Shown here piece by piece: positions 1 through 64,000 of a DNA stretch of 64,000 nt. This stretch comes from Bacteroidota bacterium. Its GTDB lineage: Bacteria; Bacteroidota; Bacteroidia; Flavobacteriales; Flavobacteriaceae. The stretch is taken from contig JAHJTN010000012.1 in NCBI GenBank assembly GCA_018829465.1, positions 186,001-250,000 on the forward strand, read 5' to 3'. Made by a program: the position numbers and the translations under genes. Every line of letters begins with the position of its first letter. Within the stretch, counting starts at the first letter, position 1. The notes under the pieces are model-generated. The model saw only the letters and a program-made list of their open reading frames with translations. It was not told where the DNA came from and made no database searches.

Positions 1-55
1 CGGGCAAGACCACTAAGGCGAGGAAAAGTCCTTTAAAGAATTTGTTGTCTTTCAT
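1..55 (-). CDS. N-terminal fragment, probable ABC transporter permease (partial)
   Basis: The window cuts this gene after 18 codons. The visible peptide MKDNKFFKGLFLALVVLP has a short basic start followed by a hydrophobic run, as expected for the first membrane segment of an inner-membrane protein. It lies directly downstream of the ABC solute-binding lipoprotein gene on the same strand, so a permease of that importer (YnjC-like) is the likeliest identity. This rests on position and the hydrophobic start only; there is too little sequence for a family call. Confidence 0.4.
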   Translation of the reverse strand, partial: MKDNKFFKGLFLALVVLP

Positions 56-65
56 TTATTGATGC

Positions 66-98
66 AAACCTCACAGGTTTTGAAAACCTGTGAGGTTT
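66..98. repeat. Palindromic intergenic repeat, copy 1
   Basis: Two perfect 16-bp arms (AAACCTCACAGGTTTT and its complement) are separated by a single G. Each arm is itself a small palindrome (AACCT-CAC-AGGTT). A second copy lies at 1374-1410, so the two copies bracket the solute-binding lipoprotein gene. A hairpin here, followed by T-rich sequence, could end or process transcripts or protect mRNA ends. It may also be a dispersed repeat of REP type. Confidence 0.85.
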
Positions 99-102
99 TG
101 TT

Positions 103-1326
103 TTATTTATTTATTATTTCCTTCCTAAAATCTTCGGCTAAGCGAATCATATATTCCGGAGCGAGCTCCATCAATGCTTTGTGTTGAATGTCTTTACGGT
201 TGGGTGCATATTTTCGTTGCGGAATGTTTTCGAAGACATTTTTTTGGGTTTCAGAAAGTTTATTCAAACTTAAAACCGTGCCGTCTCCCCAAACATCGGG
301 ATTCATTTTTTTTAATTGCGCTTCGGGCGAAACCATTGTGTTTGCAACCACCATTGCAGCGGCTTTATCACTTGAATTTTTGGTAATGCCAATATAATGC
401 GAATTTTGAATGCTGCCAAAATCCGGCACATAGGCTCTTGCGGTTTCCGGAAACAAGCCTTCGTTTATTTTGTTATCAACTTCGGCATCGTTATTACTCA
501 TTGTAAACCACAATTCACCACCGGCAAACAGCTGATGCATTTGGGCCACATTTTCAGGAAAAACCTTGCCGTTGTTCCACAAATAAGGTTTTATTTTTTT
601 TATATAGTTCCAAAGTTCGGTGCTGTATTGGTTGTATTTTTCTTCATTAAAGGCACCCGAAAGTGCATCGTTTCCGCCTGCGATATCAATTAAAAGTGCT
701 TTTAAAAAAGTAAGCCCTGTAAAATGGTTGTCAAAGGTAAACGTGCCGGGATGTTTTTTTACAAAATCTTCCAATTCGGCTCGTGTTAATGGCGGATTTT
801 CAATTTTATTTTGATCATAAATTAAGGTCATTTGCACATTGCCCCAAGGCAGTTCAAAACCTTCAATGGGTTGCTGAAAATCGATACCGATAAAAGGATT
901 TTCAAAATCAATGTATGTCGAATTCGGAATCTTATCTGTCCACGGGCCAAAAAGCCCATCTATTTGTTTTATTTGGTAAAATGTTTCGCCATTGATCCAA
1001 ACCAAATCGATGTCGCTTTGGGTTTTATTTGCCATTTTTTCAGTCATTAAAACTTGAACAATGGCAGCACCTTGACCGCTTGTTATTTCTAAATTGATGT
1101 TGTGTTCCTTTTTAACCTTTGGCACGATAAATTCCTGCATATAGGCATTGATTTTAGCATCGCCTGTCCACATCATCATCGTGACGGTTTTGCCGTTGGC
1201 TTGTTGCGCTATTTCCTCCCAGGACAGCTTCTCAAAATCTTTACCGGAAATTGTCGGATGCTCATTCTTACAAGCGAAGAGGAGTAATCCGAAAGTTAGG
1301 GTTAGAAAAACGGATTTTATTTTCAT
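103..1326 (-). CDS. ABC transporter solute-binding lipoprotein (YnjB-like)
   Basis: This 407-residue protein begins with a lipoprotein signal: basic start, hydrophobic core and the lipobox LLFAC with Cys19 as lipidation site. The body resembles the YnjB family of extracellular solute-binding proteins (COG4134), with sequence such as TVTMMMWTGDAKINAYMQEF near residue 50 and WNNGKVFPENVAQMHQLF near residue 250. In that family it delivers a solute to a YnjC/YnjD importer; the substrate is not known with certainty. The gene lies between a TonB-dependent receptor upstream and a probable permease downstream, suggesting an outer-to-inner membrane uptake route. Palindromic repeats flank it on both sides. 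The ATG start fits the signal peptide. Confidence 0.8.
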   Translation of the reverse strand: MKIKSVFLTLTFGLLLFACKNEHPTISGKDFEKLSWEEIAQQANGKTVTMMMWTGDAKINAYMQEFIVPKVKKEHNINLEITSGQGAAIVQVLMTEKMANKTQSDIDLVWINGETFYQIKQIDGLFGPWTDKIPNSTYIDFENPFIGIDFQQPIEGFELPWGNVQMTLIYDQNKIENPPLTRAELEDFVKKHPGTFTFDNHFTGLTFLKALLIDIAGGNDALSGAFNEEKYNQYSTELWNYIKKIKPYLWNNGKVFPENVAQMHQLFAGGELWFTMSNNDAEVDNKINEGLFPETARAYVPDFGSIQNSHYIGITKNSSDKAAAMVVANTMVSPEAQLKKMNPDVWGDGTVLSLNKLSETQKNVFENIPQRKYAPNRKDIQHKALMELAPEYMIRLAEDFRKEIINK

Positions 1327-1373
1327 CTTTTAATATAATAATATGTTAAACCTAAACCCGAAAGGTATCTTTT

Positions 1374-1410
1374 TTAAACCTCACAGGTTTTTGAAACCTG
1401 TGAGGTTTAA
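1374..1410. repeat. Palindromic intergenic repeat, copy 2
   Basis: Perfect 17-bp arms, TTAAACCTCACAGGTTT and its complement, surround a 3-nt TTG loop. The core is the same as the repeat at 66-98. It lies between the receptor stop codon (1421) and the lipoprotein start (1326). As RNA it would fold strongly and could separate or attenuate expression of the two genes. Confidence 0.85.
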
Positions 1411-1420
1411 TTTTTAACTC

Positions 1421-4411
1421 CTAAAACAAATACCGTAAGCCAAACTGAAACTGTCTGGGGGGGCCGGCATTTTTTTGTACAATCCTTCCGGACGAACGCG
1501 GTTCGGTCTGAATCTGGTTGCTCTGCGTGGCGTTGTTACTGAACCCGCTCAGGTTTTGCGCATTGAACACATTAAAAACATTGGCGCTAAATTCCAATTT
1601 GTTGCTCAAAAAATTCAGGTTGTACAAAACCGACACATCAAAGGTATTGGACCACGGCAAACGGTCGTTGTTTCTATTTTCACCCGGATAGCGGTCGCTG
1701 TTGCCCACAAAAGCATCGCCAAAAGACGAACCGTCGCCATTCAAATCGGCCGTGCCAAACTCAGCAGCATCCGGTGTGCGGTTGATGGGCTGCCCGCTTT
1801 GGATAAGCCCCGCCAAGGTCAAGGTCAAATTGTCAACCGGATAATAATTGAAAATCGCGTTGATGATATGTGTGCGGTCGTTGATGGACGGACCCCATTC
1901 GTTGCCAAAATTATTCCCGTCGGATGCCCTGAAATTGATATCTTCTGTGTTGTTTTCCAAACTCGACAGCGTGTAGTTGATGCGGTAACCGTAATCATCC
2001 TCGCCGCGGTCTTTCTGAAGGTTCAGACTCATCGCATAATAGCGTGAAGAGCCTTCGGTTTCGGTCATCACCACGTTTCTTGCCACACCGGTAACCGTTT
2101 GCCCGTTGATGGTCGCGCTGTTGTTGACAATCGGTATCGGGCGGGTTTGGTCGGCTTCTGCCACGGTGCGGATTTGAACATTGTTTGGGTCAACCGGAAA
2201 TGGTGCGGGCGCATTCAGGTTGCGCAACCGGAACATTTTGAACGATTGGTTGTGCACCAAGTCCACAAAAAACAACTTGTTTTTGTCCACTTGCAATTGA
2301 TAGCCCAAAGCAAACTGATGGGTGTAAGGGTTTTTGTAGCCGTTCGGGTTTAAGATGCGCCTTTCGTTGCTGAAAACGGTCTCGCGTTGCGCCTGCAAAC
2401 TCTCGGTGGAAGGTGCGTTCAGGAAGTCAACATTTTGGAGGCTCGCCGATAAGTTTCCGTTGAAGGTGATTTTGTCCAAATCGGTGCCGGCAGGCAAAAT
2501 TCCTAAATCGATAAACTCCTGCAACTGCAATCTGTAATCTGCCGTGTTGGTGTTTTGCTGCAAGGCATCGCTGTAGATCGCGTAGTTGATTTTATCGTAA
2601 AAAATACCGTACCCGCCGCGAATCGTACTTCGGTTGTCGAGTTTATAATTAAAATTAAACCGGGGCGAAATGTTGTTGTAATCGCCGTCGTCGCTGCCAC
2701 CTTTCGACAAATTGTCGTAGTCGTAACGAAGCCCGAAAGTCAGGTTGAGCCGTTCGTTGAAAGCGTATTCATCTTCCACATAAAACGAGACAATATTTTG
2801 GGTTTTGCCAAAAGAAGCTTCGCGCAATTCCACATCAAAATTGATGACTTCTACATCCGATGGCAAATCGTCAAAATTCAAATTGCTGCCCAAACCGCTT
2901 GCCGCCAACTGATCCATTTGTGTTGGGTTGAGCTTGACGCGCCAGTTTCCGTTCACGTTGCCGCCACCCAACAGGCTATGGTCGCCGCTGATAAAGCCAA
3001 AACCGGTTTTGAAGGTGTGCTTTTTGGTATAAAACTTGAATTTTTGTTGAAATTGATAGGTGTTTTCCGTGGCATCAAACACAAAACCCGGATGTCCCAA
3101 CACGGCGATGGTTTCTTCACTCGGGTTCAAAACAGTGACTTGCGGGTCATTTGGATTTTCAGGCCTTCCGAAGTTCCACCGAAAACGGGAATATTGCAAG
3201 TTGGTTTGCGAACTGAACCAATCGCCTGTATAATCATTTTTTAGGGCAATATTGATCGAATTCCGGTCTTGAAAATTGCCGGCAGACGGAAATTGCGTAC
3301 CGCCTTCGAGCCCGCCACCTTGCCGTTCGATGGTCACATCGCCCACATTGGCCCGCAAGGACGATCGCAACCGGCTTGACCATTGGTGGTCAATTTTTGC
3401 CGAATAATAGGTGAAAGTGTTTTCACCCCTCACGGATTCGTTCACACCCAAATCGGGCGAGGTCAGTAAATTGTCTTTTTTGTCGATGGTGTGTTCCACA
3501 TTCAAAAAGAAGAATGTTTTGTCTTTGACAATAGGCCCGCCGATGGCAAAACCTTGTTGATAGCGTTGAAAGCCGTCTTTCACCTGATTACCCGAGAGGT
3601 CGCGTTGTGCGAACTTGCTTTTCCCGTCGATGTCCGGACCGGGGCGGGTGACAAAAAACACTTCGCCGGTCAGCTCGTTGCTCCCCGATTTGGTGGTGAT
3701 GTTGATTACGCCGTTATTGGTGAGCCCGAATTCGGCGGAATAATTGTTGGTCAACACGGTGATGTTGCGCGTAAAACCGACCGGAATGGCAAAACGCTGT
3801 CCGCCCAAAAAGCGTTCGTTGTTGTCCATACCGTCAATGAGGTAACTGGTAAACAGAGAATTGGCCCCATTGATGCTCACATTCGGCGCTTCGGAGAAAA
3901 AGCCGGTGGCTTGCGACACGTTAGGCAAACGATACAAAACCCGGGTGATGTCCCTGCCTTCTATGGGCAGTTCCTGAATTTCTTTGTTGGTCAATTCGAA
4001 GGAAACCTCTGCGTCTTTCCGGTTGATTTGCGCCGAGGTATTTCCCGTCAAAACAATCTCATTCAAAGTAACTTCGGATGCAACCGCCGGGAGCAGGAAA
4101 ATTTGAATGGTCCGGTCCTGGTTGGATCGCAAATCAAAAATTTCGGATACACTCTCAGCGTATTCACCAAAGGCATCGATATTGACTTGATAGTTGTTGT
4201 TTGTCGGCACACTGTAAAAAACCGCTTTTCCGTCAGCATTTGTTTGCTGAAGTGCTTCGAAACCCCGACTGGCGTTGTTGAGCTTGACCGATACATTTCC
4301 TACGGGTTGATTGGTTTTGTAGTCAATCACCAAAACGGTCACGTCTTCTTGAGCATAGGCAAAAAAGCCCGATAAAAGTAATATGAGTATAAATAAATTT
4401 TTCATTTTCAT
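1421..4411 (-). CDS. TonB-dependent outer-membrane receptor, Oar-like
   Basis: A 996-residue outer-membrane protein. A signal peptide ends near residue 20 (FAYA-Q). A carboxypeptidase-regulatory-like beta-sandwich follows (about 22-110), then a plug domain (about 125-235) with NKEIQELPIEGRDITRVLYR and NGANSLFTSYLIDGMDNNE, and a long beta-barrel with a typical C-terminal aromatic (QFGLRYLF). This layout matches Oar-like TonB-dependent receptors of Bacteroidota, which take up large or scarce substrates using TonB energy. No SusD-like partner is adjacent; instead an ABC solute-binding lipoprotein follows on the same strand. The substrate cannot be told from sequence. Two in-frame ATGs (codons 1 and 3) are possible starts. 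Confidence 0.9.
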   Translation of the reverse strand: MKMKNLFILILLLSGFFAYAQEDVTVLVIDYKTNQPVGNVSVKLNNASRGFEALQQTNADGKAVFYSVPTNNNYQVNIDAFGEYAESVSEIFDLRSNQDRTIQIFLLPAVASEVTLNEIVLTGNTSAQINRKDAEVSFELTNKEIQELPIEGRDITRVLYRLPNVSQATGFFSEAPNVSINGANSLFTSYLIDGMDNNERFLGGQRFAIPVGFTRNITVLTNNYSAEFGLTNNGVINITTKSGSNELTGEVFFVTRPGPDIDGKSKFAQRDLSGNQVKDGFQRYQQGFAIGGPIVKDKTFFFLNVEHTIDKKDNLLTSPDLGVNESVRGENTFTYYSAKIDHQWSSRLRSSLRANVGDVTIERQGGGLEGGTQFPSAGNFQDRNSINIALKNDYTGDWFSSQTNLQYSRFRWNFGRPENPNDPQVTVLNPSEETIAVLGHPGFVFDATENTYQFQQKFKFYTKKHTFKTGFGFISGDHSLLGGGNVNGNWRVKLNPTQMDQLAASGLGSNLNFDDLPSDVEVINFDVELREASFGKTQNIVSFYVEDEYAFNERLNLTFGLRYDYDNLSKGGSDDGDYNNISPRFNFNYKLDNRSTIRGGYGIFYDKINYAIYSDALQQNTNTADYRLQLQEFIDLGILPAGTDLDKITFNGNLSASLQNVDFLNAPSTESLQAQRETVFSNERRILNPNGYKNPYTHQFALGYQLQVDKNKLFFVDLVHNQSFKMFRLRNLNAPAPFPVDPNNVQIRTVAEADQTRPIPIVNNSATINGQTVTGVARNVVMTETEGSSRYYAMSLNLQKDRGEDDYGYRINYTLSSLENNTEDINFRASDGNNFGNEWGPSINDRTHIINAIFNYYPVDNLTLTLAGLIQSGQPINRTPDAAEFGTADLNGDGSSFGDAFVGNSDRYPGENRNNDRLPWSNTFDVSVLYNLNFLSNKLEFSANVFNVFNAQNLSGFSNNATQSNQIQTEPRSSGRIVQKNAGPPRQFQFGLRYLF

Positions 4412-4482
4412 GCAAATTGGGTTTGTTTGAAAACCATCAAAAAGATGCTTTCCAATCAGTTAAAAATTCAAAGAGAAACTTG

Positions 4483-5196
4483 CTAAAAAATGAAAACGGG
4501 AGAACCTTTGTTAAACGAAATTTGAATATGACAAAGGGTAAGTGTGTGTTTTAAGAAAATAAAATCCGGAAAAACTTCATCAAAATTGATGGATAGTAAA
4601 ATTTCGCGAAGACTTTTCAATTTTTGTAACCAAAGTATGCCGTGTTTTTTTAAATCTTCCTCCTCATCGAGGTCGGCCAATGGACAAAGTTTTTCAACGG
4701 ATAAATGCGCGTCATGGGCAAAATCGATCAACTCGGTATAGAGCGATTTTTGTTGCCAGGAAAATTTAAGAAAATCTGTTTTCAAAAAAGATTCTCTGTC
4801 AATTCCCATCAAATAAAAACCACCGTCACAACTGGGCCCGAGCACAAATTTGCCATCCTTCAGGGCGTTGTTTGCTTTAAGGATTTGGTTGGCCGTGAGT
4901 TCGGGGCTGTCGTTCCCAATGGCGATGACGCGTCCGTAACCTTTTGAGAAAACATCTTGTATGGCATGGCTAAACCGTTCGCCAAAGTTGTTGCCAACTT
5001 GTTCTTTTTCAGTATAAATGAGATACGGAAGCCCGGTTTTTTGGACAGTCCGAACGGTGCGTTCGTTTAGCTTTTCGAAAAGAGATTGCTGTAAGCCCTT
5101 TTTGCAACCCGATCCCAAAACTTTTCTCGCCGACTCTGTTTCCGCCGAGTTGGCGAAGATGAGAATAGCGGTTTTTAATGGAGATGCAGTTGACAT
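4483..5196 (-). CDS. DUF2064 / TIGR04282 family glycosyltransferase-like protein
   Basis: A 237-residue soluble protein with the hallmarks of the DUF2064 family: an N-terminal AILIFAN strand, RVIAIGNDSPELTANQIL around residue 90-107, and LGPSCDGGFYLMGI around 118-131. These are nucleotide-sugar and metal-binding regions of a GT-A-like fold. Related TIGR04282 proteins are annotated in arsenosugar biosynthesis, but no arsenic methyltransferase is visible here, so that role is not supported by context. The 3' end is AT-rich and the last ~40 residues look unlike the family core. Neighbours on both sides are same-strand but separated by 50-70 nt, so an operon is uncertain. Confidence 0.75.
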   Translation of the reverse strand: MSTASPLKTAILIFANSAETESARKVLGSGCKKGLQQSLFEKLNERTVRTVQKTGLPYLIYTEKEQVGNNFGERFSHAIQDVFSKGYGRVIAIGNDSPELTANQILKANNALKDGKFVLGPSCDGGFYLMGIDRESFLKTDFLKFSWQQKSLYTELIDFAHDAHLSVEKLCPLADLDEEEDLKKHGILWLQKLKSLREILLSINFDEVFPDFIFLKHTLTLCHIQISFNKGSPVFIF

Positions 5197-5253
5197 AAAT
5201 GCTATTTAGCGTTTGGGCTGTCGTTATTTTATTTGAATCCTTACAGCAAAGTT

Positions 5254-6297
5254 TTAAACATCGTCATAATCGATAGACAAGGTGTCTGAAGTGGGCCTAG
5301 CTTGGCAGGTAAGTGTGAGCCCTTCGGCAATTTCGCCGTCGGTGAGGATGGTGTTTTTTACCATGACAGCATTTCCTTCTTTGATGCGGGCGATACAAGT
5401 GCTGCACACACCGCCCTGACAAGAAAAAGGCGCATCGATGCCGGCTTCCAAGACCGATTCGAGGACGCTTTTGTTTTGTGGTATTTCTATGTTGAATGTA
5501 TCGTCATCCAGCAAAATCGTCAATTGGGTCATGCCTTTTGAAGGAGCAGAATCCGGGGTGGAGGCCGCCGAAGTAAAAAGTTCAAAATGGATTTTATCTT
5601 GTGTTATCTGTTGTGCTATCAGCGTGTTTCGCACTTCGTCAATCATGGCTTCCGGCCCGCAAAGGTAGTATCCGGCAAAGTCGGTCTCTTTGTATTTATT
5701 TTTAACAATCAGGTTGACAATAGACGCTTCAATCCGTCCAAACAAGCTGTCTTTGGTTTGTTTTTGACTAAAAATCCATTGAATAAAAAAGCGTTCCGGA
5801 TAGTTGGCTTGTATTTTTTGTAGTGTTTCTAAAAACATAGTGTCGTCCGGTGTCTTATTGCCATAAACGAGCACAAAACGGGATGTTTGTGTAGAAGATA
5901 AAACCGCTTTTATCATCGATAAAATAGGTGTGATGCCACTGCCCGCAGCAAAAGCTAAGTAAGATTTGCCTTCTTCGGCTACAAGCTTAAAGCGGCCTTC
6001 GGGCTCAGCCACGTCAAGCCTTGCACCTACTTGTAACTGGTGGTTTGCATAGGCAGAAAAAGTACCATTCGGCACTTCTTTTACGGCTACTGTGAAAGGT
6101 TCATTATCAGGTGCTGAACAAATGGAATAGGCACGTCTGACTTCTTTTCCATCTATTTGCATTTTTAGGGTGATGTACTGACCGGGAACAAAGTTGTATT
6201 TATCTGAAAGCGAAGCGGGTATATCGAAGGAAATGGCAACAGCCTTTGACGCCACTTTTACAATGCTTTGAATGGTAAGTGCGTGAAAATCGGACAT
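5254..6297 (-). CDS. PaaE-like oxidoreductase (FAD/NAD(P)H and plant-type 2Fe-2S)
   Basis: A 347-residue flavin reductase fused to a ferredoxin domain. The FAD-binding motif RRAYSICS lies near residue 50, the nucleotide-binding GSGITPILSMIKAVL near 115, and the C-terminal ferredoxin domain has CQGGVCSTC plus a fourth Cys in LTCQARP. This domain order is that of PaaE-type reductases, which pass electrons from NAD(P)H to di-iron oxygenases. No paaABCD genes are nearby, so the partner is unknown. The open frame extends ten codons further upstream, but MSDFHALTI at 6297 aligns with family starts and is preferred. Confidence 0.85.
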   Translation of the reverse strand: MSDFHALTIQSIVKVASKAVAISFDIPASLSDKYNFVPGQYITLKMQIDGKEVRRAYSICSAPDNEPFTVAVKEVPNGTFSAYANHQLQVGARLDVAEPEGRFKLVAEEGKSYLAFAAGSGITPILSMIKAVLSSTQTSRFVLVYGNKTPDDTMFLETLQKIQANYPERFFIQWIFSQKQTKDSLFGRIEASIVNLIVKNKYKETDFAGYYLCGPEAMIDEVRNTLIAQQITQDKIHFELFTSAASTPDSAPSKGMTQLTILLDDDTFNIEIPQNKSVLESVLEAGIDAPFSCQGGVCSTCIARIKEGNAVMVKNTILTDGEIAEGLTLTCQARPTSDTLSIDYDDV

Positions 6298-6379
6298 GGT
6301 TTTTCTTTTTTCGGCAAATTTAACCAAATAAAATATGGCTTCCTATTTTTGAAAAACATTCTGTTTGTCTGTGTTTTTA

Positions 6380-6387
6380 TACTTTTG
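6380..6387 (+). promoter_or_regulatory. Candidate -7 promoter box for the HAD gene
   Basis: TACTTTTG matches the Bacteroidota -7 consensus TAnnTTTG and lies 17 bp before the ATG of the HAD gene. A TTTG lies 12 bp upstream, closer than the usual spacing for a -33 box, so support is partial. Confidence 0.3.
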
Positions 6388-6404
6388 CTGTCTAACTCAA
6401 AACC

Positions 6405-7058
6405 ATGGTCAAAACCGTTATTTTCGATATGGATGGTGTCATCATAGACAGTGAGCCACTCCACGAAATCGCTCAGAAGAAGTTTATGCAATCTCTCGGA
6501 TTTTCCATCACTCCCGATGAAAAACAAGCTTTTATAGGCACTTCATCTAAAAATATGTGGCAAAAACTCAAAGCCCAATACGGCTTGCATCCGTCGGTGG
6601 AGGAGCTATCTGAGATGAACCTAGAGGTGTATTTTGAGGTGTTAGACCAAACGGATATTGAGCCTATAGCCGGCGTTGTTCCGCTGCTGCAATCGCTACA
6701 TCAACAAGAAATCAAACTGATTCTTGCATCATCTTCCGAGCAAAAAAGCATCGACAAAGTATTGCGTTTGTTTGACATCGAACACTTTTTTTCGCACAAA
6801 ATCAGTGGTGCCGCCTTCACACATTCGAAACCGCATCCGGAAATATTTTTAAATGCGGTAAAAATCAGTGAATCCAAAACCGCAACAACTGTCGTTATAG
6901 AAGATTCGACAAACGGATTGAAAGCCGCCAAAGCCGCCGATATTTTTTGTTTTGGGTATGACAATCCCAACTCACCCGGACAGGATATGAAATTGGCTGA
7001 TCAGGTTTTGACGAGTTTTGAAGTGCCTAACATCACCGAAATCATTTTGAGAAAGTAG
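6405..7058 (+). CDS. HAD-family hydrolase (beta-phosphoglucomutase-like phosphatase)
   Basis: A 217-residue HAD superfamily enzyme. Motif I is FDMDGVIIDSEP (nucleophile Asp plus acid/base Asp, residues 7-18). Motif II is the Ser-rich SSSEQKS near 109, the motif III lysine is in SKPHPEIF near 142, and motif IV is VVIEDSTNG near 165. The helical cap between motifs I and II is of the C1 (beta-PGM) type. It probably dephosphorylates a sugar phosphate or a similar small metabolite; specificity cannot be read from the sequence. It is divergent from the PaaE-like reductase and precedes bioD by 107 nt. Confidence 0.85.
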   Translation: MVKTVIFDMDGVIIDSEPLHEIAQKKFMQSLGFSITPDEKQAFIGTSSKNMWQKLKAQYGLHPSVEELSEMNLEVYFEVLDQTDIEPIAGVVPLLQSLHQQEIKLILASSSEQKSIDKVLRLFDIEHFFSHKISGAAFTHSKPHPEIFLNAVKISESKTATTVVIEDSTNGLKAAKAADIFCFGYDNPNSPGQDMKLADQVLTSFEVPNITEIILRK

Positions 7059-7165
7059 TATTTCTTCCTAAAAAAATAGATTAAAAAAGTTTTATATATA
7101 AACGAGAACAATCGCGTTATTTGCGGCTTATATTGACCTAAATAAAACATGATAAAAGTTAAAAG

Positions 7166-7786
7166 ATGAAGATTTTTGTTACCGGAATCGGCACAGATGT
7201 AGGCAAAACTGTTGTTTCGGCTATTTTAGTGGAAGCCCTGCAAGCCGATTATTGGAAACCAATACAGTCAGGAGATTTGCACTTTGGCGATGCAGAAAAA
7301 GTGCAATCGCTGGTTTCTAATACCAAAAGTGTTTTCCACCCAAACGCATACCGGCTCAACCAACCCTTGAGTCCGCATGCGGCAGCCGCTTTGGACAAGG
7401 TGCGCATCGATTTAAAAAAAATTGTTTGTCCTAAAACTTCTAACCATTTGGTGATAGAAGGTGCCGGCGGTTTGTTGGTGCCATTGAACGACAAAAACAC
7501 CATCATTGATTTGATTGCGCCCGATTACAAAATCATTTTGGTATCTAGAAATTATTTGGGCAGCATCAACCACACCCTGATGAGCCTGGAGGTTTTAAAA
7601 AACCGTGGCCTCGATGTAGCCGGATTGATTTTTAATGGCCCCGAAACGCCTTCAACCGAAAATATTATTCAGCAAATGGGCGGGGTGCGCATATTGGGGC
7701 GTGTAAATCAAGCGCCGGAGATTACCAAAAAAACCGTTCAAACATACGCACCTATTTTTAAAGAAGTGCTTAAAACACTAGTGTAG
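7166..7786 (+). CDS. bioD: Dethiobiotin synthase
   Basis: BioD closes the ureido ring of dethiobiotin from 7,8-diaminopelargonate, CO2 and ATP. The 206-residue protein opens with FVTGIGTDVGKTV, the BioD P-loop, followed by YWKPIQSGD (substrate lysine region, about 31-39) and VIEGAGGLLVPL near residue 96, all family hallmarks. The stop codon is two bases from the bioA start, so the two form a tight operon that covers the last steps before biotin synthase. No bioB is in the window. Confidence 0.93.
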   Translation: MKIFVTGIGTDVGKTVVSAILVEALQADYWKPIQSGDLHFGDAEKVQSLVSNTKSVFHPNAYRLNQPLSPHAAAALDKVRIDLKKIVCPKTSNHLVIEGAGGLLVPLNDKNTIIDLIAPDYKIILVSRNYLGSINHTLMSLEVLKNRGLDVAGLIFNGPETPSTENIIQQMGGVRILGRVNQAPEITKKTVQTYAPIFKEVLKTLV

Positions 7787-7788
7787 AT

Positions 7789-9063
7789 ATGGCTTTTAAC
7801 CAAATTGACAAGAACCATTTATGGCATCCCTACACCCAACACAAAACTGCCGGACCGCATCCGTGCATTGTTCGCGGCAAAGGCGCCAAATTGTGGGATA
7901 CTGAAGGTAAAGAATACATAGACGGAATTGCTTCTTGGTGGGTGAATCCGTACGGGCATGCCAACGAGTTTGTCGCAGCCCGTATCTACGAACAATTGTT
8001 GACTTTAGAACATGTGCTTTTTGGCGGATTTACACACAGTCCGGCAATAAAGTTGGCAAAAAAACTGCTGCCTTTGCTACCGTCCAATCAACAAAAAATA
8101 TTTTTTTCGGACAATGGTTCTACGGCAGTGGAAGTCGCCATCAAAATGGCACTGCAATTCCACCTGAATCAAGGTCGGAAAAAAACCGTAGTGGTTGCGT
8201 TTGAAAATGCTTTCCACGGTGATACTTTTGGTGCTATGGCGGCATCCGGCATCGGAATTTTTACAGAAGCTTTCAAAGAAATGTTATTGGAAGTTCGACG
8301 CATTCCCATTCCAAAAAAAGGCTTGGAACAAGCTAGCTTGGATGCATTGCAAAAAGCTGTGGAAGACCAAAATGTAGCTGCTTTTATTTTTGAACCATTG
8401 GTGCAAGGTGCAGCAGGTATGCAGATGTATGAAGCTAGCGGGTTAGACGCACTGATGCGATTTTGCAAATCTCAAGACATTCTGACCATTGCCGATGAAG
8501 TGATGACCGGATTTGGAAAAACCGGGAAAAATTTTGCTTGTGCATACCTCACAGAGCAACCCGATATGATGTGTTTGTCTAAGGCGTTGACGGCGGGAAC
8601 CATACCGATGTCGCTAACTACTACATCGCAAAAGATATTTGATGCTTTCTACGATGACGATATCAATAAAGCACTTTTTCACGGCCATTCATTTACTGCC
8701 AACCCGACCGGTTGCGCCGCCGCTTTGGCCAGTATTGAGTTGCTCACATCGGAAAGCATGCAAAAAAATATCAGCCGTATCAACACACTGCACAAGACTT
8801 TTCAGGTCGCCTATCAACCTCATCCGAAGATAAGAGAGATTCGGATATTGGGTGTCATCATGGCCATAGCGCTCAAAACGGATGATACCGAAGCCTACTA
8901 CGGAACGCTTCGCAACAATCTTTATCAGTTTTTTATAGATAATGGTTTGATTTTAAGGCCTGTAGGAAATATCATCTACGTTTTACCGCCTTATGTAATC
9001 ACTAACAACGAGCTGCAAAAAATTTATGATACCATCGTGTTGGCAATTGAGAAATTCGTTTAA
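7789..9063 (+). CDS. bioA: Adenosylmethionine-8-amino-7-oxononanoate aminotransferase
   Basis: BioA transfers an amino group from S-adenosylmethionine to KAPA to give 7,8-diaminopelargonate, using PLP. The 424-residue class III aminotransferase begins with the typical HLWHPYTQ motif (about 11-18), has GIASWWVNPYGH near 45, SDNGSTAVEVAIKMA near 106, IADEVMTGFGKTGK near 230, and the Schiff-base lysine in CLSKALTAGTIP near 265. The length is normal. It follows bioD directly and would supply its substrate. Confidence 0.94.
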   Translation: MAFNQIDKNHLWHPYTQHKTAGPHPCIVRGKGAKLWDTEGKEYIDGIASWWVNPYGHANEFVAARIYEQLLTLEHVLFGGFTHSPAIKLAKKLLPLLPSNQQKIFFSDNGSTAVEVAIKMALQFHLNQGRKKTVVVAFENAFHGDTFGAMAASGIGIFTEAFKEMLLEVRRIPIPKKGLEQASLDALQKAVEDQNVAAFIFEPLVQGAAGMQMYEASGLDALMRFCKSQDILTIADEVMTGFGKTGKNFACAYLTEQPDMMCLSKALTAGTIPMSLTTTSQKIFDAFYDDDINKALFHGHSFTANPTGCAAALASIELLTSESMQKNISRINTLHKTFQVAYQPHPKIREIRILGVIMAIALKTDDTEAYYGTLRNNLYQFFIDNGLILRPVGNIIYVLPPYVITNNELQKIYDTIVLAIEKFV

Positions 9064-9180
9064 ATTTGATTCGAATTTCTATTGAATATGCAACGCTTTC
9101 ACATCTAAAACCGAGGCGTCGGATATTTGAAAAAAATGGGTTGTTTCACTTCATCTTTTAACTAATGTCTTACGTTATTT

Positions 9181-9783
9181 ATGATTCATCCCGATACGGA
9201 AGTCCGCTTTATCAATGAGATAATCGGATATGGTGTTGTCGCCAAAAAACCTATCCCAAAAGGAACCATTACCTGGATTCAGGATCCGTTGGATCGTGTT
9301 TTTGAACCAGACGAAATCGAAAAATTTGACTTACCGGTTCGTCAACTGATAGACACCTATTGTTTTCGCAACAACAAAGGTGCATTTGTGTTGTGTTGGG
9401 ATATTGCCAAATATGTCAACCACAGTTTTCACGCCAATTGCCTGTCAACGCCTTATGATTTTGAAATTGCTATTCGCGATATTGAAGCGGGCGAGCAATT
9501 GACCGATGACTACGGATATTTGAACGTATCCGAACCTTTTGCTGCTTTTGATGAGGGTGCTGACAGAAAAGTCGTTTATCCGGATGATTTGTTGCGCTAT
9601 CACCCGGTATGGGACCAAAAGATTTCGGCTGTATTTGGATTGATTCCTCATCAAAAACAACCTTTGCGCAATTTTTTTACCGCCGAAAAATGGGAACACG
9701 TAGAAGATATCCTTAAAGGGAATAAACGGTTAGATTCTATCTTGGCTTGTTACTATCCGAACGGCCAACAAAAATCTGAGTAA
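9181..9783 (+). CDS. SET domain-containing protein (putative lysine methyltransferase)
   Basis: A 200-residue protein made almost wholly of a SET domain. The N-terminal motif GYGVVAKKPIPKGT (about 17-30), the central NHSFHANC (about 80-87), and the C-terminal GEQLTDDYGYLN (about 103-114) are the S-adenosylmethionine and lysine-channel motifs of SET methyltransferases. There is no cysteine-rich pre- or post-SET region. Bacterial SET proteins may methylate a ribosomal, nucleoid or other protein; the target here is unknown. It lies 117 nt downstream of bioA on the same strand and its stop is 2 nt from the convergent GH3 gene's stop. Confidence 0.85.
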   Translation: MIHPDTEVRFINEIIGYGVVAKKPIPKGTITWIQDPLDRVFEPDEIEKFDLPVRQLIDTYCFRNNKGAFVLCWDIAKYVNHSFHANCLSTPYDFEIAIRDIEAGEQLTDDYGYLNVSEPFAAFDEGADRKVVYPDDLLRYHPVWDQKISAVFGLIPHQKQPLRNFFTAEKWEHVEDILKGNKRLDSILACYYPNGQQKSE

Positions 9784-9785
9784 GA

Positions 9786-11312
9786 CTACACGGCAGTGGG
9801 TGTATTCATCTTGAGGAGTTCTTCCAAGTAATCACGGTTGTTGGAAAGCCGAGGAATTTTGTGTTGCCCACCGAGTTTGCCCTCTTTTTTGAGCCAATCA
9901 TAAAAAAGTTGCCGGCGCGCGCTATGCACTTCGGGTGCATTGAGCGTCATGTTTAGGTATCTTTTGGCTTCGTAATCGGAATTGAGTTTTTGCAAATTTT
10001 GGTCGAGCTGTTGCGTAAAGTCTTGCAAGCAGGGAGGTGGTGTTTTAAACTCGATTATCCACTGGTGTTTGCCTTTTTCTTTGCCTTCCATAAAAACCGG
10101 ACCCGCGGTATAATCTGCAATTTCTGCACCGGTGGACAAACACACTTGCCTGAGTGCTTCGTCTGCATTTTCAATAATCAACTCTTCACCAAAAACGTTG
10201 ATGTGGTGTTTGGTGCGTCCGCTTACCCTTATGCGATAGGGGTTTGTAGCCGTAAACCGAACGGTGTCGCCGATCATATAGCGCCACAATCCGGCGTTGG
10301 TGGTGATGACAATGGCATAGTTTTTCCCAACTTCAACTTCGGAAAGCGGAATTATTTTTTGTTGTGGCGTTCCATAGGTCTCCATCGGAATAAATTCGTA
10401 AAAAATGCCGTAGTTGAGCATCAACAACAAATCTTTGGAATCGTTCCGGTCTTGCACAGCAAAAAAGCCTTCGGAAGCGTTGTAAATTTCGTAAAATTTG
10501 AATCGATTCGAAGGTAAAAGTTTAGTATATTGATCTATATAGGGTTCAAAACTGACTCCTCCGTGAAAATATACTTCAAGGTTTGGCCAAATTTCAAACA
10601 AATGTGTTTTGTTGGTTTTCTCCAACACTTTGTTGAGAAGTACCAACATCCACGAAGGGACGCCGGCCATACTTGTGAGGTTTTCTTCGATACAATCTGC
10701 CACAATAGCCGGTAGTTTGGTTTCCCAATCATCCATCAAAGACACGCGGTTGTTGGGTGTGCTGCTCATGGTAGCCCAAATGGGCATGTTGTCTATCAAA
10801 ATGGCCGACAAATCGCCAAATGCCGTACCGTTTTCTTTGTACAATTGTTTGCTGCCACCCAAGCGCAAACTTTTGCCTGTAAAAAGTTGTGAATCGGGGT
10901 TGTTGTTCAGATAGATGCAAAGCAAGTCTTTGGCTGCTGCGTAGTGGCAATCCTCCAAAGACTCCTCGCTGACGGGAATAAACTTGCTCTTGGCGTTGGT
11001 GGTGCCACTGGATTTGGCAAACCACCGAATCGGCGTTGGCCAAAAAATATTTTCAGCGCCACGGCGCATTTCTTCTATCTGGTGTTCCAAATCTTCGTAT
11101 TTGGAGAGCGGCACGGCTTCTGTAAAATCTTTGTAGGAATTGATGTCTGAAAACCCGTGTTTTTTGCCAAAGTCGGTGTTGACAGCGTTGTCTAACAAGC
11201 CTACCAAAACTTCGAGTTGAACTTCGTTTGGATACTTTAAGAAAAGTTCCATTTGGTGCACTCTTTTTTTGAGAAACCACGAAGCAATAGAATTGACAAT
11301 GGGTAATGACAT
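9786..11312 (-). CDS. GH3 family acyl-adenylate-forming enzyme
   Basis: A 508-residue protein resembling the GH3 family, which in plants conjugates amino acids to acyl hormones through an acyl-adenylate. The ATP-binding motif WFAKSSGTTNAKSKFIPVS (about 97-115) corresponds to the P-loop-like SSGTT motif, FKFYEIYNASEGFFAVQ (about 272-288) to the second adenylation motif, and LWRYMIGDTVRF (about 345-356) to the Tyr/Asp-containing motif III. The length matches bacterial homologues. Substrates of bacterial GH3 proteins are largely uncharacterised. It is transcribed alone, convergent with the SET gene and divergent from the DUF2797 gene. Confidence 0.88.
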   Translation of the reverse strand: MSLPIVNSIASWFLKKRVHQMELFLKYPNEVQLEVLVGLLDNAVNTDFGKKHGFSDINSYKDFTEAVPLSKYEDLEHQIEEMRRGAENIFWPTPIRWFAKSSGTTNAKSKFIPVSEESLEDCHYAAAKDLLCIYLNNNPDSQLFTGKSLRLGGSKQLYKENGTAFGDLSAILIDNMPIWATMSSTPNNRVSLMDDWETKLPAIVADCIEENLTSMAGVPSWMLVLLNKVLEKTNKTHLFEIWPNLEVYFHGGVSFEPYIDQYTKLLPSNRFKFYEIYNASEGFFAVQDRNDSKDLLLMLNYGIFYEFIPMETYGTPQQKIIPLSEVEVGKNYAIVITTNAGLWRYMIGDTVRFTATNPYRIRVSGRTKHHINVFGEELIIENADEALRQVCLSTGAEIADYTAGPVFMEGKEKGKHQWIIEFKTPPPCLQDFTQQLDQNLQKLNSDYEAKRYLNMTLNAPEVHSARRQLFYDWLKKEGKLGGQHKIPRLSNNRDYLEELLKMNTPTAV

Positions 11313-11377
11313 TTGGTGGGATGTTTGATACGAATTTAAAAAAAATTCGGTAATTGCAGGTTTAAAATCTAATAGAT

Positions 11378-12175
11378 ATGCATTTTGAAGGTGTTTTAAA
11401 AAAAATGAAAACAGAGCCGGCCCGTCCGGTCAATTATTTTTTGGCTTTGGACGGCGATTTTCTACACATAAACCAATTGATGGGTCAAAAATTGGCCATT
11501 AAGCACGTGGGGTATGAATGTTTGGGTTGCGGGCTGAACAAAAAAATATTCAGACAAGGTTATTGTTATGATTGTTTTATGTCGTTGCCACAAGCAGGCG
11601 ATTGGATTATGCGTCCGGAACTGAGCCGTGCACATTTGGAGGAAGAAGACCGAGATTTGACTTATGAAAAGCAAATGCAGCTGCAGCCGCATATTGTGTA
11701 TTTGGCGCAATCGGGCGGGCTCAAAGTGGGTGTCACCCGCGCTACGCAAGTCCCGACCAGGTGGATAGACCAGGGCGCCACCGAGGCAATTGCCTTGGTA
11801 GAAGTGCCCAACAGGTATTTGGCCGGCGTGGCGGAGGTGGCCTTGAAAAATCATTATTCGGACAAGACACATTGGCAAAAAATGTTGAAAAACCTAGAAG
11901 AAAAATTGGATTTAAACGTGGTGCGCGAGCAAGCCAAAGACTATTTGCCCGAGGAGATTCTGCCGTATTACAGCAAAACAGATTCCGGGTTGTATCAAAT
12001 TCATTATCCTGTGCGCGTGTATCCGAACAAAGTACGTTCGTTGACTTTAGACAAAAATCCGGGTTTTACCGATTCACTGTCGGGCGTGCGGGGGCAATAC
12101 TTAATTTTTGAAAGCGGTGCTGTCTTTAATGTACGAAACCACGAAGGATTTAGGGTGGAGTTGGATTTGGGTTAA
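11378..12175 (+). CDS. DUF2797 family protein
   Basis: A 265-residue protein of the DUF2797 family. A four-cysteine zinc site is visible (CLGCGLNKKIFRQGYCYDC, about residues 49-67). It is followed by HIVYLAQSGGLKVGVTRATQVPTRW (from about 108, key residues Tyr, Gly and Arg), which resembles the front of a GIY-YIG-like fold. No catalytic function is established for the family. It is transcribed alone, with 66 nt to the divergent GH3 gene. Its stop codon lies inside the first of three tandem GTTAATG heptamers that open the downstream cassette. Confidence 0.8.
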   Translation: MHFEGVLKKMKTEPARPVNYFLALDGDFLHINQLMGQKLAIKHVGYECLGCGLNKKIFRQGYCYDCFMSLPQAGDWIMRPELSRAHLEEEDRDLTYEKQMQLQPHIVYLAQSGGLKVGVTRATQVPTRWIDQGATEAIALVEVPNRYLAGVAEVALKNHYSDKTHWQKMLKNLEEKLDLNVVREQAKDYLPEEILPYYSKTDSGLYQIHYPVRVYPNKVRSLTLDKNPGFTDSLSGVRGQYLIFESGAVFNVRNHEGFRVELDLG

Positions 12176-12226
12176 TGGTTAATGGTTAATGCTCAAAGCT
12201 AAATGGTTAATTATTAATGGTTAATG
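12171..12226. repeat. GTTAATG tandem repeats, left inverted flank of cassette
   Basis: Three perfect tandem GTTAATG heptamers (12171-12191) are followed by further TTAATGGTTAATG sequence to 12226. The first 14 bp match the complement of 12591-12604 at 13 of 14 positions, so they form the left inverted flank of the segment holding the four-helix-bundle pseudogene. The first heptamer overlaps the DUF2797 stop codon. Confidence 0.75.
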
Positions 12227-12572
12227 AATACTTTGTTGACTTAATAATAGCGGTTTTTACCAGTTCGGTGCCGTCGATATGCAGGCTATTGAGTTCAGCT
12301 TGTTCCAAATAAGTCGTTTCCCGAAGTAACTCAAGCCAATAGCGTGTTTTGTTACATCCTTTTTGGGCAATAGCCATCTTGTAAATAAAGTCTGCCTTAC
12401 GCTCGGCTTGCTCTGCTTCACGATACAAAGCCCCAACACTTGTACCCGAACGTAATCATTGTTTTGACAAAACAAATTCCTTCTTTTCTGAAATCAGGAA
12501 TTTATACGCCTTTACAACCCGAACCGCAAATGCAAAACTCTTATCCTTTATCGGATTTTCTCGCTTCTTAAT
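12207..12572 (-). pseudogene. Four-helix-bundle protein (23S rRNA IVS / Avd-like family), decayed
   Basis: Read through in one frame this encodes about 120 residues of the small four-helix-bundle family first seen in 23S rRNA intervening sequences and related to Avd accessory proteins. Family signatures are present: SFAFAVRVVKAYKFL, LRSGTSVGALYREAEQAE, ADFIYKMAIAQKG and TRYWLELLRETTYL. An in-frame TGA replaces the expected Leu after VLSKQ, before LRSGTS. The position expected for the ATG reads ATT (12570-12572). The gene is therefore probably inactive. Inverted repeats flank it. Confidence 0.75.
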
Positions 12573-12590
12573 TTAGAATTTACAATTGAT

Positions 12591-12604
12591 CATTGACCAT
12601 TAAC
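12591..12604. repeat. Right inverted flank of four-helix-bundle cassette
   Basis: CATTGACCATTAAC is the inverted counterpart of GTTAATGGTTAATG at 12171-12184 (13 of 14 match). It overlaps the stop codon of the gene-tail remnant at 12600-12725. Confidence 0.7.
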
Positions 12605-12725
12605 TCATCGGCTTGATCATACTTTCTATAAACGACACCTCCGCTGCACTCAATTGATACTTTTTGTACAACTGCTGGTCTATTTCAGAAATGGATTTTC
12701 TTCTATTAAAGAAAACTCCAAACGC
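12600..12725 (-). pseudogene. Gene-tail remnant, possibly a restriction-modification methylase C-terminus
   Basis: Immediately after the stop codon of the cupin-8 gene, in the same frame, 41 codons read without a stop and end in TAA. The peptide includes SISEIDQQLYKKYQLSAAEV and FIESMIKPM. The pattern 'ID..LY.KY.L...E..FIE.' is what I know from the extreme C-terminus of Eco57I-type adenine methylases and restriction enzymes. There is no start codon and no catalytic domain, so it is a leftover tail. Identity is inferred from the motif alone. Confidence 0.45.
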
Positions 12726-13577
12726 TTACAAAGACTTTTCAGCTGTTTCTTTGGCTTTTCGAAGTTTGTAGTCGGACCATTTTTTGTCAGATATTTTGCT
12801 CAATAAGTCATCGACGGTTTTCATCACAAGAACGTTGTAGGCCGCCCGCGCTTTTTTGACGTAAGAGCTGTTGAGCGTGCGCAGTGCCATAGAAAATCCG
12901 CTGGTGGTATAGTAGATGTAATGCCAATAGGCAGAAGGCATAAACAGTGTATCGCCACGGGAAATATCGCCTTCAAAGCCGTGCAGTTTAGATATAGCGG
13001 GAAATTTTTCGTAATCCGGGTGGCGCATATCTACGTTGCTATGCGAACTAAAAGGCTGTTTGTAGAGCAGGTGCGATTGATCGGGTGAGAAAAGAACTAC
13101 ATGTTTTTTCCCTTCAAATTGGGTGAGAAACACATTGGAGAGGTCTATGTCAAAATGCAAACGCACATCCGAATCCTGGCCGCCAAAGAATAGAAATGGA
13201 TGTGTTTTGACCCAGCCGGAGGCCACATCCGGAAAGTTGAAATGTCTGCGATACTCGGGTTTGTGTTTAAATAAATCGAACAGAAAGAGGCGGTACTCCG
13301 TTGGACCGGATTCTATCAACGACAGGTATTCTTTAAAAGGCATCACCTGTTGCGGTGTTCTGCTTATTTTGGTAGGGTGGTTTTTCGTCCAACTGCCAAA
13401 AACATCAACCTTTACGTCTCCGGCATCTTGTTTAAAAAAATCGTAAGTCCACAGGTCTCTCGCTTTCCAAGATTCGGAAAAAGATCTGAAAATAACAGGT
13501 TTCTGAGGAATGTAGTAGTTCTTTTGAAATTCTTCCCGTGTCAGTTTGTCAACCCTATCGATAGCTTCTAGTTTCAT
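12726..13577 (-). CDS. Cupin-8 / JmjC-like Fe(II)-oxygenase family protein
   Basis: A 283-residue cupin-like (cupin_8) protein. The metal-binding facial triad expected for Fe(II)/2-oxoglutarate hydroxylases is visible: His and Asp in RLHFDIDLSN (about 139-148) and a distal His in PSAYWHYIYYT (about 215-225). The N-terminal FQKNYYIPQKPVIFRSF is also typical of the family. Members hydroxylate side chains of proteins or small molecules; the substrate here is unknown. The last 40 residues are lysine-rich. It is transcribed alone, and the sequence after its stop is a decayed gene tail. Confidence 0.8.
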   Translation of the reverse strand: MKLEAIDRVDKLTREEFQKNYYIPQKPVIFRSFSESWKARDLWTYDFFKQDAGDVKVDVFGSWTKNHPTKISRTPQQVMPFKEYLSLIESGPTEYRLFLFDLFKHKPEYRRHFNFPDVASGWVKTHPFLFFGGQDSDVRLHFDIDLSNVFLTQFEGKKHVVLFSPDQSHLLYKQPFSSHSNVDMRHPDYEKFPAISKLHGFEGDISRGDTLFMPSAYWHYIYYTTSGFSMALRTLNSSYVKKARAAYNVLVMKTVDDLLSKISDKKWSDYKLRKAKETAEKSL

Positions 13578-13703
13578 AAATTATGCAAATCGAATTACAC
13601 CATATATTCATTTTTTTGCTGCGCCCTGACCTTGAGACAAAATTAGACGAAAATAATTACATCTCTTTATATAATTCTTGAATTTTTTTGGCTAACAAGT
13701 AGC

Positions 13704-14159
13704 CTATTTTTCGAAAAACATGGCTATATGCGGAATGTCATCTTCCAAATAGCTTTCTCCCTGAGGTTTGAAACCCAGATTTTTGTAAAAATCTATCAAA
13801 TAGCATTGGGCAGAGATGTGGATACTTGTTGTTTTAAAATGAGTTTCTACTGCTTCTATAGATTTTTTCATCAAATCATAGCCCAGCTTCCTGCCGCGCA
13901 GGTGGGGCGACACAACAACCCTGCCAATAGAGGCTTCTTTAAAATAATCACCGGGTTTGAAAATACGCGTATAGGCAAGCAGTGTATCGTTTTCCTTAGC
14001 CAACACATGTAGGGCTTTGTCATCTTTACCATCTACATCTTGATAGACACAGTTTTGTTCTACCACGAAAACCTCGGCGCGAAGCGCCAACAAATCATAC
14101 AACTCGACTAAGGTGAGTTCTTCGAATTTTTTGACCGTCCATTTTAATGATTGGTTCAT
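13704..14159 (-). CDS. GNAT family N-acetyltransferase, ElaA-like
   Basis: A 151-residue acetyltransferase resembling ElaA. The family start LALRAEVFVVEQNCVYQDVD (about 25-44) is present, as are IGRVVVSPHLRGRKLGYDLM (about 78-97), which contains the acetyl-CoA-binding R-G-R-x-L-G loop, and AQCYLIDFYKNLGF near 118-131. The acceptor substrate is not known. It follows the CDF exporter gene by 5 nt in the same direction, so rpiB, the exporter and this gene probably share a transcript. Confidence 0.88.
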   Translation of the reverse strand: MNQSLKWTVKKFEELTLVELYDLLALRAEVFVVEQNCVYQDVDGKDDKALHVLAKENDTLLAYTRIFKPGDYFKEASIGRVVVSPHLRGRKLGYDLMKKSIEAVETHFKTTSIHISAQCYLIDFYKNLGFKPQGESYLEDDIPHIAMFFEK

Positions 14160-14164
14160 AGGTT

Positions 14165-15070
14165 TTAATCTTGTACTATAAAGTCTTTTGAATTTTCATC
14201 TCGCTGAAATTCGGGTTGGATATTGACGTGGTTGATTTGATATTTTTCAAAAAGCAAATCTTCAATTTGATGTAAAATTATATTGAATTCTGACAATCGA
14301 ATATCACGCTCAAAATCGAGGTGGGCTTCTAAATGTAATTCGGTATCGTTGAGATACCAAACGTGTATGTGATGCAGTTTTTTGACACCCTCAATTTTAT
14401 GTACCCAAGCCACCAATTCTTTAATATTGATGTGTGCGGGTGTAAAGAGCATCAGCATTTTAAAAGATTTGACAGATAGGTCGTATCCCACATACACCAA
14501 ATAGAGTGCAATGGCAAAAGTAAGTACACTGTCTAACCAAAAAATACTGTACCATTTCATCATCAAACCACCAATTAAAACCGCTACTGACGCCAACATA
14601 TCGGTAAAAAGATGGACGTATGCTGAACGAATATTGATGTTGTTTTTGGAATCTTTTCTGATGATTAACACACTCAATCCATTGGCAATAATGGCCAACA
14701 ATGAAAGCCAAATCACGAGGTCTGCCTTAATGGTTTGTGGATTAAAAAACCTATCAACAGCTTCAAAAATTAAAAAAATGGCAATTACAATGAGGGAAAT
14801 GGCATTGATAAAAGCCGCAATGATTTCGGCACGTTTGTAGCCAAAAGTTTGGTTAATAGAAGCTTTTTGTGCTGCAAAATAGTTTGCTATATAAGTAATA
14901 ATAAGCGATGCAACATCGGTAAAATTGTGAAGTGCATCTGATAGCAAAGCCAAACTGCCTGATAGCAACCCACCAATTATCTGCGCTGCAGTAATGAGTA
15001 TGTTGAGAAAAATGGAATAAAGTAGGTTTTTTCCTTTTTGGTTGTGTGTATGTGAATGTTTGTGTGGCAT
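14165..15070 (-). CDS. Cation diffusion facilitator (Zn2+-type metal exporter)
   Basis: A 301-residue inner-membrane cation/proton antiporter with six predicted membrane segments and a histidine-rich N-terminus (HKHSHTHNQ). Two HxxxD metal sites, SDALHNFTD in segment II and VHLFTDM in segment V, give the HD/HD signature of zinc-type CDF exporters. The cytosolic C-terminal domain (HIHVWYLNDTELHLEAHL) is the metal-sensing dimer domain. An in-frame TTG lies four codons upstream, but the ATG at 15070 fits better: it starts 5 nt after the rpiB stop. Confidence 0.9.
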   Translation of the reverse strand: MPHKHSHTHNQKGKNLLYSIFLNILITAAQIIGGLLSGSLALLSDALHNFTDVASLIITYIANYFAAQKASINQTFGYKRAEIIAAFINAISLIVIAIFLIFEAVDRFFNPQTIKADLVIWLSLLAIIANGLSVLIIRKDSKNNINIRSAYVHLFTDMLASVAVLIGGLMMKWYSIFWLDSVLTFAIALYLVYVGYDLSVKSFKMLMLFTPAHINIKELVAWVHKIEGVKKLHHIHVWYLNDTELHLEAHLDFERDIRLSEFNIILHQIEDLLFEKYQINHVNIQPEFQRDENSKDFIVQD

Positions 15071-15075
15071 AGCAA

Positions 15076-15504
15076 TCAACAACTCATTTTATCGATTCTG
15101 TTTTGGTGCCTGCCACCTTCAAAATTTGTGTTAAGAAATATTTTAACCATAGACAGTGCTTCGTTGACAGATACAAATCGTGCCGGTATGCTAAGTATGT
15201 TTGCGTTGTTGTGTTGTCGGGCCAAAGCTGCCAATTCTGTATTCCAACAAAGTGCCGCTCTTACTTTTTGGTGTTTGTTGGCCGTCATGGCTGCACCATT
15301 TCCACTGCCACAGATAACTATACCTAAATCTGCACGCACTGCCTCTACATCATGAGCCACCGGATGGATAAAATCAGGATAATCGACGCTTTCACAGGTG
15401 TCTGTACCATAGTTTTTTACTTGATGACCCTGGGCTACCAGCCATTCTACAATCGTAACCTTATAGTCAGTACCCGCGTGGTCGTTCCCTATACTTATTT
15501 TCAT
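15076..15504 (-). CDS. rpiB: Ribose-5-phosphate isomerase B
   Basis: RpiB interconverts ribose 5-phosphate and ribulose 5-phosphate in the pentose phosphate pathway. The 142-residue product starts KISIGNDHAGTDYK, has ESVDYPDFIHPVAHDVE near 43-59, the catalytic-loop GIVICGSGNGAAMTANK near 65-81 and RAALCWNTELAALARQHNNA near 85-104, all RpiB/LacAB hallmarks. In place of the usual active-site Cys-Gly-Ser-Gly the protein has CGSGNG, which fits. The ATG at 15504 is chosen over one eight codons upstream. That start codon lies inside the end of a 90-nt repeat present in two tandem copies. Confidence 0.93.
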   Translation of the reverse strand: MKISIGNDHAGTDYKVTIVEWLVAQGHQVKNYGTDTCESVDYPDFIHPVAHDVEAVRADLGIVICGSGNGAAMTANKHQKVRAALCWNTELAALARQHNNANILSIPARFVSVNEALSMVKIFLNTNFEGGRHQNRIDKMSC

Positions 15505-15590
15505 CTGTTTATATTTATTGTTTTTCAAAGGTCAGATGGAACGCCCTAGGATAATCATACTCCTGTGTGCAAAATTTTTACATGGGCGTT
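15501..15590 (-). repeat. 90-nt repeat, copy A (abuts rpiB start)
   Basis: In minus orientation the unit runs from AACGCCCATGTAAAAATTTT to AATATAAACAGATGA, where that ATG is the rpiB start. It contains an inverted repeat, CAGATGAAACGCCC against GGGCGTTCCATCTG (13 of 14 pairs), with about 37 nt between the arms. Copy B follows in tandem at 15591-15678 and copy C is upstream of queA at 60700-60789. Confidence 0.85.
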
Positions 15591-15678
15591 TCATCTGTTT
15601 ATATTATTTATTTTTATCGGTCAGATGGAACACCCTAACTCATCATGCCTCTGTGTGCAAATTTTTTATATGGGTGTT
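15591..15678 (-). repeat. 90-nt repeat, copy B (tandem)
   Basis: An 88-nt version of the same unit, directly adjoining copy A. The stem reads AACACCC / GGGTGTT where copies A and C have AACGCCC / GGGCGTT, so both arms have changed together and pairing is kept. The interior has diverged (GATGAGTTA instead of GATTATCCTA). Confidence 0.85.
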
Positions 15679-16343
15679 TCATGTGGTAATTTTTGTTCAT
15701 TACAAATATACACAAGGTAAAGCATTTGTGACAACACTGTTTTAAAACAGACATTAGTCAACTTTTTATTGTTTTTAACAAGATATAAACTGCAATGTTT
15801 ATAAAAGTTTACAATTAATTAACTTTTAGGTAATTGTGTTTTTACATCAATTGTGAATAAAAAAGGATTAAAATAACACAGTAAATAGGCTTTGGTATGT
15901 ATTTTTTTATACCTCAAATTTTAATCGAATTATGCAACAACAATATTTAAGAAATTATAAACATTAAACAAACTAAATTAATAGGGTTATGAGCATTATT
16001 AAAAAGTATTTTATCAATAATAAGTGTTGAAATCATTCTATCAACAATGTTTATAAACTTCAGAAATAAAATTGATTTATAAGTACTTAATATCAGGAAT
16101 GCTGTTCATAAAAAATCCATTTTTTTTCATAACTGAAAATCCAAATAAAAAGTTAAAATTTTATGAGCACTATAAACATACTATAATAAGCATCATTTTA
16201 TTTTTTAAAATTTTTAAAAGAAAATAATGATATATCTATGTTTGTTGATAAAGAATTTTTGAAAAGGTTCGTTGCAAATAAAACATCAGGTGTTTTTGGT
16301 AAACGGACAAAGTTTGATCTAAGAAATACCCTGACAAATTTTT
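15679..16343. other. AT-rich intergenic region without a clear gene
   Basis: This stretch between the repeats upstream of rpiB and the small minus-strand ORF is very AT-rich. The only open frame worth noting is 40 codons at 16238-16360 on the plus strand (starting MFVDKEFLKRF), which I do not recognise and which overlaps the end of the small minus-strand ORF. An ATCAGGTGT at 16285 recurs inverted (ACACCTGAT) at 16364. I see no RNA gene. Confidence 0.5.
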
Positions 16344-16496
16344 CTACTTTTTATAGATAAACGACACCTGATTAAGTTGCTCTTGTCTGACTTCGTCTGT
16401 CTTTTGAAAAGTTTTATTGACATATACATAGCCAAAAATAATACCTGTAACCAGTAATATGGTAAAAAAGATTAATATTTTGTACAGGCGTTTCAA
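16344..16496 (-). CDS. Possible small single-pass membrane protein (50 aa, TTG start)
   Basis: An open frame of 50 codons begins LKRLYKILIFFTILLVTGII (initiating TTG) and continues FGYVYVNKTFQ to end SFIYKK. The layout is a basic start, one hydrophobic membrane segment (about 5-25) and a short polar tail. No ATG is available; TTG at 16496 or at 16508 are the only starts before an upstream TAG. It diverges from rnr. I do not recognise the family, and a chance ORF in AT-rich DNA cannot be excluded. Confidence 0.4.
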   Translation of the reverse strand: MKRLYKILIFFTILLVTGIIFGYVYVNKTFQKTDEVRQEQLNQVSFIYKK

Positions 16497-16679
16497 GTTA
16501 AAATGCAATTTATATACCTAGATAGACGTATTTTAACATTTTATGTTACACCAAATGAGGCGTATTTTACTATTTTCCATTAATAAAATGTGAATTTTTA
16601 ACAAATGACTCCTCAAATACTTTCTTAAAACGTATTTTCGCAAAGTCGGATGCTAGTCCGTTATTATGATTATTTATTT

Positions 16680-18857
16680 ATGAAGAAAAACACCCATTTT
16701 AAAAACCTCACCCATAAAATTGAAAAAATATTAAAGCAAGATCCAAACCAAAGCTTTAATTATAAACAAGTTGCAGCCCGATTAGAAATGACGGACGCCA
16801 ACAGCCGAAACCACATTACCAAAGCTTTGGTAGAGCTCGTTGCCTTGGGTATCATACAAGAGGAAAGTCGTGGCAAATACAAAACCATTCCCAGAAAAGA
16901 CACTGTTATCGGTATTATGGACGTTTCTACCCGTGGCGGTGGTTATGTCGTCATTGAAGATTGGGAAGACGATGTCTTTGTGCCACCTTTCAATATGAAC
17001 AAAGCTTTACACGGCGATCAAGTAGAAATTTATGTTTATAGAAGAAGAAAAAACAAAAAAATAGAAGGAGAAGTTATTAAAGTACTCAAACGTAAAAAAA
17101 CAGAATTTGTAGGCGTTTTAAAACTGCAAAAAAATTTCGGTTTCGTCATTTGTTCAGACATTCGGATGTACACCGATATTTTTGTACCCATCAGTAAAAT
17201 TAACGGCGCAGAAAATGGGGACAAAGTGGTGGTTTCTATGGAAGATTGGCCGGAAAAAGCAGATTCTCCATTTGGAAGTATCACCACTGTGTTGGGAAAA
17301 CCCGGAGACCACAGTACAGAAATACATTCCATACTTGCCGATTATGGGTTGCCTTATGCTTTTGAACCCGAAATTGAGGAAGCCGCTGCACAACTCGACT
17401 TAGAAATTAGACCCGAAGAAATAGCCAAGCGCAGAGACATGCGTTCAACCCTCACTTTCACCATTGACCCAAAAGATGCCAAAGATTTTGACGATGCACT
17501 TTCTTTTGAAAAACTAGCCAACGGAAACTACGAAATAGGAATTCATATTGCCGACGTATCACATTACCTTAAAGAAAACACCAAACTCGACGAAGAGGCT
17601 TTCAGCCGCGCTACATCGGTTTATTTGGTTGACCGTGTGGTGCCCATGCTCCCCGAAATATTATCCAACAATGTGTGTTCACTTCGTCCGCATGAAGAAA
17701 AATATACCTTTTCGGCTGTGTTTGAAATAGATGACAAAGCGCAAGTGCACAAACAGTGGTTCGGACGCACAGTGACTGTTTCTGATCAACGATTTGCTTA
17801 CGAAGAAGCTCAACATATTATAGAAACAGAAAACAACCTTATACCCGAAGATGTTTCGCTTACAGGAGCTGCCTACGAGGTTCAAAACGAAATAGTGAAT
17901 GCTGTACTCACTTTAAATCATTTATCCAAAATCATGCGTCGCAAACGCATGAGCGCCGGTGCCATCTCCTTCGATAAAGTAGAAGTAAAATTTCATCTAG
18001 ACGAAACCCACAATCCCACAGGAGTTTATTTTAAAATTTCAAAAGATGCCAACCACCTCATCGAAGAATTTATGTTGTTGGCCAACCGAAAAGTGGCCGA
18101 ATTCATAGGGAAACAAACACCTAAAAAAACATTTGTCTATCGCGTACACGACGAACCCGATTTGGAAAAATTGGAAAATCTTCAATACATCATCGGCAGG
18201 TTCGGACATACGCTTAACCTTAAAAGTAAGCAAACCATCTCTAGCTCGCTCAATAAATTACTGACCGACGTCAATGGAAAAAAAGAGCAAAACCTAGTAG
18301 ATACACTCGCCATTCGCAGCATGAGCAAAGCAATTTACACCACAGAAAACATCGGTCATTACGGCTTGGCTTTTGATTATTACACCCATTTTACATCACC
18401 CATCCGCAGATATCCGGATGTGATGGTTCACAGGTTATTACAACACTATCTTACCGGTGGCCAATCGGCTTCTGAAACAGATTTTGAAGAGAAATGCAAA
18501 CATTCATCCGACATGGAAGGTTTGGCCTCGCAAGCCGAGCGCGACTCTATCAAATACATGCAGGTAAAATTTATGCAAGACCACAAAGACAACGAATTTG
18601 TGGGCGTGATATCCGGTGTTACGGAATGGGGAATTTATGTAGAAATTATAGAAAACAAATGTGAAGGCATGGTGCGCATACGCGACATTAAAGACGATTA
18701 TTACCAGTTTGATGACAAAGAATACGCACTCATCGGTTCAGTCACCAAAAACAAATACCAATTGGGTGATGAAGTCGTTGTCACTGTTAAAAACGCAGAT
18801 TTGGTTAAAAAACACTTAGATTTTAACCTGATTGGGAAATACGAAAAAACTCAATAA
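16680..18857 (+). CDS. rnr: Ribonuclease R
   Basis: A 725-residue 3'-to-5' exoribonuclease that degrades structured RNA and helps in rRNA and tmRNA-linked quality control. The order is an N-terminal helix-turn-helix-like region (about 15-70), cold-shock domains (about 75-220), the RNB catalytic domain with DPKDAKDFDDALS (about 262-274, the metal-binding aspartates) and SPIRRYPDVMVHRLL near 570, then a C-terminal S1 domain (about 635-720). The open frame extends ten codons upstream, but MKKNTHF at 16680 is the natural start. The last 7 nt overlap the convergent SDR gene. Confidence 0.95.
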   Translation: MKKNTHFKNLTHKIEKILKQDPNQSFNYKQVAARLEMTDANSRNHITKALVELVALGIIQEESRGKYKTIPRKDTVIGIMDVSTRGGGYVVIEDWEDDVFVPPFNMNKALHGDQVEIYVYRRRKNKKIEGEVIKVLKRKKTEFVGVLKLQKNFGFVICSDIRMYTDIFVPISKINGAENGDKVVVSMEDWPEKADSPFGSITTVLGKPGDHSTEIHSILADYGLPYAFEPEIEEAAAQLDLEIRPEEIAKRRDMRSTLTFTIDPKDAKDFDDALSFEKLANGNYEIGIHIADVSHYLKENTKLDEEAFSRATSVYLVDRVVPMLPEILSNNVCSLRPHEEKYTFSAVFEIDDKAQVHKQWFGRTVTVSDQRFAYEEAQHIIETENNLIPEDVSLTGAAYEVQNEIVNAVLTLNHLSKIMRRKRMSAGAISFDKVEVKFHLDETHNPTGVYFKISKDANHLIEEFMLLANRKVAEFIGKQTPKKTFVYRVHDEPDLEKLENLQYIIGRFGHTLNLKSKQTISSSLNKLLTDVNGKKEQNLVDTLAIRSMSKAIYTTENIGHYGLAFDYYTHFTSPIRRYPDVMVHRLLQHYLTGGQSASETDFEEKCKHSSDMEGLASQAERDSIKYMQVKFMQDHKDNEFVGVISGVTEWGIYVEIIENKCEGMVRIRDIKDDYYQFDDKEYALIGSVTKNKYQLGDEVVVTVKNADLVKKHLDFNLIGKYEKTQ

Positions 18858-19654
18858 AAAAGGTGCTGAAATCTATACACAGGTTCCCGATTTAACACAC
18901 AAGACATCACTTTTTTATAATCTCTATCCGCTATATTATTATCAAATTCCGGCTCTGGAATATGGCGTTGGGCGGCTTGTTTTTGATAATAGGTTGCTTT
19001 TTGAGGATGCTTTGGTGCCACACCATGAACAATACCGAAAATATGGTGTTCCACCACGTGATGAATCAATCCGATGCAATCTACCAAGTGGATAAAGTTG
19101 ATGGGCGCATTGCCATTGGGCAAGTTTTTACGCCCGCTGAGGTAAACCACCGGATGCCGATCCGGTCCCACAAGACCACCAAACCGAATCACTGTTGTTT
19201 TGTACTTTTTACTTTCTAGCAAGTTTTGCTCACAAGCCAAAAGTTGTTTGCCCGATTCAGACTCAGGTTTTGCGATGCTCGCTTCATCCACAGTTCCTTG
19301 ATAATCGCCAAAAACAGCGGTAGAACTGATAAAAATAACATGTGCCACTGCAGAGGTTTCTAAGGCAGTTTGCAGCTGTGCTATTTTTTTTACAAAGTTT
19401 TCCTTTGAATGGTTTCTGAGTCCAGGCGGAATATCGATAACCAGAAAAGAACTTTTTAAAAAATCAGTAACCTCACCCTCTATGCTGTTTTCGTAAAGTT
19501 TGATGACAAAAGGGGCTATTTGGTGTGCCTCAAGTAAGGCGGTTTTTTCAGGTGAAGTGGTAGAACCTTTTACCGAAAATTCTTTTTCGACAAATGATTT
19601 GGCCAATGGCAAACCCAACCATCCGCAGCCTAGTATAGAAATAGTTTTGCTCAA
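18851..19654 (-). CDS. NAD(P)-binding SDR-like protein, YeeZ family
   Basis: A 267-residue Rossmann protein. ISILGCGWLGLPLA at residues 5-18 is the dinucleotide-binding motif of YeeZ-like extended SDR proteins. VIFISSTAVFGDYQGTVDE (about 112-130) supplies the Ser and the VFGDYxG active-site region. The reaction is unknown. The first codon overlaps the stop of the M28 peptidase gene by 4 nt (ATGA), indicating translational coupling. The 3' end overlaps the convergent rnr gene by 7 nt. Confidence 0.75.
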   Translation of the reverse strand: MSKTISILGCGWLGLPLAKSFVEKEFSVKGSTTSPEKTALLEAHQIAPFVIKLYENSIEGEVTDFLKSSFLVIDIPPGLRNHSKENFVKKIAQLQTALETSAVAHVIFISSTAVFGDYQGTVDEASIAKPESESGKQLLACEQNLLESKKYKTTVIRFGGLVGPDRHPVVYLSGRKNLPNGNAPINFIHLVDCIGLIHHVVEHHIFGIVHGVAPKHPQKATYYQKQAAQRHIPEPEFDNNIADRDYKKVMSCVLNREPVYRFQHLFY

Positions 19655-21942
19655 AACGACAGATTCTTTTTTACCACAATGGCATCATTAAGCACAAAAC
19701 CTTTAGGAATCATATCTGCGGGCCGTTCAGGAATCGTAAAGAGCTCGTGTTGCAACAAATCAAAAGAAGCTTCAAAAACGGTCAAATCCAGTGTTGCATT
19801 TGCCGGCATAGTCCATTCTATTTCCAAAGGCGCATCGTCCACCACAAAATAGTTCAAAAACACTTTTCCCGACAAATCAATCACACCTTCCGAATCCGCC
19901 TGATCTTCAAATTTAAAAGTCTCGCCATTAATTTTTAAATCCAGCACTTTTGCTTCTTTTCCACCCATCAAATTGATGCGGTGCAACTTTCGTTTAGAGG
20001 TCAAACAAAAATGTAAAATCCGTTGGTTGTCCACAAGGGTGTCGTGTTCTACGATGGCGCTTCCTACCGGAATTTGCTTGGTGGGCGCCGGGGAAATCCA
20101 TTTAAAAGCCGTGCCGTATTTGCTAGGTAAAATCACATCTGCGAGTTTGGCGTCTTCTTGTTTTTTTTGAATGTAAGCCGAAGTCCATTCGTCAGGTTTG
20201 TGGTCATAAGAGGCCCATACAGCTTTTTCGGCATCAGCATCCAACACATAAACCAAACTGTTGGGTCGAGGTTTTTCTGCGGAAAAGCCCGACTGTGTAT
20301 GTGCTACAATCAAAAAAGCAAAGGTGGCCAAAAAAGACAACCACCTGAGTTTTGAAGACTGCGTAAAATGTATCCAATACGGCAGCATCAAAACAAAAAT
20401 CAACCCTGTCAATACCACAGAGGCAACCAACATTTTTAAACCAAGTCCTACGGGCAACATTTGCAATAAGGGGGTAAAAATAAACAGTGCCGGAACGTTT
20501 AAAATGGAGAGGAAAATCAAATTGGGTGTATGGTTGTTCAGCACATGCCAAAAACCCAATAAACTAAACAAAAACGGAACGATAAAAAATGCCGCGCCGG
20601 GAAGTTTAAACACCATGGCAATACACAAGATGAGCCAAATAAAATAAGGTGCCACCCATTGCGAAGGTGATATGTGATTGCGGTAAAAGGAAAATGAAAT
20701 ACAGAGCGCCAAACTCACAAAAGCGGCAATATAGTAATGGCCGTTGTACGTAAAACCGTGTAAAATTTCTTTGTAGTCCGGATAGAGCCACAAAATGATT
20801 TTCCAGCCGTAAAACCCGACCAATGCCAAAACCGAAAGAAACAGCAAAGCCCTTCCAATGCCCTTCCCCATTTCTTTAATATCCAATTTCCCCGTTTTTA
20901 AACCCAGAAAAACAAGCAAAATAAACAGAATTGTTCCCAAAACGGCAAGCGGCCCGTTCCAAGTAAAAGGATAATGGAAAAACCCAACGGGTGTGTTAAA
21001 GTAAATGTCATCTTTCTCACTTTTCATTTGAGACAAATCGGCATTGATAAAGTAGGGCAACAGTGCCGTGAGATAACTACCCTGATGTGCCAAGGTTTCC
21101 GGATTGAGATTTTCGGCACTATCCAACACAGTATGATAGTCAAAATGATCGTCTATAAAGGCAAAATTAAAACCCTCAATATCGCCAACTTCTCTAAAAA
21201 CGGTCAAATCGGTATCATTGGGCAGCATTTTATAGATGCTGTAGGCCAGCGAATTGGCCACCGGAAATTTTGGATCGGCCTCGTCAAAATGCTTTATCAA
21301 TTGTTGGTTGCCACCATTGGTTTCTATTAACATATAGCCCGGACCGCCACTGCCGCGTGCTTCAAAATTCAAAACCAAACCCACTTCTTTAGCCCATGGA
21401 TGTTTTTTTACAAATAGATGCGCCCCGTTCAATCCGAGTTCTTCAGCGTCAGAAATCAGCACGATGATATCATTTTTGAAAGTCTCATTTTCAGACAAAA
21501 AAGCCCGAAGACCTTCCAGTATGACGGCTACACCGCTTCCGGCATCCGATGCTCCTAATGACGAGTGTGGATTGCTGTCGTAGTGTGTGAGTAACATCAA
21601 CGCTTTGCCTCCACTGCCAGAGCCTTTTCTGCGGGCCAGGATGTTTTTTGCCTTGGTCAGGCTAGACCATTCGCTTAGTACAAAACCTTGTTGCACTTCC
21701 GGATTAAATCCTATTTTTTCCAATTCAGCCACTATGTATTGCCTTACGTCGTCATGTGCGGGTGTCCCTACAAAATGCGGTTTTTCAGATATATTAACCA
21801 CATGTTTCATGGCCTTATCCACTGAAAATTCGCTTTCCGGGATGTTTTCATTTGCGTGATAAACAGGCATCAAATCTTTAAATGCCCACAGTATGCTTAA
21901 AAAAATGATGAGAATAGAAAAGACGGCGTGATATTTTTTCAT
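19651..21942 (-). CDS. M28-family membrane metallopeptidase
   Basis: A 763-residue membrane-anchored zinc aminopeptidase. One N-terminal membrane segment (about 5-25) is followed by an M28 domain (about 45-310). Its zinc ligands are visible: THYDSNPHSS (His, Asp), SDAGSG (Asp), ISDAEELGLNG (catalytic Glu pair), NFEARGSG and DYHTVLD (His). After it come about seven to nine predicted membrane segments (about 340-560) and a C-terminal extracytoplasmic domain. This layout resembles ER-type Fxna peptidases. It is probably anchored in the inner membrane with the catalytic domain in the periplasm. It is the first gene of a two-gene unit with the YeeZ-like protein. Confidence 0.85.
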   Translation of the reverse strand: MKKYHAVFSILIIFLSILWAFKDLMPVYHANENIPESEFSVDKAMKHVVNISEKPHFVGTPAHDDVRQYIVAELEKIGFNPEVQQGFVLSEWSSLTKAKNILARRKGSGSGGKALMLLTHYDSNPHSSLGASDAGSGVAVILEGLRAFLSENETFKNDIIVLISDAEELGLNGAHLFVKKHPWAKEVGLVLNFEARGSGGPGYMLIETNGGNQQLIKHFDEADPKFPVANSLAYSIYKMLPNDTDLTVFREVGDIEGFNFAFIDDHFDYHTVLDSAENLNPETLAHQGSYLTALLPYFINADLSQMKSEKDDIYFNTPVGFFHYPFTWNGPLAVLGTILFILLVFLGLKTGKLDIKEMGKGIGRALLFLSVLALVGFYGWKIILWLYPDYKEILHGFTYNGHYYIAAFVSLALCISFSFYRNHISPSQWVAPYFIWLILCIAMVFKLPGAAFFIVPFLFSLLGFWHVLNNHTPNLIFLSILNVPALFIFTPLLQMLPVGLGLKMLVASVVLTGLIFVLMLPYWIHFTQSSKLRWLSFLATFAFLIVAHTQSGFSAEKPRPNSLVYVLDADAEKAVWASYDHKPDEWTSAYIQKKQEDAKLADVILPSKYGTAFKWISPAPTKQIPVGSAIVEHDTLVDNQRILHFCLTSKRKLHRINLMGGKEAKVLDLKINGETFKFEDQADSEGVIDLSGKVFLNYFVVDDAPLEIEWTMPANATLDLTVFEASFDLLQHELFTIPERPADMIPKGFVLNDAIVVKKNLSF

Positions 21943-22115
21943 AGGTTTATTATTGTTTATACATCGCTCAATACAAGTGTTTTATAGGTCAGTTTTTGGC
22001 TACACTCTGCACAAAAATACATTGACCTTTTTATCGTATCGGACTAATTGATGCATCTGTTATTGGCATTTCATCAAAATGAGGCAAAAGGCTTAAACAG
22101 TTGACGAATTTACAA

Positions 22116-22160
22116 AAAGTTACATTTGAAAACGTTTAATTGATAATTTTTTGTAACTTT
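22116..22160. promoter_or_regulatory. Inverted repeat upstream of CBS gene (possible operator)
   Basis: AAAGTTACA at 22116-22124 and its exact complement TGTAACTTT at 22152-22160 are separated by 27 bp and end 45 nt before the CBS gene start. The right arm is part of TAACTTTA, close to the Bacteroidota -7 consensus. A regulator site is possible but untested. Confidence 0.3.
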
Positions 22161-22204
22161 AAATGCCAATCTATCATCAATTTACAAACTTAAAACTAAC
22201 GAAC

Positions 22205-22669
22205 ATGGGAATCAAGAGTTTTCAGGGCGCAACGGCAGCCCCACAAAAAAACGAACTTTCGCAGCTAAAAGTGACCGATTTTATGTCGAGAAACTTAATC
22301 ACCTTCAAGCCCGAAGATTCCATACTACAGGTGATGGAATCGCTGATAAAACACAAAATATCCGGCGGTCCGGTAGTGGACGAAAACGGAGATTTGGTAG
22401 GCATGATTTCTGAAGGCGATTGCATGAAACAAATTTCAGAAAGTCGTTACTACAACATGCCTATGGGCGACCAAAAAGTGTCGCAATATATGGTGACAAA
22501 AGTAGATACTTTGCCGTCGGAGACTTCGATTTTTGATGCGGCAGCATTTTTTTTCAAAACCAAACGCAAGCGATTTCCGGTGATGGAAGACGGAAAAATG
22601 ATTGGTCAAATCAGTCGGCGCGATGTTTTAAAAGCGGCTTTAAACATGAAAAGCAGCACTTGGAAGTAG
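22205..22669 (+). CDS. CBS-domain-pair protein
   Basis: A 154-residue protein with two CBS motifs, the first at about 24-75 (VTDFMSRNLITFKPEDSILQ to GPVVDENGDLVGMISEGD) and the second at about 90-145 (VSQYMVTKVDTLPSETS to RFPVMEDGKMIGQISRRDVL). A CBS pair normally binds adenine nucleotides and senses energy status. No catalytic domain is attached, so it may act on a partner. The ATG at 22205 is preferred over an upstream in-frame ATG at 22163, because the extra 14 residues do not resemble the family. It converges on recJ. Confidence 0.88.
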   Translation: MGIKSFQGATAAPQKNELSQLKVTDFMSRNLITFKPEDSILQVMESLIKHKISGGPVVDENGDLVGMISEGDCMKQISESRYYNMPMGDQKVSQYMVTKVDTLPSETSIFDAAAFFFKTKRKRFPVMEDGKMIGQISRRDVLKAALNMKSSTWK

Positions 22670-22678
22670 TGCATTTAC

Positions 22679-24370
22679 TTAAACTACCCGAATATCTTTG
22701 ATCTTCAATTGCAAACTTTCCTGACCGTTCCACACGTTTTTGTCCAAGCTAAAAACCACGTCAAATGCCCGATGCTTTATTTGCTCCGCCAAGTGACCAA
22801 AGCCAAAACCGACGCTGGCTATAGGCGCAGAGCCGTTTTGTGTCAGCGTTAGCCTCAAGTGATCATTTTCTTTACCGATGGCTTTGGCGTAGCCGGTGTC
22901 GCGCACTTGCCTTGCAACAAATACCGGCGACATATTCCCCGGTCCAAAAGGTGCCATTTGTTGGAGTATGCGATAAAATTTTTCGCTAATATCTCCAAGT
23001 GTGATTTCTAAATCAATTTTAAGAGAAGGTTCCAGCAATTCGGGCAAAATGCTTTCAGTGACTACTTTTTCAAAAGTATCTTTAAAAGCTTGATATTTTT
23101 CCGGAAGTAGCGTCAACCCGGCGGCGTATTTGTGGCCACCAAATTGTTCGATGTGTTCCGCACAGCATTCCAAGGCTTCATAAAGGTCAAAACCGCTGAC
23201 AGAACGTGCAGAGGCTGCCAGTTTCTCACCACTTTTGGTGAAGACAACCGTAGGACGATAATAATGTTCTGTGAGCCGAGACGCTACAATGCCAATGACG
23301 CCTTTGTGCCAATTTTCCTGATACACAACCGTGGTTTTGTGTTGGGTTTCACCGTTTTTTTCAATCTGTAGCAAGGCTTCTTCGGTGATGTTTGCATCTG
23401 TTTCTTTTCGGTCTTTGTTGTAGGTTTCAATTGCGGCACATTGTTGTTTTGCCTGTTCCGTATCATTTTCCATCAAGAGTTGAACAGCATAAGAACCGTG
23501 TTTCATACGTCCGGCCGCATTGATGCGCGGCGCAATCACAAAAACTACATCATAAACATCAAAGGTTTTCTTTTTGAGCTGCGCTAAAATTTGTTGAAAA
23601 CCGGGCCGGGGCTTGGTGTTGAGGACAGACAATCCTAAGTGCATCAACACCCTATTCTCACCTGTCATGGGCACAATATCGGCGCCAATGGCTACCGCCA
23701 CTAAATCCAAATAGGGTATTAAATCTTCAAACACATGCTTCTTGTGTAGGTGAAGAGCCTGAATTAGTTTGAACCCAACCCCACATCCACAAAGCTCTTT
23801 GTAGGGATAAGAACAATCTTTCTGTTTAGGGTTCAAAATGGCGTAAGCATCGGGAACCTGTTCGCCTGGTGTGTGGTGGTCACAAATGATAAAATCGATG
23901 CCCTTTTCGAGGGCATAAGCTACTTTGTCAACGGCTTTGATGCCACAATCCAAGGCAATGATCAAGCTAAAATCGTTGTTGTCGGCAAAGTCAATTCCCT
24001 CATAAGAAACGCCATAACCTTCTTGATACCGATCGGGAATGTAGGTGCTGAGGTTTGTGGTAAAATTACCCAGATAAGATGCCATTAAAGCTACGGAAGT
24101 GGTGCCATCTACATCATAGTCACCATAAACGAGGATGCGCTCTCCTTTTTCCAAAGCGGTTGAAATTCTTGCAACGGCTTTTTGCATATCCTTCATCAAA
24201 TAAGGATCGTGCAGGTGGTGGCTGCTCGGGCGGAAAAACTTTTCGGCTTCAGCAAAATCAGTAATCCCGCGTTGCGCCAACAAGGTAGCTAAGATTGCGT
24301 CTATTTTTAAGGTTTCTTGAAGCGCCGTGACTATTTTTTGATCGGGCAACGGATTGATTTTCCAGCGCAT
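22679..24370 (-). CDS. recJ: Single-stranded-DNA-specific exonuclease RecJ
   Basis: RecJ degrades single-stranded DNA 5' to 3' in recombination and mismatch repair. The 563-residue protein has the DHH phosphoesterase motifs VYGDYDVDGTTSVAL (about 75-89), ALDCGIKAVD, IICDHHTPGE (about 164-173), and the DHHA1 motif QFGGHKYAAGL (about 410-420), followed by an OB-like C-terminus. The open frame extends 25 codons upstream, but the ATG at 24370 (MRWKINPLPD) matches family starts and leaves an 11-nt gap after the OsmC gene. Confidence 0.93.
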   Translation of the reverse strand: MRWKINPLPDQKIVTALQETLKIDAILATLLAQRGITDFAEAEKFFRPSSHHLHDPYLMKDMQKAVARISTALEKGERILVYGDYDVDGTTSVALMASYLGNFTTNLSTYIPDRYQEGYGVSYEGIDFADNNDFSLIIALDCGIKAVDKVAYALEKGIDFIICDHHTPGEQVPDAYAILNPKQKDCSYPYKELCGCGVGFKLIQALHLHKKHVFEDLIPYLDLVAVAIGADIVPMTGENRVLMHLGLSVLNTKPRPGFQQILAQLKKKTFDVYDVVFVIAPRINAAGRMKHGSYAVQLLMENDTEQAKQQCAAIETYNKDRKETDANITEEALLQIEKNGETQHKTTVVYQENWHKGVIGIVASRLTEHYYRPTVVFTKSGEKLAASARSVSGFDLYEALECCAEHIEQFGGHKYAAGLTLLPEKYQAFKDTFEKVVTESILPELLEPSLKIDLEITLGDISEKFYRILQQMAPFGPGNMSPVFVARQVRDTGYAKAIGKENDHLRLTLTQNGSAPIASVGFGFGHLAEQIKHRAFDVVFSLDKNVWNGQESLQLKIKDIRVV

Positions 24371-24381
24371 GGGGTAAAAAT

Positions 24382-24795
24382 TTAATGAAGTACAACGGCT
24401 ACGGACACATCGGCAAATTTTCGAAACATCTCCATCACGCCACAATACTTATCTACAGACAGATCTACAATTTTTTGCAATTTGTCTCTGTCCAGGTCTT
24501 TGCCGTAAAAATGATAGCTCACCCATACTTTGTCGTAGTATTTTGGGTGCTCGTCTGTCAGGTTTGCTTTGGTTTTTATTTCAAAATTGTCCACATTCAG
24601 TCTCATTTTTTTAATGAGCATGGCAATATCCAGGCCTGAGCACCCGGCCAATGCAGAGAGCATCAGCGCTTTTGGGCGAAACCCATCGCCATTTCCGCCG
24701 TCGTCCGGAGCGGCGTCAATCAAAAATTTGCCACCCGGATTTTCAGATTCGAGTTGCATGTTTCCTTTCCATACGGTGTTGATTTCTATCGACAT
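24382..24795 (-). CDS. OsmC-family peroxide reductase-like protein
   Basis: A 137-residue OsmC/Ohr-fold protein. Two conserved cysteines occur in ALAGCSGLDIAMLIKKM (about 48-64) and DKYCGVMEMFRK (about 115-126), matching the peroxidatic and resolving cysteines of the family. It probably reduces organic hydroperoxides or related oxidants in the cytoplasm. It lies between a BioF-like gene (10 nt upstream) and recJ (11 nt downstream), so at least three genes probably share a transcript. Confidence 0.88.
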   Translation of the reverse strand: MSIEINTVWKGNMQLESENPGGKFLIDAAPDDGGNGDGFRPKALMLSALAGCSGLDIAMLIKKMRLNVDNFEIKTKANLTDEHPKYYDKVWVSYHFYGKDLDRDKLQKIVDLSVDKYCGVMEMFRKFADVSVAVVLH

Positions 24796-24805
24796 GGTTT
24801 GTTTT

Positions 24806-25816
24806 TTAAAATTTTAAAAATTCTTTTAAAGCAGCTGCGAGTTTTCGTACGTCTTCGGCATTGTGATGCGCAGACAAAACAATCCGGTTGAGTTTTTTAC
24901 CCGGTGAAGGGTAGTCAAAGTTAACAATCATAATTTTTTTTTGGTATAAAAAATTGGCTAATTCTTCTTTGTCGGAATATATAACCGGATAATTTCCGGA
25001 AAAATTGTAAAAGGAAAGTGCTTCGCCCATCTCTGACACAAAGTAATCTAAGCGTTCTTGAAGTTTCTGACGCTGCAAAAAATAGAGGTTTTGGGCGTCA
25101 AGAAACGTCTGTAAATATGCCGGTAACATACCCGAGGCAGAGATAAACCCTTCTGAATTCTTAAGCTTTTCTATCAGTTTTTTACTGCCACAGATAATCC
25201 CGCCGGGTAAGCCCATTGCTTTTCCTAATGACGCCACCAGAGTCTTTTGATGGTTAGAAATAGCAGCGAGCGATTTGTAAATGCCACTGCCTTCCTTCCC
25301 TGTAAATCCCAAACCATGTGAGTCATCTACGATGAGTTTGGCATTTGCCATGTTGGATAGGCTTTCAAAGTTAGTGGGAACAGTTCGGTTAGATAAATAA
25401 CTATCTGCAGTTACGATGGTTTTTTGCGAAGGCAAATCACACCATTCGGTTTCGGTAATTTCACGACTGTTTCTCTGTACAACCGCCGGATGCGTTCCTC
25501 GGATGTGACAAAAAGCATACTTTTTTTCGTATATTTTAAGTGCCAACCATCCGGCTAGTGTTCCTGAGCTTACCGTTACCGCGGCTTCACTTCCAATCCA
25601 GCGGGTCAAAGTTTGCTCGGCTGCTTCGTACACAGCCAGTTGTACATTCGCATTTCTCGAACTTCCATAGGATGTTCCCCAGCGTTGCAGATTTTGGGTG
25701 AGGATGCTAAGAAATTCCGGATGTTGAGAAAGCCCCAAATAGGAAGTACCACCAAAATAGAGAAAATCGCAGGCGCCTTCAGAAACGATACGACCGGGAA
25801 ATTGATGAACCTGCAT
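24806..25816 (-). CDS. Alpha-oxoamine synthase-like PLP enzyme (BioF-like)
   Basis: A 336-residue fold-type I PLP enzyme. YFGGTSYLGLSQHPEF (about 21-36), GTSYGSSRNANVQL (about 48-61), KLIVDDSHGLGFTGKEGSG (about 168-186) and the PLP-lysine motif ASLGKAMGLPGG (about 198-209) match 7-keto-8-aminopelargonate synthase and related enzymes. It is shorter than typical BioF (about 385) because the N-terminal region is missing. It could be the KAPA synthase feeding bioA-bioD at 7.2-9.1 kb, or a relative acting on another amino acid. It follows a dipeptide epimerase gene by 4 nt, a pairing that argues against a dedicated biotin role. Confidence 0.75.
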   Translation of the reverse strand: MQVHQFPGRIVSEGACDFLYFGGTSYLGLSQHPEFLSILTQNLQRWGTSYGSSRNANVQLAVYEAAEQTLTRWIGSEAAVTVSSGTLAGWLALKIYEKKYAFCHIRGTHPAVVQRNSREITETEWCDLPSQKTIVTADSYLSNRTVPTNFESLSNMANAKLIVDDSHGLGFTGKEGSGIYKSLAAISNHQKTLVASLGKAMGLPGGIICGSKKLIEKLKNSEGFISASGMLPAYLQTFLDAQNLYFLQRQKLQERLDYFVSEMGEALSFYNFSGNYPVIYSDKEELANFLYQKKIMIVNFDYPSPGKKLNRIVLSAHHNAEDVRKLAAALKEFLKF

Positions 25817-25820
25817 TTTT

Positions 25821-26831
25821 CTAAAAAAGGGTTACGCCGGTACCGGCAATATTTGAGTAAAAAACCTGACCATGTATAATGTCAACACCCTTGGCAATAT
25901 CTTCTTTGAGCAGCAAGGCGCCGTCCATATCTACATAATCAAGCAAAGGCAACAGCTGTGCAATTGCCGAAATGCCAACGCTCGATTCCGTCATACAGCC
26001 TACCATGGTTTTCATACCCAATTTTCGGGCTTTCTCAAGCATGCGTTTGCCGGGTGTCAAACCGCCACACTTGGTCAACTTTACATTGACGCCGTGGAAA
26101 AATCCTAGACATTTGTCTATATCTGCTTCTACTATACAGCTCTCATCGGCTATGATAGGCAAAACACTGTGTTGATAAACTTCCTTAGCTCCTTCCCAAT
26201 CGTCTGCTCGCAAAGGTTGTTCTATAAATTCGACACCTAATTTTTTCAGTTCTTTGGCGTTTTCGATGGTTTGTGCAGCTGTCCATCCGCAATTTGCATC
26301 AACGCGAAAAACGGCATCAGTTTCTTTACGAAGTGCGTGTATGATATCTAAATCGTTCTTGGTTCCCAGTTTGATTTTGTAGATTGGCCAAGGTTTTTCT
26401 CGAAGTTTAGCTATCATTTTCTCGATACTGTCAATGCCAATAGTATAGTTTGTAAGCGGATTGTTGGCTGTATTCAATTTCCAAAGTTCGAAGAGTTTTT
26501 GTTGCTTTTTCCTGGCATACCAATCGTTGTAGGCCATATCCAAAGCGCACAATGCAAAATAGTTATCCTTTAAATGAGGTTCGAAAGTTTGCCAAAACTG
26601 TTCCGGAGCACTTACGGGCATTTCAAGCAACTTTGGTTTAATCTTTTCCAGTTGTAGCCGCATGTTTTCAATGGTGATGTTATAATACGGATTGGAAGTG
26701 GCCTCACCGTAGCCCGAAATGCCATCGGCTTGTAGCTCTACAACCAATGAAGGTTGGGTGTTGTGTGATTCTCTTGAAATGGTAAAGGTGTGTTTGAGTT
26801 GCAACTCATACGGATGAAAAATAAGATTCAT
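25821..26831 (-). CDS. Dipeptide (L-Ala-D/L-Glu-type) epimerase
   Basis: A 336-residue enolase-superfamily protein. The catalytic lysine pair is in PIYKIKLGT (about 153-161, KxK), the metal ligands in FRVDANCGW (Asp) and FIEQPL (Glu) and the second-side lysine region in NVKLTKCGG. These match L-Ala-D/L-Glu epimerases, which recycle murein peptides. The barrel C-terminus (VDMDGALLL) is typical. The open frame has a second ATG seven codons upstream; MNLIFHPYEL at 26831 is preferred. It leads a probable operon with the BioF-like gene, osmC and recJ. Confidence 0.85.
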   Translation of the reverse strand: MNLIFHPYELQLKHTFTISRESHNTQPSLVVELQADGISGYGEATSNPYYNITIENMRLQLEKIKPKLLEMPVSAPEQFWQTFEPHLKDNYFALCALDMAYNDWYARKKQQKLFELWKLNTANNPLTNYTIGIDSIEKMIAKLREKPWPIYKIKLGTKNDLDIIHALRKETDAVFRVDANCGWTAAQTIENAKELKKLGVEFIEQPLRADDWEGAKEVYQHSVLPIIADESCIVEADIDKCLGFFHGVNVKLTKCGGLTPGKRMLEKARKLGMKTMVGCMTESSVGISAIAQLLPLLDYVDMDGALLLKEDIAKGVDIIHGQVFYSNIAGTGVTLF

Positions 26832-26943
26832 AAGCGATGGATAAGCGGTCATAAAAAGTCAAAATTACATATAAATTGTTACGATTTTGATACCCACGTG
26901 TAAGTAATTAGTATCTTGGCGGCTCAATCAAAAAACGAATCAG

Positions 26944-27534
26944 ATGCCACTTGTTCAACCCCTTTCTCCCGGCGCCAATCCTGCCGTTCAAAAACTCGCT
27001 ACTTTTTTCAATGAAACCCTTGGTTTTTGTCCGAATAGTGTTCTAACCATGCAAATCAGACCCGAAATCGCCGAAAGTTTTATCAACCTAAATAAAGCAG
27101 TGATGCACAACCACGGAAAGGTGACCTCTTCGCTCAAACGCCTTATAGGTTGGGTGGCCAGTAATGCCAGCGGTTGCAGATATTGTCAGGCACACACCAT
27201 TTTGGCGGCCGAACGCTATGGCACAGACCAAGCGCAATTAGATAATATTTGGTCATATAAAACACATGCTGCTTTTTCTGAAGCCGAACGCGCAGCACTC
27301 GATTTTGCTTTGGCGGCAGCGACCATTCCCAATGCTGTGGACGAGAAGATTCAGGAAAATCTTCACAAGCATTGGGACGATGGCGAAATCATAGAGATGT
27401 TGGGTGTCATTTCTCTGTTTGGTTTTCTAAACAGATGGAACGATGCTATGGGAACGCAATTGGAAGATGCGGCGGCCGAAACAGCTCAGAAATATCTGGG
27501 AAAACACGGTTGGGAACGCGGAAAGCACGTTTAG
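26944..27534 (+). CDS. Carboxymuconolactone decarboxylase / AhpD-like protein
   Basis: A 196-residue all-helical protein of the AhpD-like superfamily. The redox-type motif ASNASGCRYCQAHTI (about 71-85) carries the CxxC-x2-H signature of alkylhydroperoxidase-like members. Such proteins reduce peroxides or serve as peroxidase partners; the exact substrate is unknown. It is divergent from the dipeptide epimerase and its stop overlaps the convergent DUF5686 gene by 4 nt. Confidence 0.85.
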   Translation: MPLVQPLSPGANPAVQKLATFFNETLGFCPNSVLTMQIRPEIAESFINLNKAVMHNHGKVTSSLKRLIGWVASNASGCRYCQAHTILAAERYGTDQAQLDNIWSYKTHAAFSEAERAALDFALAAATIPNAVDEKIQENLHKHWDDGEIIEMLGVISLFGFLNRWNDAMGTQLEDAAAETAQKYLGKHGWERGKHV

Positions 27535-30029
27535 AAATGCAGGCCTATTTCCCATTTGATGGTAAAAGGTCGTGCATCGGGCATGTCCAAATAATTTCCT
27601 CTAAAACTGAAGTCGATTCGCATCAGTTTTAGAATATTTCCGATACCAAAGCCGTATTCATAATAAATCTGCTCGTTTGGTGCTACAAGTGGAAAATCGG
27701 TGACATTAAACCGAATATTGTCTTCGTCCAGATCGCCGTAAACCCCCCGCACAAATAAAATCTCACGCAAATTGTATTTGCGCAACCAAGGCACTCGGGA
27801 AAACAACCGACCGTTGAAATTGTGTTCCATGTGGAGAGAAATATATTCATCTGTGGTAAACTCATAGTAATCGAGGTTGCCAAAAGTGTTGAAAATATTG
27901 AAGAAAGTTTGGTTTGCCGGTACGGGTGCCAACAGGCCTACGGGCAATGTTCCCCATATTTTTCCGGCTTCCAAGGTGGCTTGAAAACGCCCAAATCCGC
28001 CCAATAAGATAGGTTGTTTGTAGAGGAATTGTAATTTTTCGTAGTTAAAATCACTTTCGAGCATCCCCGGGAATCCTTTGGTAAAACTGACATAATAACG
28101 GGCAAAATCTTCATTGACCTCCCAACGCTCTACACCGTGGCCGGCTAATTTGCGTTTGGGTGTATAGTCAATACTAAAATCGACTTCTGTCTGTGTGATT
28201 TCAGAGGCTGTAGCGGTAAATGTATTGTCTGTGAAATAGTCCACCTGAAAATCTTTTACAGAGGCACTTTTGAGTGTTTTGTAAGTCAGGCTTGTTCGGA
28301 AAATAGCATCTTTTATAAATTCGCCTTCTACTGCTAAGTTGGTTCGGTTGATGTTGAACAATTTTGTGTTATCCCCGGTAGCAAAAACGGCCGAGGTGGC
28401 CAAGCTTCTTGCAAGCGCATCGTTGGATCGCGTAAAAGAAATACTGTTTTGTTCCAAATCGCGGCTGTGGCCCAAATCAACAATGATTCGATCTTTTTTG
28501 CCCACCATCCATTTAAAATCTGCACCGTACTTAAACTTTGAATCTTTGAAGCCATAGGCGGTATATCCTTGCAAACGCCACAAGTCGTTCTGTCCGCGAT
28601 AGGTCCTGCCGCCCAATCTTAAGCGCAAGCCTTCTAGGTCGTTTTGTCCGATAAAACTTTGAATAGGTCCCAAATCGATGTTGTACTTATCTACATCAAT
28701 ATAACCTGTAGCCAAGATGGAGGAGATGTTGTAAATACGCTTAAACTTTGGCACATTTACCAGGGTATCCAACAAGGTGTAAATTCCTTTTTCATCTTTG
28801 TTGAGCGCCTCCAGTCTTTTTTCTTCCCAAAAAGCATCTTCTCGGGTGTAGATAGTTGTATCAAACGGATCTTGTTTTTGGTTGTAAAAAGAAGCCGGTT
28901 TGGGTTCGTCAAATTTGTAATTACCGTACAGCGTGGTCCGTTTGCCGTAGATTCCTCTGGATTCTTCCTTTTTTCTGAGGCTGAAATCGGCCATCAGGTG
29001 GTCTCTTTTAAGTAAGAAAACAGAGTCGTTTACCACTTCAAACTCTTGTTCGATGTAAATTTCCTTGACCCAGTTGACATTGATGCCTTTGGCGGCCGCC
29101 ATCCTGATTTTTTGTATGGCAAAGGTGGTGTCGTTTACCCAAAAATCGCCCTTAAAGGTGAGTTCGTTGGGCCTTCGGGGATAAAAGATAATGTTGTAAC
29201 TCCACTTGTTGTCTATAAAGGTAGAATCGTTCAGTACGTAGTTGTAATTCTGTATGCCCGTACGAGACAGCGGACTGTTAAAACTCTTGTCAAAAAACTT
29301 GAGATAATTGTCGTAAATATTAAATTCGGGATAGAGGTCTTTGACAAACTCGATGAGGTTTTGGTTTTGTTCAAAGCCCGAATTTTTATTGCCCAGCAAG
29401 TCTGTGCGTTCTCTTCCCATTTCATTATCGCCATACACTTTGTATGAAATTTCATTGATAAAAAATGGCAAGTATGTTTTTCCGGTGATTTGATTGGTAT
29501 CCAGCGCCTCAAACATAAATTCCAAACCTTTGAAGAAATTACTGTTTATGACGTTGCTATCAATGGTATTCAAGTCAAATTCCACCTTTTCATATTTGTC
29601 ATAACTGTACTGATCGACCATGCTCAAACCGTTGCGGCGCTTGCGTTCCCATATTTTTTTCAAAATATCGATGGCCGGATTGTTGCGCTTACTGGTTTTG
29701 CCGGTGTACACAGTTACTTCGTTGAGTTGTTCGCCTTGTTGCAAAACAACTTCCATATTGTACATCACTTTTTTGCCAACTTCAAATTCCTGATTGGCAT
29801 AACCCAAAAGTGCAATAACCAAGGTGGCTTGAGTTACTTCGCTTTCCAAGTAAAAACGACCTTCTTCATTGGTGATGGTGCCTATAGTAGAACCTTTAAA
29901 ATAGACATTGGCAAAAGGCACGGGATTTCCATCTTCATCTTTGACATAACCGCCAACTTTTGATTGAGAAAACCCGAACATACTCGATAAAACGAGTATC
30001 AAAAACAGATAACGATATGTTACTTTCAT
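27531..30029 (-). CDS. DUF5686 / carboxypeptidase-regulatory-like outer-membrane protein
   Basis: An 832-residue secreted protein. A signal peptide (FGFSQS, cleavage near 22) is followed by a carboxypeptidase-regulatory-like domain (about 23-110, GGYVKDEDGNPVPFANVYFK) and a long DUF5686 region. The tail (IDFSFRGNYLDMPDARPFTI and WEIGLHF) alternates like outer-membrane beta-strands. Family members are common in Flavobacteriia and are thought to be outer-membrane barrels; the function is unknown. It lies downstream of pdhB with a hairpin between, so co-expression is limited. Confidence 0.82.
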   Translation of the reverse strand: MKVTYRYLFLILVLSSMFGFSQSKVGGYVKDEDGNPVPFANVYFKGSTIGTITNEEGRFYLESEVTQATLVIALLGYANQEFEVGKKVMYNMEVVLQQGEQLNEVTVYTGKTSKRNNPAIDILKKIWERKRRNGLSMVDQYSYDKYEKVEFDLNTIDSNVINSNFFKGLEFMFEALDTNQITGKTYLPFFINEISYKVYGDNEMGRERTDLLGNKNSGFEQNQNLIEFVKDLYPEFNIYDNYLKFFDKSFNSPLSRTGIQNYNYVLNDSTFIDNKWSYNIIFYPRRPNELTFKGDFWVNDTTFAIQKIRMAAAKGINVNWVKEIYIEQEFEVVNDSVFLLKRDHLMADFSLRKKEESRGIYGKRTTLYGNYKFDEPKPASFYNQKQDPFDTTIYTREDAFWEEKRLEALNKDEKGIYTLLDTLVNVPKFKRIYNISSILATGYIDVDKYNIDLGPIQSFIGQNDLEGLRLRLGGRTYRGQNDLWRLQGYTAYGFKDSKFKYGADFKWMVGKKDRIIVDLGHSRDLEQNSISFTRSNDALARSLATSAVFATGDNTKLFNINRTNLAVEGEFIKDAIFRTSLTYKTLKSASVKDFQVDYFTDNTFTATASEITQTEVDFSIDYTPKRKLAGHGVERWEVNEDFARYYVSFTKGFPGMLESDFNYEKLQFLYKQPILLGGFGRFQATLEAGKIWGTLPVGLLAPVPANQTFFNIFNTFGNLDYYEFTTDEYISLHMEHNFNGRLFSRVPWLRKYNLREILFVRGVYGDLDEDNIRFNVTDFPLVAPNEQIYYEYGFGIGNILKLMRIDFSFRGNYLDMPDARPFTIKWEIGLHF

Positions 30030-30032
30030 AAA

Positions 30033-30061
30033 TAAAAAACTTCATCGCTTTAGATGAAGTT
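30033..30061 (-). terminator. Rho-independent terminator downstream of pdhB
   Basis: Read on the minus strand, ACTTCATC-TAAAGC-GATGAAGT forms an 8-bp stem followed by six T residues. It lies 33 nt after the pdhB stop and immediately before the DUF5686 start. Confidence 0.75.
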
Positions 30062-30093
30062 AAGTGTTAAAACTTACAAGATTTCAGCAAATC

Positions 30094-31071
30094 TTAAACG
30101 TAGCAGACCTTTTTAACGGCTTTTACAACGTCCTGACTGTTAGGAAGCCATTCTGCCAATAAAACAGGTGAGTAGGGTGCGGGTGTGTCTGCGGTGTTGA
30201 TTTTAATAATCGGCGCATCTAAATAATCAAAAGCCTGGCTTTGAACTTGATAAGTGATTTCTGTAGCAATATTTCCGAAGGGCCATGCTTCCTCCAAAAT
30301 AACCAAGCGATTGGTTTTTTTCACCGAATTTAAAATGGTGTTGTGGTCCATAGGACGGATGGTGCGCAAGTCAATAATTTCGCAACTGATTCCTTCTTTG
30401 GCCAACTCTTCTGCCGCAATGAAGGCTTCTTTGATGATTTTACCAAAAGAAACAATAGTCACATCTGTACCTGCTCTTTTAATATCGGCTACGCCAATCG
30501 GAATCAAATACTCTTCTTCTGGCACTTCGCCTTTGTCTCCGTACATTTGCTCAGACTCCATAAAAATAACCGGATCGTCATCTCTGATAGCTGCTTTTAA
30601 AAGTCCTTTGGCGTCGTATGGATTTGAAGGGACGATAACTTTCAAACCCGGACAGTTGGCAAACCAACTTTCAAAAGCCTGTGAATGTGTGGCAGCTAAT
30701 TGCCCCGCAGAGGCTGTTGGACCGCGAAACACTATTGGGATGTTAAATTGTCCGCCGGACATTTGCCGCATTTTGGCAGCGTTGTTTATAATCTGGTCAA
30801 TACCGACCAGTGAGAAGTTAAAAGTCATAAACTCAATAATAGGGCGGTTACCATTCATGGCCGAACCCACGCCAATGCCCGAAAAGCCCAACTCTGAAAT
30901 AGGCGTATCAATGACGCGTTTCGCGCCAAATTCGTCCAGCATACCTTTGGATGCTTTGTAGGCGCCGTTGTACTCAGCTACTTCTTCACCCATCAAATAA
31001 ATACTTTCATCTCTGCGCATTTCCTCACTCATGGCTTCGCAAATGGCTTCTCGGAATTGTATCGTTCTCAT
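30094..31071 (-). CDS. pdhB: Pyruvate dehydrogenase E1 component, beta subunit
   Basis: A 325-residue E1-beta subunit that, with an E1-alpha partner, decarboxylates pyruvate using thiamine diphosphate. Motifs are typical: GEEVAEYNGAYKASKG (about 28-43), DTPISELGFSGIGVG (about 53-67), PIEFMTFNFSLVGIDQIINNAAK-like sequence near 75 and SFGKIIKEAF near 208. The alpha subunit is not adjacent, so E1 genes are split or fused elsewhere. The frame is open for 14 more codons; the ATG at 31071 (MRTIQFREA) is the family start. A TAnnTTTG box lies 40 nt upstream. Confidence 0.92.
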   Translation of the reverse strand: MRTIQFREAICEAMSEEMRRDESIYLMGEEVAEYNGAYKASKGMLDEFGAKRVIDTPISELGFSGIGVGSAMNGNRPIIEFMTFNFSLVGIDQIINNAAKMRQMSGGQFNIPIVFRGPTASAGQLAATHSQAFESWFANCPGLKVIVPSNPYDAKGLLKAAIRDDDPVIFMESEQMYGDKGEVPEEEYLIPIGVADIKRAGTDVTIVSFGKIIKEAFIAAEELAKEGISCEIIDLRTIRPMDHNTILNSVKKTNRLVILEEAWPFGNIATEITYQVQSQAFDYLDAPIIKINTADTPAPYSPVLLAEWLPNSQDVVKAVKKVCYV

Positions 31072-31110
31072 AAAATATCTTTTTCGTGTAGTTTTTATTT
31101 TTTCGAACGA

Positions 31111-31118
31111 CAAAAATA
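31111..31118 (-). promoter_or_regulatory. Candidate -7 promoter box for pdhB
   Basis: On the minus strand TATTTTTG is an exact TAnnTTTG match, about 40 nt before the pdhB start. A TTTTTG lies 10 bp further upstream, closer than the standard spacing. Confidence 0.35.
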
Positions 31119-31241
31119 CTAATTAAACCAAAAAGAAACTCTAAACGTAAGCCTAAAAAATTTTATTATGCATGCATAGTATATTTAAAAATTAATTCTT
31201 ACTTTCGTATAGTTAAAATTTAATATTATAAATCTGTAAAT

Positions 31242-31988
31242 ATGAAGATTTTAGTTTTTATCAGTCATGTGCCCGATACAACCTCCAAAATCAATTTCAC
31301 CCCCGACGGCAAAGCATTTGACACCAACGGTGTGCAGTTCGTCATCAATCCGAACGATGAATTTGGACTTACACGTGCCATGTGGTTTAAAGAAAAGCAA
31401 GGCGCACACGTTACGGTGGTTAATGTAGGAGAGGCAACCGCAGAACCCACTTTGAGAAAGGCACTTGCCATAGGAGCAGATGAAGCCATCCGCGTCAATG
31501 CCAAGCCAACCGACGGATTTTTTGTCGCGAAGCAGTTGGCAAAAGTTGTGGCTGATGGTTCCTATGACCTCATTATTGCCGGGCGAGAATCTATAGATTA
31601 CAACGGTGGCATGGTTCCCGGTATGGTTGCCGAAATGCTCGGCTACCATTTTGTAAACGGCTGTATCGGTCTTGAGGTTGAAGACAACAAGGCCACCGCC
31701 ATCCGCGAAATAGACGGCGGTAAAGAAACCCTCTCGTTTGATTTGCCTCTTATTTTAGGCGGACAAAAAGGATTGGTAGAAGAAAAAGATTTAAAAATTC
31801 CGAATATGCGCGGCATCATGATGGCGCGATCCAAACAACTGACCGTTTTGGAGCCCACATCAGACCAAGCAAAAACAACCATAGATCATTTCGAAAAACC
31901 ACCTGCCAAAGCGGCGTGTAAACTCGTGAGTCCCGACAATGTGGACGAATTGATTGATTTGCTTCACAATGAGGCAAAAGTTATATAA
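31242..31988 (+). CDS. etfB: Electron transfer flavoprotein, beta subunit
   Basis: A 248-residue EtfB/FixA subunit that binds AMP and pairs with EtfA to carry electrons from acyl-CoA dehydrogenases. Typical sequences are ISHVPDTTSKINF (about 7-19), VQFVINPNDEFGLTRAM (about 31-47), RKALAIGADEAIRV (about 70-83), AGRESIDYNGGMVPGM (about 110-125) and MRGIMMARSKQLTVLEP near the end. It divides a space of about 170 nt from the divergent pdhB. Its stop is 19 nt before the etfA start. Confidence 0.93.
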   Translation: MKILVFISHVPDTTSKINFTPDGKAFDTNGVQFVINPNDEFGLTRAMWFKEKQGAHVTVVNVGEATAEPTLRKALAIGADEAIRVNAKPTDGFFVAKQLAKVVADGSYDLIIAGRESIDYNGGMVPGMVAEMLGYHFVNGCIGLEVEDNKATAIREIDGGKETLSFDLPLILGGQKGLVEEKDLKIPNMRGIMMARSKQLTVLEPTSDQAKTTIDHFEKPPAKAACKLVSPDNVDELIDLLHNEAKVI

Positions 31989-32007
31989 TTTTATAAATCA
32001 GAAAAAA

Positions 32008-32964
32008 ATGTCAATACTTATATACGCAGAAGCCACAGACGGCAAACTCAAAAAAACGGCCTTTGAATTGGCTTCCTACGCAAAAGCAACCGGAGAAAAA
32101 GTAGTTGCCCTTACCATCAATGCAGACAACACTGGCGAATTGGGAAAATACGGCGTGGACAAAGTGCTGCAAGTATCCAATGAAGCCTTAAAAAATTTCA
32201 ATCCTAAAGCCGTGAGTGAAGCATTAACACAGGCGGCCCAGCAAGAAAACATCAAAACCATAGTCTTGAGTAACACCACAGACGCCAAATATCTGGCGCC
32301 TTTGCTGGCGGTAAAGTTAAACGCAGGTTTTGCCGCCAACGTAGTTGCCCTGCCCGAAAGCCTATCGCCACTTAAGGTGAAACAAGCCGTTTTTACCAAC
32401 AAAGCCTTTGCCATTACCGAGCTTCACGCAGAGACCAATATCATTGCACTGTCAAAAAATGCCTTCGGTCTTAAAGAATCTACAGGCGCGGCAGAAACGG
32501 TAAGCTTTACACCCAATTTGTCTGAAGCACTGCTTCAAAACCACGTAACAGACGTGTCCAAAGCGACCAACAAAGTGACCATTGCCGATGCGGAAATTGT
32601 AGTTTCCGGCGGACGCGGACTCAAAGGACCTGAAAACTGGGGCATGATAGAAGAGTTGGCATCCGTACTCGGTGCCGCCACGGCCTGTTCAAAACCCGTC
32701 TCGGATATTGGATGGCGTCCGCACAGCGAGCATGTTGGGCAAACCGGCAAACCGGTGGCCAGCAATCTTTATATAGCTGTCGGTATTTCGGGAGCCATTC
32801 AGCATTTGGCAGGCGTAAATGCCTCAAAGGTCAAAGTGGTGATCAACAACGATCCGGAAGCGCCATTTTTCAAAGCCGCAGATTATGGGGTTGTGGGCGA
32901 TGCTTTTGAAGTTGTACCCAAACTTATTGAGAAGTTGAAGGCATTTAAAGCAGCGAACAACTAG
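32008..32964 (+). CDS. etfA: Electron transfer flavoprotein, alpha subunit
   Basis: A 318-residue EtfA/FixB subunit holding the FAD. The N-terminal ETF domain is followed by the FAD-binding domain with VVSGGRGLKGPENWGMIEE (about 195-213), DIGWRPHSEHVGQTGKPV (about 231-248), YIAVGISGAIQHLAGV (about 253-268) and NNDPEAPFFKAADYGVVGD (about 277-295). The frame is open for 18 codons upstream into etfB; the ATG at 32008 (MSILIYAEATDG) matches the family. Confidence 0.94.
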   Translation: MSILIYAEATDGKLKKTAFELASYAKATGEKVVALTINADNTGELGKYGVDKVLQVSNEALKNFNPKAVSEALTQAAQQENIKTIVLSNTTDAKYLAPLLAVKLNAGFAANVVALPESLSPLKVKQAVFTNKAFAITELHAETNIIALSKNAFGLKESTGAAETVSFTPNLSEALLQNHVTDVSKATNKVTIADAEIVVSGGRGLKGPENWGMIEELASVLGAATACSKPVSDIGWRPHSEHVGQTGKPVASNLYIAVGISGAIQHLAGVNASKVKVVINNDPEAPFFKAADYGVVGDAFEVVPKLIEKLKAFKAANN

Positions 32965-33154
32965 TTTGAAAAATTGGAAATAATTTTCTGATTAGGCGAT
33001 TGTTAGTACATTTTTTTCCCCATTTTTAATTCAAGATTTAGAGGTAAAACAAAGTTTTCATCGGGACAAAAAAATTAGTAAATTGTGCCTCCCTAGACGG
33101 CTGTTTAAATCTCGGCTGCGCCGCATGATTTTGATAGCCTTTTTTATATAATAT

Positions 33155-33778
33155 ATGAGTTTGGTCAGATTAAACATCAAAGGAATTTCATACAGCCAAA
33201 CGCAAAATGGTGCGTATGCGCTCATTCTAAGCGAAGCCGATGGAAAGAGAAAGTTGCCCATAGTCATTGGCGCTTTTGAGGCTCAATCTATTGCCATAGC
33301 CTTGGAAAAAGACATAAAACCACCGCGTCCGCTGACACATGATTTGTTTAAAAACTTTGCAGACAGGTACGAAATCGTCGTCAAACAAGTGATAATTCAC
33401 AAGTTGGTTGACGGTGTTTTTTACTCAAGTTTGATTTGTGAACGCGACAGGATAGAAGAAATCATCGACGCGCGGACTTCAGATGCCATCGCCTTGGCAC
33501 TACGCTTTGATGCGCCAATTTTTACTTACAAAAACATTCTGGACAAAGCGGGTATTTATTTAAAAATGAATCCGAAAGATCCTGATGATATTTCACAAAA
33601 AGATCCGATCAGCACAGCGGATTTAGAGGTTGAAATTTCCAAACCTAAACCTTCCGATTACACCAAACTCTCCATGAGCGAATTGCACGAAGCACTCGAC
33701 AAAGCAGTTGCAGAAGAAGACTATGAAAAAGCGGCTCGCATTCGGGATGAAATTTCTAAACGTGAACCAAACACCTAA
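33155..33778 (+). CDS. Bifunctional nuclease (DUF151) with C-terminal UVR motif
   Basis: A 207-residue protein. The first 145 residues form a bifunctional nuclease (DUF151/BFN) domain with KLPIVIGAFEAQSIAIALE (about 29-47) and DARTSDAIALALRFDAPIF (about 107-125). The C-terminal MSELHEALDKAVAEEDYEKA and ARIRDEISK form a UvrB/UvrC-type (UVR) helix pair. Family members cleave DNA and RNA in vitro. The stop is 3 nt before the nucleoside transporter start, so the two are probably co-transcribed. Confidence 0.87.
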   Translation: MSLVRLNIKGISYSQTQNGAYALILSEADGKRKLPIVIGAFEAQSIAIALEKDIKPPRPLTHDLFKNFADRYEIVVKQVIIHKLVDGVFYSSLICERDRIEEIIDARTSDAIALALRFDAPIFTYKNILDKAGIYLKMNPKDPDDISQKDPISTADLEVEISKPKPSDYTKLSMSELHEALDKAVAEEDYEKAARIRDEISKREPNT

Positions 33779-33781
33779 TGC

Positions 33782-35131
33782 ATGACTTTATTTACATTGA
33801 TTCAGCCCGTTGATACTTTAATTCAGAATGAGGGCTTTTCACTTTCCAGTTTGCTTAGAGGTGCGTTGGGCATGTCGGTACTTATTCTTTTTGCTTATGT
33901 GTTTAGTGCTAACAAAAAAGCCATCAATTGGAAAACAGTCGGTGCGGGACTAAGTGCCCAGCTGATTTTGGCCATTGGAATACTGAAAGTGCCTTTTGTC
34001 AAATCGATTTTTGAGTTTGTAGGCGAAATTTTTGTTCTCATACTCGATTTTACGAGAGCAGGTAGTGAATTTTTGTTGGGCAACATGATGAATGTTGACA
34101 GTTTCGGATACATATTCTTGTTTCAGGTGCTGCCCACGATTATCTTTTTTTCTGCCTTGACGTCCGTGTTGTTTTACCTGGGTGTTATTCAAAAAGTAGT
34201 CAAAGCGATGGCTTGGATGCTCACCCGCTTGTTGGGCATTTCAGGTGCAGAAAGCTTGTCTGTGGCAGGTAACATTTTTCTGGGTCAAACAGAAGCGCCA
34301 CTCATGATAAAGGCTTATTTGGAAAGGATGACCCGGTCCGAAATTTTATTGGTCATGATTGGCGGCATGGCTACTGTTGCCGGTGGTGTTCTAGCGGCTT
34401 ACATCGGGTTTTTGGGTGGTGACGATCCCGTGTTGCGCCTGGAATATGCCAGACATTTGTTGGCGGCATCAGTGATGGCCGCGCCCGGTGCCATCGTCAT
34501 TTCCAAAATTTTATATCCCCAGCAGGAATTGATTGACACCACCGTATCGGTTTCTTCCGATAAGATAGGATCTAATATTTTGGACGCTATCGCCAACGGC
34601 ACTACAGAAGGACTCAAACTGGCTGCAAATGTAGGTGCGATGCTATTGGTCTTTATCGCTTTTATCGCCATGGTCAATTACGGTTTGGGTCGGTTTGGCG
34701 AAGTGACCTTGCTCAACGGAATCATCGCACAATACACGCCTTATAGTGCCTTTTCTTTAGAAACCATTTTAGGAATTGTGTTTTCACCCTTCATGTGGCT
34801 GATTGGTGTGGCTCAAGAAGACATGATGCTTATGGGGCAACTTTTGGGTGTAAAACTCGCCGCTTCAGAATTTGTAGGCTATATACAACTGGCAGAATTA
34901 AAAGACATGGCCAATCCCATGCATTTTACCTATCAAAAATCGGTGATCATGGCCACGTATATGCTATGCGGATTTGCCAATTTTGCTTCTATCGGTATCC
35001 AAATTGGCGGTATTGGTTCGCTCGCACCCGGTCAACGTAAAACACTTTCCGAGTTTGGTATGCGTGCGGTTTTGGGAGGCAGCTTGGCATCTTTGATGTC
35101 TGCCACCATCGCCGGCATGATCATTGGCTAA
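33782..35131 (+). CDS. Concentrative nucleoside transporter (NupC/CNT family)
   Basis: A 449-residue inner-membrane cation-coupled nucleoside importer. The CNT signature AGNIFLGQTEAPLMIKAYL (about 161-179) holds the conserved Q-T-E nucleoside-binding motif. The YMLCGFANFASIGIQIGGIG segment (about 397-416) is the second conserved half. About eight to ten membrane helices are predicted by eye. It starts 3 nt after the nuclease gene, which could link nucleoside uptake with nucleic-acid breakdown. Confidence 0.9.
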   Translation: MTLFTLIQPVDTLIQNEGFSLSSLLRGALGMSVLILFAYVFSANKKAINWKTVGAGLSAQLILAIGILKVPFVKSIFEFVGEIFVLILDFTRAGSEFLLGNMMNVDSFGYIFLFQVLPTIIFFSALTSVLFYLGVIQKVVKAMAWMLTRLLGISGAESLSVAGNIFLGQTEAPLMIKAYLERMTRSEILLVMIGGMATVAGGVLAAYIGFLGGDDPVLRLEYARHLLAASVMAAPGAIVISKILYPQQELIDTTVSVSSDKIGSNILDAIANGTTEGLKLAANVGAMLLVFIAFIAMVNYGLGRFGEVTLLNGIIAQYTPYSAFSLETILGIVFSPFMWLIGVAQEDMMLMGQLLGVKLAASEFVGYIQLAELKDMANPMHFTYQKSVIMATYMLCGFANFASIGIQIGGIGSLAPGQRKTLSEFGMRAVLGGSLASLMSATIAGMIIG

Positions 35132-35392
35132 TTTATCCTTCACCTTCATTTTACAGTAATTCAAGATTTAGTACACAACTGATAATTATCATAGTTACTT
35201 TGGTTGGATGTAGCTTATCTTTGAATAGTTTGGGTGAGTCCCGTAAAATCATCAAAGAGATCTATCTGATAAACAATACGATAATTTGACCATTTTGATT
35301 TACCCAATTGTTTTTAAAATGGAACACGTGAATCTTTGATTTGCCCATGACTGCTGATATACAGCTAACTTCAATGGAATAAAAATAAACTC
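35132..35392. other. Intergenic region upstream of the Mla operon
   Basis: No gene is seen in this 261-nt gap. TATCTTTG at 35216-35223 on the plus strand matches the TAnnTTTG -7 consensus and would give a long 5' leader of about 165 nt before the Mla operon. I saw no hairpin or terminator for the upstream transporter gene. Confidence 0.35.
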
Positions 35393-36175
35393 GTGAATGC
35401 CACTTTTAAGATATCCTCAAAGGTTAATCTCTTTTTTACCGAAGTCGGTGATGTAACTTTTTTTGCAATCAGATTCTTTAAGCAGGTTTTTACACGTCCG
35501 TTCGAGACCAAAGAATTCTTGCGACAATGTTATCTGATGGGCAATCGCTCTTTGTTGCTCGTCGGTGTCACAGGATTTATTCTGGGTTTGGTGTTTACCT
35601 TGCAATCCCGACCCACACTTATGGAGTTTGGCGCACAATCTTGGATGCCTTCCATGATTAGTATTTCGATAGTGCGCGAGATAGGTCCGGTCATTACAGC
35701 CCTCATTTGTGCAGGCCGAATCGGTTCCGGAATTGGTGCCGAATTGGGCTCTATGCGCGTGACTGAGCAGATAGATGCCATGGAAGTTTCCGGAACCAAT
35801 CCGTTTAAATACTTGGTTGTCACGCGTATTTTGGCAACCACGCTCATGCTTCCTTTGTTGATTATTTTTGGCGATGCCATTGCTTTGGTAGGCTCTGCTA
35901 TTGTAGAAAATCTAAAAGGCGCAGTTTCCTTCCAACTCTATTTTAATCAGGTATTTGAAGCACTTGCCTTTAGCGATATTATCCCGGCAACGGTGAAATC
36001 GTTTTTTTTCGGATTTGCTATCGGATTGATTGGTTGCTACAAAGGTTATAACTGCAACAAAGGCACGGTGGGTGTAGGCGAAGCGTCAAACGCAGCCGTG
36101 GTTTATACCTCTATGTTGCTTTTTGTGATCGACTTTATTGCTGTTTTTGTGTCAGATATATTTTTTGAAATATGA
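35393..36175 (+). CDS. Mla-type lipid ABC transporter permease (MlaE family)
   Basis: A 260-residue MlaE/YrbE-like inner-membrane permease moving phospholipid between the membranes. The signature SISIVREIGPVITALICAGR (about 85-104) followed by GSGIGAELGSMRVTEQIDAM (about 106-125) is diagnostic. It starts with GTG at 35393; no upstream ATG is in frame. Its last codon overlaps the ATPase start by 4 nt (ATGA). The three-gene order permease-ATPase-MCE is the core of an Mla-like system; MlaB and MlaC are not present. Confidence 0.92.
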   Translation: MNATFKISSKVNLFFTEVGDVTFFAIRFFKQVFTRPFETKEFLRQCYLMGNRSLLLVGVTGFILGLVFTLQSRPTLMEFGAQSWMPSMISISIVREIGPVITALICAGRIGSGIGAELGSMRVTEQIDAMEVSGTNPFKYLVVTRILATTLMLPLLIIFGDAIALVGSAIVENLKGAVSFQLYFNQVFEALAFSDIIPATVKSFFFGFAIGLIGCYKGYNCNKGTVGVGEASNAAVVYTSMLLFVIDFIAVFVSDIFFEI

Positions 36176-36921
36176 AGACAATGATCAAAGAGGAACCGGT
36201 ATTGGAATTAAAAAACTTGTACAAGCACTTTGGAAACAACAAAGTGCTTAACGGATTTAACCTGCAATTGTACAAAGGTGAAAACCTGGTTGTAATGGGC
36301 AAATCGGGTTCGGGAAAATCTGTGATGATTAAATGCCTGGTTGGGTTGATGCAGGCAGATGGTGGCAGCATCCGTATAAAAGGACAAGACATCACGAGCC
36401 TAGGACAACGCGAATTGGATTTGCTGCGTACCGAAATTGGTTTTCTTTTTCAGGGCAGCGCGCTGTACGACTCCATGACGGTTCGTGAAAACCTCTATTT
36501 CCCCTTGCGCAGACACGCCCATATAATGGGCAGAGAAGAAGAAGCAGAAAAATGGATACGGGAAGCTTTGGCCAATGTAGGTCTTGAACACGCAATAGAC
36601 CTTATGCCCGACGAGCTTTCCGGAGGCATGAAGCGTAGAGTGGCATTGGCCAGGGCTTTAATCCTAAAACCCAAAATTATGCTTTATGACGAACCCACCA
36701 CCGGACTCGACCCGATTACCGCCAAAGAAATCATACAACTGATGAGAGCCATTCAAAAAACATACGGAACGTCCTCTTTAATTATAACACACGATGTAGA
36801 TTGTGCGCGGGTCATCAGCAATCGGATGATTTTGCTCGTAGATGGCGTCAACTATGCCGAGGGGACTTTTCAAGAACTCACACAGTCTAGTGACCCGAAG
36901 ATAAAAGCATTTTTTAAGTAA
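36172..36921 (+). CDS. Mla-type lipid ABC transporter ATPase (MlaF family)
   Basis: A 249-residue ABC ATPase powering the MlaE-type permease. Walker A is GKSGSGKSV (about 43-51), the signature LSGGMKRRVALARAL is near 156-170, Walker B IMLYDEPTTGLDP near 176-188, and the H-loop IITHD near 204-208. MKRRVAL in the signature is typical of MlaF rather than import ATPases. It overlaps the permease gene by 4 nt and precedes the MCE gene by 12 nt. Confidence 0.92.
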   Translation: MKTMIKEEPVLELKNLYKHFGNNKVLNGFNLQLYKGENLVVMGKSGSGKSVMIKCLVGLMQADGGSIRIKGQDITSLGQRELDLLRTEIGFLFQGSALYDSMTVRENLYFPLRRHAHIMGREEEAEKWIREALANVGLEHAIDLMPDELSGGMKRRVALARALILKPKIMLYDEPTTGLDPITAKEIIQLMRAIQKTYGTSSLIITHDVDCARVISNRMILLVDGVNYAEGTFQELTQSSDPKIKAFFK

Positions 36922-36933
36922 AAACTATTAACC

Positions 36934-37926
36934 ATGAGAAATTCAGCTCCGGAAAAATTCAAATTAGGTTTGTTTGTCGTTTTGGGAACGGCTCTCTTGG
37001 TAGCAGCATTGTATTTTATTGGAAACAGACAAAACTTGTTTACCAAGAACATCACCATTTACACCCATTTTAGAAATGTAAATGGCTTACAAACCGGCAA
37101 TAATGTTCGATATTCGGGCATCAATATCGGAACAGTTGCTAAAACAGTACTTTTGAGCGACACGCTCATCCGGGTGGAAATGCGTGTAGGAGAAAAGTTG
37201 AAAAACGTCATTAAAAAAAATGCCGTGGCCACCATTGGCTCCGATGGTTTGGTAGGAAGCATGATTGTCAACATTATTCCGGCCCAGGGAACCGCCGGTT
37301 TTATAAGTTCGCATGACACCATCCAATCTTACAGTAAAATCGGGGTCAATGACATGCTCACCACCCTCAATGTTACCAATGAAAACGCAGCTTTGCTGAC
37401 CTCCGACTTGCTCAAAATCACGTCCAATATCAATGAAGGAAAAGGCACTTTAGGCATGCTGATTACCGATACCGTATTGGCCAGTCAGTTTAAACAAACG
37501 CTTTTTGAATTGCGGAAAACCAGTGAAGGCGCTTCACAAGCCATGTCATCATTAAACGAAATGATTGCTTCCGTCAATTTTTCTGAAAGCCTAGCCGGCG
37601 TCTTGCTGAGCGATACCGCTTCGGGGGTTAAGATGAAAAGCATCGTTGCCAATTTGGAGAAATCGAGCGAAAAAATGATACAGGTTACCGACCATTTAAA
37701 CCACTTGCTCAGCGAAATCGAAGAAGGAAAAGGCACTTTGCACTACCTTACTCAAGACACCACCTTGGTTCAAAACATAGATTCTACTATGCAAAACATC
37801 AAGTCCGGGACAGCGCGTTTTAACGAAAATATGGAAGCACTCAAACACAACTTTTTGCTGCGGGGCTATTTCAAAAAATTGGAAAAAGAACAAAGAAAAG
37901 CGCTAAAAAAGGCCGACCAGAATTAA
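36934..37926 (+). CDS. MCE-domain lipid-binding protein (MlaD family)
   Basis: A 330-residue periplasmic protein anchored by one N-terminal membrane helix (about 10-28). The MCE domain (about 38-115) has YTHFRNVNGLQTGNNVRYSG followed by INIGTV. The remainder is helical and coiled-coil-like with repeated SDLLKITSNINEGKGTLGML and HLNHLLSEIEEGKGTLHYL motifs, suggesting two copies of an EGKGTL element. MlaD rings channel lipid between the membranes. It ends the Mla operon. Confidence 0.92.
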   Translation: MRNSAPEKFKLGLFVVLGTALLVAALYFIGNRQNLFTKNITIYTHFRNVNGLQTGNNVRYSGINIGTVAKTVLLSDTLIRVEMRVGEKLKNVIKKNAVATIGSDGLVGSMIVNIIPAQGTAGFISSHDTIQSYSKIGVNDMLTTLNVTNENAALLTSDLLKITSNINEGKGTLGMLITDTVLASQFKQTLFELRKTSEGASQAMSSLNEMIASVNFSESLAGVLLSDTASGVKMKSIVANLEKSSEKMIQVTDHLNHLLSEIEEGKGTLHYLTQDTTLVQNIDSTMQNIKSGTARFNENMEALKHNFLLRGYFKKLEKEQRKALKKADQN

Positions 37927-38039
37927 CGAGCTTAATTTTTAAACAAAATGTAATAAAATCAATGATGAGTTGATCTATTCTAGTAAGATTTTGGTTTTAA
38001 GCTCTCGAATCAAAATTATCCAAATCACATTCCTCATAC

Positions 38040-38141
38040 TGCTGTCACCCTGAATTTATTTCAAGGTCTTGCCCCTCGACTGTGCTCGGGGTGAAATTCC
38101 CTTCAGTGAGATGCTGAAACGCGTTCAGTACCACAGATGAA
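38040..38141. repeat. Interspersed multi-hairpin repeat in the gap after the Mla operon
   Basis: This part of the 297-nt gap between the Mla operon and the LolD-like gene has three consecutive short palindromes: CCCTGAATTTATTTCAAGG, CCCCTCGACTGTGCTCGGGG and CTGAAACGCGTTCAG. It is higher in GC than its surroundings. The shape resembles intergenic repeats dispersed in flavobacterial genomes. No second copy is in the window. The rest of the gap shows nothing I can name. Confidence 0.5.
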
Positions 38142-38223
38142 GCAGTTTTAGCATGATTGGTTGTAGAATATACAGAACAGCGTAAATTTACAATCTGTGC
38201 TTTCTGAACAAAACCAAATAATC

Positions 38224-38910
38224 TTATTTTATACGTTCATCTTTTTCAATAATCCCATCGCGCAGTCGAATAATACGGTGTGCGTGTAGGGCGATTTCTT
38301 CTTCGTGCGTGACCAAAATAACCGTATTGCCTTTGGCGTGAATTTCATCAAAAAGATGCATGATTTCAATAGAGGTGGTGGAATCCAAATTACCCGTTGG
38401 CTCATCGGCCAAAATGATAGACGGATGGTTCACTAAAGCCCTGCCTACGGCTACCCGTTGTCGTTGACCACCGGAAAGCTGGTTGGGTTTGTGGTCCATC
38501 CTGTCGGCCAGTCCTACATCTTTCAGCACTTCGGTGGCTCTTTTTACGCGTTCACTTTTCGAAAAACCGGCATACACCATGGGCAATGCCACATTGTCCA
38601 ATGCTGTGGTACGCGGCATCAGGTTGAAAGTTTGAAAGACAAAACCAATTTCTTTATTGCGAACTTCGGCCAATTCGTTGTCAGACATTTGGCTGACGTC
38701 TTTGCCGTTGAGAATGTAGGTTCCTGAGGTGGGCGTGTCCAGGCAACCCACAAGATTCATCAGTGTAGATTTGCCGGAGCCCGAAGGCCCCATTATGGCT
38801 ACATAATCTCCTTTTTCTATTTCCAGATCTATACTTTTTAAGACGTGTACCACCTGTTCTCCCATTTGAAAGTCTCGGATGATGCGCTTCATATCGATTA
38901 CTTTTGCCAT
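38224..38910 (-). CDS. LolD/MacB-type ABC transporter ATPase
   Basis: A 228-residue ATPase of the LolD/FtsE/MacB class. Walker [10 protein letters not shown] (about 40-48), [15 protein letters not shown] (about 145-159), Walker [14 protein letters not shown] (about 165-177) and [14 protein letters not shown] (about 200-213) are intact. Such ATPases extract lipoproteins or drive MacB-like complexes. No permease gene is adjacent, so the partner must be elsewhere. It starts 4 nt after the transaldolase gene and shares its transcript. Confidence 0.88.
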
Positions 38911-38914
38911 AGCC

Positions 38915-39568
38915 TTAGTTTCCTTTTTGATAATCTGCTAAAAACTTAGCCAAACCAATATCTGTAAGCGGATGGTTCAACAGGCCAAGGATGGCTGAGA
39001 GCGGCCCGGTCATTACATCGGCACCGAGTTTGGCACATTCTACTATGTGCATTACATGGCGTACGGACGCAGCTAAAATCTCGGTTTCGTAGCCGTAGTT
39101 GTCATAAATCGTACGGATATCTTCTATGAGTTGCAGGCCATCGGTGGATACATCATCGAGGCGACCGATAAAGGGTGAAACATAAGTGGCACCGGCTTTG
39201 GCAGCCAACAAGGCTTGTCCGGCAGAGAAGACCAAGGTGCAATTTGTTTTGATGCCGTGATCTGTAAAGTACCGAATGGCCTTGATACCGTCTTTAATCA
39301 TGGGCACTTTCACTACAATTTGCGGATGTAGAGATGCCAATTGCTCACCCTCACGCACCATTCCATCAAAATCTGTTGCAATCACCTCTGCACTTACATC
39401 ACCATCTACCATATTGCAGATGTCCACATAGTGTTTTAGAATGTTGTTGCGCCCGGTGATGCCCTCTTTTGCCATAAGCGAAGGGTTGGTCGTCACACCG
39501 TCGAGCACACCTAAAGCCTGCGCCTCTTCTATTTGTTTGAGATTGGCTGTATCGATAAAAAACTTCAT
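38915..39568 (-). CDS. Transaldolase-family protein (fructose-6-phosphate aldolase type)
   Basis: A 217-residue short transaldolase of the TalC/FSA class. [20 protein letters not shown] (about 2-21), [14 protein letters not shown] (about 23-36), the Schiff-base lysine in IVVKVPM (about 84-90) and [12 protein letters not shown] (about 134-145) are conserved. It exchanges dihydroxyacetone units in the pentose phosphate pathway or cleaves fructose 6-phosphate; the split between these functions is not clear from sequence. It overlaps no neighbour and leads the LolD-like gene. Confidence 0.9.
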
Positions 39569-39665
39569 ATAACAATAATTTAAAAAAATTTATTCGCAAT
39601 GGCTTTGTGCCGACTTATCAATTCATTTGGATATGATCACGGTTTTAAAAATCGCGTTTGTAAAA

Positions 39666-40475
39666 TTACAATTTAAAATGCTTCATCAACATCTTTTCAT
39701 AAACATTATCAGGAAGCAATCGCTTTAGAACGATGCCCATTTTTTCGGTAAAAACTGCAGCTTTGTAGTTGATTTTAGGATTTTTATTTTCAATGATTTT
39801 GTGTACCATTTTGGCAACGTCAGACGGATCGCCTCCGGCGTCAACATGTGTATTCATCATTTCAAGGGAAGTTTGATAACCTTTGCGATAGGGCGAATAA
39901 TCCTGTAAAGGAACGTGGTAGCGACCCGATGCGATGTTTGTGGCAAAATCACCGGGTGCTATATTCACGAAACGGATGCCGTGTTGGCGGCACTCCATAT
40001 TGATAGATTCAGTGACAAGTGCCAAGGCACCTTTGGTAGCTGAATACACGCCGCGAAAAGGTAAACCCATATAGCCGGCGATGGAGGTAATGTTGATCAC
40101 CAAACCCTTTTTTTGGCTTCGCATGGAAGGCAAAACGGCTTTTATCATTCGAATAGGACCAAAAAAATTGGTATCAAATACTGCTTTCATCTCCGCTTCC
40201 GGAATTTCTTCGAGCGGTCCGGCAATCCCTTTTCCGGCATTGTTTATCAACACATCAATGCGACCGGTTTGCTTTAAAAGCGTCTCTACCGCTTGTGAAA
40301 TACTTTCAGTGTCGTTGACATCTAATGACAACAATGTAAAAGGAATGTCTTGCTTTATTTTTTCAGGATTTCGGCTTGTCCCAAAAACCTTGTAACCTTT
40401 TTGGTGGAGGTGATGGGCAATGGCCAATCCTATGCCTGAGGATGCGCCTGTGATGAAAACAACCTTTTGAGTCAT
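39666..40475 (-). CDS. SDR-family oxidoreductase
   Basis: A 269-residue classical short-chain dehydrogenase. Nucleotide binding TGASSGIGLAIAHHL (about 9-23), NNAGKGIAGP (about 81-90), and the catalytic YSATKGALALV (YxxxK, about 149-159) preceded by NITSIAG (Ser, about 133-139) are all visible. The substrate is unknown. The C-terminus (about 210-269) is longer than in the minimal family. It lies 9 nt downstream of the symporter gene. Confidence 0.88.
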   Translation of the reverse strand: MTQKVVFITGASSGIGLAIAHHLHQKGYKVFGTSRNPEKIKQDIPFTLLSLDVNDTESISQAVETLLKQTGRIDVLINNAGKGIAGPLEEIPEAEMKAVFDTNFFGPIRMIKAVLPSMRSQKKGLVINITSIAGYMGLPFRGVYSATKGALALVTESINMECRQHGIRFVNIAPGDFATNIASGRYHVPLQDYSPYRKGYQTSLEMMNTHVDAGGDPSDVAKMVHKIIENKNPKINYKAAVFTEKMGIVLKRLLPDNVYEKMLMKHFKL

Positions 40476-40484
40476 GGAATTTGT

Positions 40485-41780
40485 TTAAGTTGTCAGCTCC
40501 CGATCGAGTTGGTCTTCTTCCTTTAATAGTCCAAAAGACTTAGCGACACTCATAGAAACCGTCGCATCTCCGGATACGTTGATGATGGTGCGACACATGT
40601 CTAAGGGCCTGTCCACTGCAAAAATCAGCGCCAAACCGGCTTCGGGAATACCGGCTTGCCCCAGCACGATTACCAACATGACCATCCCCGCTCCGGGAAC
40701 CGCAGCGCTGCCAATGGACGCCAAAGTTGCCGTGGCAATTATCCCAAGTTGTGCGCCTAAACTCAAATCCATACCAAAGGCTTGTGCAATAAAAACTGCT
40801 GCAACAGCTTGGTATAAACTCGTGCCGTCCATGTTGATGGTGGCTCCGATGGGCAATACAAAACTTGCCACATCGTCTTCAACACCCAGGTGTTTTTCTA
40901 CGCGTTCCATGGTAACGGGCAGGGTTGCCGCACTTGAACTGGTGGAAAAAGCCAACAGCTGTGCCGGTGCCATGCCTTTCATAAAGAAAGAAGGCTTGCG
41001 TTTGGTATAGACCCAAACAATCAGCAAATAGACGCCCAACATCAAAGCCAAACCAAGCACAACGGTAAAAGCATACCACAACAAGGCAATAAACAAATCT
41101 TTGCTGGGTGCTTCTGCTACCAAAGAAGCCAACAGGGCAAATACGCCATAGGGTGCGGCCATCATGATTAAATCTATCATTTTGAGGATGACTTCATTGA
41201 AACCGTTGAAAAATTCCATCACCGGTTTTGAGGTTTTTTCAGGAATCAGAATCAGCGAAACCCCAAAAAACAGTGCAAAAAAGATTACTTGTAGCATGTT
41301 TCCGTTATCCGAAGCGGCTGCAAAAAAATTGCTGGGCACTAAATCTTCCAAAGCTTGTAGCGGTCCGGCGTCTCTTTGTCGTTGCGCTTCTGAAATTTTC
41401 TGTCCGGCATCACCTTCATAGCTTTGCATGAGTTGTTCGCGCGTTTCTGGGGCAATGGATTTTCCGGGATTGATGAGGTTTACAATCACGAGACCAATAG
41501 ACACTGCAATCAAAGTGGTAAGCAAATACATCACTATGGTGCGGCCGCCCATTTTTGAAAGCTTGGAGATGTCTTTCAATTCGGCAATACCGTTGACCAA
41601 TGAGGCAAAAATCAAAGGGACGGCAATGAGTTTGAGCGCGTTGATAAAAATATTACCGAAGGGTTTTATCCAATCTGTGATGAATGCAGTTCCCCAAGAA
41701 AACCGGATAAAAATGAAAGCAAAGATAGCTCCCAAAGCCATTCCTAATAAGATTTGCCAGTGTAGGGCGATTTTTTTCAT
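40485..41780 (-). CDS. Dicarboxylate/amino-acid:cation symporter (DAACS family)
   Basis: A 431-residue sodium- or proton-coupled glutamate/dicarboxylate transporter. The serine-rich reentrant loop AFSTSSSAATLPVTMERVE (about 268-286), the GATINMDGTSLYQA segment (about 303-316, NMDGT) and the C-terminal VDRPLDMCRTIINVSGDA (about 386-403) are family hallmarks of GltP/DctA. Substrate choice between glutamate, aspartate and C4-dicarboxylates is not resolved. The downstream SDR gene starts 9 nt later. Confidence 0.92.
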   Translation of the reverse strand: MKKIALHWQILLGMALGAIFAFIFIRFSWGTAFITDWIKPFGNIFINALKLIAVPLIFASLVNGIAELKDISKLSKMGGRTIVMYLLTTLIAVSIGLVIVNLINPGKSIAPETREQLMQSYEGDAGQKISEAQRQRDAGPLQALEDLVPSNFFAAASDNGNMLQVIFFALFFGVSLILIPEKTSKPVMEFFNGFNEVILKMIDLIMMAAPYGVFALLASLVAEAPSKDLFIALLWYAFTVVLGLALMLGVYLLIVWVYTKRKPSFFMKGMAPAQLLAFSTSSSAATLPVTMERVEKHLGVEDDVASFVLPIGATINMDGTSLYQAVAAVFIAQAFGMDLSLGAQLGIIATATLASIGSAAVPGAGMVMLVIVLGQAGIPEAGLALIFAVDRPLDMCRTIINVSGDATVSMSVAKSFGLLKEEDQLDRELTT

Positions 41781-41872
41781 TTGTTTTGTTTTTTTATCAC
41801 ATCAATACTACATTCCTAAAATATGTCTCATCGGATTTATGTCAAACTTAGTTTAAGTTGAATCTATCCCAT

Positions 41873-42940
41873 TTATCGAATTTTTGCAGATTGGTTTCTC
41901 AAATAAAAATCGGCTAGAACCAACGCGGCCATGGCTTCTACGATGGGAACTGCTCTGGGAACCACACACGGATCGTGACGACCTTTGCCCATAATGGTTG
42001 TTGGTTGGCCGTGCTTGTCTATCGTCTCCTGATTTTGGATGAGCGTAGCCACGGGCTTGAAGGCTACATTGAAATAGATATCCATTCCGTTGGAAATACC
42101 ACCTTGTACACCACCACTGTGGTTGGTTTTGGTGGTGCCGTCTGTTTCGAAAAGGTCATTATGTTCGCTGCCTTTCATACCGGCACCGGCAAACCCGCTT
42201 CCGTATTCAAATCCTTTGACCGCATTGATGGAAAGCATCGCTTTGCCTAGTTCGGCGTGGAGTTTGTCAAAAACCGGTTCGCCCCATCCCACGGGTACAT
42301 TTTGGATCACACAACTCACGATGCCACCTACGGTATCGCCCTGTTTGCGTATATCTTTGATGTAGGTTTCCATTTGTAAAGCGGTTTGGGTATCCGGACA
42401 GCGAACGGCGTTGGTTTCAGCATTTTTTAAATCGAGTTGATGGTAAGGAATATTCAGCTTCAAATTTCCTACGGCAGAAACATAAGCCTGAATTTGCACC
42501 TTGCCGAGCAGTTGTTTGGCAATGGCTCCGGCCACCACCCGAGCGGCGGTTTCTCTGGCCGAACTTCTGCCACCACCTCTGTAGTCGCGCGCACCGTATT
42601 TTTGATCGTAGGTGTAGTCGGCATGTGAGGGCCGATAGCTGTCTTTTATATGCGAATAGTCTTGCGACTTCTGATCTGTATTTGGAATGAGAAAGGCAAT
42701 GGGCGTTCCGGTGGTTTTTCCTTCAAAAATACCGGAGAGAAACTGGACTTCGTCCGATTCTTTTCGCTGTGTGACAATGGCCGATTGTCCGGGTTTGCGC
42801 CTGTCTAAATCTTGTTGGATGGCCGTGAAATCGACTATTAAACCTGCAGGACAACCGTCTATGATGCCACCGATGCCTTTGCCGTGTGATTCGCCGAAAG
42901 TAGTAAGTCTGAAAACTGAACCGTAAACGTTTCCTGCCAT
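41873..42940 (-). CDS. aroC: Chorismate synthase
   Basis: AroC makes chorismate from EPSP in the last step of the shikimate pathway. The 355-residue product has [20 protein letters not shown] (about 9-28), the [20 protein letters not shown] signature (about 116-135), [15 protein letters not shown] near 270 and [18 protein letters not shown] near 315. The frame extends 22 codons upstream, but [12 protein letters not shown] at 42940 is the family start. It follows ssb after an inverted repeat and long loop. Confidence 0.95.
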
Positions 42941-43012
42941 GCTTAAGTTTTCAACAAAACTACACAAAAAGTTAGAAACTCTTAAAGTTGTACAGAAAAG
43001 CTTCAAAAATAA

Positions 43013-43098
43013 AAAGAGGCTTTCCCGCTAAACTTTAGGTCACATTTTTTGACAAGATGGTTCGAAAAATGCGAAAGAAAATAAGGGAAAGCCTCTTT
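43013..43098 (-). terminator. Long-loop inverted repeat downstream of ssb
   Basis: AAAGAGGCTTTCCC (43013-43026) and its exact complement (43085-43098) form a 14-bp stem with 58 nt between. Read on the minus strand the structure begins 25 nt after the ssb stop codon and is followed by a T-rich tract (TTTTTATTTTT), as for a terminator. The loop is far longer than normal. Confidence 0.5.
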
Positions 43099-43122
43099 GA
43101 GATGTCGGGTTTTACGGGCAAA

Positions 43123-43458
43123 TTATTTGCCACCCAACATTTGGAGCTCGTTAACCACGATTTCTGTGAAGTAGCGTTTTGCGCCGTTTTTGTCTTCATA
43201 GTTGCGGTAGGTGATTTTACCGTTTACGGCAATTTCTTTTCCTTTGGTGAGAAACTTTTCAATCACATCGGCGGTTTTGCCCCAAGCCACCAGGTTGTGC
43301 CACTGTGTTTCTGTGACTTTTTCGCCGGCTTGGTTTTTGTAGGTCTCGTTGGTAGCCAAAGAGAATTTTGCCAATTTTTTTCCCGATTCAAGGGTTACAA
43401 TTTCAGGATCGTTGCCTAGGTTTCCGATGAGCTGTACGCTGTTTCTTAAAGTACTCAT
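43123..43458 (-). CDS. ssb: Single-stranded DNA-binding protein (short form)
   Basis: A 111-residue SSB consisting of one OB fold: NSVQLIGNLGNDPEIVTLES (about 6-25), KLAKFSLATNETYKN, TQWHNLVAWGKTADVIEKFL and GKEIAVNGKITYRNYEDKNG. It ends at NELQMLGGK and lacks the flexible linker and acidic tip (typically ending DDDIPF) that normally recruits repair and replication proteins. This suggests a specialised or secondary SSB. The ATG at 43458 is preferred over one 15 codons upstream. Confidence 0.9.
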   Translation of the reverse strand: MSTLRNSVQLIGNLGNDPEIVTLESGKKLAKFSLATNETYKNQAGEKVTETQWHNLVAWGKTADVIEKFLTKGKEIAVNGKITYRNYEDKNGAKRYFTEIVVNELQMLGGK

Positions 43459-43567
43459 GATAAAAAAATTTAAAGTTAATACATCTGTTTTGGGTTTGTT
43501 CAAAAACCACGATGCAAAGTAAAGAGCTGCAAATCAGCGTATTTGGTTTTTAAGCAATTACTTTCAT

Positions 43568-43597
43568 TTGTAAACGTTTGTAGTTGTTTGTAAATGA
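43568..43597. repeat. Three 10-bp direct repeats upstream of ssb
   Basis: TTTGTAAACG, TTTGTAGTTG and TTTGTAAATG lie head to tail, each one DNA turn apart, 110-140 bp upstream of the ssb start. Consensus TTTGTAnnYG. They could be an operator array. The remainder of the 427-nt gap to the TIR gene shows no gene. Confidence 0.6.
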
Positions 43598-43852
43598 ATA
43601 TTTAATTGAGAATCTGTGTTTTAGCAAGGTTAGGGCGGAAATTAAAAGGATTGAAAAAAAATGCCAAACCCTTTTTTATTGGGAAGTGAGCGCAGGCGAT
43701 TTGATCTTTCTATACGTAAAAACGCTGATTCATCAATAAAAATGGGTTGAAAGTCAAAAGAAACACACTTGGTACTTTTAGATTAAAACCAAAACATCAA
43801 TCTTGAAATCAATTAGAAATTCCCCCTTTTTTTGTAATATTATATGCTGAAA

Positions 43853-43884
43853 AAAGGTGGTAATAAGTGGATGTAGCACATTTT
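43853..43884. repeat. Left imperfect inverted repeat of TIR cassette
   Basis: This 32-bp stretch matches the complement of 44833-44864 at about 20 positions, including an unbroken TGTAGCAC and the AAAGG and TTTT ends. It ends one base before the TIR gene's ATG. Confidence 0.5.
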
Positions 43885-43885
43885 G

Positions 43886-44824
43886 ATGAAAAAACTGCAA
43901 AAAATAGAAATTATCAATTTGATTGGAAGAGAACTTCAAAACCGAATGAAGTTTGTAGAAATTGATGGCTATTTTGAAAGTTACGGAATTCAAACTAATC
44001 ACCAGCCAACATATAATAGCAAATATGTTTATGTTCAAGAAGTTCTACCAAAAGTAAAAGATGAGATTATACTAGAGATAGCATCAGAATTAGGTATTGA
44101 ACATCCAGCGGTTTCACAAATTCCAATTATAAAAGAAAGTGAAGCTACATTTTGGAAACCCGGACATTTTAAGCTTTTTATTAGTCATTTAGCTAGTTTC
44201 AAAAAGACAATTGGAATTCTAAAAAAAGAACTGGAGAAATACGGAATTTCTTCTTTTGTTGCTCACGAAGACATCGAGCCGACAAAAGAGTGGCAAGATG
44301 AAATTGAAAAAGGATTATTCTCTATGGATGCACTTTGTGCAGTTCTTATGCCTGGATTTAAAGACAGTAATTGGACTGACCAAGAAGTTGGAGTTGCTAT
44401 TGGAAGAAATGTTTTAATAATTCCAATTCGAAAAGAACTTGACCCTTAGGGATTCATTGGAAAATTTCAAGGATTTCAAGCTGTTGGTAAGAATGTTGGA
44501 CAAGTTGCCGAAGGAATTTTTGAGATAATATCAACCAACATTAAGACAAAAACAAAATATTTAAATACTCTTGTTGAATTGATTTTACTTTCAAACACTG
44601 CAAATCAAGCGATTGAAAGACTTAATGCATTGGAAAAGATTAAAGATTTACCCAAAGAAAAAGTTGAATATTTACAAGATAAAATAGTGGAGAACGAGAA
44701 CCTAAAAGAAACAAGGTTTTTGAATCCATTTAATAAAATAGCTCGGAAATACGAACTTGAAGGTTTGAGTTTAAAATCATTCGAAAAAGAGAAAGAAGAA
44801 GATTATGATGATTTACCATTTTAA
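43886..44824 (+). pseudogene. TIR-domain protein interrupted by one in-frame amber codon
   Basis: One frame of 312 codons encodes a TIR-domain protein of the kind found in bacterial anti-phage defence, with a single TAG at codon 188. An N-terminal region (about 1-92) precedes the TIR domain: HFKLFISH (strand A, about 94-101), ISSFVAHEDIEPTKEWQDEI (about 121-140, the expected site of the catalytic Glu), LCAVLMPGFKDSNWTDQEVG and VLIIPIRKELDP. After the TAG the frame continues GFIGKFQGFQAVGKN, where homologues usually read a Tyr before GFI. The remaining 124 codons are open and end in EKEEDYDDLPF. One base change (TAT or TAC to TAG) explains it. The truncated 187-residue product lacks the end of the TIR domain. 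Base composition is more AT-rich than the neighbours. Confidence 0.8.
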
Positions 44825-44832
44825 TAAAAAAA

Positions 44833-44864
44833 AACGTGCTACAACACCCCGTATCACCCTTTGC
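44833..44864. repeat. Right imperfect inverted repeat of TIR cassette
   Basis: AAAACGTGCTACAACACC and the following bases to 44864 are the inverted counterpart of 43853-43884. It starts 8 nt after the TIR gene stop, so the two repeats hug the gene. The gap from here to 45001 has no convincing gene. Confidence 0.5.
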
Positions 44865-45001
44865 ATGGATATGAATGATTCAAAAATTTGCGTTTTTTTG
44901 CTAACTTTACGACTCAACCGAAAGTACCCGACGTTTGATACACTACAAGGCATAAGCAAAAACAGTAAAAACAGCAACAGTCCTCCTACAAAATTGTAAT
45001 C

Positions 45002-45349
45002 ATGGAAAAAAACTGTCCGGAATGTGGAGAAAAAATCATCGGTCGCAGCGATAAGAAATTCTGTAGCGACTACTGTCGCAATGCCTACCACAACCGCGCC
45101 GGAAACGACCAAAAAAACCTGATTCGCAACACCAATTACCGCTTGCGAAAAAATTTTCACATCCTGCAAACCCTCAATCGCGAAGGCAAAACCAAAGTGT
45201 CGCGCACCAAACTGCTCGAAAAAGGTTTCGATTTTGAATACATCACCAACCGCTATACCACCAAGGCAGGCACTACCTATTACTTTTGCTACAACCAAGG
45301 CTATTTGCCCTTAGACAACGATTACTATATGCTCGTTCGCCGAGATTAA
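45002..45349 (+). CDS. Small zinc-ribbon protein of unknown function
   Basis: A 115-residue protein starting with a four-cysteine zinc ribbon (CPECGEKIIGRSDKKFC with a second pair CSDYC, about residues 5-26), followed by RNAYHNRAGNDQ and a helical basic segment, then a strand-rich tail (FEYITNRYTTKAGTTYYFC and YYMLVRRD). It resembles DUF2116-type zinc-ribbon proteins. The fold suggests nucleic-acid or protein binding; there is no enzyme motif. Its stop codon overlaps the convergent dnaE stop by 4 nt. Confidence 0.75.
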   Translation: MEKNCPECGEKIIGRSDKKFCSDYCRNAYHNRAGNDQKNLIRNTNYRLRKNFHILQTLNREGKTKVSRTKLLEKGFDFEYITNRYTTKAGTTYYFCYNQGYLPLDNDYYMLVRRD

Positions 45350-48300
45350 TTCAACCGAAAACAAAAATCGTTTGCCCTAAGGCTTTCCAATAAAGTGTCC
45401 GTCGGGTTTACCTTGTATTTACGGCTTGGTAGTGTAATGTGGAGCTGCGCGTCTGCTTGCAACAAAGTAATTTCAAGCGGCACGTTCCCTTGGTTTGCTT
45501 CTGTCACTTCCCGAAGTTTCTCTACCGTATTTTTGTTTAAAGTGTCCGCTTGAATTTCAACAATGAGTTTTTTCGCCAATTTTTCTCTCACATCGTGCAA
45601 CATTTCGAATTCGCGATATTGAATGGCCGGTTCGCTGCGTTGTCCGGTTTGTTTGTTAACATAGCCTTCGCGGATGTTTATTTTTAGGTGCAAAAAGTAA
45701 TTTTCGACCAAAAAGTGGCGGTGTTTTAAATATTCATCACCAAAAATCCGGAACTCGTGCGAATCGCTGTAATCGTCTAAGGTAAATGTTGCCCAACCTC
45801 GTCCGGCTTTAGAAACCCGATGCATCACATTGGAAACAATGCCGCAGATATTTAGGTCTCGATTCAGCAATGCTGGCAAATCTTTTAACATACCAAGGCT
45901 TGCGTTGCAGAAGTATTTGATTTCTGTTTCAAAATCATCTAGCGGATGTCCGGATATAAAAATACCAACCACTTCTTTTTCCTTTCGCAGTTTTTCCATG
46001 GTGCTCCAGGTTTCGCAGGGCGGCAAAACAGGTTCGGGCATTTGCACATCGCTGGCATCACCAAATAAGCTTACCTGCGATGCATTTTCGTTTTCTTGAA
46101 ACTTGGCGCCGTAGCGGATAATTTTCTCCAAAAAAATAACACCATCTCCTTCGTCTTGAAAATATTGTGCCCTGTGTGTGCCCGGAAATGAATCAAAAGC
46201 ACCGGCCAAAGCCAAGTTTTCAAAGGCTTTTTTGTTCGCCGCTTGTAAATTTACCCTTTTGGCCACATCAAAAACAGATTTGTATTTGCTGCTTTTCCGG
46301 TTTTCTACAAAGGTTTCCACAGCACCCGCGCCCACGCCCTTTACTGCACCCATACCAAAACGAATGGCGTTGTCATCGTTTACGGTGAACTTAAAAAAAG
46401 ATTCGTTTACATCCGGACCCAAAACAGGCAATCCCATGCGTTTGCATTCTTCCATAAAAAAGCTGACTTTCTTGATGTCGCTCATGTTGTTGCTCAACAC
46501 AGCTGCCATGTATTCTGATGGATAGTTGGCTTTTAAATACGCCGTTTGGTAGGCCACCCAAGCATAGCAAGTGGCATGCGACTTGTTAAAAGCGTATTTG
46601 GCAAAAGCTTCCCAGTCTTTCCAAATTTTTTCGAGTTTGTCTTTTGGGTGTCCGTTGTTTTGCCCGTTTGTCAAAAACTTTGGCTTGAGTTGGTTGAGCA
46701 ACTCAATAATCTTTTTACCCATCGCTTTCCGCAAAATGTCGGCTTCGCCTTTGGTAAAATTGGCCAGTTTCTGCGAAAGCAGCATCACTTGCTCCTGATA
46801 CACCGTAATGCCGTAGGTTTCCTTTAAAATTCCTTCCATCTCCGCGATTTCGTATGCTATGGGTTCTTCGCCTTGTTTGCGTTTGATGAAACTCGGCAAA
46901 TAGTCCATAGGGCCGGGTCTGTACAGGGCGTTCATCGCGATCAAATCAGTGAATTGGGTAGGCTTCAATTCTCGCAGATATTTTTGCATACCGGCAGATT
47001 CGTACTGAAAAATACCCACGGTTTCTCCGCGTTGAAAAAGTTCATAGGTTTTGGCATCGTCCAAAGGAAAAAGATCCGGATCCAACTCAATTTGGTGCCT
47101 GTATTTGATGAGTTTGAGTGTATCTTTTATGAGTGTCAAGGTTTTCAGTCCCAAAAAGTCCATTTTCAGTAAACCTGCAGATTCAACTACCGAGTTGTCA
47201 AACTGCGTGGCATACAAGTCAGATTCTTTACTCGTGGCAATAGGCACCAAATTGGTTAAATCTTCGGGCGTGATGATGACGCCACAAGCATGAATGCCTG
47301 TATTGCGAAGCGAGCCCTCCAACACAGCGGCTTGCCGAATGGTTTCGCCCATCAAATCGTCATTTTCTGAAAGTGCACGAAAATCGCTGAGCGATTGGAA
47401 ATCTTCCGAACGCACTTTTTCTTTTAAATCTTCTAACGGTTTTTGCAACACATCTAAGAGCGATATTTTTTGCAAAGACAAATTGTCGGGAATCATTTTG
47501 GCCAACCGATCGGCTTCGGGCAAAGACAAATCTAACACCCGGGCCGTATCCCTAAGTGCCGACTTGGCAGCCATAGTGCCATAAGTGATGATTTGCGCTA
47601 CTTGGTTGGCACCGTATTTTTTGATGACATAATCCATGACTTTGCTCCGGCCGTCATCGTCAAAATCGATATCGATATCCGGCAGCGAAACCCTTTCTGG
47701 ATTCAGAAAACGCTCAAAAAGCAAGTCGTAAGCAATAGGGTCTATATTGGTAATACCAAGGCAATAGGCCACAGCCGAACCCGCCGCCGAACCCCTGCCC
47801 GGCCCCACAGAAACATCCATTTTTCGGGCCTCTGCGATGAAGTCTTGTACAATCAAAAAATAACCCGGATAGCCTGTTTTGGCGATAATTTCCAATTCAA
47901 AATCGATGCGTTCCCGTATCTCGTCCGTAAGTGTGGGATAGCGCTTTTCCGCGCCTTTGTAGGTAAGATGTTTTAAATAGGCATTTTCTGCGGCCTTGTC
48001 ATCACCTTCCGGATGGTTCAATTCAAAATCTTTTGGAATGTCAAATTTTGGAAGCAACACTTCTCTGGCCAAGCTGTACACTTCTATTTTATCGACAACC
48101 TCCTGCACATTCAGTATGGCTTCGGGCATAGTCTTGAAAACAGCTTTCATTTCCTCCCCCGATTTAAAATAATATTCCTGATTGTCGAGTCCGTATCTGT
48201 ATCCGCGGCCTCTTCCTTTAGGTGTTGCACGCTTTTCGCCGTCTTTGACGCAGAGTAAAATATCGTGGGCCTCGGCATCTTTTTTATACGTGTAAAAGGT

Positions 48301-49719
48301 GGCGTTGGTCGCAACAATTTTTACATGGTGTTTTTTAGAAAATTGAAGCAATACTTCGTTGGCCCTGTCTTCGTCCTGCTGTCCGTGCTTGTTGATTTCA
48401 ATATAAAAATCGTCGGCAAAAGTTTCTTTCCACCACAGCAACGCCTCTTCGGCCTGATGCTCGCCTAGGTTTAGAATTTTAGCATAGAGTTCTCCATACA
48501 CATTACCCGAGAGCACGATAAGGTCTTCTTTATAGGTTTCAACAAGTTTTTTGTCGATGCGCGGTACGTAGTAAAACCCTTGGGTGAAGGCCAATGACGA
48601 AAGTTTACACAGGTTTCTATAGCCGTTTTTGTTTTTCGCTAAAAAAACCATTTGGTAGCCATTGTCTTTGTGGCTTTTGTCTGAACAGTCTTCACATACG
48701 TGAAACACACAACCCACTATGGGTTTTAGCGGTTCAAACGGCGTGTCTTTACCCTCTTTTTTGTGTTGTTCTGCCGCAAGTTTATTTTGATTGGCTACTT
48801 CTTTTACGAATAAAAAAGCACCCATCATATTGCCGATGTCTGTGATGGCAAGTGCCGGCATATTTTGTTTTACAGATTCGGACACCAATTCCTTAAAAGT
48901 AGAAGTGGCTTGCAATACAGAAAAACGAGAATGGGTGTGCAGATGAGAAAATCGGGCATTTTGAAAAGCTTCTTTTTCATCTACGCTCAGCTTAGTGGTT
49001 TTACGGATATCTTCGGCGGGTCTGAGTTTGGCCGAGGCGGCTTTTAGGTCGCGATGCCGAATGCCTAAAGGTTTGATGGGAATCGGATTTTGAGCTAAAA
49101 ATTGCGCAAATTCATCCGGTTGAACGGGCAGTTTTTCCAAGGGAAAAAATTGCCTTCTTTTTAACTCGAAAAAACACCTGGCAGTAGCTTCAACGTCTGC
49201 CGAAGCGTTGTGTGCCTCCGCAAAAGTTTCGTCAAAAAGATGTTCGTGCAATTCGAACAATTTAGGTGTTTTGAATTTGCCACCTCGTCCGCCGGGTAGT
49301 TTACAAAGAAATGCTGTTTCTTCGGTACACGTGTCCAATACAGGCATGTCTGTTAACGGGTTTTCTGTTTTTAGCCTATAAAATTCGGCACCCAAAATTT
49401 TAAGGTCAAAGTTCAAATTTTGACCGACCAAAACCTGCGCTTTACCAACAGCTTTCTTGAAATGTGAAAGTGCCGTTTGCAGGTCGATGCCCTCTGCTTC
49501 TGCCAAAGCGGTAGAAATACCGTGTATGCTTTCTGCTTCATAAGGGATGGTATAACCATCCGGACGAATGATATAATCTTGTTGTTCTATGATTTCCCCC
49601 ACACTGTTGTGAAGCTGCCAAGCGAGTTGCACGCAACGCGGCCAATTGTCGGAGTCGCTTATGGGTGCATCATAACGGGCGGGAATTCCGGTGGTTTCGG
49701 TATCAAAAATCAGGTACAT
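45346..49719 (-). CDS. dnaE: DNA polymerase III alpha subunit with N-terminal proofreading exonuclease
   Basis: A 1457-residue replicative polymerase. Residues 1-190 form a DnaQ-like DEDDh exonuclease: IFDTETTG (Exo I), NLNFDLKIL (Exo II) and AHNASADVEATARC (Exo III). The PHP domain follows (about 250-440) with FSHLHTHSRFSVL but ALAITDIGNMMG, where the usual metal-ligand His after the Asp is Ile. The catalytic palm has SVGPGRGSAAGSAVAY and SLPDIDIDFDDDGRSKV (about 660-690). A helix-hairpin-helix and OB domain end the protein. The fusion puts proofreading and polymerisation on one chain, a layout known in Bacteroidota. Confidence 0.94.
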   Translation of the reverse strand: MYLIFDTETTGIPARYDAPISDSDNWPRCVQLAWQLHNSVGEIIEQQDYIIRPDGYTIPYEAESIHGISTALAEAEGIDLQTALSHFKKAVGKAQVLVGQNLNFDLKILGAEFYRLKTENPLTDMPVLDTCTEETAFLCKLPGGRGGKFKTPKLFELHEHLFDETFAEAHNASADVEATARCFFELKRRQFFPLEKLPVQPDEFAQFLAQNPIPIKPLGIRHRDLKAASAKLRPAEDIRKTTKLSVDEKEAFQNARFSHLHTHSRFSVLQATSTFKELVSESVKQNMPALAITDIGNMMGAFLFVKEVANQNKLAAEQHKKEGKDTPFEPLKPIVGCVFHVCEDCSDKSHKDNGYQMVFLAKNKNGYRNLCKLSSLAFTQGFYYVPRIDKKLVETYKEDLIVLSGNVYGELYAKILNLGEHQAEEALLWWKETFADDFYIEINKHGQQDEDRANEVLLQFSKKHHVKIVATNATFYTYKKDAEAHDILLCVKDGEKRATPKGRGRGYRYGLDNQEYYFKSGEEMKAVFKTMPEAILNVQEVVDKIEVYSLAREVLLPKFDIPKDFELNHPEGDDKAAENAYLKHLTYKGAEKRYPTLTDEIRERIDFELEIIAKTGYPGYFLIVQDFIAEARKMDVSVGPGRGSAAGSAVAYCLGITNIDPIAYDLLFERFLNPERVSLPDIDIDFDDDGRSKVMDYVIKKYGANQVAQIITYGTMAAKSALRDTARVLDLSLPEADRLAKMIPDNLSLQKISLLDVLQKPLEDLKEKVRSEDFQSLSDFRALSENDDLMGETIRQAAVLEGSLRNTGIHACGVIITPEDLTNLVPIATSKESDLYATQFDNSVVESAGLLKMDFLGLKTLTLIKDTLKLIKYRHQIELDPDLFPLDDAKTYELFQRGETVGIFQYESAGMQKYLRELKPTQFTDLIAMNALYRPGPMDYLPSFIKRKQGEEPIAYEIAEMEGILKETYGITVYQEQVMLLSQKLANFTKGEADILRKAMGKKIIELLNQLKPKFLTNGQNNGHPKDKLEKIWKDWEAFAKYAFNKSHATCYAWVAYQTAYLKANYPSEYMAAVLSNNMSDIKKVSFFMEECKRMGLPVLGPDVNESFFKFTVNDDNAIRFGMGAVKGVGAGAVETFVENRKSSKYKSVFDVAKRVNLQAANKKAFENLALAGAFDSFPGTHRAQYFQDEGDGVIFLEKIIRYGAKFQENENASQVSLFGDASDVQMPEPVLPPCETWSTMEKLRKEKEVVGIFISGHPLDDFETEIKYFCNASLGMLKDLPALLNRDLNICGIVSNVMHRVSKAGRGWATFTLDDYSDSHEFRIFGDEYLKHRHFLVENYFLHLKINIREGYVNKQTGQRSEPAIQYREFEMLHDVREKLAKKLIVEIQADTLNKNTVEKLREVTEANQGNVPLEITLLQADAQLHITLPSRKYKVNPTDTLLESLRANDFCFRLN

Positions 49720-49833
49720 AGCGGGAAGATTACAGCAGTTAAAGATACATTTCTATCCCTAAAATGAAAACCTGTTTGCACTTTTTTAATACACAAGTTT
49801 TCAAAAAAGACAGCACAGAAACTGCGTGGACAT

Positions 49834-50556
49834 TCAATTTTTTAAAAGTGCCCGAAATTCCTCAACGCAAGATTTGGAGATACCCGGCGACTTTCCAAAA
49901 CCAGCCGACAAAGGATGGCTAAAAGCGTCGGACGAAGAAAAACACTTGCAACTCGCATGAACTTCCAGCAACATTTGGGTTTTGCGAAGGGGTTCAATCC
50001 ATTTGGGTTTCATTCCTCCTCCCGGTAGGATGATGATGCGGTTTTTGGCCAGATTTAGATACCGCACTAAGTTGTCCAATCCTTTTTCTACATTAGGTTG
50101 CGCACCGGAAGTTAAAATGCGTTTAAATCCGAGTTCAATCAGGGTTTCAAGTGCTGCTTCGGGGTTTTTGCAAAAGTCGAAAGCGCGATGAAAAGTACAG
50201 GGCAATGTGTTGGCAGCTGCCAATAATTTTTTGCAATTTTCCGAATCTACCATACCTTCCGTGGTCAGTATGCCAAACACAAAGCCGTCTGCGCCGAATT
50301 TTTTGAATAGTTCTATGTCGTTTTGCATGACGCGTATTTCTGCTTCCGAATACGTAAAGTGACCGCCTCTTGGGCGAATCATCACAAAGACCGGGATGCC
50401 AACAGATTCCTTAATTTCTTGAAACAATCCTAAGGAAGGCGTTGTGCCACCCGAATCGAAATCGGCACAGAGTTCAATTCTATCTACGCCAAATGCTGCT
50501 GCTTGAAGTGCCGCTTCCAAGTTGAAAACGGGCGCTTCCAGTAAAATATCAGCCAT
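49834..50556 (-). CDS. cutC: CutC-family copper homeostasis protein
   Basis: A 240-residue TIM-barrel CutC-family protein. LEAPVFNLEAALQAAAFGVD (about 5-24), RIELCADFDSGGTTPSLG (about 25-42), FVMIRPRGGHFTYSE (about 56-70) and CTFHRAFDF (about 123-131) are diagnostic. The family is implicated in copper homeostasis, though a direct role is doubtful. The frame extends 34 codons upstream, into the end of the asparaginase gene; MADILLEAP at 50556 is the natural start and overlaps that gene by 8 nt. Confidence 0.9.
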   Translation of the reverse strand: MADILLEAPVFNLEAALQAAAFGVDRIELCADFDSGGTTPSLGLFQEIKESVGIPVFVMIRPRGGHFTYSEAEIRVMQNDIELFKKFGADGFVFGILTTEGMVDSENCKKLLAAANTLPCTFHRAFDFCKNPEAALETLIELGFKRILTSGAQPNVEKGLDNLVRYLNLAKNRIIILPGGGMKPKWIEPLRKTQMLLEVHASCKCFSSSDAFSHPLSAGFGKSPGISKSCVEEFRALLKN

Positions 50557-51547
50557 GTTGCGGAAAATAGCTTTGTGAATCGACAAGAGCTTGCTTTGCC
50601 GGATGGTGTTGAGCAAAATTAAACCCCGGTTGTACGGCATAAGCGCCAAAAGCACCATCTTTGTTGATGGCCAAGAATCCGGCTTGTACGTCTTTTATGG
50701 TTGCTTTGCTTTTTGCCACCAATCTTCTGACGGTTTCTTCACAAGCTTCCTGAGGACTTCGCCCCTGACGCATAAGTTCTACAATCAGGAAACTGCCGCA
50801 AATTTTGATGATGGTTTCGCCAAGTCCGGTAGCGGTAGCGGCACCCACTTCGTCGTCAACGTACAGCCCGGCTCCAATAATGGGACTGTCACCCACACGT
50901 CCGTGCATTTTGTAAGCAAGACCGCTAGTAGTACAAGCACCGGCCAAACGGCCTTCGGCATCGATGCCTATCATGCCTATGGTATCGTGGTTTTCAACAT
51001 TGACTACGGGTTTGTATTGTGCATTTTCCAGCCATTTTTGGTAGGCTGCTTCCGCTTTAGGGCTGAGTTGTTCTGTCTCTAACGCGAAGCCTTCTGCAAT
51101 GGCAAATCGCCTAGCGCCTTCGCCACTGAGCATCACATGCGGGGTGTTTTCCATGACACGTCGTGCAAGCGTGATAGGGTGTTTTATTTGCCTGACAAAG
51201 GAAACCGAGCCGCAAGATCCGTCTCCTTTCATGATGGAAGCATCGAGCGTTACGATACCGTCTCTATCGGGAAGTCCTTGCAAACCGACACTGAGGTTAT
51301 CCGGGTCAGATTCGGTTACGCGGACGCCTTGTTCTACGGCATCTACAATATTTCCGGTCTGTTGGAGGGTTTTCCAAGCTTCATTGTTGGCAGGCATGCC
51401 GTGATTCCAGGTGGATAAAATTTGCGGTTTATAGGTTTCTAAAACAGGTGTAGTTTTTTGCTGACAACTCAAAAAATTTGGTGCGATGAGTGCAGAACCC
51501 GCTAGGGTTGTGTTTCGTAAAAAAATTCTGCGGGAGGAATGGTTCAT
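50549..51547 (-). CDS. N4-(beta-N-acetylglucosaminyl)-L-asparaginase (Ntn hydrolase)
   Basis: A 332-residue Ntn-hydrolase of the glycosylasparaginase family. The signal NHSSRRIFLRNTTLAGSALI contains a twin-arginine (Tat) motif SRRIFLR and leads to a lipobox-like LSC. The autocleavage Thr nucleophile lies in ENHDTIGMIGIDAEG (about 184-198). GRVGDSPIIGAGLYVDD (about 215-231) and AATATGLGE complete the active site. It would cleave GlcNAc-Asn bonds or isoaspartyl peptides in the periplasm. The downstream cutC overlaps its 3' end. Confidence 0.88.
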   Translation of the reverse strand: MNHSSRRIFLRNTTLAGSALIAPNFLSCQQKTTPVLETYKPQILSTWNHGMPANNEAWKTLQQTGNIVDAVEQGVRVTESDPDNLSVGLQGLPDRDGIVTLDASIMKGDGSCGSVSFVRQIKHPITLARRVMENTPHVMLSGEGARRFAIAEGFALETEQLSPKAEAAYQKWLENAQYKPVVNVENHDTIGMIGIDAEGRLAGACTTSGLAYKMHGRVGDSPIIGAGLYVDDEVGAATATGLGETIIKICGSFLIVELMRQGRSPQEACEETVRRLVAKSKATIKDVQAGFLAINKDGAFGAYAVQPGFNFAQHHPAKQALVDSQSYFPQHG

Positions 51548-51570
51548 GGGGTTATAATTTGTATAAAAAT

Positions 51571-51601
51571 AAAAAAACCTCTCTAATGAGAGGCTTTTTT
51601 T
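51571..51601. terminator. Bidirectional rho-independent terminator
   Basis: AAAAAAACCTCTC-TAAT-GAGAGGCTTTTTTT forms a 6-bp stem flanked by A and T tracts. It lies 4 nt after the accC stop on the minus strand and serves the accC transcript. Confidence 0.85.
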
Positions 51602-51605
51602 ACTT

Positions 51606-52958
51606 TTAAGATTCTTTCGGGGGCGCCATCACAAAGTTTTCCATAAACTTGGTGGTGTAGTTACCCGAAATATAGTCAGGATGGTCCATTAGTTGACGGT
51701 GAAAAGGGATCGTGGTTTTGATGCCCTCTATTACAAACTCATCCAAGGCGCGTCGCATTTTGGCGATGGCTTCTTCACGTGTTTGCGCAGTGGTGATGAG
51801 TTTGGCAATCATTGAGTCGTAGTTTGGCGGTATGACATAGCCGGAATATACATGTGTGTCTATACGGACGCCGTGCCCGCCGGGGGCATGCAGTGTGGTA
51901 ATTCTTCCCGGACTCGGTCTGAAATCGTTGTAGGGATCTTCTGCATTGATTCTACATTCGATAGCGTGTAGTTTTGGGGTATAATTTTTTCCCGAAATAG
52001 GGACGCCGGCAGCGACGAGAATTTGCTCGCGTATCAAATCGTAATCAATGACTTGTTCGGTGATGGGGTGTTCTACCTGAATACGCGTGTTCATTTCCAT
52101 AAAGTAGAAGTTTCGGTGTTTGTCAACCAAAAACTCCACAGTTCCTGCACCTTCGTATTTAATGAATTCTGCGGCTTTTACGGCAGCATCTCCCATTTTT
52201 TTTCTGAGGGCATCTGTCATAAAAGGCGAGGGGGTTTCCTCTGTCAATTTTTGATGACGGCGCTGTACGGAGCAGTCTCTTTCAGAGAGGTGGCAAGCGC
52301 GTCCGGTGCTGTCACCCACTACTTGAATTTCGATATGGCGTGGTTCTTCGATCAGTTTTTCCATATACATGCCATCGTTTCCGAAGGCTGCGGCGGATTC
52401 TTGTCTTGCACTTTCCCAAGCTTTTTTCAAATCTTCTTTTTTCCAAACGGCACGCATGCCTTTTCCTCCGCCTCCGGCTGTTGCTTTGAGCATGACGGGG
52501 TAACCAATTTTCTCGGCAGTTTTCTCGGCTACTTCATAAGACTCCAACAAGCCTTCGGAACCGGGAATGGTGGGTACGCCGGCGGCTTTCATGGTGGCCT
52601 TAGCGGTAGCTTTGTCTCCCATTTTGTCGATCATATCGTGGGAAGCGCCAATAAATTTGATACCGTGTTCTTTACAAATTTTCGAAAACCGAGCATTTTC
52701 GGATAGAAAGCCATAACCTGGATGGATGGCATCTGCATTGGTGATTTCGGCTGCAGCAATGATGTTGGAAATCTTTAGATAGGAATCTTTACTAGGCGGT
52801 GGCCCTATGCAAACGGCTTCGTCTGCAAAGCGCACGTGAAGGCTTTCGGCATCGGCAGTGGAATACACAGCGACAGTTTTGATACCCATCTCTTTGCAAG
52901 TTCGAATAACCCTAAGGGCTATTTCTCCTCTGTTAGCTATAAGAATTTTTTTGAACAT
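51606..52958 (-). CDS. accC: Acetyl-CoA carboxylase, biotin carboxylase subunit
   Basis: AccC is the ATP-grasp enzyme that carboxylates biotin on AccB, the first step in malonyl-CoA synthesis. The 450-residue product has [20 protein letters not shown] (about 4-23), [14 protein letters not shown] (about 79-92), the ATP-binding [15 protein letters not shown] (about 157-171) and the catalytic [15 protein letters not shown] (about 284-298). It lies 57 nt downstream of accB and ends the fabH-accB-accC unit with a strong terminator. Confidence 0.95.
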
Positions 52959-53015
52959 AATTCGTTGCTGTTGGTTGTTTTTTAAGGATTACTGGCTGTT
53001 AGGTCCGGAAACGCA

Positions 53016-53510
53016 TCAGGCAGGATCCACCAAAAACAGAGGTTGGTCAAATTCTACGGGAGAACTGTCATCTACCAAAACTTTAACGATTTTGCCTGAT
53101 ATTTCAGATTCAATTTCGTTAAACAATTTCATCGCTTCAATTACGCAGAGCACGTCGCCTTTTTGTATGGTTGATCCAACTTCTACAAATACCGGTTTGT
53201 CCGGACTTGGTTTTCTGTAAAACGTACCGATAATTGGCGATTTGATGACCACGTACTTGGAGTCTTCTGAAGGTTCTGCGGGTTGTACCGGTTGAGAGCT
53301 GGCAGGTTGTTGTGCTTGTTGCACGGGCATCTGTGGGATAATGGCCGTAGCCACAGGAGCTCCGTGTTGGAAGTTTGTTTCGCTGCGAGAATCGTCTCCG
53401 ACTGCGCCTGTACGAATGGTAATTTTAAAATCTCCTGTTTCTAACTTTACTTCCGATGCACCCGAGCGTGCAACGAATTTAATGAGGTTTTGAATTTCTT
53501 TTAAATCCAT
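53016..53510 (-). CDS. accB: Acetyl-CoA carboxylase, biotin carboxyl carrier protein
   Basis: A 164-residue carrier. The N-terminal helix (about 1-20, DLKEIQNLIKFVARS) is followed by a Gln/Pro-rich linker (about 48-80, MPVQQAQQPASSQPVQPAEP) and the biotinyl domain (about 85-162). The biotinylated lysine lies in CVIEAMKLFNEIES (about 125-138, EAMK). AccB links AccC with the carboxyltransferase. It lies 20 nt after fabH. Confidence 0.95.
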   Translation of the reverse strand: MDLKEIQNLIKFVARSGASEVKLETGDFKITIRTGAVGDDSRSETNFQHGAPVATAIIPQMPVQQAQQPASSQPVQPAEPSEDSKYVVIKSPIIGTFYRKPSPDKPVFVEVGSTIQKGDVLCVIEAMKLFNEIESEISGKIVKVLVDDSSPVEFDQPLFLVDPA

Positions 53511-53530
53511 GATTGAGGTTTGTTAGTTAT

Positions 53531-54526
53531 TTAGGAATTATAAGCCCACTTCAAATATAAGGAACCCCATGTAAATCCACCACCAAAAGCAGCAAAAATT
53601 AGGTTATCTCCTTTTTTGAATTGTCTTTCGTAATCGCTAAGCAATAGCGGCAAGGTTGCTGAGGTTGTATTGCCATAGCGTTCAATGTTCATCAAAACTT
53701 TGTGTTCTTCAATACCCATTCGGGAGGCAGTAGCGTCAACAATGCGTTTGTTTGCCTGGTGTGGCACCAACCAATGTACGTCTGCGGGGGTCAAATGGTT
53801 TCTGTCCATAATTTTGACAGATACATCTGCCATATTGGTCACGGCAAATTTAAAAACGGTTTTGCCGTCTTGATACACAAAATGCTCTTTGTTCTGAACG
53901 GTTTCCACTGTTGCCGGTTTGATAGAACCACCGGCTTCAATTTTCAGAAATTCTCTACCGATACCGTCACTGCGCAAAATTTCATCTTGGTGGCCGAGGC
54001 CTTCTTCATTGGGTTCGAAAAGAACCGCACCCCCGCCATCGCCGAAGATGATGCAGGTGGCTCTGTCTTTATAGTCTATGATAGACGACATTTTATCGGC
54101 ACCGATAAGCAGCACTTTTTTGTAACGCCCCGATGAGATGTAAGCGGCGGCAGTTGACATGCCATATAGAAAACCGGAACAAGCGGCTTGAAGATCATAG
54201 GCAAATGCGTTGACAGCACCTATTTCTGACGCCACAAAAACTGCGGTGGCGGCTACCGGAAGATCCGGGGTTGCTGTGGCTACTATTACCAAGTCGATTT
54301 CTGCAGGGTCGAGTTGCTTTTTTTCAAGTAGATTTTGGGCGGCTTTAATGGCCAAGAAAGAAGTGCCTTTTCCGGGTTCCTTTAAGATACGACGTTCTTT
54401 GATGCCGGTTCGGGTAGTAATCCACTCATCGTTTGTATCGACTAAGGTTTCTAACTCTTGGTTAGTGAGCACATAGTCCGGAACATAGGAACCTACGGCT
54501 GTAATGGCGGCATGTATCTGACTCAT
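53531..54526 (-). CDS. fabH: Beta-ketoacyl-ACP synthase III
   Basis: FabH starts fatty acid synthesis by condensing an acyl-CoA with malonyl-ACP. The 331-residue thiolase-fold protein has the Cys nucleophile in AYDLQAACSGFLYGM (about 105-119), the His in VPHQANKRI (about 252-260) and the Asn in RYGNTTSATLPLLL (about 278-291). The start MSQIHAAITAVG at 54526 is preferred over an ATG 14 codons upstream. It leads the fabH-accB-accC unit and follows the rpmF terminator. Confidence 0.94.
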   Translation of the reverse strand: MSQIHAAITAVGSYVPDYVLTNQELETLVDTNDEWITTRTGIKERRILKEPGKGTSFLAIKAAQNLLEKKQLDPAEIDLVIVATATPDLPVAATAVFVASEIGAVNAFAYDLQAACSGFLYGMSTAAAYISSGRYKKVLLIGADKMSSIIDYKDRATCIIFGDGGGAVLFEPNEEGLGHQDEILRSDGIGREFLKIEAGGSIKPATVETVQNKEHFVYQDGKTVFKFAVTNMADVSVKIMDRNHLTPADVHWLVPHQANKRIVDATASRMGIEEHKVLMNIERYGNTTSATLPLLLSDYERQFKKGDNLIFAAFGGGFTWGSLYLKWAYNS

Positions 54527-54618
54527 AAAACGAAAAAATTTCGTTGAAAAATTAAATGAAAGTAACAATTTTACGCAAGGATGTTCTAAAAAACTACTAC
54601 TTTAACATTTTAGGACAC

Positions 54619-54646
54619 AAAAAAACTCTCACAGGGGGTGAGAGTT
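54619..54646 (-). terminator. Terminator or attenuator between rpmF and fabH
   Basis: On the minus strand AACTCTCAC-CCCCT-GTGAGAGTT gives a 9-bp stem and is followed by seven T. It lies 20 nt after the rpmF stop and about 90 nt before fabH, so fabH expression would need readthrough or its own promoter. Confidence 0.8.
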
Positions 54647-54666
54647 ATGCGTACAATTTGTTTCTT

Positions 54667-54861
54667 TTAAGCTACAGCTTCAACGTTGTCGATCACAACT
54701 TTACCTTTGTAGTAAAGTTTGCCTTCATGCCAGTGTGCACGGTGATATAGGTGTGCCTCGCCGGTAGTAGGGCAAGTGGCCAATTGAGGTGTTGCGGCTT
54801 TGTAATGTGTTCTTCTTTTGTCTCTTCTGGTCTTAGAGGTTTTTCTCTTAGGATGTGCCAT
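54667..54861 (-). CDS. rpmF: 50S ribosomal protein L32
   Basis: A 64-residue L32. It starts [20 protein letters not shown] and has [18 protein letters not shown]. The usual zinc-binding pair of cysteines is reduced to one (CPTTG), so this is the zinc-free (C-minus) type of L32. The 5' end overlaps the DUF177 gene by 14 nt. The DUF177-rpmF-fabH order is conserved across many bacteria and links ribosome and lipid synthesis. Confidence 0.95.
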
Positions 54862-55402
54862 CGTTTTTCTTATTGTGCGTTAATAAAATTTTTAAATTAT
54901 CCCATCGGGGATCATTTTCTTTTTCGTTTGTTTTGGGTTGAATGGTGTTGAGGGAATCTAATTTTTGTAATATTTCTTCGGGAAGACTTCGGTCTTCAAT
55001 GCCGGGATGTGTCCTTTTCATAGGCACACTCAGCACGATGAGCTCGTAGATGTATTGGGCTACGTTGATTGTTGATTCGCCGTGAGGAATGATCAAAATT
55101 TCATCGTGAGCATCGTCAAAGGCTTCGCCAAAATTGACCACAAGCCTGAAACTGCCTTTAAAAGCTTGGTCGTAGGGCTCGTTTGTTAAATCGCAATTGA
55201 CATTTGCGATGCCTTGTACGTTGAAATCCAATTCAAAATGATTACTGTTTTTATGAAAATTTAGCGAAACACGAGCGTGTACATCGTTAAAATCTTCATA
55301 TTCGTAATTTTCAAAGAACTTCCCATCAATTTCGTACTCATACACATGATTTCCGATTTTGAGTCCGGAAAAATGTATGTCATACGCCTTCAACAAATTC
55401 AT
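54848..55402 (-). CDS. DUF177 (YceD-like) protein
   Basis: A 184-residue DUF177 protein. [20 protein letters not shown]-like central sequence (about 65-85) and [16 protein letters not shown]-like strand (about 85-100) fit the family, with the acidic segment [20 protein letters not shown] near 115-134. YceD relatives have been linked to 23S rRNA/L32 accumulation. The location directly before rpmF, overlapping by 14 nt, is the standard context and the best evidence. Confidence 0.85.
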
Positions 55403-55556
55403 CTTCTCTCAACTTTTGAGTCTGCAAAGATATAATTTTTTTTAAAGTGAAAAACCTTATTTACAGCTTTTCAGCAGAATTGTAATATCTCTGTGATTTT
55501 TAAATTTTTTAAAGCAAATTATTGATAATGAGTTTGTTTTAAAAAAATGCTTCGGG

Positions 55557-56036
55557 CTACTTTACGTTCCACGATTTTTTAAACAGTTGCATAAAGGTGA
55601 GGGTGAGCACCAAGGTGGAGGTAATTCCTTCTATGAGCAACACAAAAATGAGGATGCCGGCACCGTTGTCATATTCAGATTTCCAGTCTGCCATAACCAC
55701 ATCTACAAAGGTAGGGTCAACGTGAAACATGTAAAGGCCCATAAATGCCACAAACACAAAAGTGGTAAGAAAACCCGTTTTAACGCCTATTTTGAAGCCT
55801 TCAAAATAGGTGAATCCATCTGTGTCGCGACGCTTATAGGAGCGAATGGCGAGAAAAATTCCATGGGCCATAATGACGCCATTAAATAGCCTGAGCCACG
55901 GATTTTCATGCGAGTTGAATAGTCTTACAATCAAGAAATATGCAATCAACGAAATTGCAATTTGAAAGCCGTACTTGAGCGGGACAACGGTTTCGTTTTT
56001 CATGGTGTCGGAAATTTGGTTAGTGTTTTTCGTCAT
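55557..56036 (-). CDS. DUF4199 family membrane protein
   Basis: A 159-residue membrane protein. Four hydrophobic stretches (about 24-40, 50-66, 85-103, 128-150) suggest four membrane helices. The sequence FTYFEGFKIGVKTGFLTTFV (about 75-94) is typical of DUF4199, common in Bacteroidota. Function is unknown. A second ATG at codon 12 (MKNETVVPLKYGF) is an equally good start. It stands alone, divergent from the M16 genes. Confidence 0.78.
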   Translation of the reverse strand: MTKNTNQISDTMKNETVVPLKYGFQIAISLIAYFLIVRLFNSHENPWLRLFNGVIMAHGIFLAIRSYKRRDTDGFTYFEGFKIGVKTGFLTTFVFVAFMGLYMFHVDPTFVDVVMADWKSEYDNGAGILIFVLLIEGITSTLVLTLTFMQLFKKSWNVK

Positions 56037-56100
56037 TGCAAATTAAGTTTTTTTTATGTTAATATAAAAAGGTCTTAGGAAAATTATGGGCTATTTTAAA

Positions 56101-56108
56101 TACATTTG
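56101..56108 (+). promoter_or_regulatory. Candidate -7 promoter box for the M16 operon
   Basis: TACATTTG matches TAnnTTTG exactly, 67 nt before the first M16 gene's ATG. No matching -33 element is obvious. Confidence 0.3.
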
Positions 56109-56174
56109 TAACAAACTAACATTGTTACAGACAAATTGTTTAGTCGAATCTAATTATAAACATTAACAAAAGCT

Positions 56175-57485
56175 ATGAAAAAAATATTCAGTTTAGGCTT
56201 GTTCCTAGTGAGCTTGTATGTGGGAGCGCAGCAAGTTTCTTTTGAAGAATACGATTTGCCCAACGGATTGCACGTCATTTTGCATCAAGACAATACGGCT
56301 CCGGTAGTCATTACCTCTGTGGCCTATCACGTTGGCGCCAAAGACGAAGATCCGCAACGAACCGGATTTGCCCATTTTTTCGAACACCTGCTCTTTGAAG
56401 GCACACAAAACATTGAAAGAGGCGAGTGGTTTAAAATTGTTTCTGCCAATGGCGGACAAAACAACGCAACCACCAATGACGATCGCACCTATTATTACGA
56501 AGTGTTTCCTTCCAACAATCTTGAGTTGGGTTTGTGGATGGAGTCTGAAAGGCTCTTACACCCCATTATCAACCAAATTGGGGTTGACACACAAAATGAA
56601 GTCGTAAAAGAAGAGAGAAGACTTCGTGTGGATAACCAACCCTACGGGAGAATCCTGGAGGCTGTGAAAGAAAACATATTTAAAAAACATCCGTATCGTT
56701 GGACTACAATTGGCTCGATGGAGCATTTGGACGCCGCTACACTAGATGAGTTTTTAGCATTCAACAAAAAATTCTATGTGCCCAACAACGCTACTTTGGT
56801 GGTTGCGGGAGATATAGACATCGCAAAAACCAAAAAAATGGTGGAAGACTATTTTGGTCCTATTCCCAGAGGTGCCGAAATCAGCAAAGATTTTCCGAAA
56901 GAAGATCCGATTACCTCGCCTATAAAAGCTGAGTTTTCAGATCCCAACATACAGTTGCCCGCTTCTGTAATTGCCTACAGAACCCCTTCTTTTAAGACGC
57001 GCGACGCTCGTGTTTTGGATATGATTTCTACCTACCTTAGCGATGGAAAAAGTTCGGTTCTATACAAAAAATTGGTTGACGAACAGAAAAAAGCTTTGGC
57101 AGTTCAGGCCATTAACTTAAGCCAGGAAGACTACAGCACTTATATTGTTTTTGGTATTCCCATGGGTGGAACTTCACTTTCGGATCTAGTTGCAGACATA
57201 GACTTAGAAATTGCCAAGCTTCAAACCGATCTCATTTCTGAAAGAGATTTTCAAAAACTTCAAAACAAAATCGAAAACCAGTTTGTCAATTCCAACACCA
57301 GCGTGTCCGGCATCGCATCAAACTTGGCTAATTATCATATGTTGTACGGCGACACCAACCTGATCAACACAGAAATTGATTTGTACCGATCTATCACCCG
57401 TGAAGAGATTAGAGAAGTGGCCAAAAAATATTTGAATCCCAATCAGCGATTGGTATTGGATTATGTACCTGAAAAAAACAACTAA
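56175..57485 (+). CDS. M16-family zinc metallopeptidase (catalytic subunit)
   Basis: A 436-residue periplasmic M16 peptidase. A signal peptide (about 1-18, LYVGAQQ) precedes the M16 core. The zinc motif FAHFFEHLLFEGTQN (about 63-77) carries the inverted HxxEH (HFFEH) with the downstream Glu expected in EVVKEERRLRVDN (about 138-150). The C-terminal half-barrel follows. It pairs with the next gene, whose product lacks HxxEH, as in two-subunit M16 enzymes. Confidence 0.92.
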   Translation: MKKIFSLGLFLVSLYVGAQQVSFEEYDLPNGLHVILHQDNTAPVVITSVAYHVGAKDEDPQRTGFAHFFEHLLFEGTQNIERGEWFKIVSANGGQNNATTNDDRTYYYEVFPSNNLELGLWMESERLLHPIINQIGVDTQNEVVKEERRLRVDNQPYGRILEAVKENIFKKHPYRWTTIGSMEHLDAATLDEFLAFNKKFYVPNNATLVVAGDIDIAKTKKMVEDYFGPIPRGAEISKDFPKEDPITSPIKAEFSDPNIQLPASVIAYRTPSFKTRDARVLDMISTYLSDGKSSVLYKKLVDEQKKALAVQAINLSQEDYSTYIVFGIPMGGTSLSDLVADIDLEIAKLQTDLISERDFQKLQNKIENQFVNSNTSVSGIASNLANYHMLYGDTNLINTEIDLYRSITREEIREVAKKYLNPNQRLVLDYVPEKNN

Positions 57486-57497
57486 AAAGAAAAGCAC

Positions 57498-59591
57498 ATG
57501 AAACGCATAGAAATGAAATTTATCACAATGGTTATGGCTGTTTTTTTCAGCCTTACGCTTTTTGCTCAAATAGACCGTAGCCAACAGCCCAAACCCGGAC
57601 CGGCACCGAAAATACAACTTGGTGCCCCTCAGGAGTTTCAACTCAACAACGGGCTTAAAGTTTTGGTTGTCGAAAACCATAAATTGCCGCGTGTCAACAT
57701 CAGTTTGACGTTGGATAATGCACCTCTTTTAGAAGGCGAAAAAGCCGGTGTAGTCGATCTTTTTGCCGCTATGATAGGCAATGGTACTGCCTCAATTCCC
57801 AAGGACAAATACAACGAAGAAGTTGATTTTCTGGGAGCTTCCATCAATTTTTCGGGTTCCGGTGCCTTCGCCAACAGCCTGTCAAAATACTTTCCCAGAA
57901 TTTTGCAGCTCATGGCAGATGGTCTGCAAAATCCACTATTTACCGAAGAAGAATTTCAAAAGGAAAAAGATAAACTTATAGAAGGACTGAAAACGGATGC
58001 CAAAAGCGTAACTGCTGCCGCCAGACGTGTAGAAGCTGCTTTGGCTTACGGTACAAGCCATCCGTATGGCGAATTTGTAACCGAAGCCTCTGTAAACAAT
58101 ATCAGCTTGGCAGATGTGCAACGCTACCACCAAAATTTCTTTGTGCCGGAAAATGCGTACTTAATTGTGGTAGGCGATGTTACTTTTTCTGAGGTTAAAA
58201 CCTTGGTTGAAAAAGAGTTTATTTCTTGGACTTCTGCCAAAGCGCCTAACATTACATACACAAGCCCCACAGATGCACAATATACGCAGATTAACTTTGT
58301 GGATATGCCCAACGCAGTGCAATCTGAAATAGCCGTACAAAATCTAATCAGTTTAAAATTATCAGATCCGGATTATTTTCCATTGTTGATAGCCAATAAT
58401 ATATTGGGAGGTGGCGCCAATGCCCGCCTGTTTTTAAACTTACGCGAAGACAAAGGTTTTACCTACGGTGCGTATTCCAGGGTGGGCAACGACAAGAGAT
58501 ATCCCGTGCGTTTTGTGGCCTCAGCTAGCGTTAGAAACGCAGTAACGGACAGTGCTGTCACTGAGTTTTTGAAAGAAATTAAAAAAATTCGCACAGAAAC
58601 GGTAACCGAAGAAGAACTTTCCAGTGCCAAAGCAGAATACAACGGGTCTTTTGTGATGTCGCTCGAAAACCCACAAACGCAAGCCCGCTTTGCGCTCAAC
58701 ATTCTTACAGAAAACTTGCCCGCAGACTTCTATGAGACCTATTTGCAAAAAATCAACGCAGTAACCAAAGAAGACGTATTGCGCGTAGCCAAAAAGTACT
58801 ACAAAGCAGATAACCTTAGAATCGTAGTTACCGGAAAAGCTTCTGAAGTTTTGGAAGGATTGCAAAAACTCAACTTACCTATCTTCTATTTTGATAAGTA
58901 CGCCAACAAAGTTGAGAATCCTTTGCTCAAGAAAAATGACTTACCAACCACTACTCCGGATGTCGTGTTGGAAAACTATTTGAAAGCCGTAGGAGGCAGA
59001 GACAAAGCCGATGCGGTAAACAGTGTGTACAGCCTTGCTACTATGGAAGGTGCAGCACCTTTTGCACTTAAAGTAACGTCTAAAACCATGGTTCCCAACA
59101 AACAAGTAGCAGAAATATCAGCAGATGGTATGGGTACCTTGCAAAAACTAGTATTCAACGGCGAATCTGGTTACCAAGAAGCGCAAGGACAAAAAGTTTC
59201 CTTGGAAGGGGAACAATTGAGCGAACAAAAAAATGAACGCCCTATTTTCCCTGAATTGTACTACGTTCAAGAAGGTTATAAACTCACTGTGGAAGGTTTT
59301 GAGAATGTATCAGAGCAAGAAGCTTATAAGCTCAAAGTGGTTTCGCCGGCCGGCAAAGAATCTTTCAGATATTACGCCAAAGATTCCGGATTGTTGCTAC
59401 AAACTGAGGCTTCAATAAGCGCACAAGGGATGACCCTTACCCAAACAGCTACCTATGCCGACTACAGAGACGTATCGGGTATTAAAGTTCCTTTTGAGGT
59501 AACCCAAAGTGTAGGACCACAAAAGTTTACTGTGAAATTTACAGACATCAAAATCAATGAAGGTGTCAGCGAAGCCGATTTTCAAAATTAA
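57498..59591 (+). CDS. M16-family peptidase-like protein with C-terminal extension (non-catalytic subunit)
   Basis: A 697-residue M16 protein. A signal peptide ends near residue 22 (LFAQ). Two M16 half domains occupy about 38-465, but in place of HxxEH the sequence reads DLFAAMIGNGTASIPK, so the zinc site is absent. GGGANARLFLNLREDKGFTY (about 299-318) is the conserved Arg/Tyr region of the partner subunit. Residues about 490-697 form an additional domain resembling LolA/outer-membrane lipoprotein-sorting folds. It starts 12 nt after its partner and probably assembles with it. Confidence 0.88.
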   Translation: MKRIEMKFITMVMAVFFSLTLFAQIDRSQQPKPGPAPKIQLGAPQEFQLNNGLKVLVVENHKLPRVNISLTLDNAPLLEGEKAGVVDLFAAMIGNGTASIPKDKYNEEVDFLGASINFSGSGAFANSLSKYFPRILQLMADGLQNPLFTEEEFQKEKDKLIEGLKTDAKSVTAAARRVEAALAYGTSHPYGEFVTEASVNNISLADVQRYHQNFFVPENAYLIVVGDVTFSEVKTLVEKEFISWTSAKAPNITYTSPTDAQYTQINFVDMPNAVQSEIAVQNLISLKLSDPDYFPLLIANNILGGGANARLFLNLREDKGFTYGAYSRVGNDKRYPVRFVASASVRNAVTDSAVTEFLKEIKKIRTETVTEEELSSAKAEYNGSFVMSLENPQTQARFALNILTENLPADFYETYLQKINAVTKEDVLRVAKKYYKADNLRIVVTGKASEVLEGLQKLNLPIFYFDKYANKVENPLLKKNDLPTTTPDVVLENYLKAVGGRDKADAVNSVYSLATMEGAAPFALKVTSKTMVPNKQVAEISADGMGTLQKLVFNGESGYQEAQGQKVSLEGEQLSEQKNERPIFPELYYVQEGYKLTVEGFENVSEQEAYKLKVVSPAGKESFRYYAKDSGLLLQTEASISAQGMTLTQTATYADYRDVSGIKVPFEVTQSVGPQKFTVKFTDIKINEGVSEADFQN

Positions 59592-59608
59592 GCTTCGAGA
59601 AGTTTATT

Positions 59609-59645
59609 AAAAAAAAACCGCTCTTTTTTCAGGAGCGGTTTTTTT
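59609..59645. terminator. Bidirectional terminator between M16 operon and queA
   Basis: AAAAACCGCTC and GAGCGGTTTTT form an 11-bp stem with a 9-nt loop, flanked by A and T runs. It serves the convergent M16 operon and queA, whose stops are 62 nt apart. Confidence 0.88.
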
Positions 59646-59653
59646 GTGCCGTA

Positions 59654-60703
59654 TTAGATGATTAACATCGCATCACCGTATGAGTAAAAGCGATATTTTT
59701 CTTTAATGGCCTCTTCGTAGGCTTTTTTCATCAAATCGTGACCCGTAAATGCAGACACCATCATCAATAGGGTTGATTTGGGAGTGTGAAAATTGGTAAT
59801 CATAGCATTGGGAATACTAAACTCGTGTGGCGGAAAGATAAATTTGTTAGTCCAGCCTTTGTATGGATTCAAGGTTTGGCTAGAGGAAACCGAAGTTTCC
59901 AACGCTCTGACCACTGTAGTACCCACGGCGCAAATCCTTCTTTTTTCTGAGAGTGCGGCATTTATCCTTTCCGCAGTTTCGATGGGAATATTAATTTCTT
60001 CAGAATCCATTTTGTGTTTAGACAAATCTTCCACTTCCACCGGATTAAAAGTGCCCAAACCCACATGCAAAGTGATTTCTGCAAAATCGATTCCTTTTAT
60101 TTCGAGTTTTTTCAGCAGTTGTTTAGAAAAATGCAAACCGGCTGTTGGCGCAGCTACGGCACCTTCGTGTTTGGCATAAATGGTTTGGTAGTTTTCCTGA
60201 TCTTCCGGTAAGACGGGTCTGTTTATATACTTAGGAAGCGGTGTTTCGCCGAGCGCCGTTAAAGCTTTTCTAAATGCATCGTAAGGACCATCGTACAAAA
60301 AACGCAGCGTTCTGCCTCTAGATGTGGTGTTGTCTATCACCTCGGCGACTACCTCGTCCGAATCGCCAAAATAGAGCTTGTTCCCGATGCGAATTTTTCG
60401 TGCCGGATCTACCAAAACATCCCACAAACGCTGTTCTTGGTTAAGCTCACGCAACAGGAAAACCTCTATGCGTGCGCCGGTTTTTTCTTTGTTTCCAAAT
60501 AATCGTGCCGGAAATACTTTAGTGTTGTTGAGCACCATCACGTCGCCTTCGTCAAAATAATCGATGACGTCTTTAAAAATTTTGTGTTCGATGGTTTTTT
60601 TTGCCCGGTCAATGACCATTAAGCGGCACTCATCACGATTCTCAGTCGGATATTCTGCGAGTAATTCTGGAGGCAGATTAAAATTAAAGTGGGATAATTT
60701 CAT
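59654..60703 (-). CDS. queA: S-adenosylmethionine:tRNA ribosyltransferase-isomerase
   Basis: QueA transfers the ribosyl group of SAM to the preQ1 base of tRNA, giving epoxyqueuosine. The 349-residue product has [20 protein letters not shown] (about 6-25), [20 protein letters not shown] (about 50-69), [14 protein letters not shown] (about 180-193) and [20 protein letters not shown]-like sequence near 210-230. The start codon coincides with the end of copy C of the 90-nt repeat. A bidirectional terminator ends the gene. Confidence 0.95.
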
Positions 60704-60789
60704 GTGTTTATATTATTTGTTTGTATCTGTCACACGGAACGCCCTAGGATAATCATGCGCCTGTGTGTGAATATTTTTACAAGGGCGTT
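60700..60789 (-). repeat. 90-nt repeat, copy C (abuts queA start)
   Basis: A third copy of the unit seen at 15501-15678, in the same orientation relative to its gene. It reads AACGCCCTTGTAAAAAT in, and AATATAAACACATGA out, where ATG is the queA start. The stem AACGCCC / GGGCGTT is intact and interior TGATTATCCTAGG is identical to copy A. The rest of the gap to metG (60790-60937) shows no gene. Confidence 0.85.
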
Positions 60790-60937
60790 TCATATTGTTT
60801 TTTAAATAAATAACCTTGGGTGGGATGAATTTTTACAAGGCGCAAATATACGCCCTCAAAACAGGGGTTGTCAAGTAAATAGGGTTTTATTTTTAAAACA
60901 ATTGGTTTGGCGGGTGCTGGCAGCTGATTGCGTGTTT

Positions 60938-62995
60938 TTAGGCAATGGTGGCGCCATTCTCGCATCCGTCTTCATCCGGGTTGATAAAGACAAATTTTTC
61001 ATCTTTATTTTCTGTGAGTAATATCATGCCTTGGCTCTCTACACCGCGTAGTTTCCTTGGTGCCAAATTGGCCAGAACGGTTACCCTTTTGCCGATGACT
61101 TCTTCGGGTGCAAAACTTTGGGCAATACCGCTGACAATGGTACGTATTTCTAAACCAAGGTCAACTTCCATAACCAAAAGCTTGTCAGTTTTCGGCATTT
61201 TTTCAGCTTTTATAATCGTGCCAACACGTAAATCCATTTTGGAAAAGTCTTCAAAAGTAATATTTGGCTTGATGGGTGTGACCGTTTTGTTTTCCATGGC
61301 GTTTACTTTTTTGGTAGCTAAGAGCTTGTCTATTTGTTTTTGTATATCGGCATCTTCAATCTGAGGGAAAAGAATTTCGTGGTTTGCTGTGATTAGCTGT
61401 CCTGAATCTATAAGAAAACGGCTGTAGTCTTTGGCAATTTCAACGGCGTCCCAAGCTATTTGGTGCAAACCTAAGGCCTTTTTTAGCTTGGTACTTGTAT
61501 GCGGTAAAAAAGGTTCAGACAAATAGGCCAAGGCGGCGGCAAACTGAAGCGCGGCAAACATTATATCGGCTACTTCTTCCGGATGCGTTTTAATTTTTTT
61601 CCAGGGTTCTTGTTGTTGTAAAAATTGATTTCCCTTTCGGGCGAGATCTATAAGTTTTTGAGAGCCTTCGCGAAAGCGAAAAGTTTCTATGGCTTGTCCT
61701 ATCTCGTCTTTATATGTTTTGATGGTTGCGAGTTCGTCAAAATATTTAATAGGTGTTGGGACTTTGCCATCATAGTATTTTTGGGTGAGTACAATGACGC
61801 GGTTTATGAAATTGCCAAAAATTCCCGCCAGCTCACTGTTGTTTCTATCTTGAAAATTTTTCCAGGTAAAATCGTTGTCTTTGGTTTCTGGCGCGTTGGC
61901 TGTGAGCACATAGCGAAGTACATCTTGCTTATCCGGAAAATCTTCGAGGTATTCATGAAGCCAAACAGCCCAGTTTTTGGAAGTGGAAAGTTTGTTGCCT
62001 TCCAAATTTAGAAACTCATTGGCCGGTACATTTTCGGGTAAAATGTAGCTTCCTTCTGCCTTGAGCATCGCAGGAAATATGATACAGTGAAACACGATGT
62101 TGTCTTTACCTATAAAGTGAATCAGTTGGGTATTTGCATCTTTCCAATAGGGTTCCCAATCTTTTCCGTGTTGCGCGGCCCATTCTTTGGTGGCAGAAAT
62201 GTATCCGATAGGCGCATCAAACCATACGTAGAGTACCTTTCCCTCTGCACCGGGCAAAGGAACGGGAATGCCCCAATCCAAATCGCGGGTGACCGCTCGG
62301 GGTTTGAGCGCATCGTCTAACCAACTTTTCACCTGTCCGTAAACATTGGGTTTCCATTCGGTATGGTCTTTCAAAATCCATTTTTTGAGCCAATCTTCAT
62401 ATTCGTTTAAAGGCAAAAACCAATGGTTGGTTTCACGTAGCGTGGGTTTGCTTCCGGTGATGGCAGAACGCGGGTTGATGAGGTCTGTTGCATTGTGAGA
62501 GGTGCCACAGCGTTCGCATTGGTCACCATAACTGTCTTCGTTGCCACATTTGGGACAGGTGCCTACCACAAATCTATCTGCCAAAAATTGGTTGGCTTTT
62601 TCGTCGTATAACTGAGCCGTTACCTGCTCTATAAATTTGCCTTTATCGTAGAGTGTTTTAAAAAAATTTGCCGCAGTTTCGTGGTGAATTTTTGCAGAAG
62701 TGCGAGAATAGTTGTCAAAAGTAATTCCGAAAGATTCAAAAGAAGCTTTGATAATTTTGTGGTATTTGTCCACCAATTCTTGCGGTGTGATGCCTTCTTT
62801 CTTTGCTTTGATGGTGATAGGCACACCGTGTTCATCGCTGCCGCAAACAAAAAGCACATCCTTCCCCATTAGCCTAAGGTATCGCGCGTAAATATCTGCC
62901 GGCACATAGACGCCTGCCAGATGGCCAATATGAATGGGACCGTTTGTATAAGGAAGCGCTGCCGTAATGGTATAGCGTTGCGGTTTTTGAGACAT
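60938..62995 (-). CDS. metG: Methionyl-tRNA synthetase
   Basis: A 685-residue class I aminoacyl-tRNA synthetase. The HIGH motif lies in [13 protein letters not shown] (about 18-30), the zinc knuckle in [18 protein letters not shown] (about 147-164) and the KMSKS equivalent reads KLSTSKNW (about 345). The C-terminal region (about 580-685) is a tRNA-binding OB domain with [20 protein letters not shown]. The open frame extends 42 codons upstream, but [11 protein letters not shown] at 62995 is the family start. Confidence 0.95.
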
Positions 62996-63111
62996 ATCTT
63001 CTTTTTTGTCAGCTGCAAAAATACGGATTCGAAAACGAAAATGATTATTCGGGCATACTTTTACGACATTGTGGGTAAATTTTATAATTTTAGTCTGATA
63101 AATTTTAATGT

Positions 63112-63477
63112 ATGGCAACACATAACGAGACCGGGCATAAAGGAGAAGCCATGGCTGCCCGTTTTTTGATGGAAAAAGGGTACAAGATTTTGGCGCGTAA
63201 CTACACTTTTCAAAAAGCGGAGGTAGATATTATTGCACAAAAAGATGACGTATTGGCTGTGGTAGAGGTAAAAACACGCAGCACAGCAGATTTTGGCACA
63301 CCGGAATCTTTTGTGAATAAGAAAAAAATAGGACTTTTAGTGCGCGCCATCGATCAATTTGTGATTGAAAACGATTTAGATGTATCGGTTCGATTCGACA
63401 TCGTCGGCATCGTGATTAAACCCGGAGAAAAACCGACGCTACACCACTTGGAAGACGCGTTTTATTTCTTTGAATAA
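63112..63477 (+). CDS. YraN-family (UPF0102) protein
   Basis: A 121-residue YraN protein. It has a nuclease-like core: [20 protein letters not shown] (about 8-27), EVDIIAQ (about 37-43) and VVEVKTRS (about 50-57), which match the E-D-ExK metal site of the restriction-endonuclease fold. No activity is established for the family. It is divergent from metG with 116 nt between the start codons. Confidence 0.9.
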
Positions 63478-63530
63478 ACATATTTTTATCACACATTGTT
63501 ATTTTTAACAAAATATATCAAAACTTTGTT

Positions 63531-63538
63531 TATTTTTG
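63531..63538 (+). promoter_or_regulatory. Candidate -7 promoter box for the last gene
   Basis: TATTTTTG matches TAnnTTTG exactly, 71 nt before the ATG at 63610. Confidence 0.3.
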
Positions 63539-63609
63539 CCCTGTTATTTATACAATAAGTAGCACTTCGAACGAATGTTTAATAGTTTCTCAAAAAAACA
63601 ATCAGAAAC

Positions 63610-64000
63610 ATGAAAACTATTTCTTCTGTTGTAGAACAGTACATCAAGAACAAACCCTTTTTATTGAGCGCCCTATCGCAGGGTATTATTAATCTGACAT
63701 CGCTTTCGCGCAATATATTGCCTGAACTTGAAGAGGAATTGGGCAAAGAAGTGAAACAAGGTGCTGTGGTGATGGCTTTGAAACGCTTGTCCGGTGAATT
63801 GGATTTTCGTACCAATTACAAAATTTTGAAAGTATTGAAAAACATCGGCGAGATCACAGTGCGCTCTTCACTGACAGATTACACCTTTCTTTTGTCTGAA
63901 ACCATATTGAACAAACAGGCAGAATTGATTAAAGAACTCAATAAAAACAAGGAGGCTTTTTACACCTCATCGCGTGGTGTCAACGAGACCAATATCGTGG
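63610..64000 (+). CDS. ACT-like / aspartate-kinase-annotated protein (partial)
   Basis: The first 130 codons of a gene that runs off the window. It reads MKTISSVVEQYIKNKPFLLS, then QGIINLTSLSRNILPELEEE, KQGAVVMALKRLSGELDF and a strand-rich region with NIGEITVRSSLTDYTFLLSE. The first half looks helix-turn-helix-like and the second half ACT-like. Flavobacterial homologues are often labelled aspartate kinase, but no kinase motif is visible. The function is unknown. The 132-nt gap before it contains a TAnnTTTG box. Confidence 0.7.
   Translation, partial: MKTISSVVEQYIKNKPFLLSALSQGIINLTSLSRNILPELEEELGKEVKQGAVVMALKRLSGELDFRTNYKILKVLKNIGEITVRSSLTDYTFLLSETILNKQAELIKELNKNKEAFYTSSRGVNETNIV

Follow-up and report, generated by a model that had tools for sequence, protein, structure and literature searches.

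A TIR-domain gene with an in-frame amber codon is probably a stray cassette of an integron-like platform of Flavobacteriaceae

The interrupted TIR-domain gene

The window, a 64,000-nucleotide stretch of a Flavobacteriaceae genome, contains a gene for a TIR-domain protein that is interrupted by a single amber codon. The gene and its parts are as follows.

43886..44824, + strand: TIR-domain gene, 312 codons and a terminal stop, broken once by an amber codon
44447..44449, + strand: in-frame TAG, codon 188; tyrosine in 12 of 12 aligned relatives
44177..44470, + strand: TIR domain (residues 98-195), PF13676, 48.8 bits against a cut-off of 28; the invariant Glu of W-T/C-DQE is residue 167

Translation gives 312 codons with one interruption, in agreement with the original prediction of a frame open but for the TAG at 44447-44449. 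The two sides had been taken for a single TIR protein. This was confirmed by the PF13676 (TIR_2) match, which in the read-through frame passes codon 188 and reaches residue 195, and by relatives of 51-97% identity, which can be aligned across both halves of the broken gene.

The protein consists of an N-terminal helical part, the TIR_2 domain and a C-terminal helical part. The TAG falls inside the TIR_2 domain, which is thus not intact in the window copy; the part before the stop scores 47.8 bits, compared with 48.8 bits for the read-through frame. A product ending at the stop would retain the N-terminal helices, the bulk of the TIR domain and Glu167 but lack the last part of that domain and the whole C-terminal part; it is probably inactive. 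Structure prediction of the TIR domain gave a low pLDDT of 35-45 over residues 123-201.

Residue 188 is tyrosine in all 12 aligned copies, which range from Flavobacteriaceae to Sulfurimonas and Kerfeldbacteria, and it sits in a conserved PYGF-G-K-Q motif. The stop is therefore a lone derived change, and the tyrosine codon from which it was proposed to derive is the one found in the relatives. The whole genome carries the same single TAG at this codon.

The protein shares the TIR domain and its invariant Glu with the TIR_2 proteins Thoeris ThsB and retron-TIR. It differs from them in having its own N- and C-terminal helical domains, in scoring far below their cut-offs (28.5 bits against 220 for the NCBIfam Thoeris ThsB model ThcB4; 37 bits against 600 for retron-TIR, over the TIR part only) and in having no partner: neither ThsA nor any other conserved partner gene accompanies what is a one-gene cassette. 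The viral contigs and phage records searched contain no relative of the gene. A relative of 50% identity, annotated only as a TIR-domain protein, is present on the Klebsiella plasmids NZ_CP118040.1 and NZ_CP129796.1.

Age and cause of the stop

The closest copy, 97% identical in amino acid sequence, is that of Maribacter sp. MMG018 (dN = 0.011, dS = 0.198). When the two are compared, dN/dS is 0.054 upstream of the stop and 0.056 downstream. Equal values on both sides mean that the nonsense change is recent, as the original prediction had argued from the open downstream frame, or that it is a sequencing error. Of the changes that could be polarised on the branch of the window copy, 13 are synonymous and 4 nonsynonymous; 10 differences were left unpolarised. 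A simple Poisson calculation from these counts places the stop roughly in the last 15-20% of the branch, assuming that it abolished function.

An error of sequencing or assembly, with the gene intact in the organism, would explain the equal constraint on both halves, and it would involve only a single base of a draft genome in 55 contigs. Nevertheless it is unlikely, because substitution errors are uncommon in a consensus of ordinary depth and because other copies of the cassette are broken too. Three of the 12 Flavobacteriaceae copies are interrupted, each in a different way. Besides the window copy, one (L019) has an insertion and further decay, and that of Flavivirga (L021:5001-5938) is one base short in a run of A, a contraction that may reflect a phase-like change, pseudogenisation or faulty assembly. 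A phase-like on/off mutation had been offered as an alternative for the window copy and is rejected: the change is a single substitution in a non-repetitive stretch, which also rules out frame-shifting.

Purifying selection of equal strength beyond the stop would be expected as well if the amber codon were read through, by suppression or recoding, so that the full protein is made. This is very improbable. Infernal and ARAGORN detected 37 tRNA genes in the fetched genome stretches, none with the CUA anticodon of an amber suppressor, which leaves the suppressor tRNA of the original prediction without a candidate. TAG terminates 8 of the 41 window ORFs of at least 200 amino acids and is thus an ordinary stop in this host, so that recoding was rejected. 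The relatives all have a sense codon at the site, meaning that there is no conserved readthrough element, and the constraint is accounted for by the recency of the change.

Ends and mobility of the TIR unit

The gene lies between two ends that are inverted matches of each other, in a locus arranged as follows.

43123..43503, - strand: ssb, left neighbour (PF00436)
43870..43879, no strand: left cassette end GATGTAGCAC (in relatives GTTGTAGCAC); similarity to relatives starts here or a few bases inside; inverted match to 44836-44845
44836..44845, no strand: right cassette end GTGCTACAAC, R''-like; conserved in four relatives (L011 from Maribacter, L012, L013, and L020 from Aurantibacter); similarity stops here or a few bases past
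44842..44967, + strand: degenerate attC-like site; 10.1 bits with covariance model R1, E 0.12 in 1.6 kb with filters off; placed by its position after the R''-like end
45002..45349, + strand: gene for a small zinc-ribbon protein, right neighbour; adjoins ssb without the cassette in a same-genus genome (L033)

When the unit is compared with 11 Flavobacteriaceae copies, DNA similarity starts between 43863 and 43886 and stops between 44824 and 44854; beyond these limits the flanking DNA is unrelated in all of the genomes. The TIR proteins of the window and Maribacter are 97% identical, compared with 65% for the DnaE proteins of the two hosts. In the same-genus genome, ssb and the zinc-ribbon gene are adjacent and the cassette is absent. 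No target-site duplication was seen at the unit.

The left end has the same architecture as the cassette ends in the arrays described below. The attC-like site beside the window gene is degenerate: it is not significant by itself (about 10 bits), and its simple fold is unremarkable (z 0.24). The cassette reading therefore rests on the ends and on the relatives. In seven of these, an imperfect palindrome of about 125 bp follows the right end directly, 14-19 bp past the TIR stop codon, and in three a second palindrome ends directly before the left end. The Aurantibacter TIR gene occupies the first cassette position at an attI-like junction, which adjoins an apparent remnant of the 3' end of a recombinase gene. 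Just upstream of this array junction are two near-identical tandem ORFs of 84 amino acids with a GIY-YIG-type look (L020:3500-3754 and 3846-4100).

The TIR start codon is 7 bp inside the left end, so that the unit does not bring its own promoter, and the 390 bp upstream of the gene contain no Bacteroidetes-type -7 element (TAnnTTTG). The original prediction had read the stop as fresh pseudogenisation of a costly defence gene. The recent nonsense change stands; the defence role and its cost are possible, and neither is favoured by the low Thoeris and retron-TIR scores, the missing partner or the missing promoter. Loss of an active defence gene driven by its cost would agree with the TIR domain and its invariant Glu and with the different ways in which the three Flavobacteriaceae copies are broken. 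It is a possibility that we regard as somewhat doubtful, since no defence activity or partner is known, the protein falls below every defence-system cut-off, and silent promoterless cassettes may decay in any case. With no consensus element upstream, lack of expression would account for the decay just as well as cost.

The TIR gene is thus very probably a horizontally acquired cassette of a Flavobacteriaceae integron-like platform, one that is found singly between ssb and the zinc-ribbon gene instead of in an array and that recently suffered a nonsense mutation. Cost-driven loss is compatible with this explanation, only the cause being different. The cassette would have inserted at a secondary site, where, judging from the missing consensus element only, it may be little expressed or not at all, so that the stop would be tolerated. 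Taken by itself, the stop codon is unremarkable: either a nonsense mutation of recent date or an error, in a stray cassette that has no promoter.

attC-like hairpin sites and cassette arrays

The hairpin derived from 17 of these palindromic sites has an outer stem of CAAC/GTTG, an asymmetric spacer (3 and 6 nucleotides), an inner stem of 13 pairs and unpaired bases on the 3' side. Of the cells in its 17 pairs, 98.6% are paired, and eight of the pairs covary. All 32 changes observed in the pairs are two-sided, none one-sided. G-T pairs are absent, as expected for folded DNA rather than RNA. In the controls, sliding alignments were 21-40% paired, and shuffles never reached the observed percentage. 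No attC-like family in Rfam was matched.

A covariance model of the attC-like site, R1, detects 96 sites in 109 kb of fetched Polaribacter marinus contigs. Of 72 Flavobacteriaceae genomes drawn from across the genera, 63 contain sites, which are less frequent elsewhere in the Bacteroidota (44 of 198 genomes across the phylum); site counts per genome in the Flavobacteriaceae survey are to be read as "at least". The array of the window's own organism is divided across contig ends. Matches to the attC-like sites, at 82% and 75% identity, occur on the Tenacibaculum finnmarkense plasmids CP116298.1 and CP116296.1 (L225 and others), so that cassettes may travel on plasmids.

The arrays are strictly oriented. 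Among 255 sites there is no locus of mixed orientation, and 172 of 185 longest ORFs run along the array direction. The cassettes mostly hold a single gene, with a median of 667 bp between sites. Set against the integron R boxes RYYYAAC and GTTRRRY, the AAC/GTT core of the sites is nearly invariant, and the outer bases often give GTTGGC, GTTGTA or GTTAGC, which depart from RRRY. The two ends of one cassette are complementary at four of four positions in 126 of 137 cassettes (mean 3.86). For the two sides of a single site the mean is just 1.52, and for shuffled pairs it is 1.46. Ends that match within a cassette, together with site sides that do not, are what recombination of cassettes at a G/TT-like point leaves in the sequence.

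Alternatively, the TIR unit might be a small transposon, or an element of the MITE type, mobilised by a transposase, and the hairpins unrelated repeats. Its 10-bp inverted ends, its occurrence as a lone copy and the failure of the hairpin body to accompany the gene (see below) would suit such an element. However, the ends vary between cassettes yet match within each, the hairpins adjoin the ends exactly and form same-orientation arrays beside a recombinase gene, and no target-site duplication was seen. A transposon origin is accordingly quite improbable, and the cassette reading is retained. As a genome-wide repeat, GTTGTAGCAC is not enriched in the window's own genome (5 occurrences, compared with 9 for the reversed control).

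The array recombinase and the attI-like junction

A gene for a tyrosine recombinase of 277-610 amino acids adjoins the arrays in the genomes examined. It is situated upstream of the cassettes and co-directional with them in 13 genomes and is divergent from the array in one other (G201). In the window's own genome the array recombinase is encoded on the minus strand at G000:C50:2705-4477, and a MNT-HEPN (HepT-like) toxin-antitoxin pair lies directly behind it (L134:1980-2610, minus strand).

The nearest solved structures are XerA, an archaeal Xer and the Vibrio cholerae IntI (VchIntIA; PDB 2a3v, E 9e-39). The IntI model TIGR02249 gives the array recombinase about 215 bits, compared with a cut-off of 265, and the same model matches in all 14 control genomes. 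Because TIGR02249 by itself does not separate the array recombinase from XerC/D, the assignment was based on the association with arrays and on a phylogenetic tree. The Polaribacter protein scores 220.6 with the NCBIfam XerA model, whose cut-off is 220. The array recombinases have the catalytic fold of XerA, XerC and XerD, but they sit beside cassette arrays and form a separate group in the tree, split from the flavobacterial Xer proteins with a support of 100/100.

The KDR and HxLRH motifs are 58-59 residues apart in 16 array recombinases and in one homologue on a Chryseobacterium plasmid; in IntI1 they are 100 apart. The shortfall of about 42 residues indicates that the IntI-specific insertion is missing. 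This insertion has been described as essential for integrons (PMC8138268, PMC9668308).

Many of the array recombinases have one to three N-terminal domains of about 80 amino acids, which no Pfam family matches and which, as a guess only, resemble the HARP domain. In the window genus and Flavobacterium (L134, L135, L136) the protein is 590-592 amino acids long, with apparently three such repeats before the catalytic part. The Flavobacterium arrays behind the 592-residue recombinase (L136, G206:C2) score just about 19-43 bits with R1 and seem to have a second type of site that goes with the long recombinase.

The right end of the first cassette has its complement 30-130 bp past the recombinase stop codon in 11 of the 13 loci, commonly preceded by (T)ATAACTA or TTTACTA. 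Judged by sequence, this junction is attI-like.

The platform can be pictured as an IntI/XerA-related tyrosine recombinase gene, co-directional with the cassettes, an attI-like junction within about 130 bp of it, and a downstream array of mostly single-gene cassettes separated by attC-like hairpin sites of about 125 bp. The recombinase would act on the folded sites as single-stranded DNA.

Separation of gene and hairpin body

An integron cassette includes its attC site. In the platform, TIR genes share 89-95% identity between genomes, but the bodies of the sites behind them share just 55-75%, and the background for random site bodies compared between genomes is 64.7 +/- 7.2%. The blocks of similarity stop in the right end for all TIR copies. 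Judged from these alignments, gene and hairpin body of the TIR cassette have been separated repeatedly, and the body did not travel with the gene. This comparison covers essentially one gene family.

The main alternative is that the bodies were replaced by gene conversion inside each genome. It has limited support, in that site bodies within a genome are only slightly more alike (69.9%) than those of different genomes (64.7%).

Relationship to integrons

The platform resembles integrons and chromosomal super-integrons, with their IntI, attI and attC arrays, in several respects. The cassettes are single-gene and point the same way, the hairpin sites have AAC/GTT cores, a spacer and extrahelical bases, the complementary ends are specific to each cassette, an attI-like junction lies beside a related recombinase, and the small genes are varied and mostly of unknown function. 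It differs in the recombinase, which is without the roughly 42 residues that hold the IntI-specific insertion and in many cases has one to three N-terminal domains of about 80 residues; in the integrase pointing the same way as the cassettes; in an R core that often departs from GTTRRRY; and, in the TIR family, in the hairpin body not being carried with the gene. Archaeal integrons likewise have attI directly downstream of the integrase gene and mostly hypothetical genes, but for their IntIs the presence of the IntI-specific domain, which the platform recombinase lacks, has been reported (PMC9668308).

Of the defining properties of integrons, a cassette array with structured sites, an adjoining IntI-related recombinase and a junction of attI type can be recognized in the sequence, while the IntI-specific insertion and an attC carried with the gene are absent. 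Because two defining properties are absent, the platform is called integron-like and is not filed as an integron. No prior description of it was found in open-access papers.

Tentatively, and with slightly less than even confidence, we propose that most Flavobacteriaceae carry an unrecognised integron-like class, in places of super-integron size, whose recombinase is without the IntI-specific domain. Exchange would take place at both R boxes, so that the gene moves with short matched ends and the hairpin bodies stay behind. Such a reaction differs from the known integron reaction.

The finding lies in the platform context and not in the stop codon. Standard integron models, applied to Bacteroidetes in published surveys, yielded only lone integrases and a single complete integron, that of Salinibacter (PMC9024848). 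The R1 site model instead finds arrays in most of the Flavobacteriaceae genera sampled. Flavobacteriaceae are among the main polymer degraders of the sea, and the platform, if active, would be a major route of gene capture hidden by current models. It would directly test the need for the IntI-specific insertion in recombining folded sites, and it would offer a way into the old puzzle that attC sites are host-specific and yet cassettes travel.
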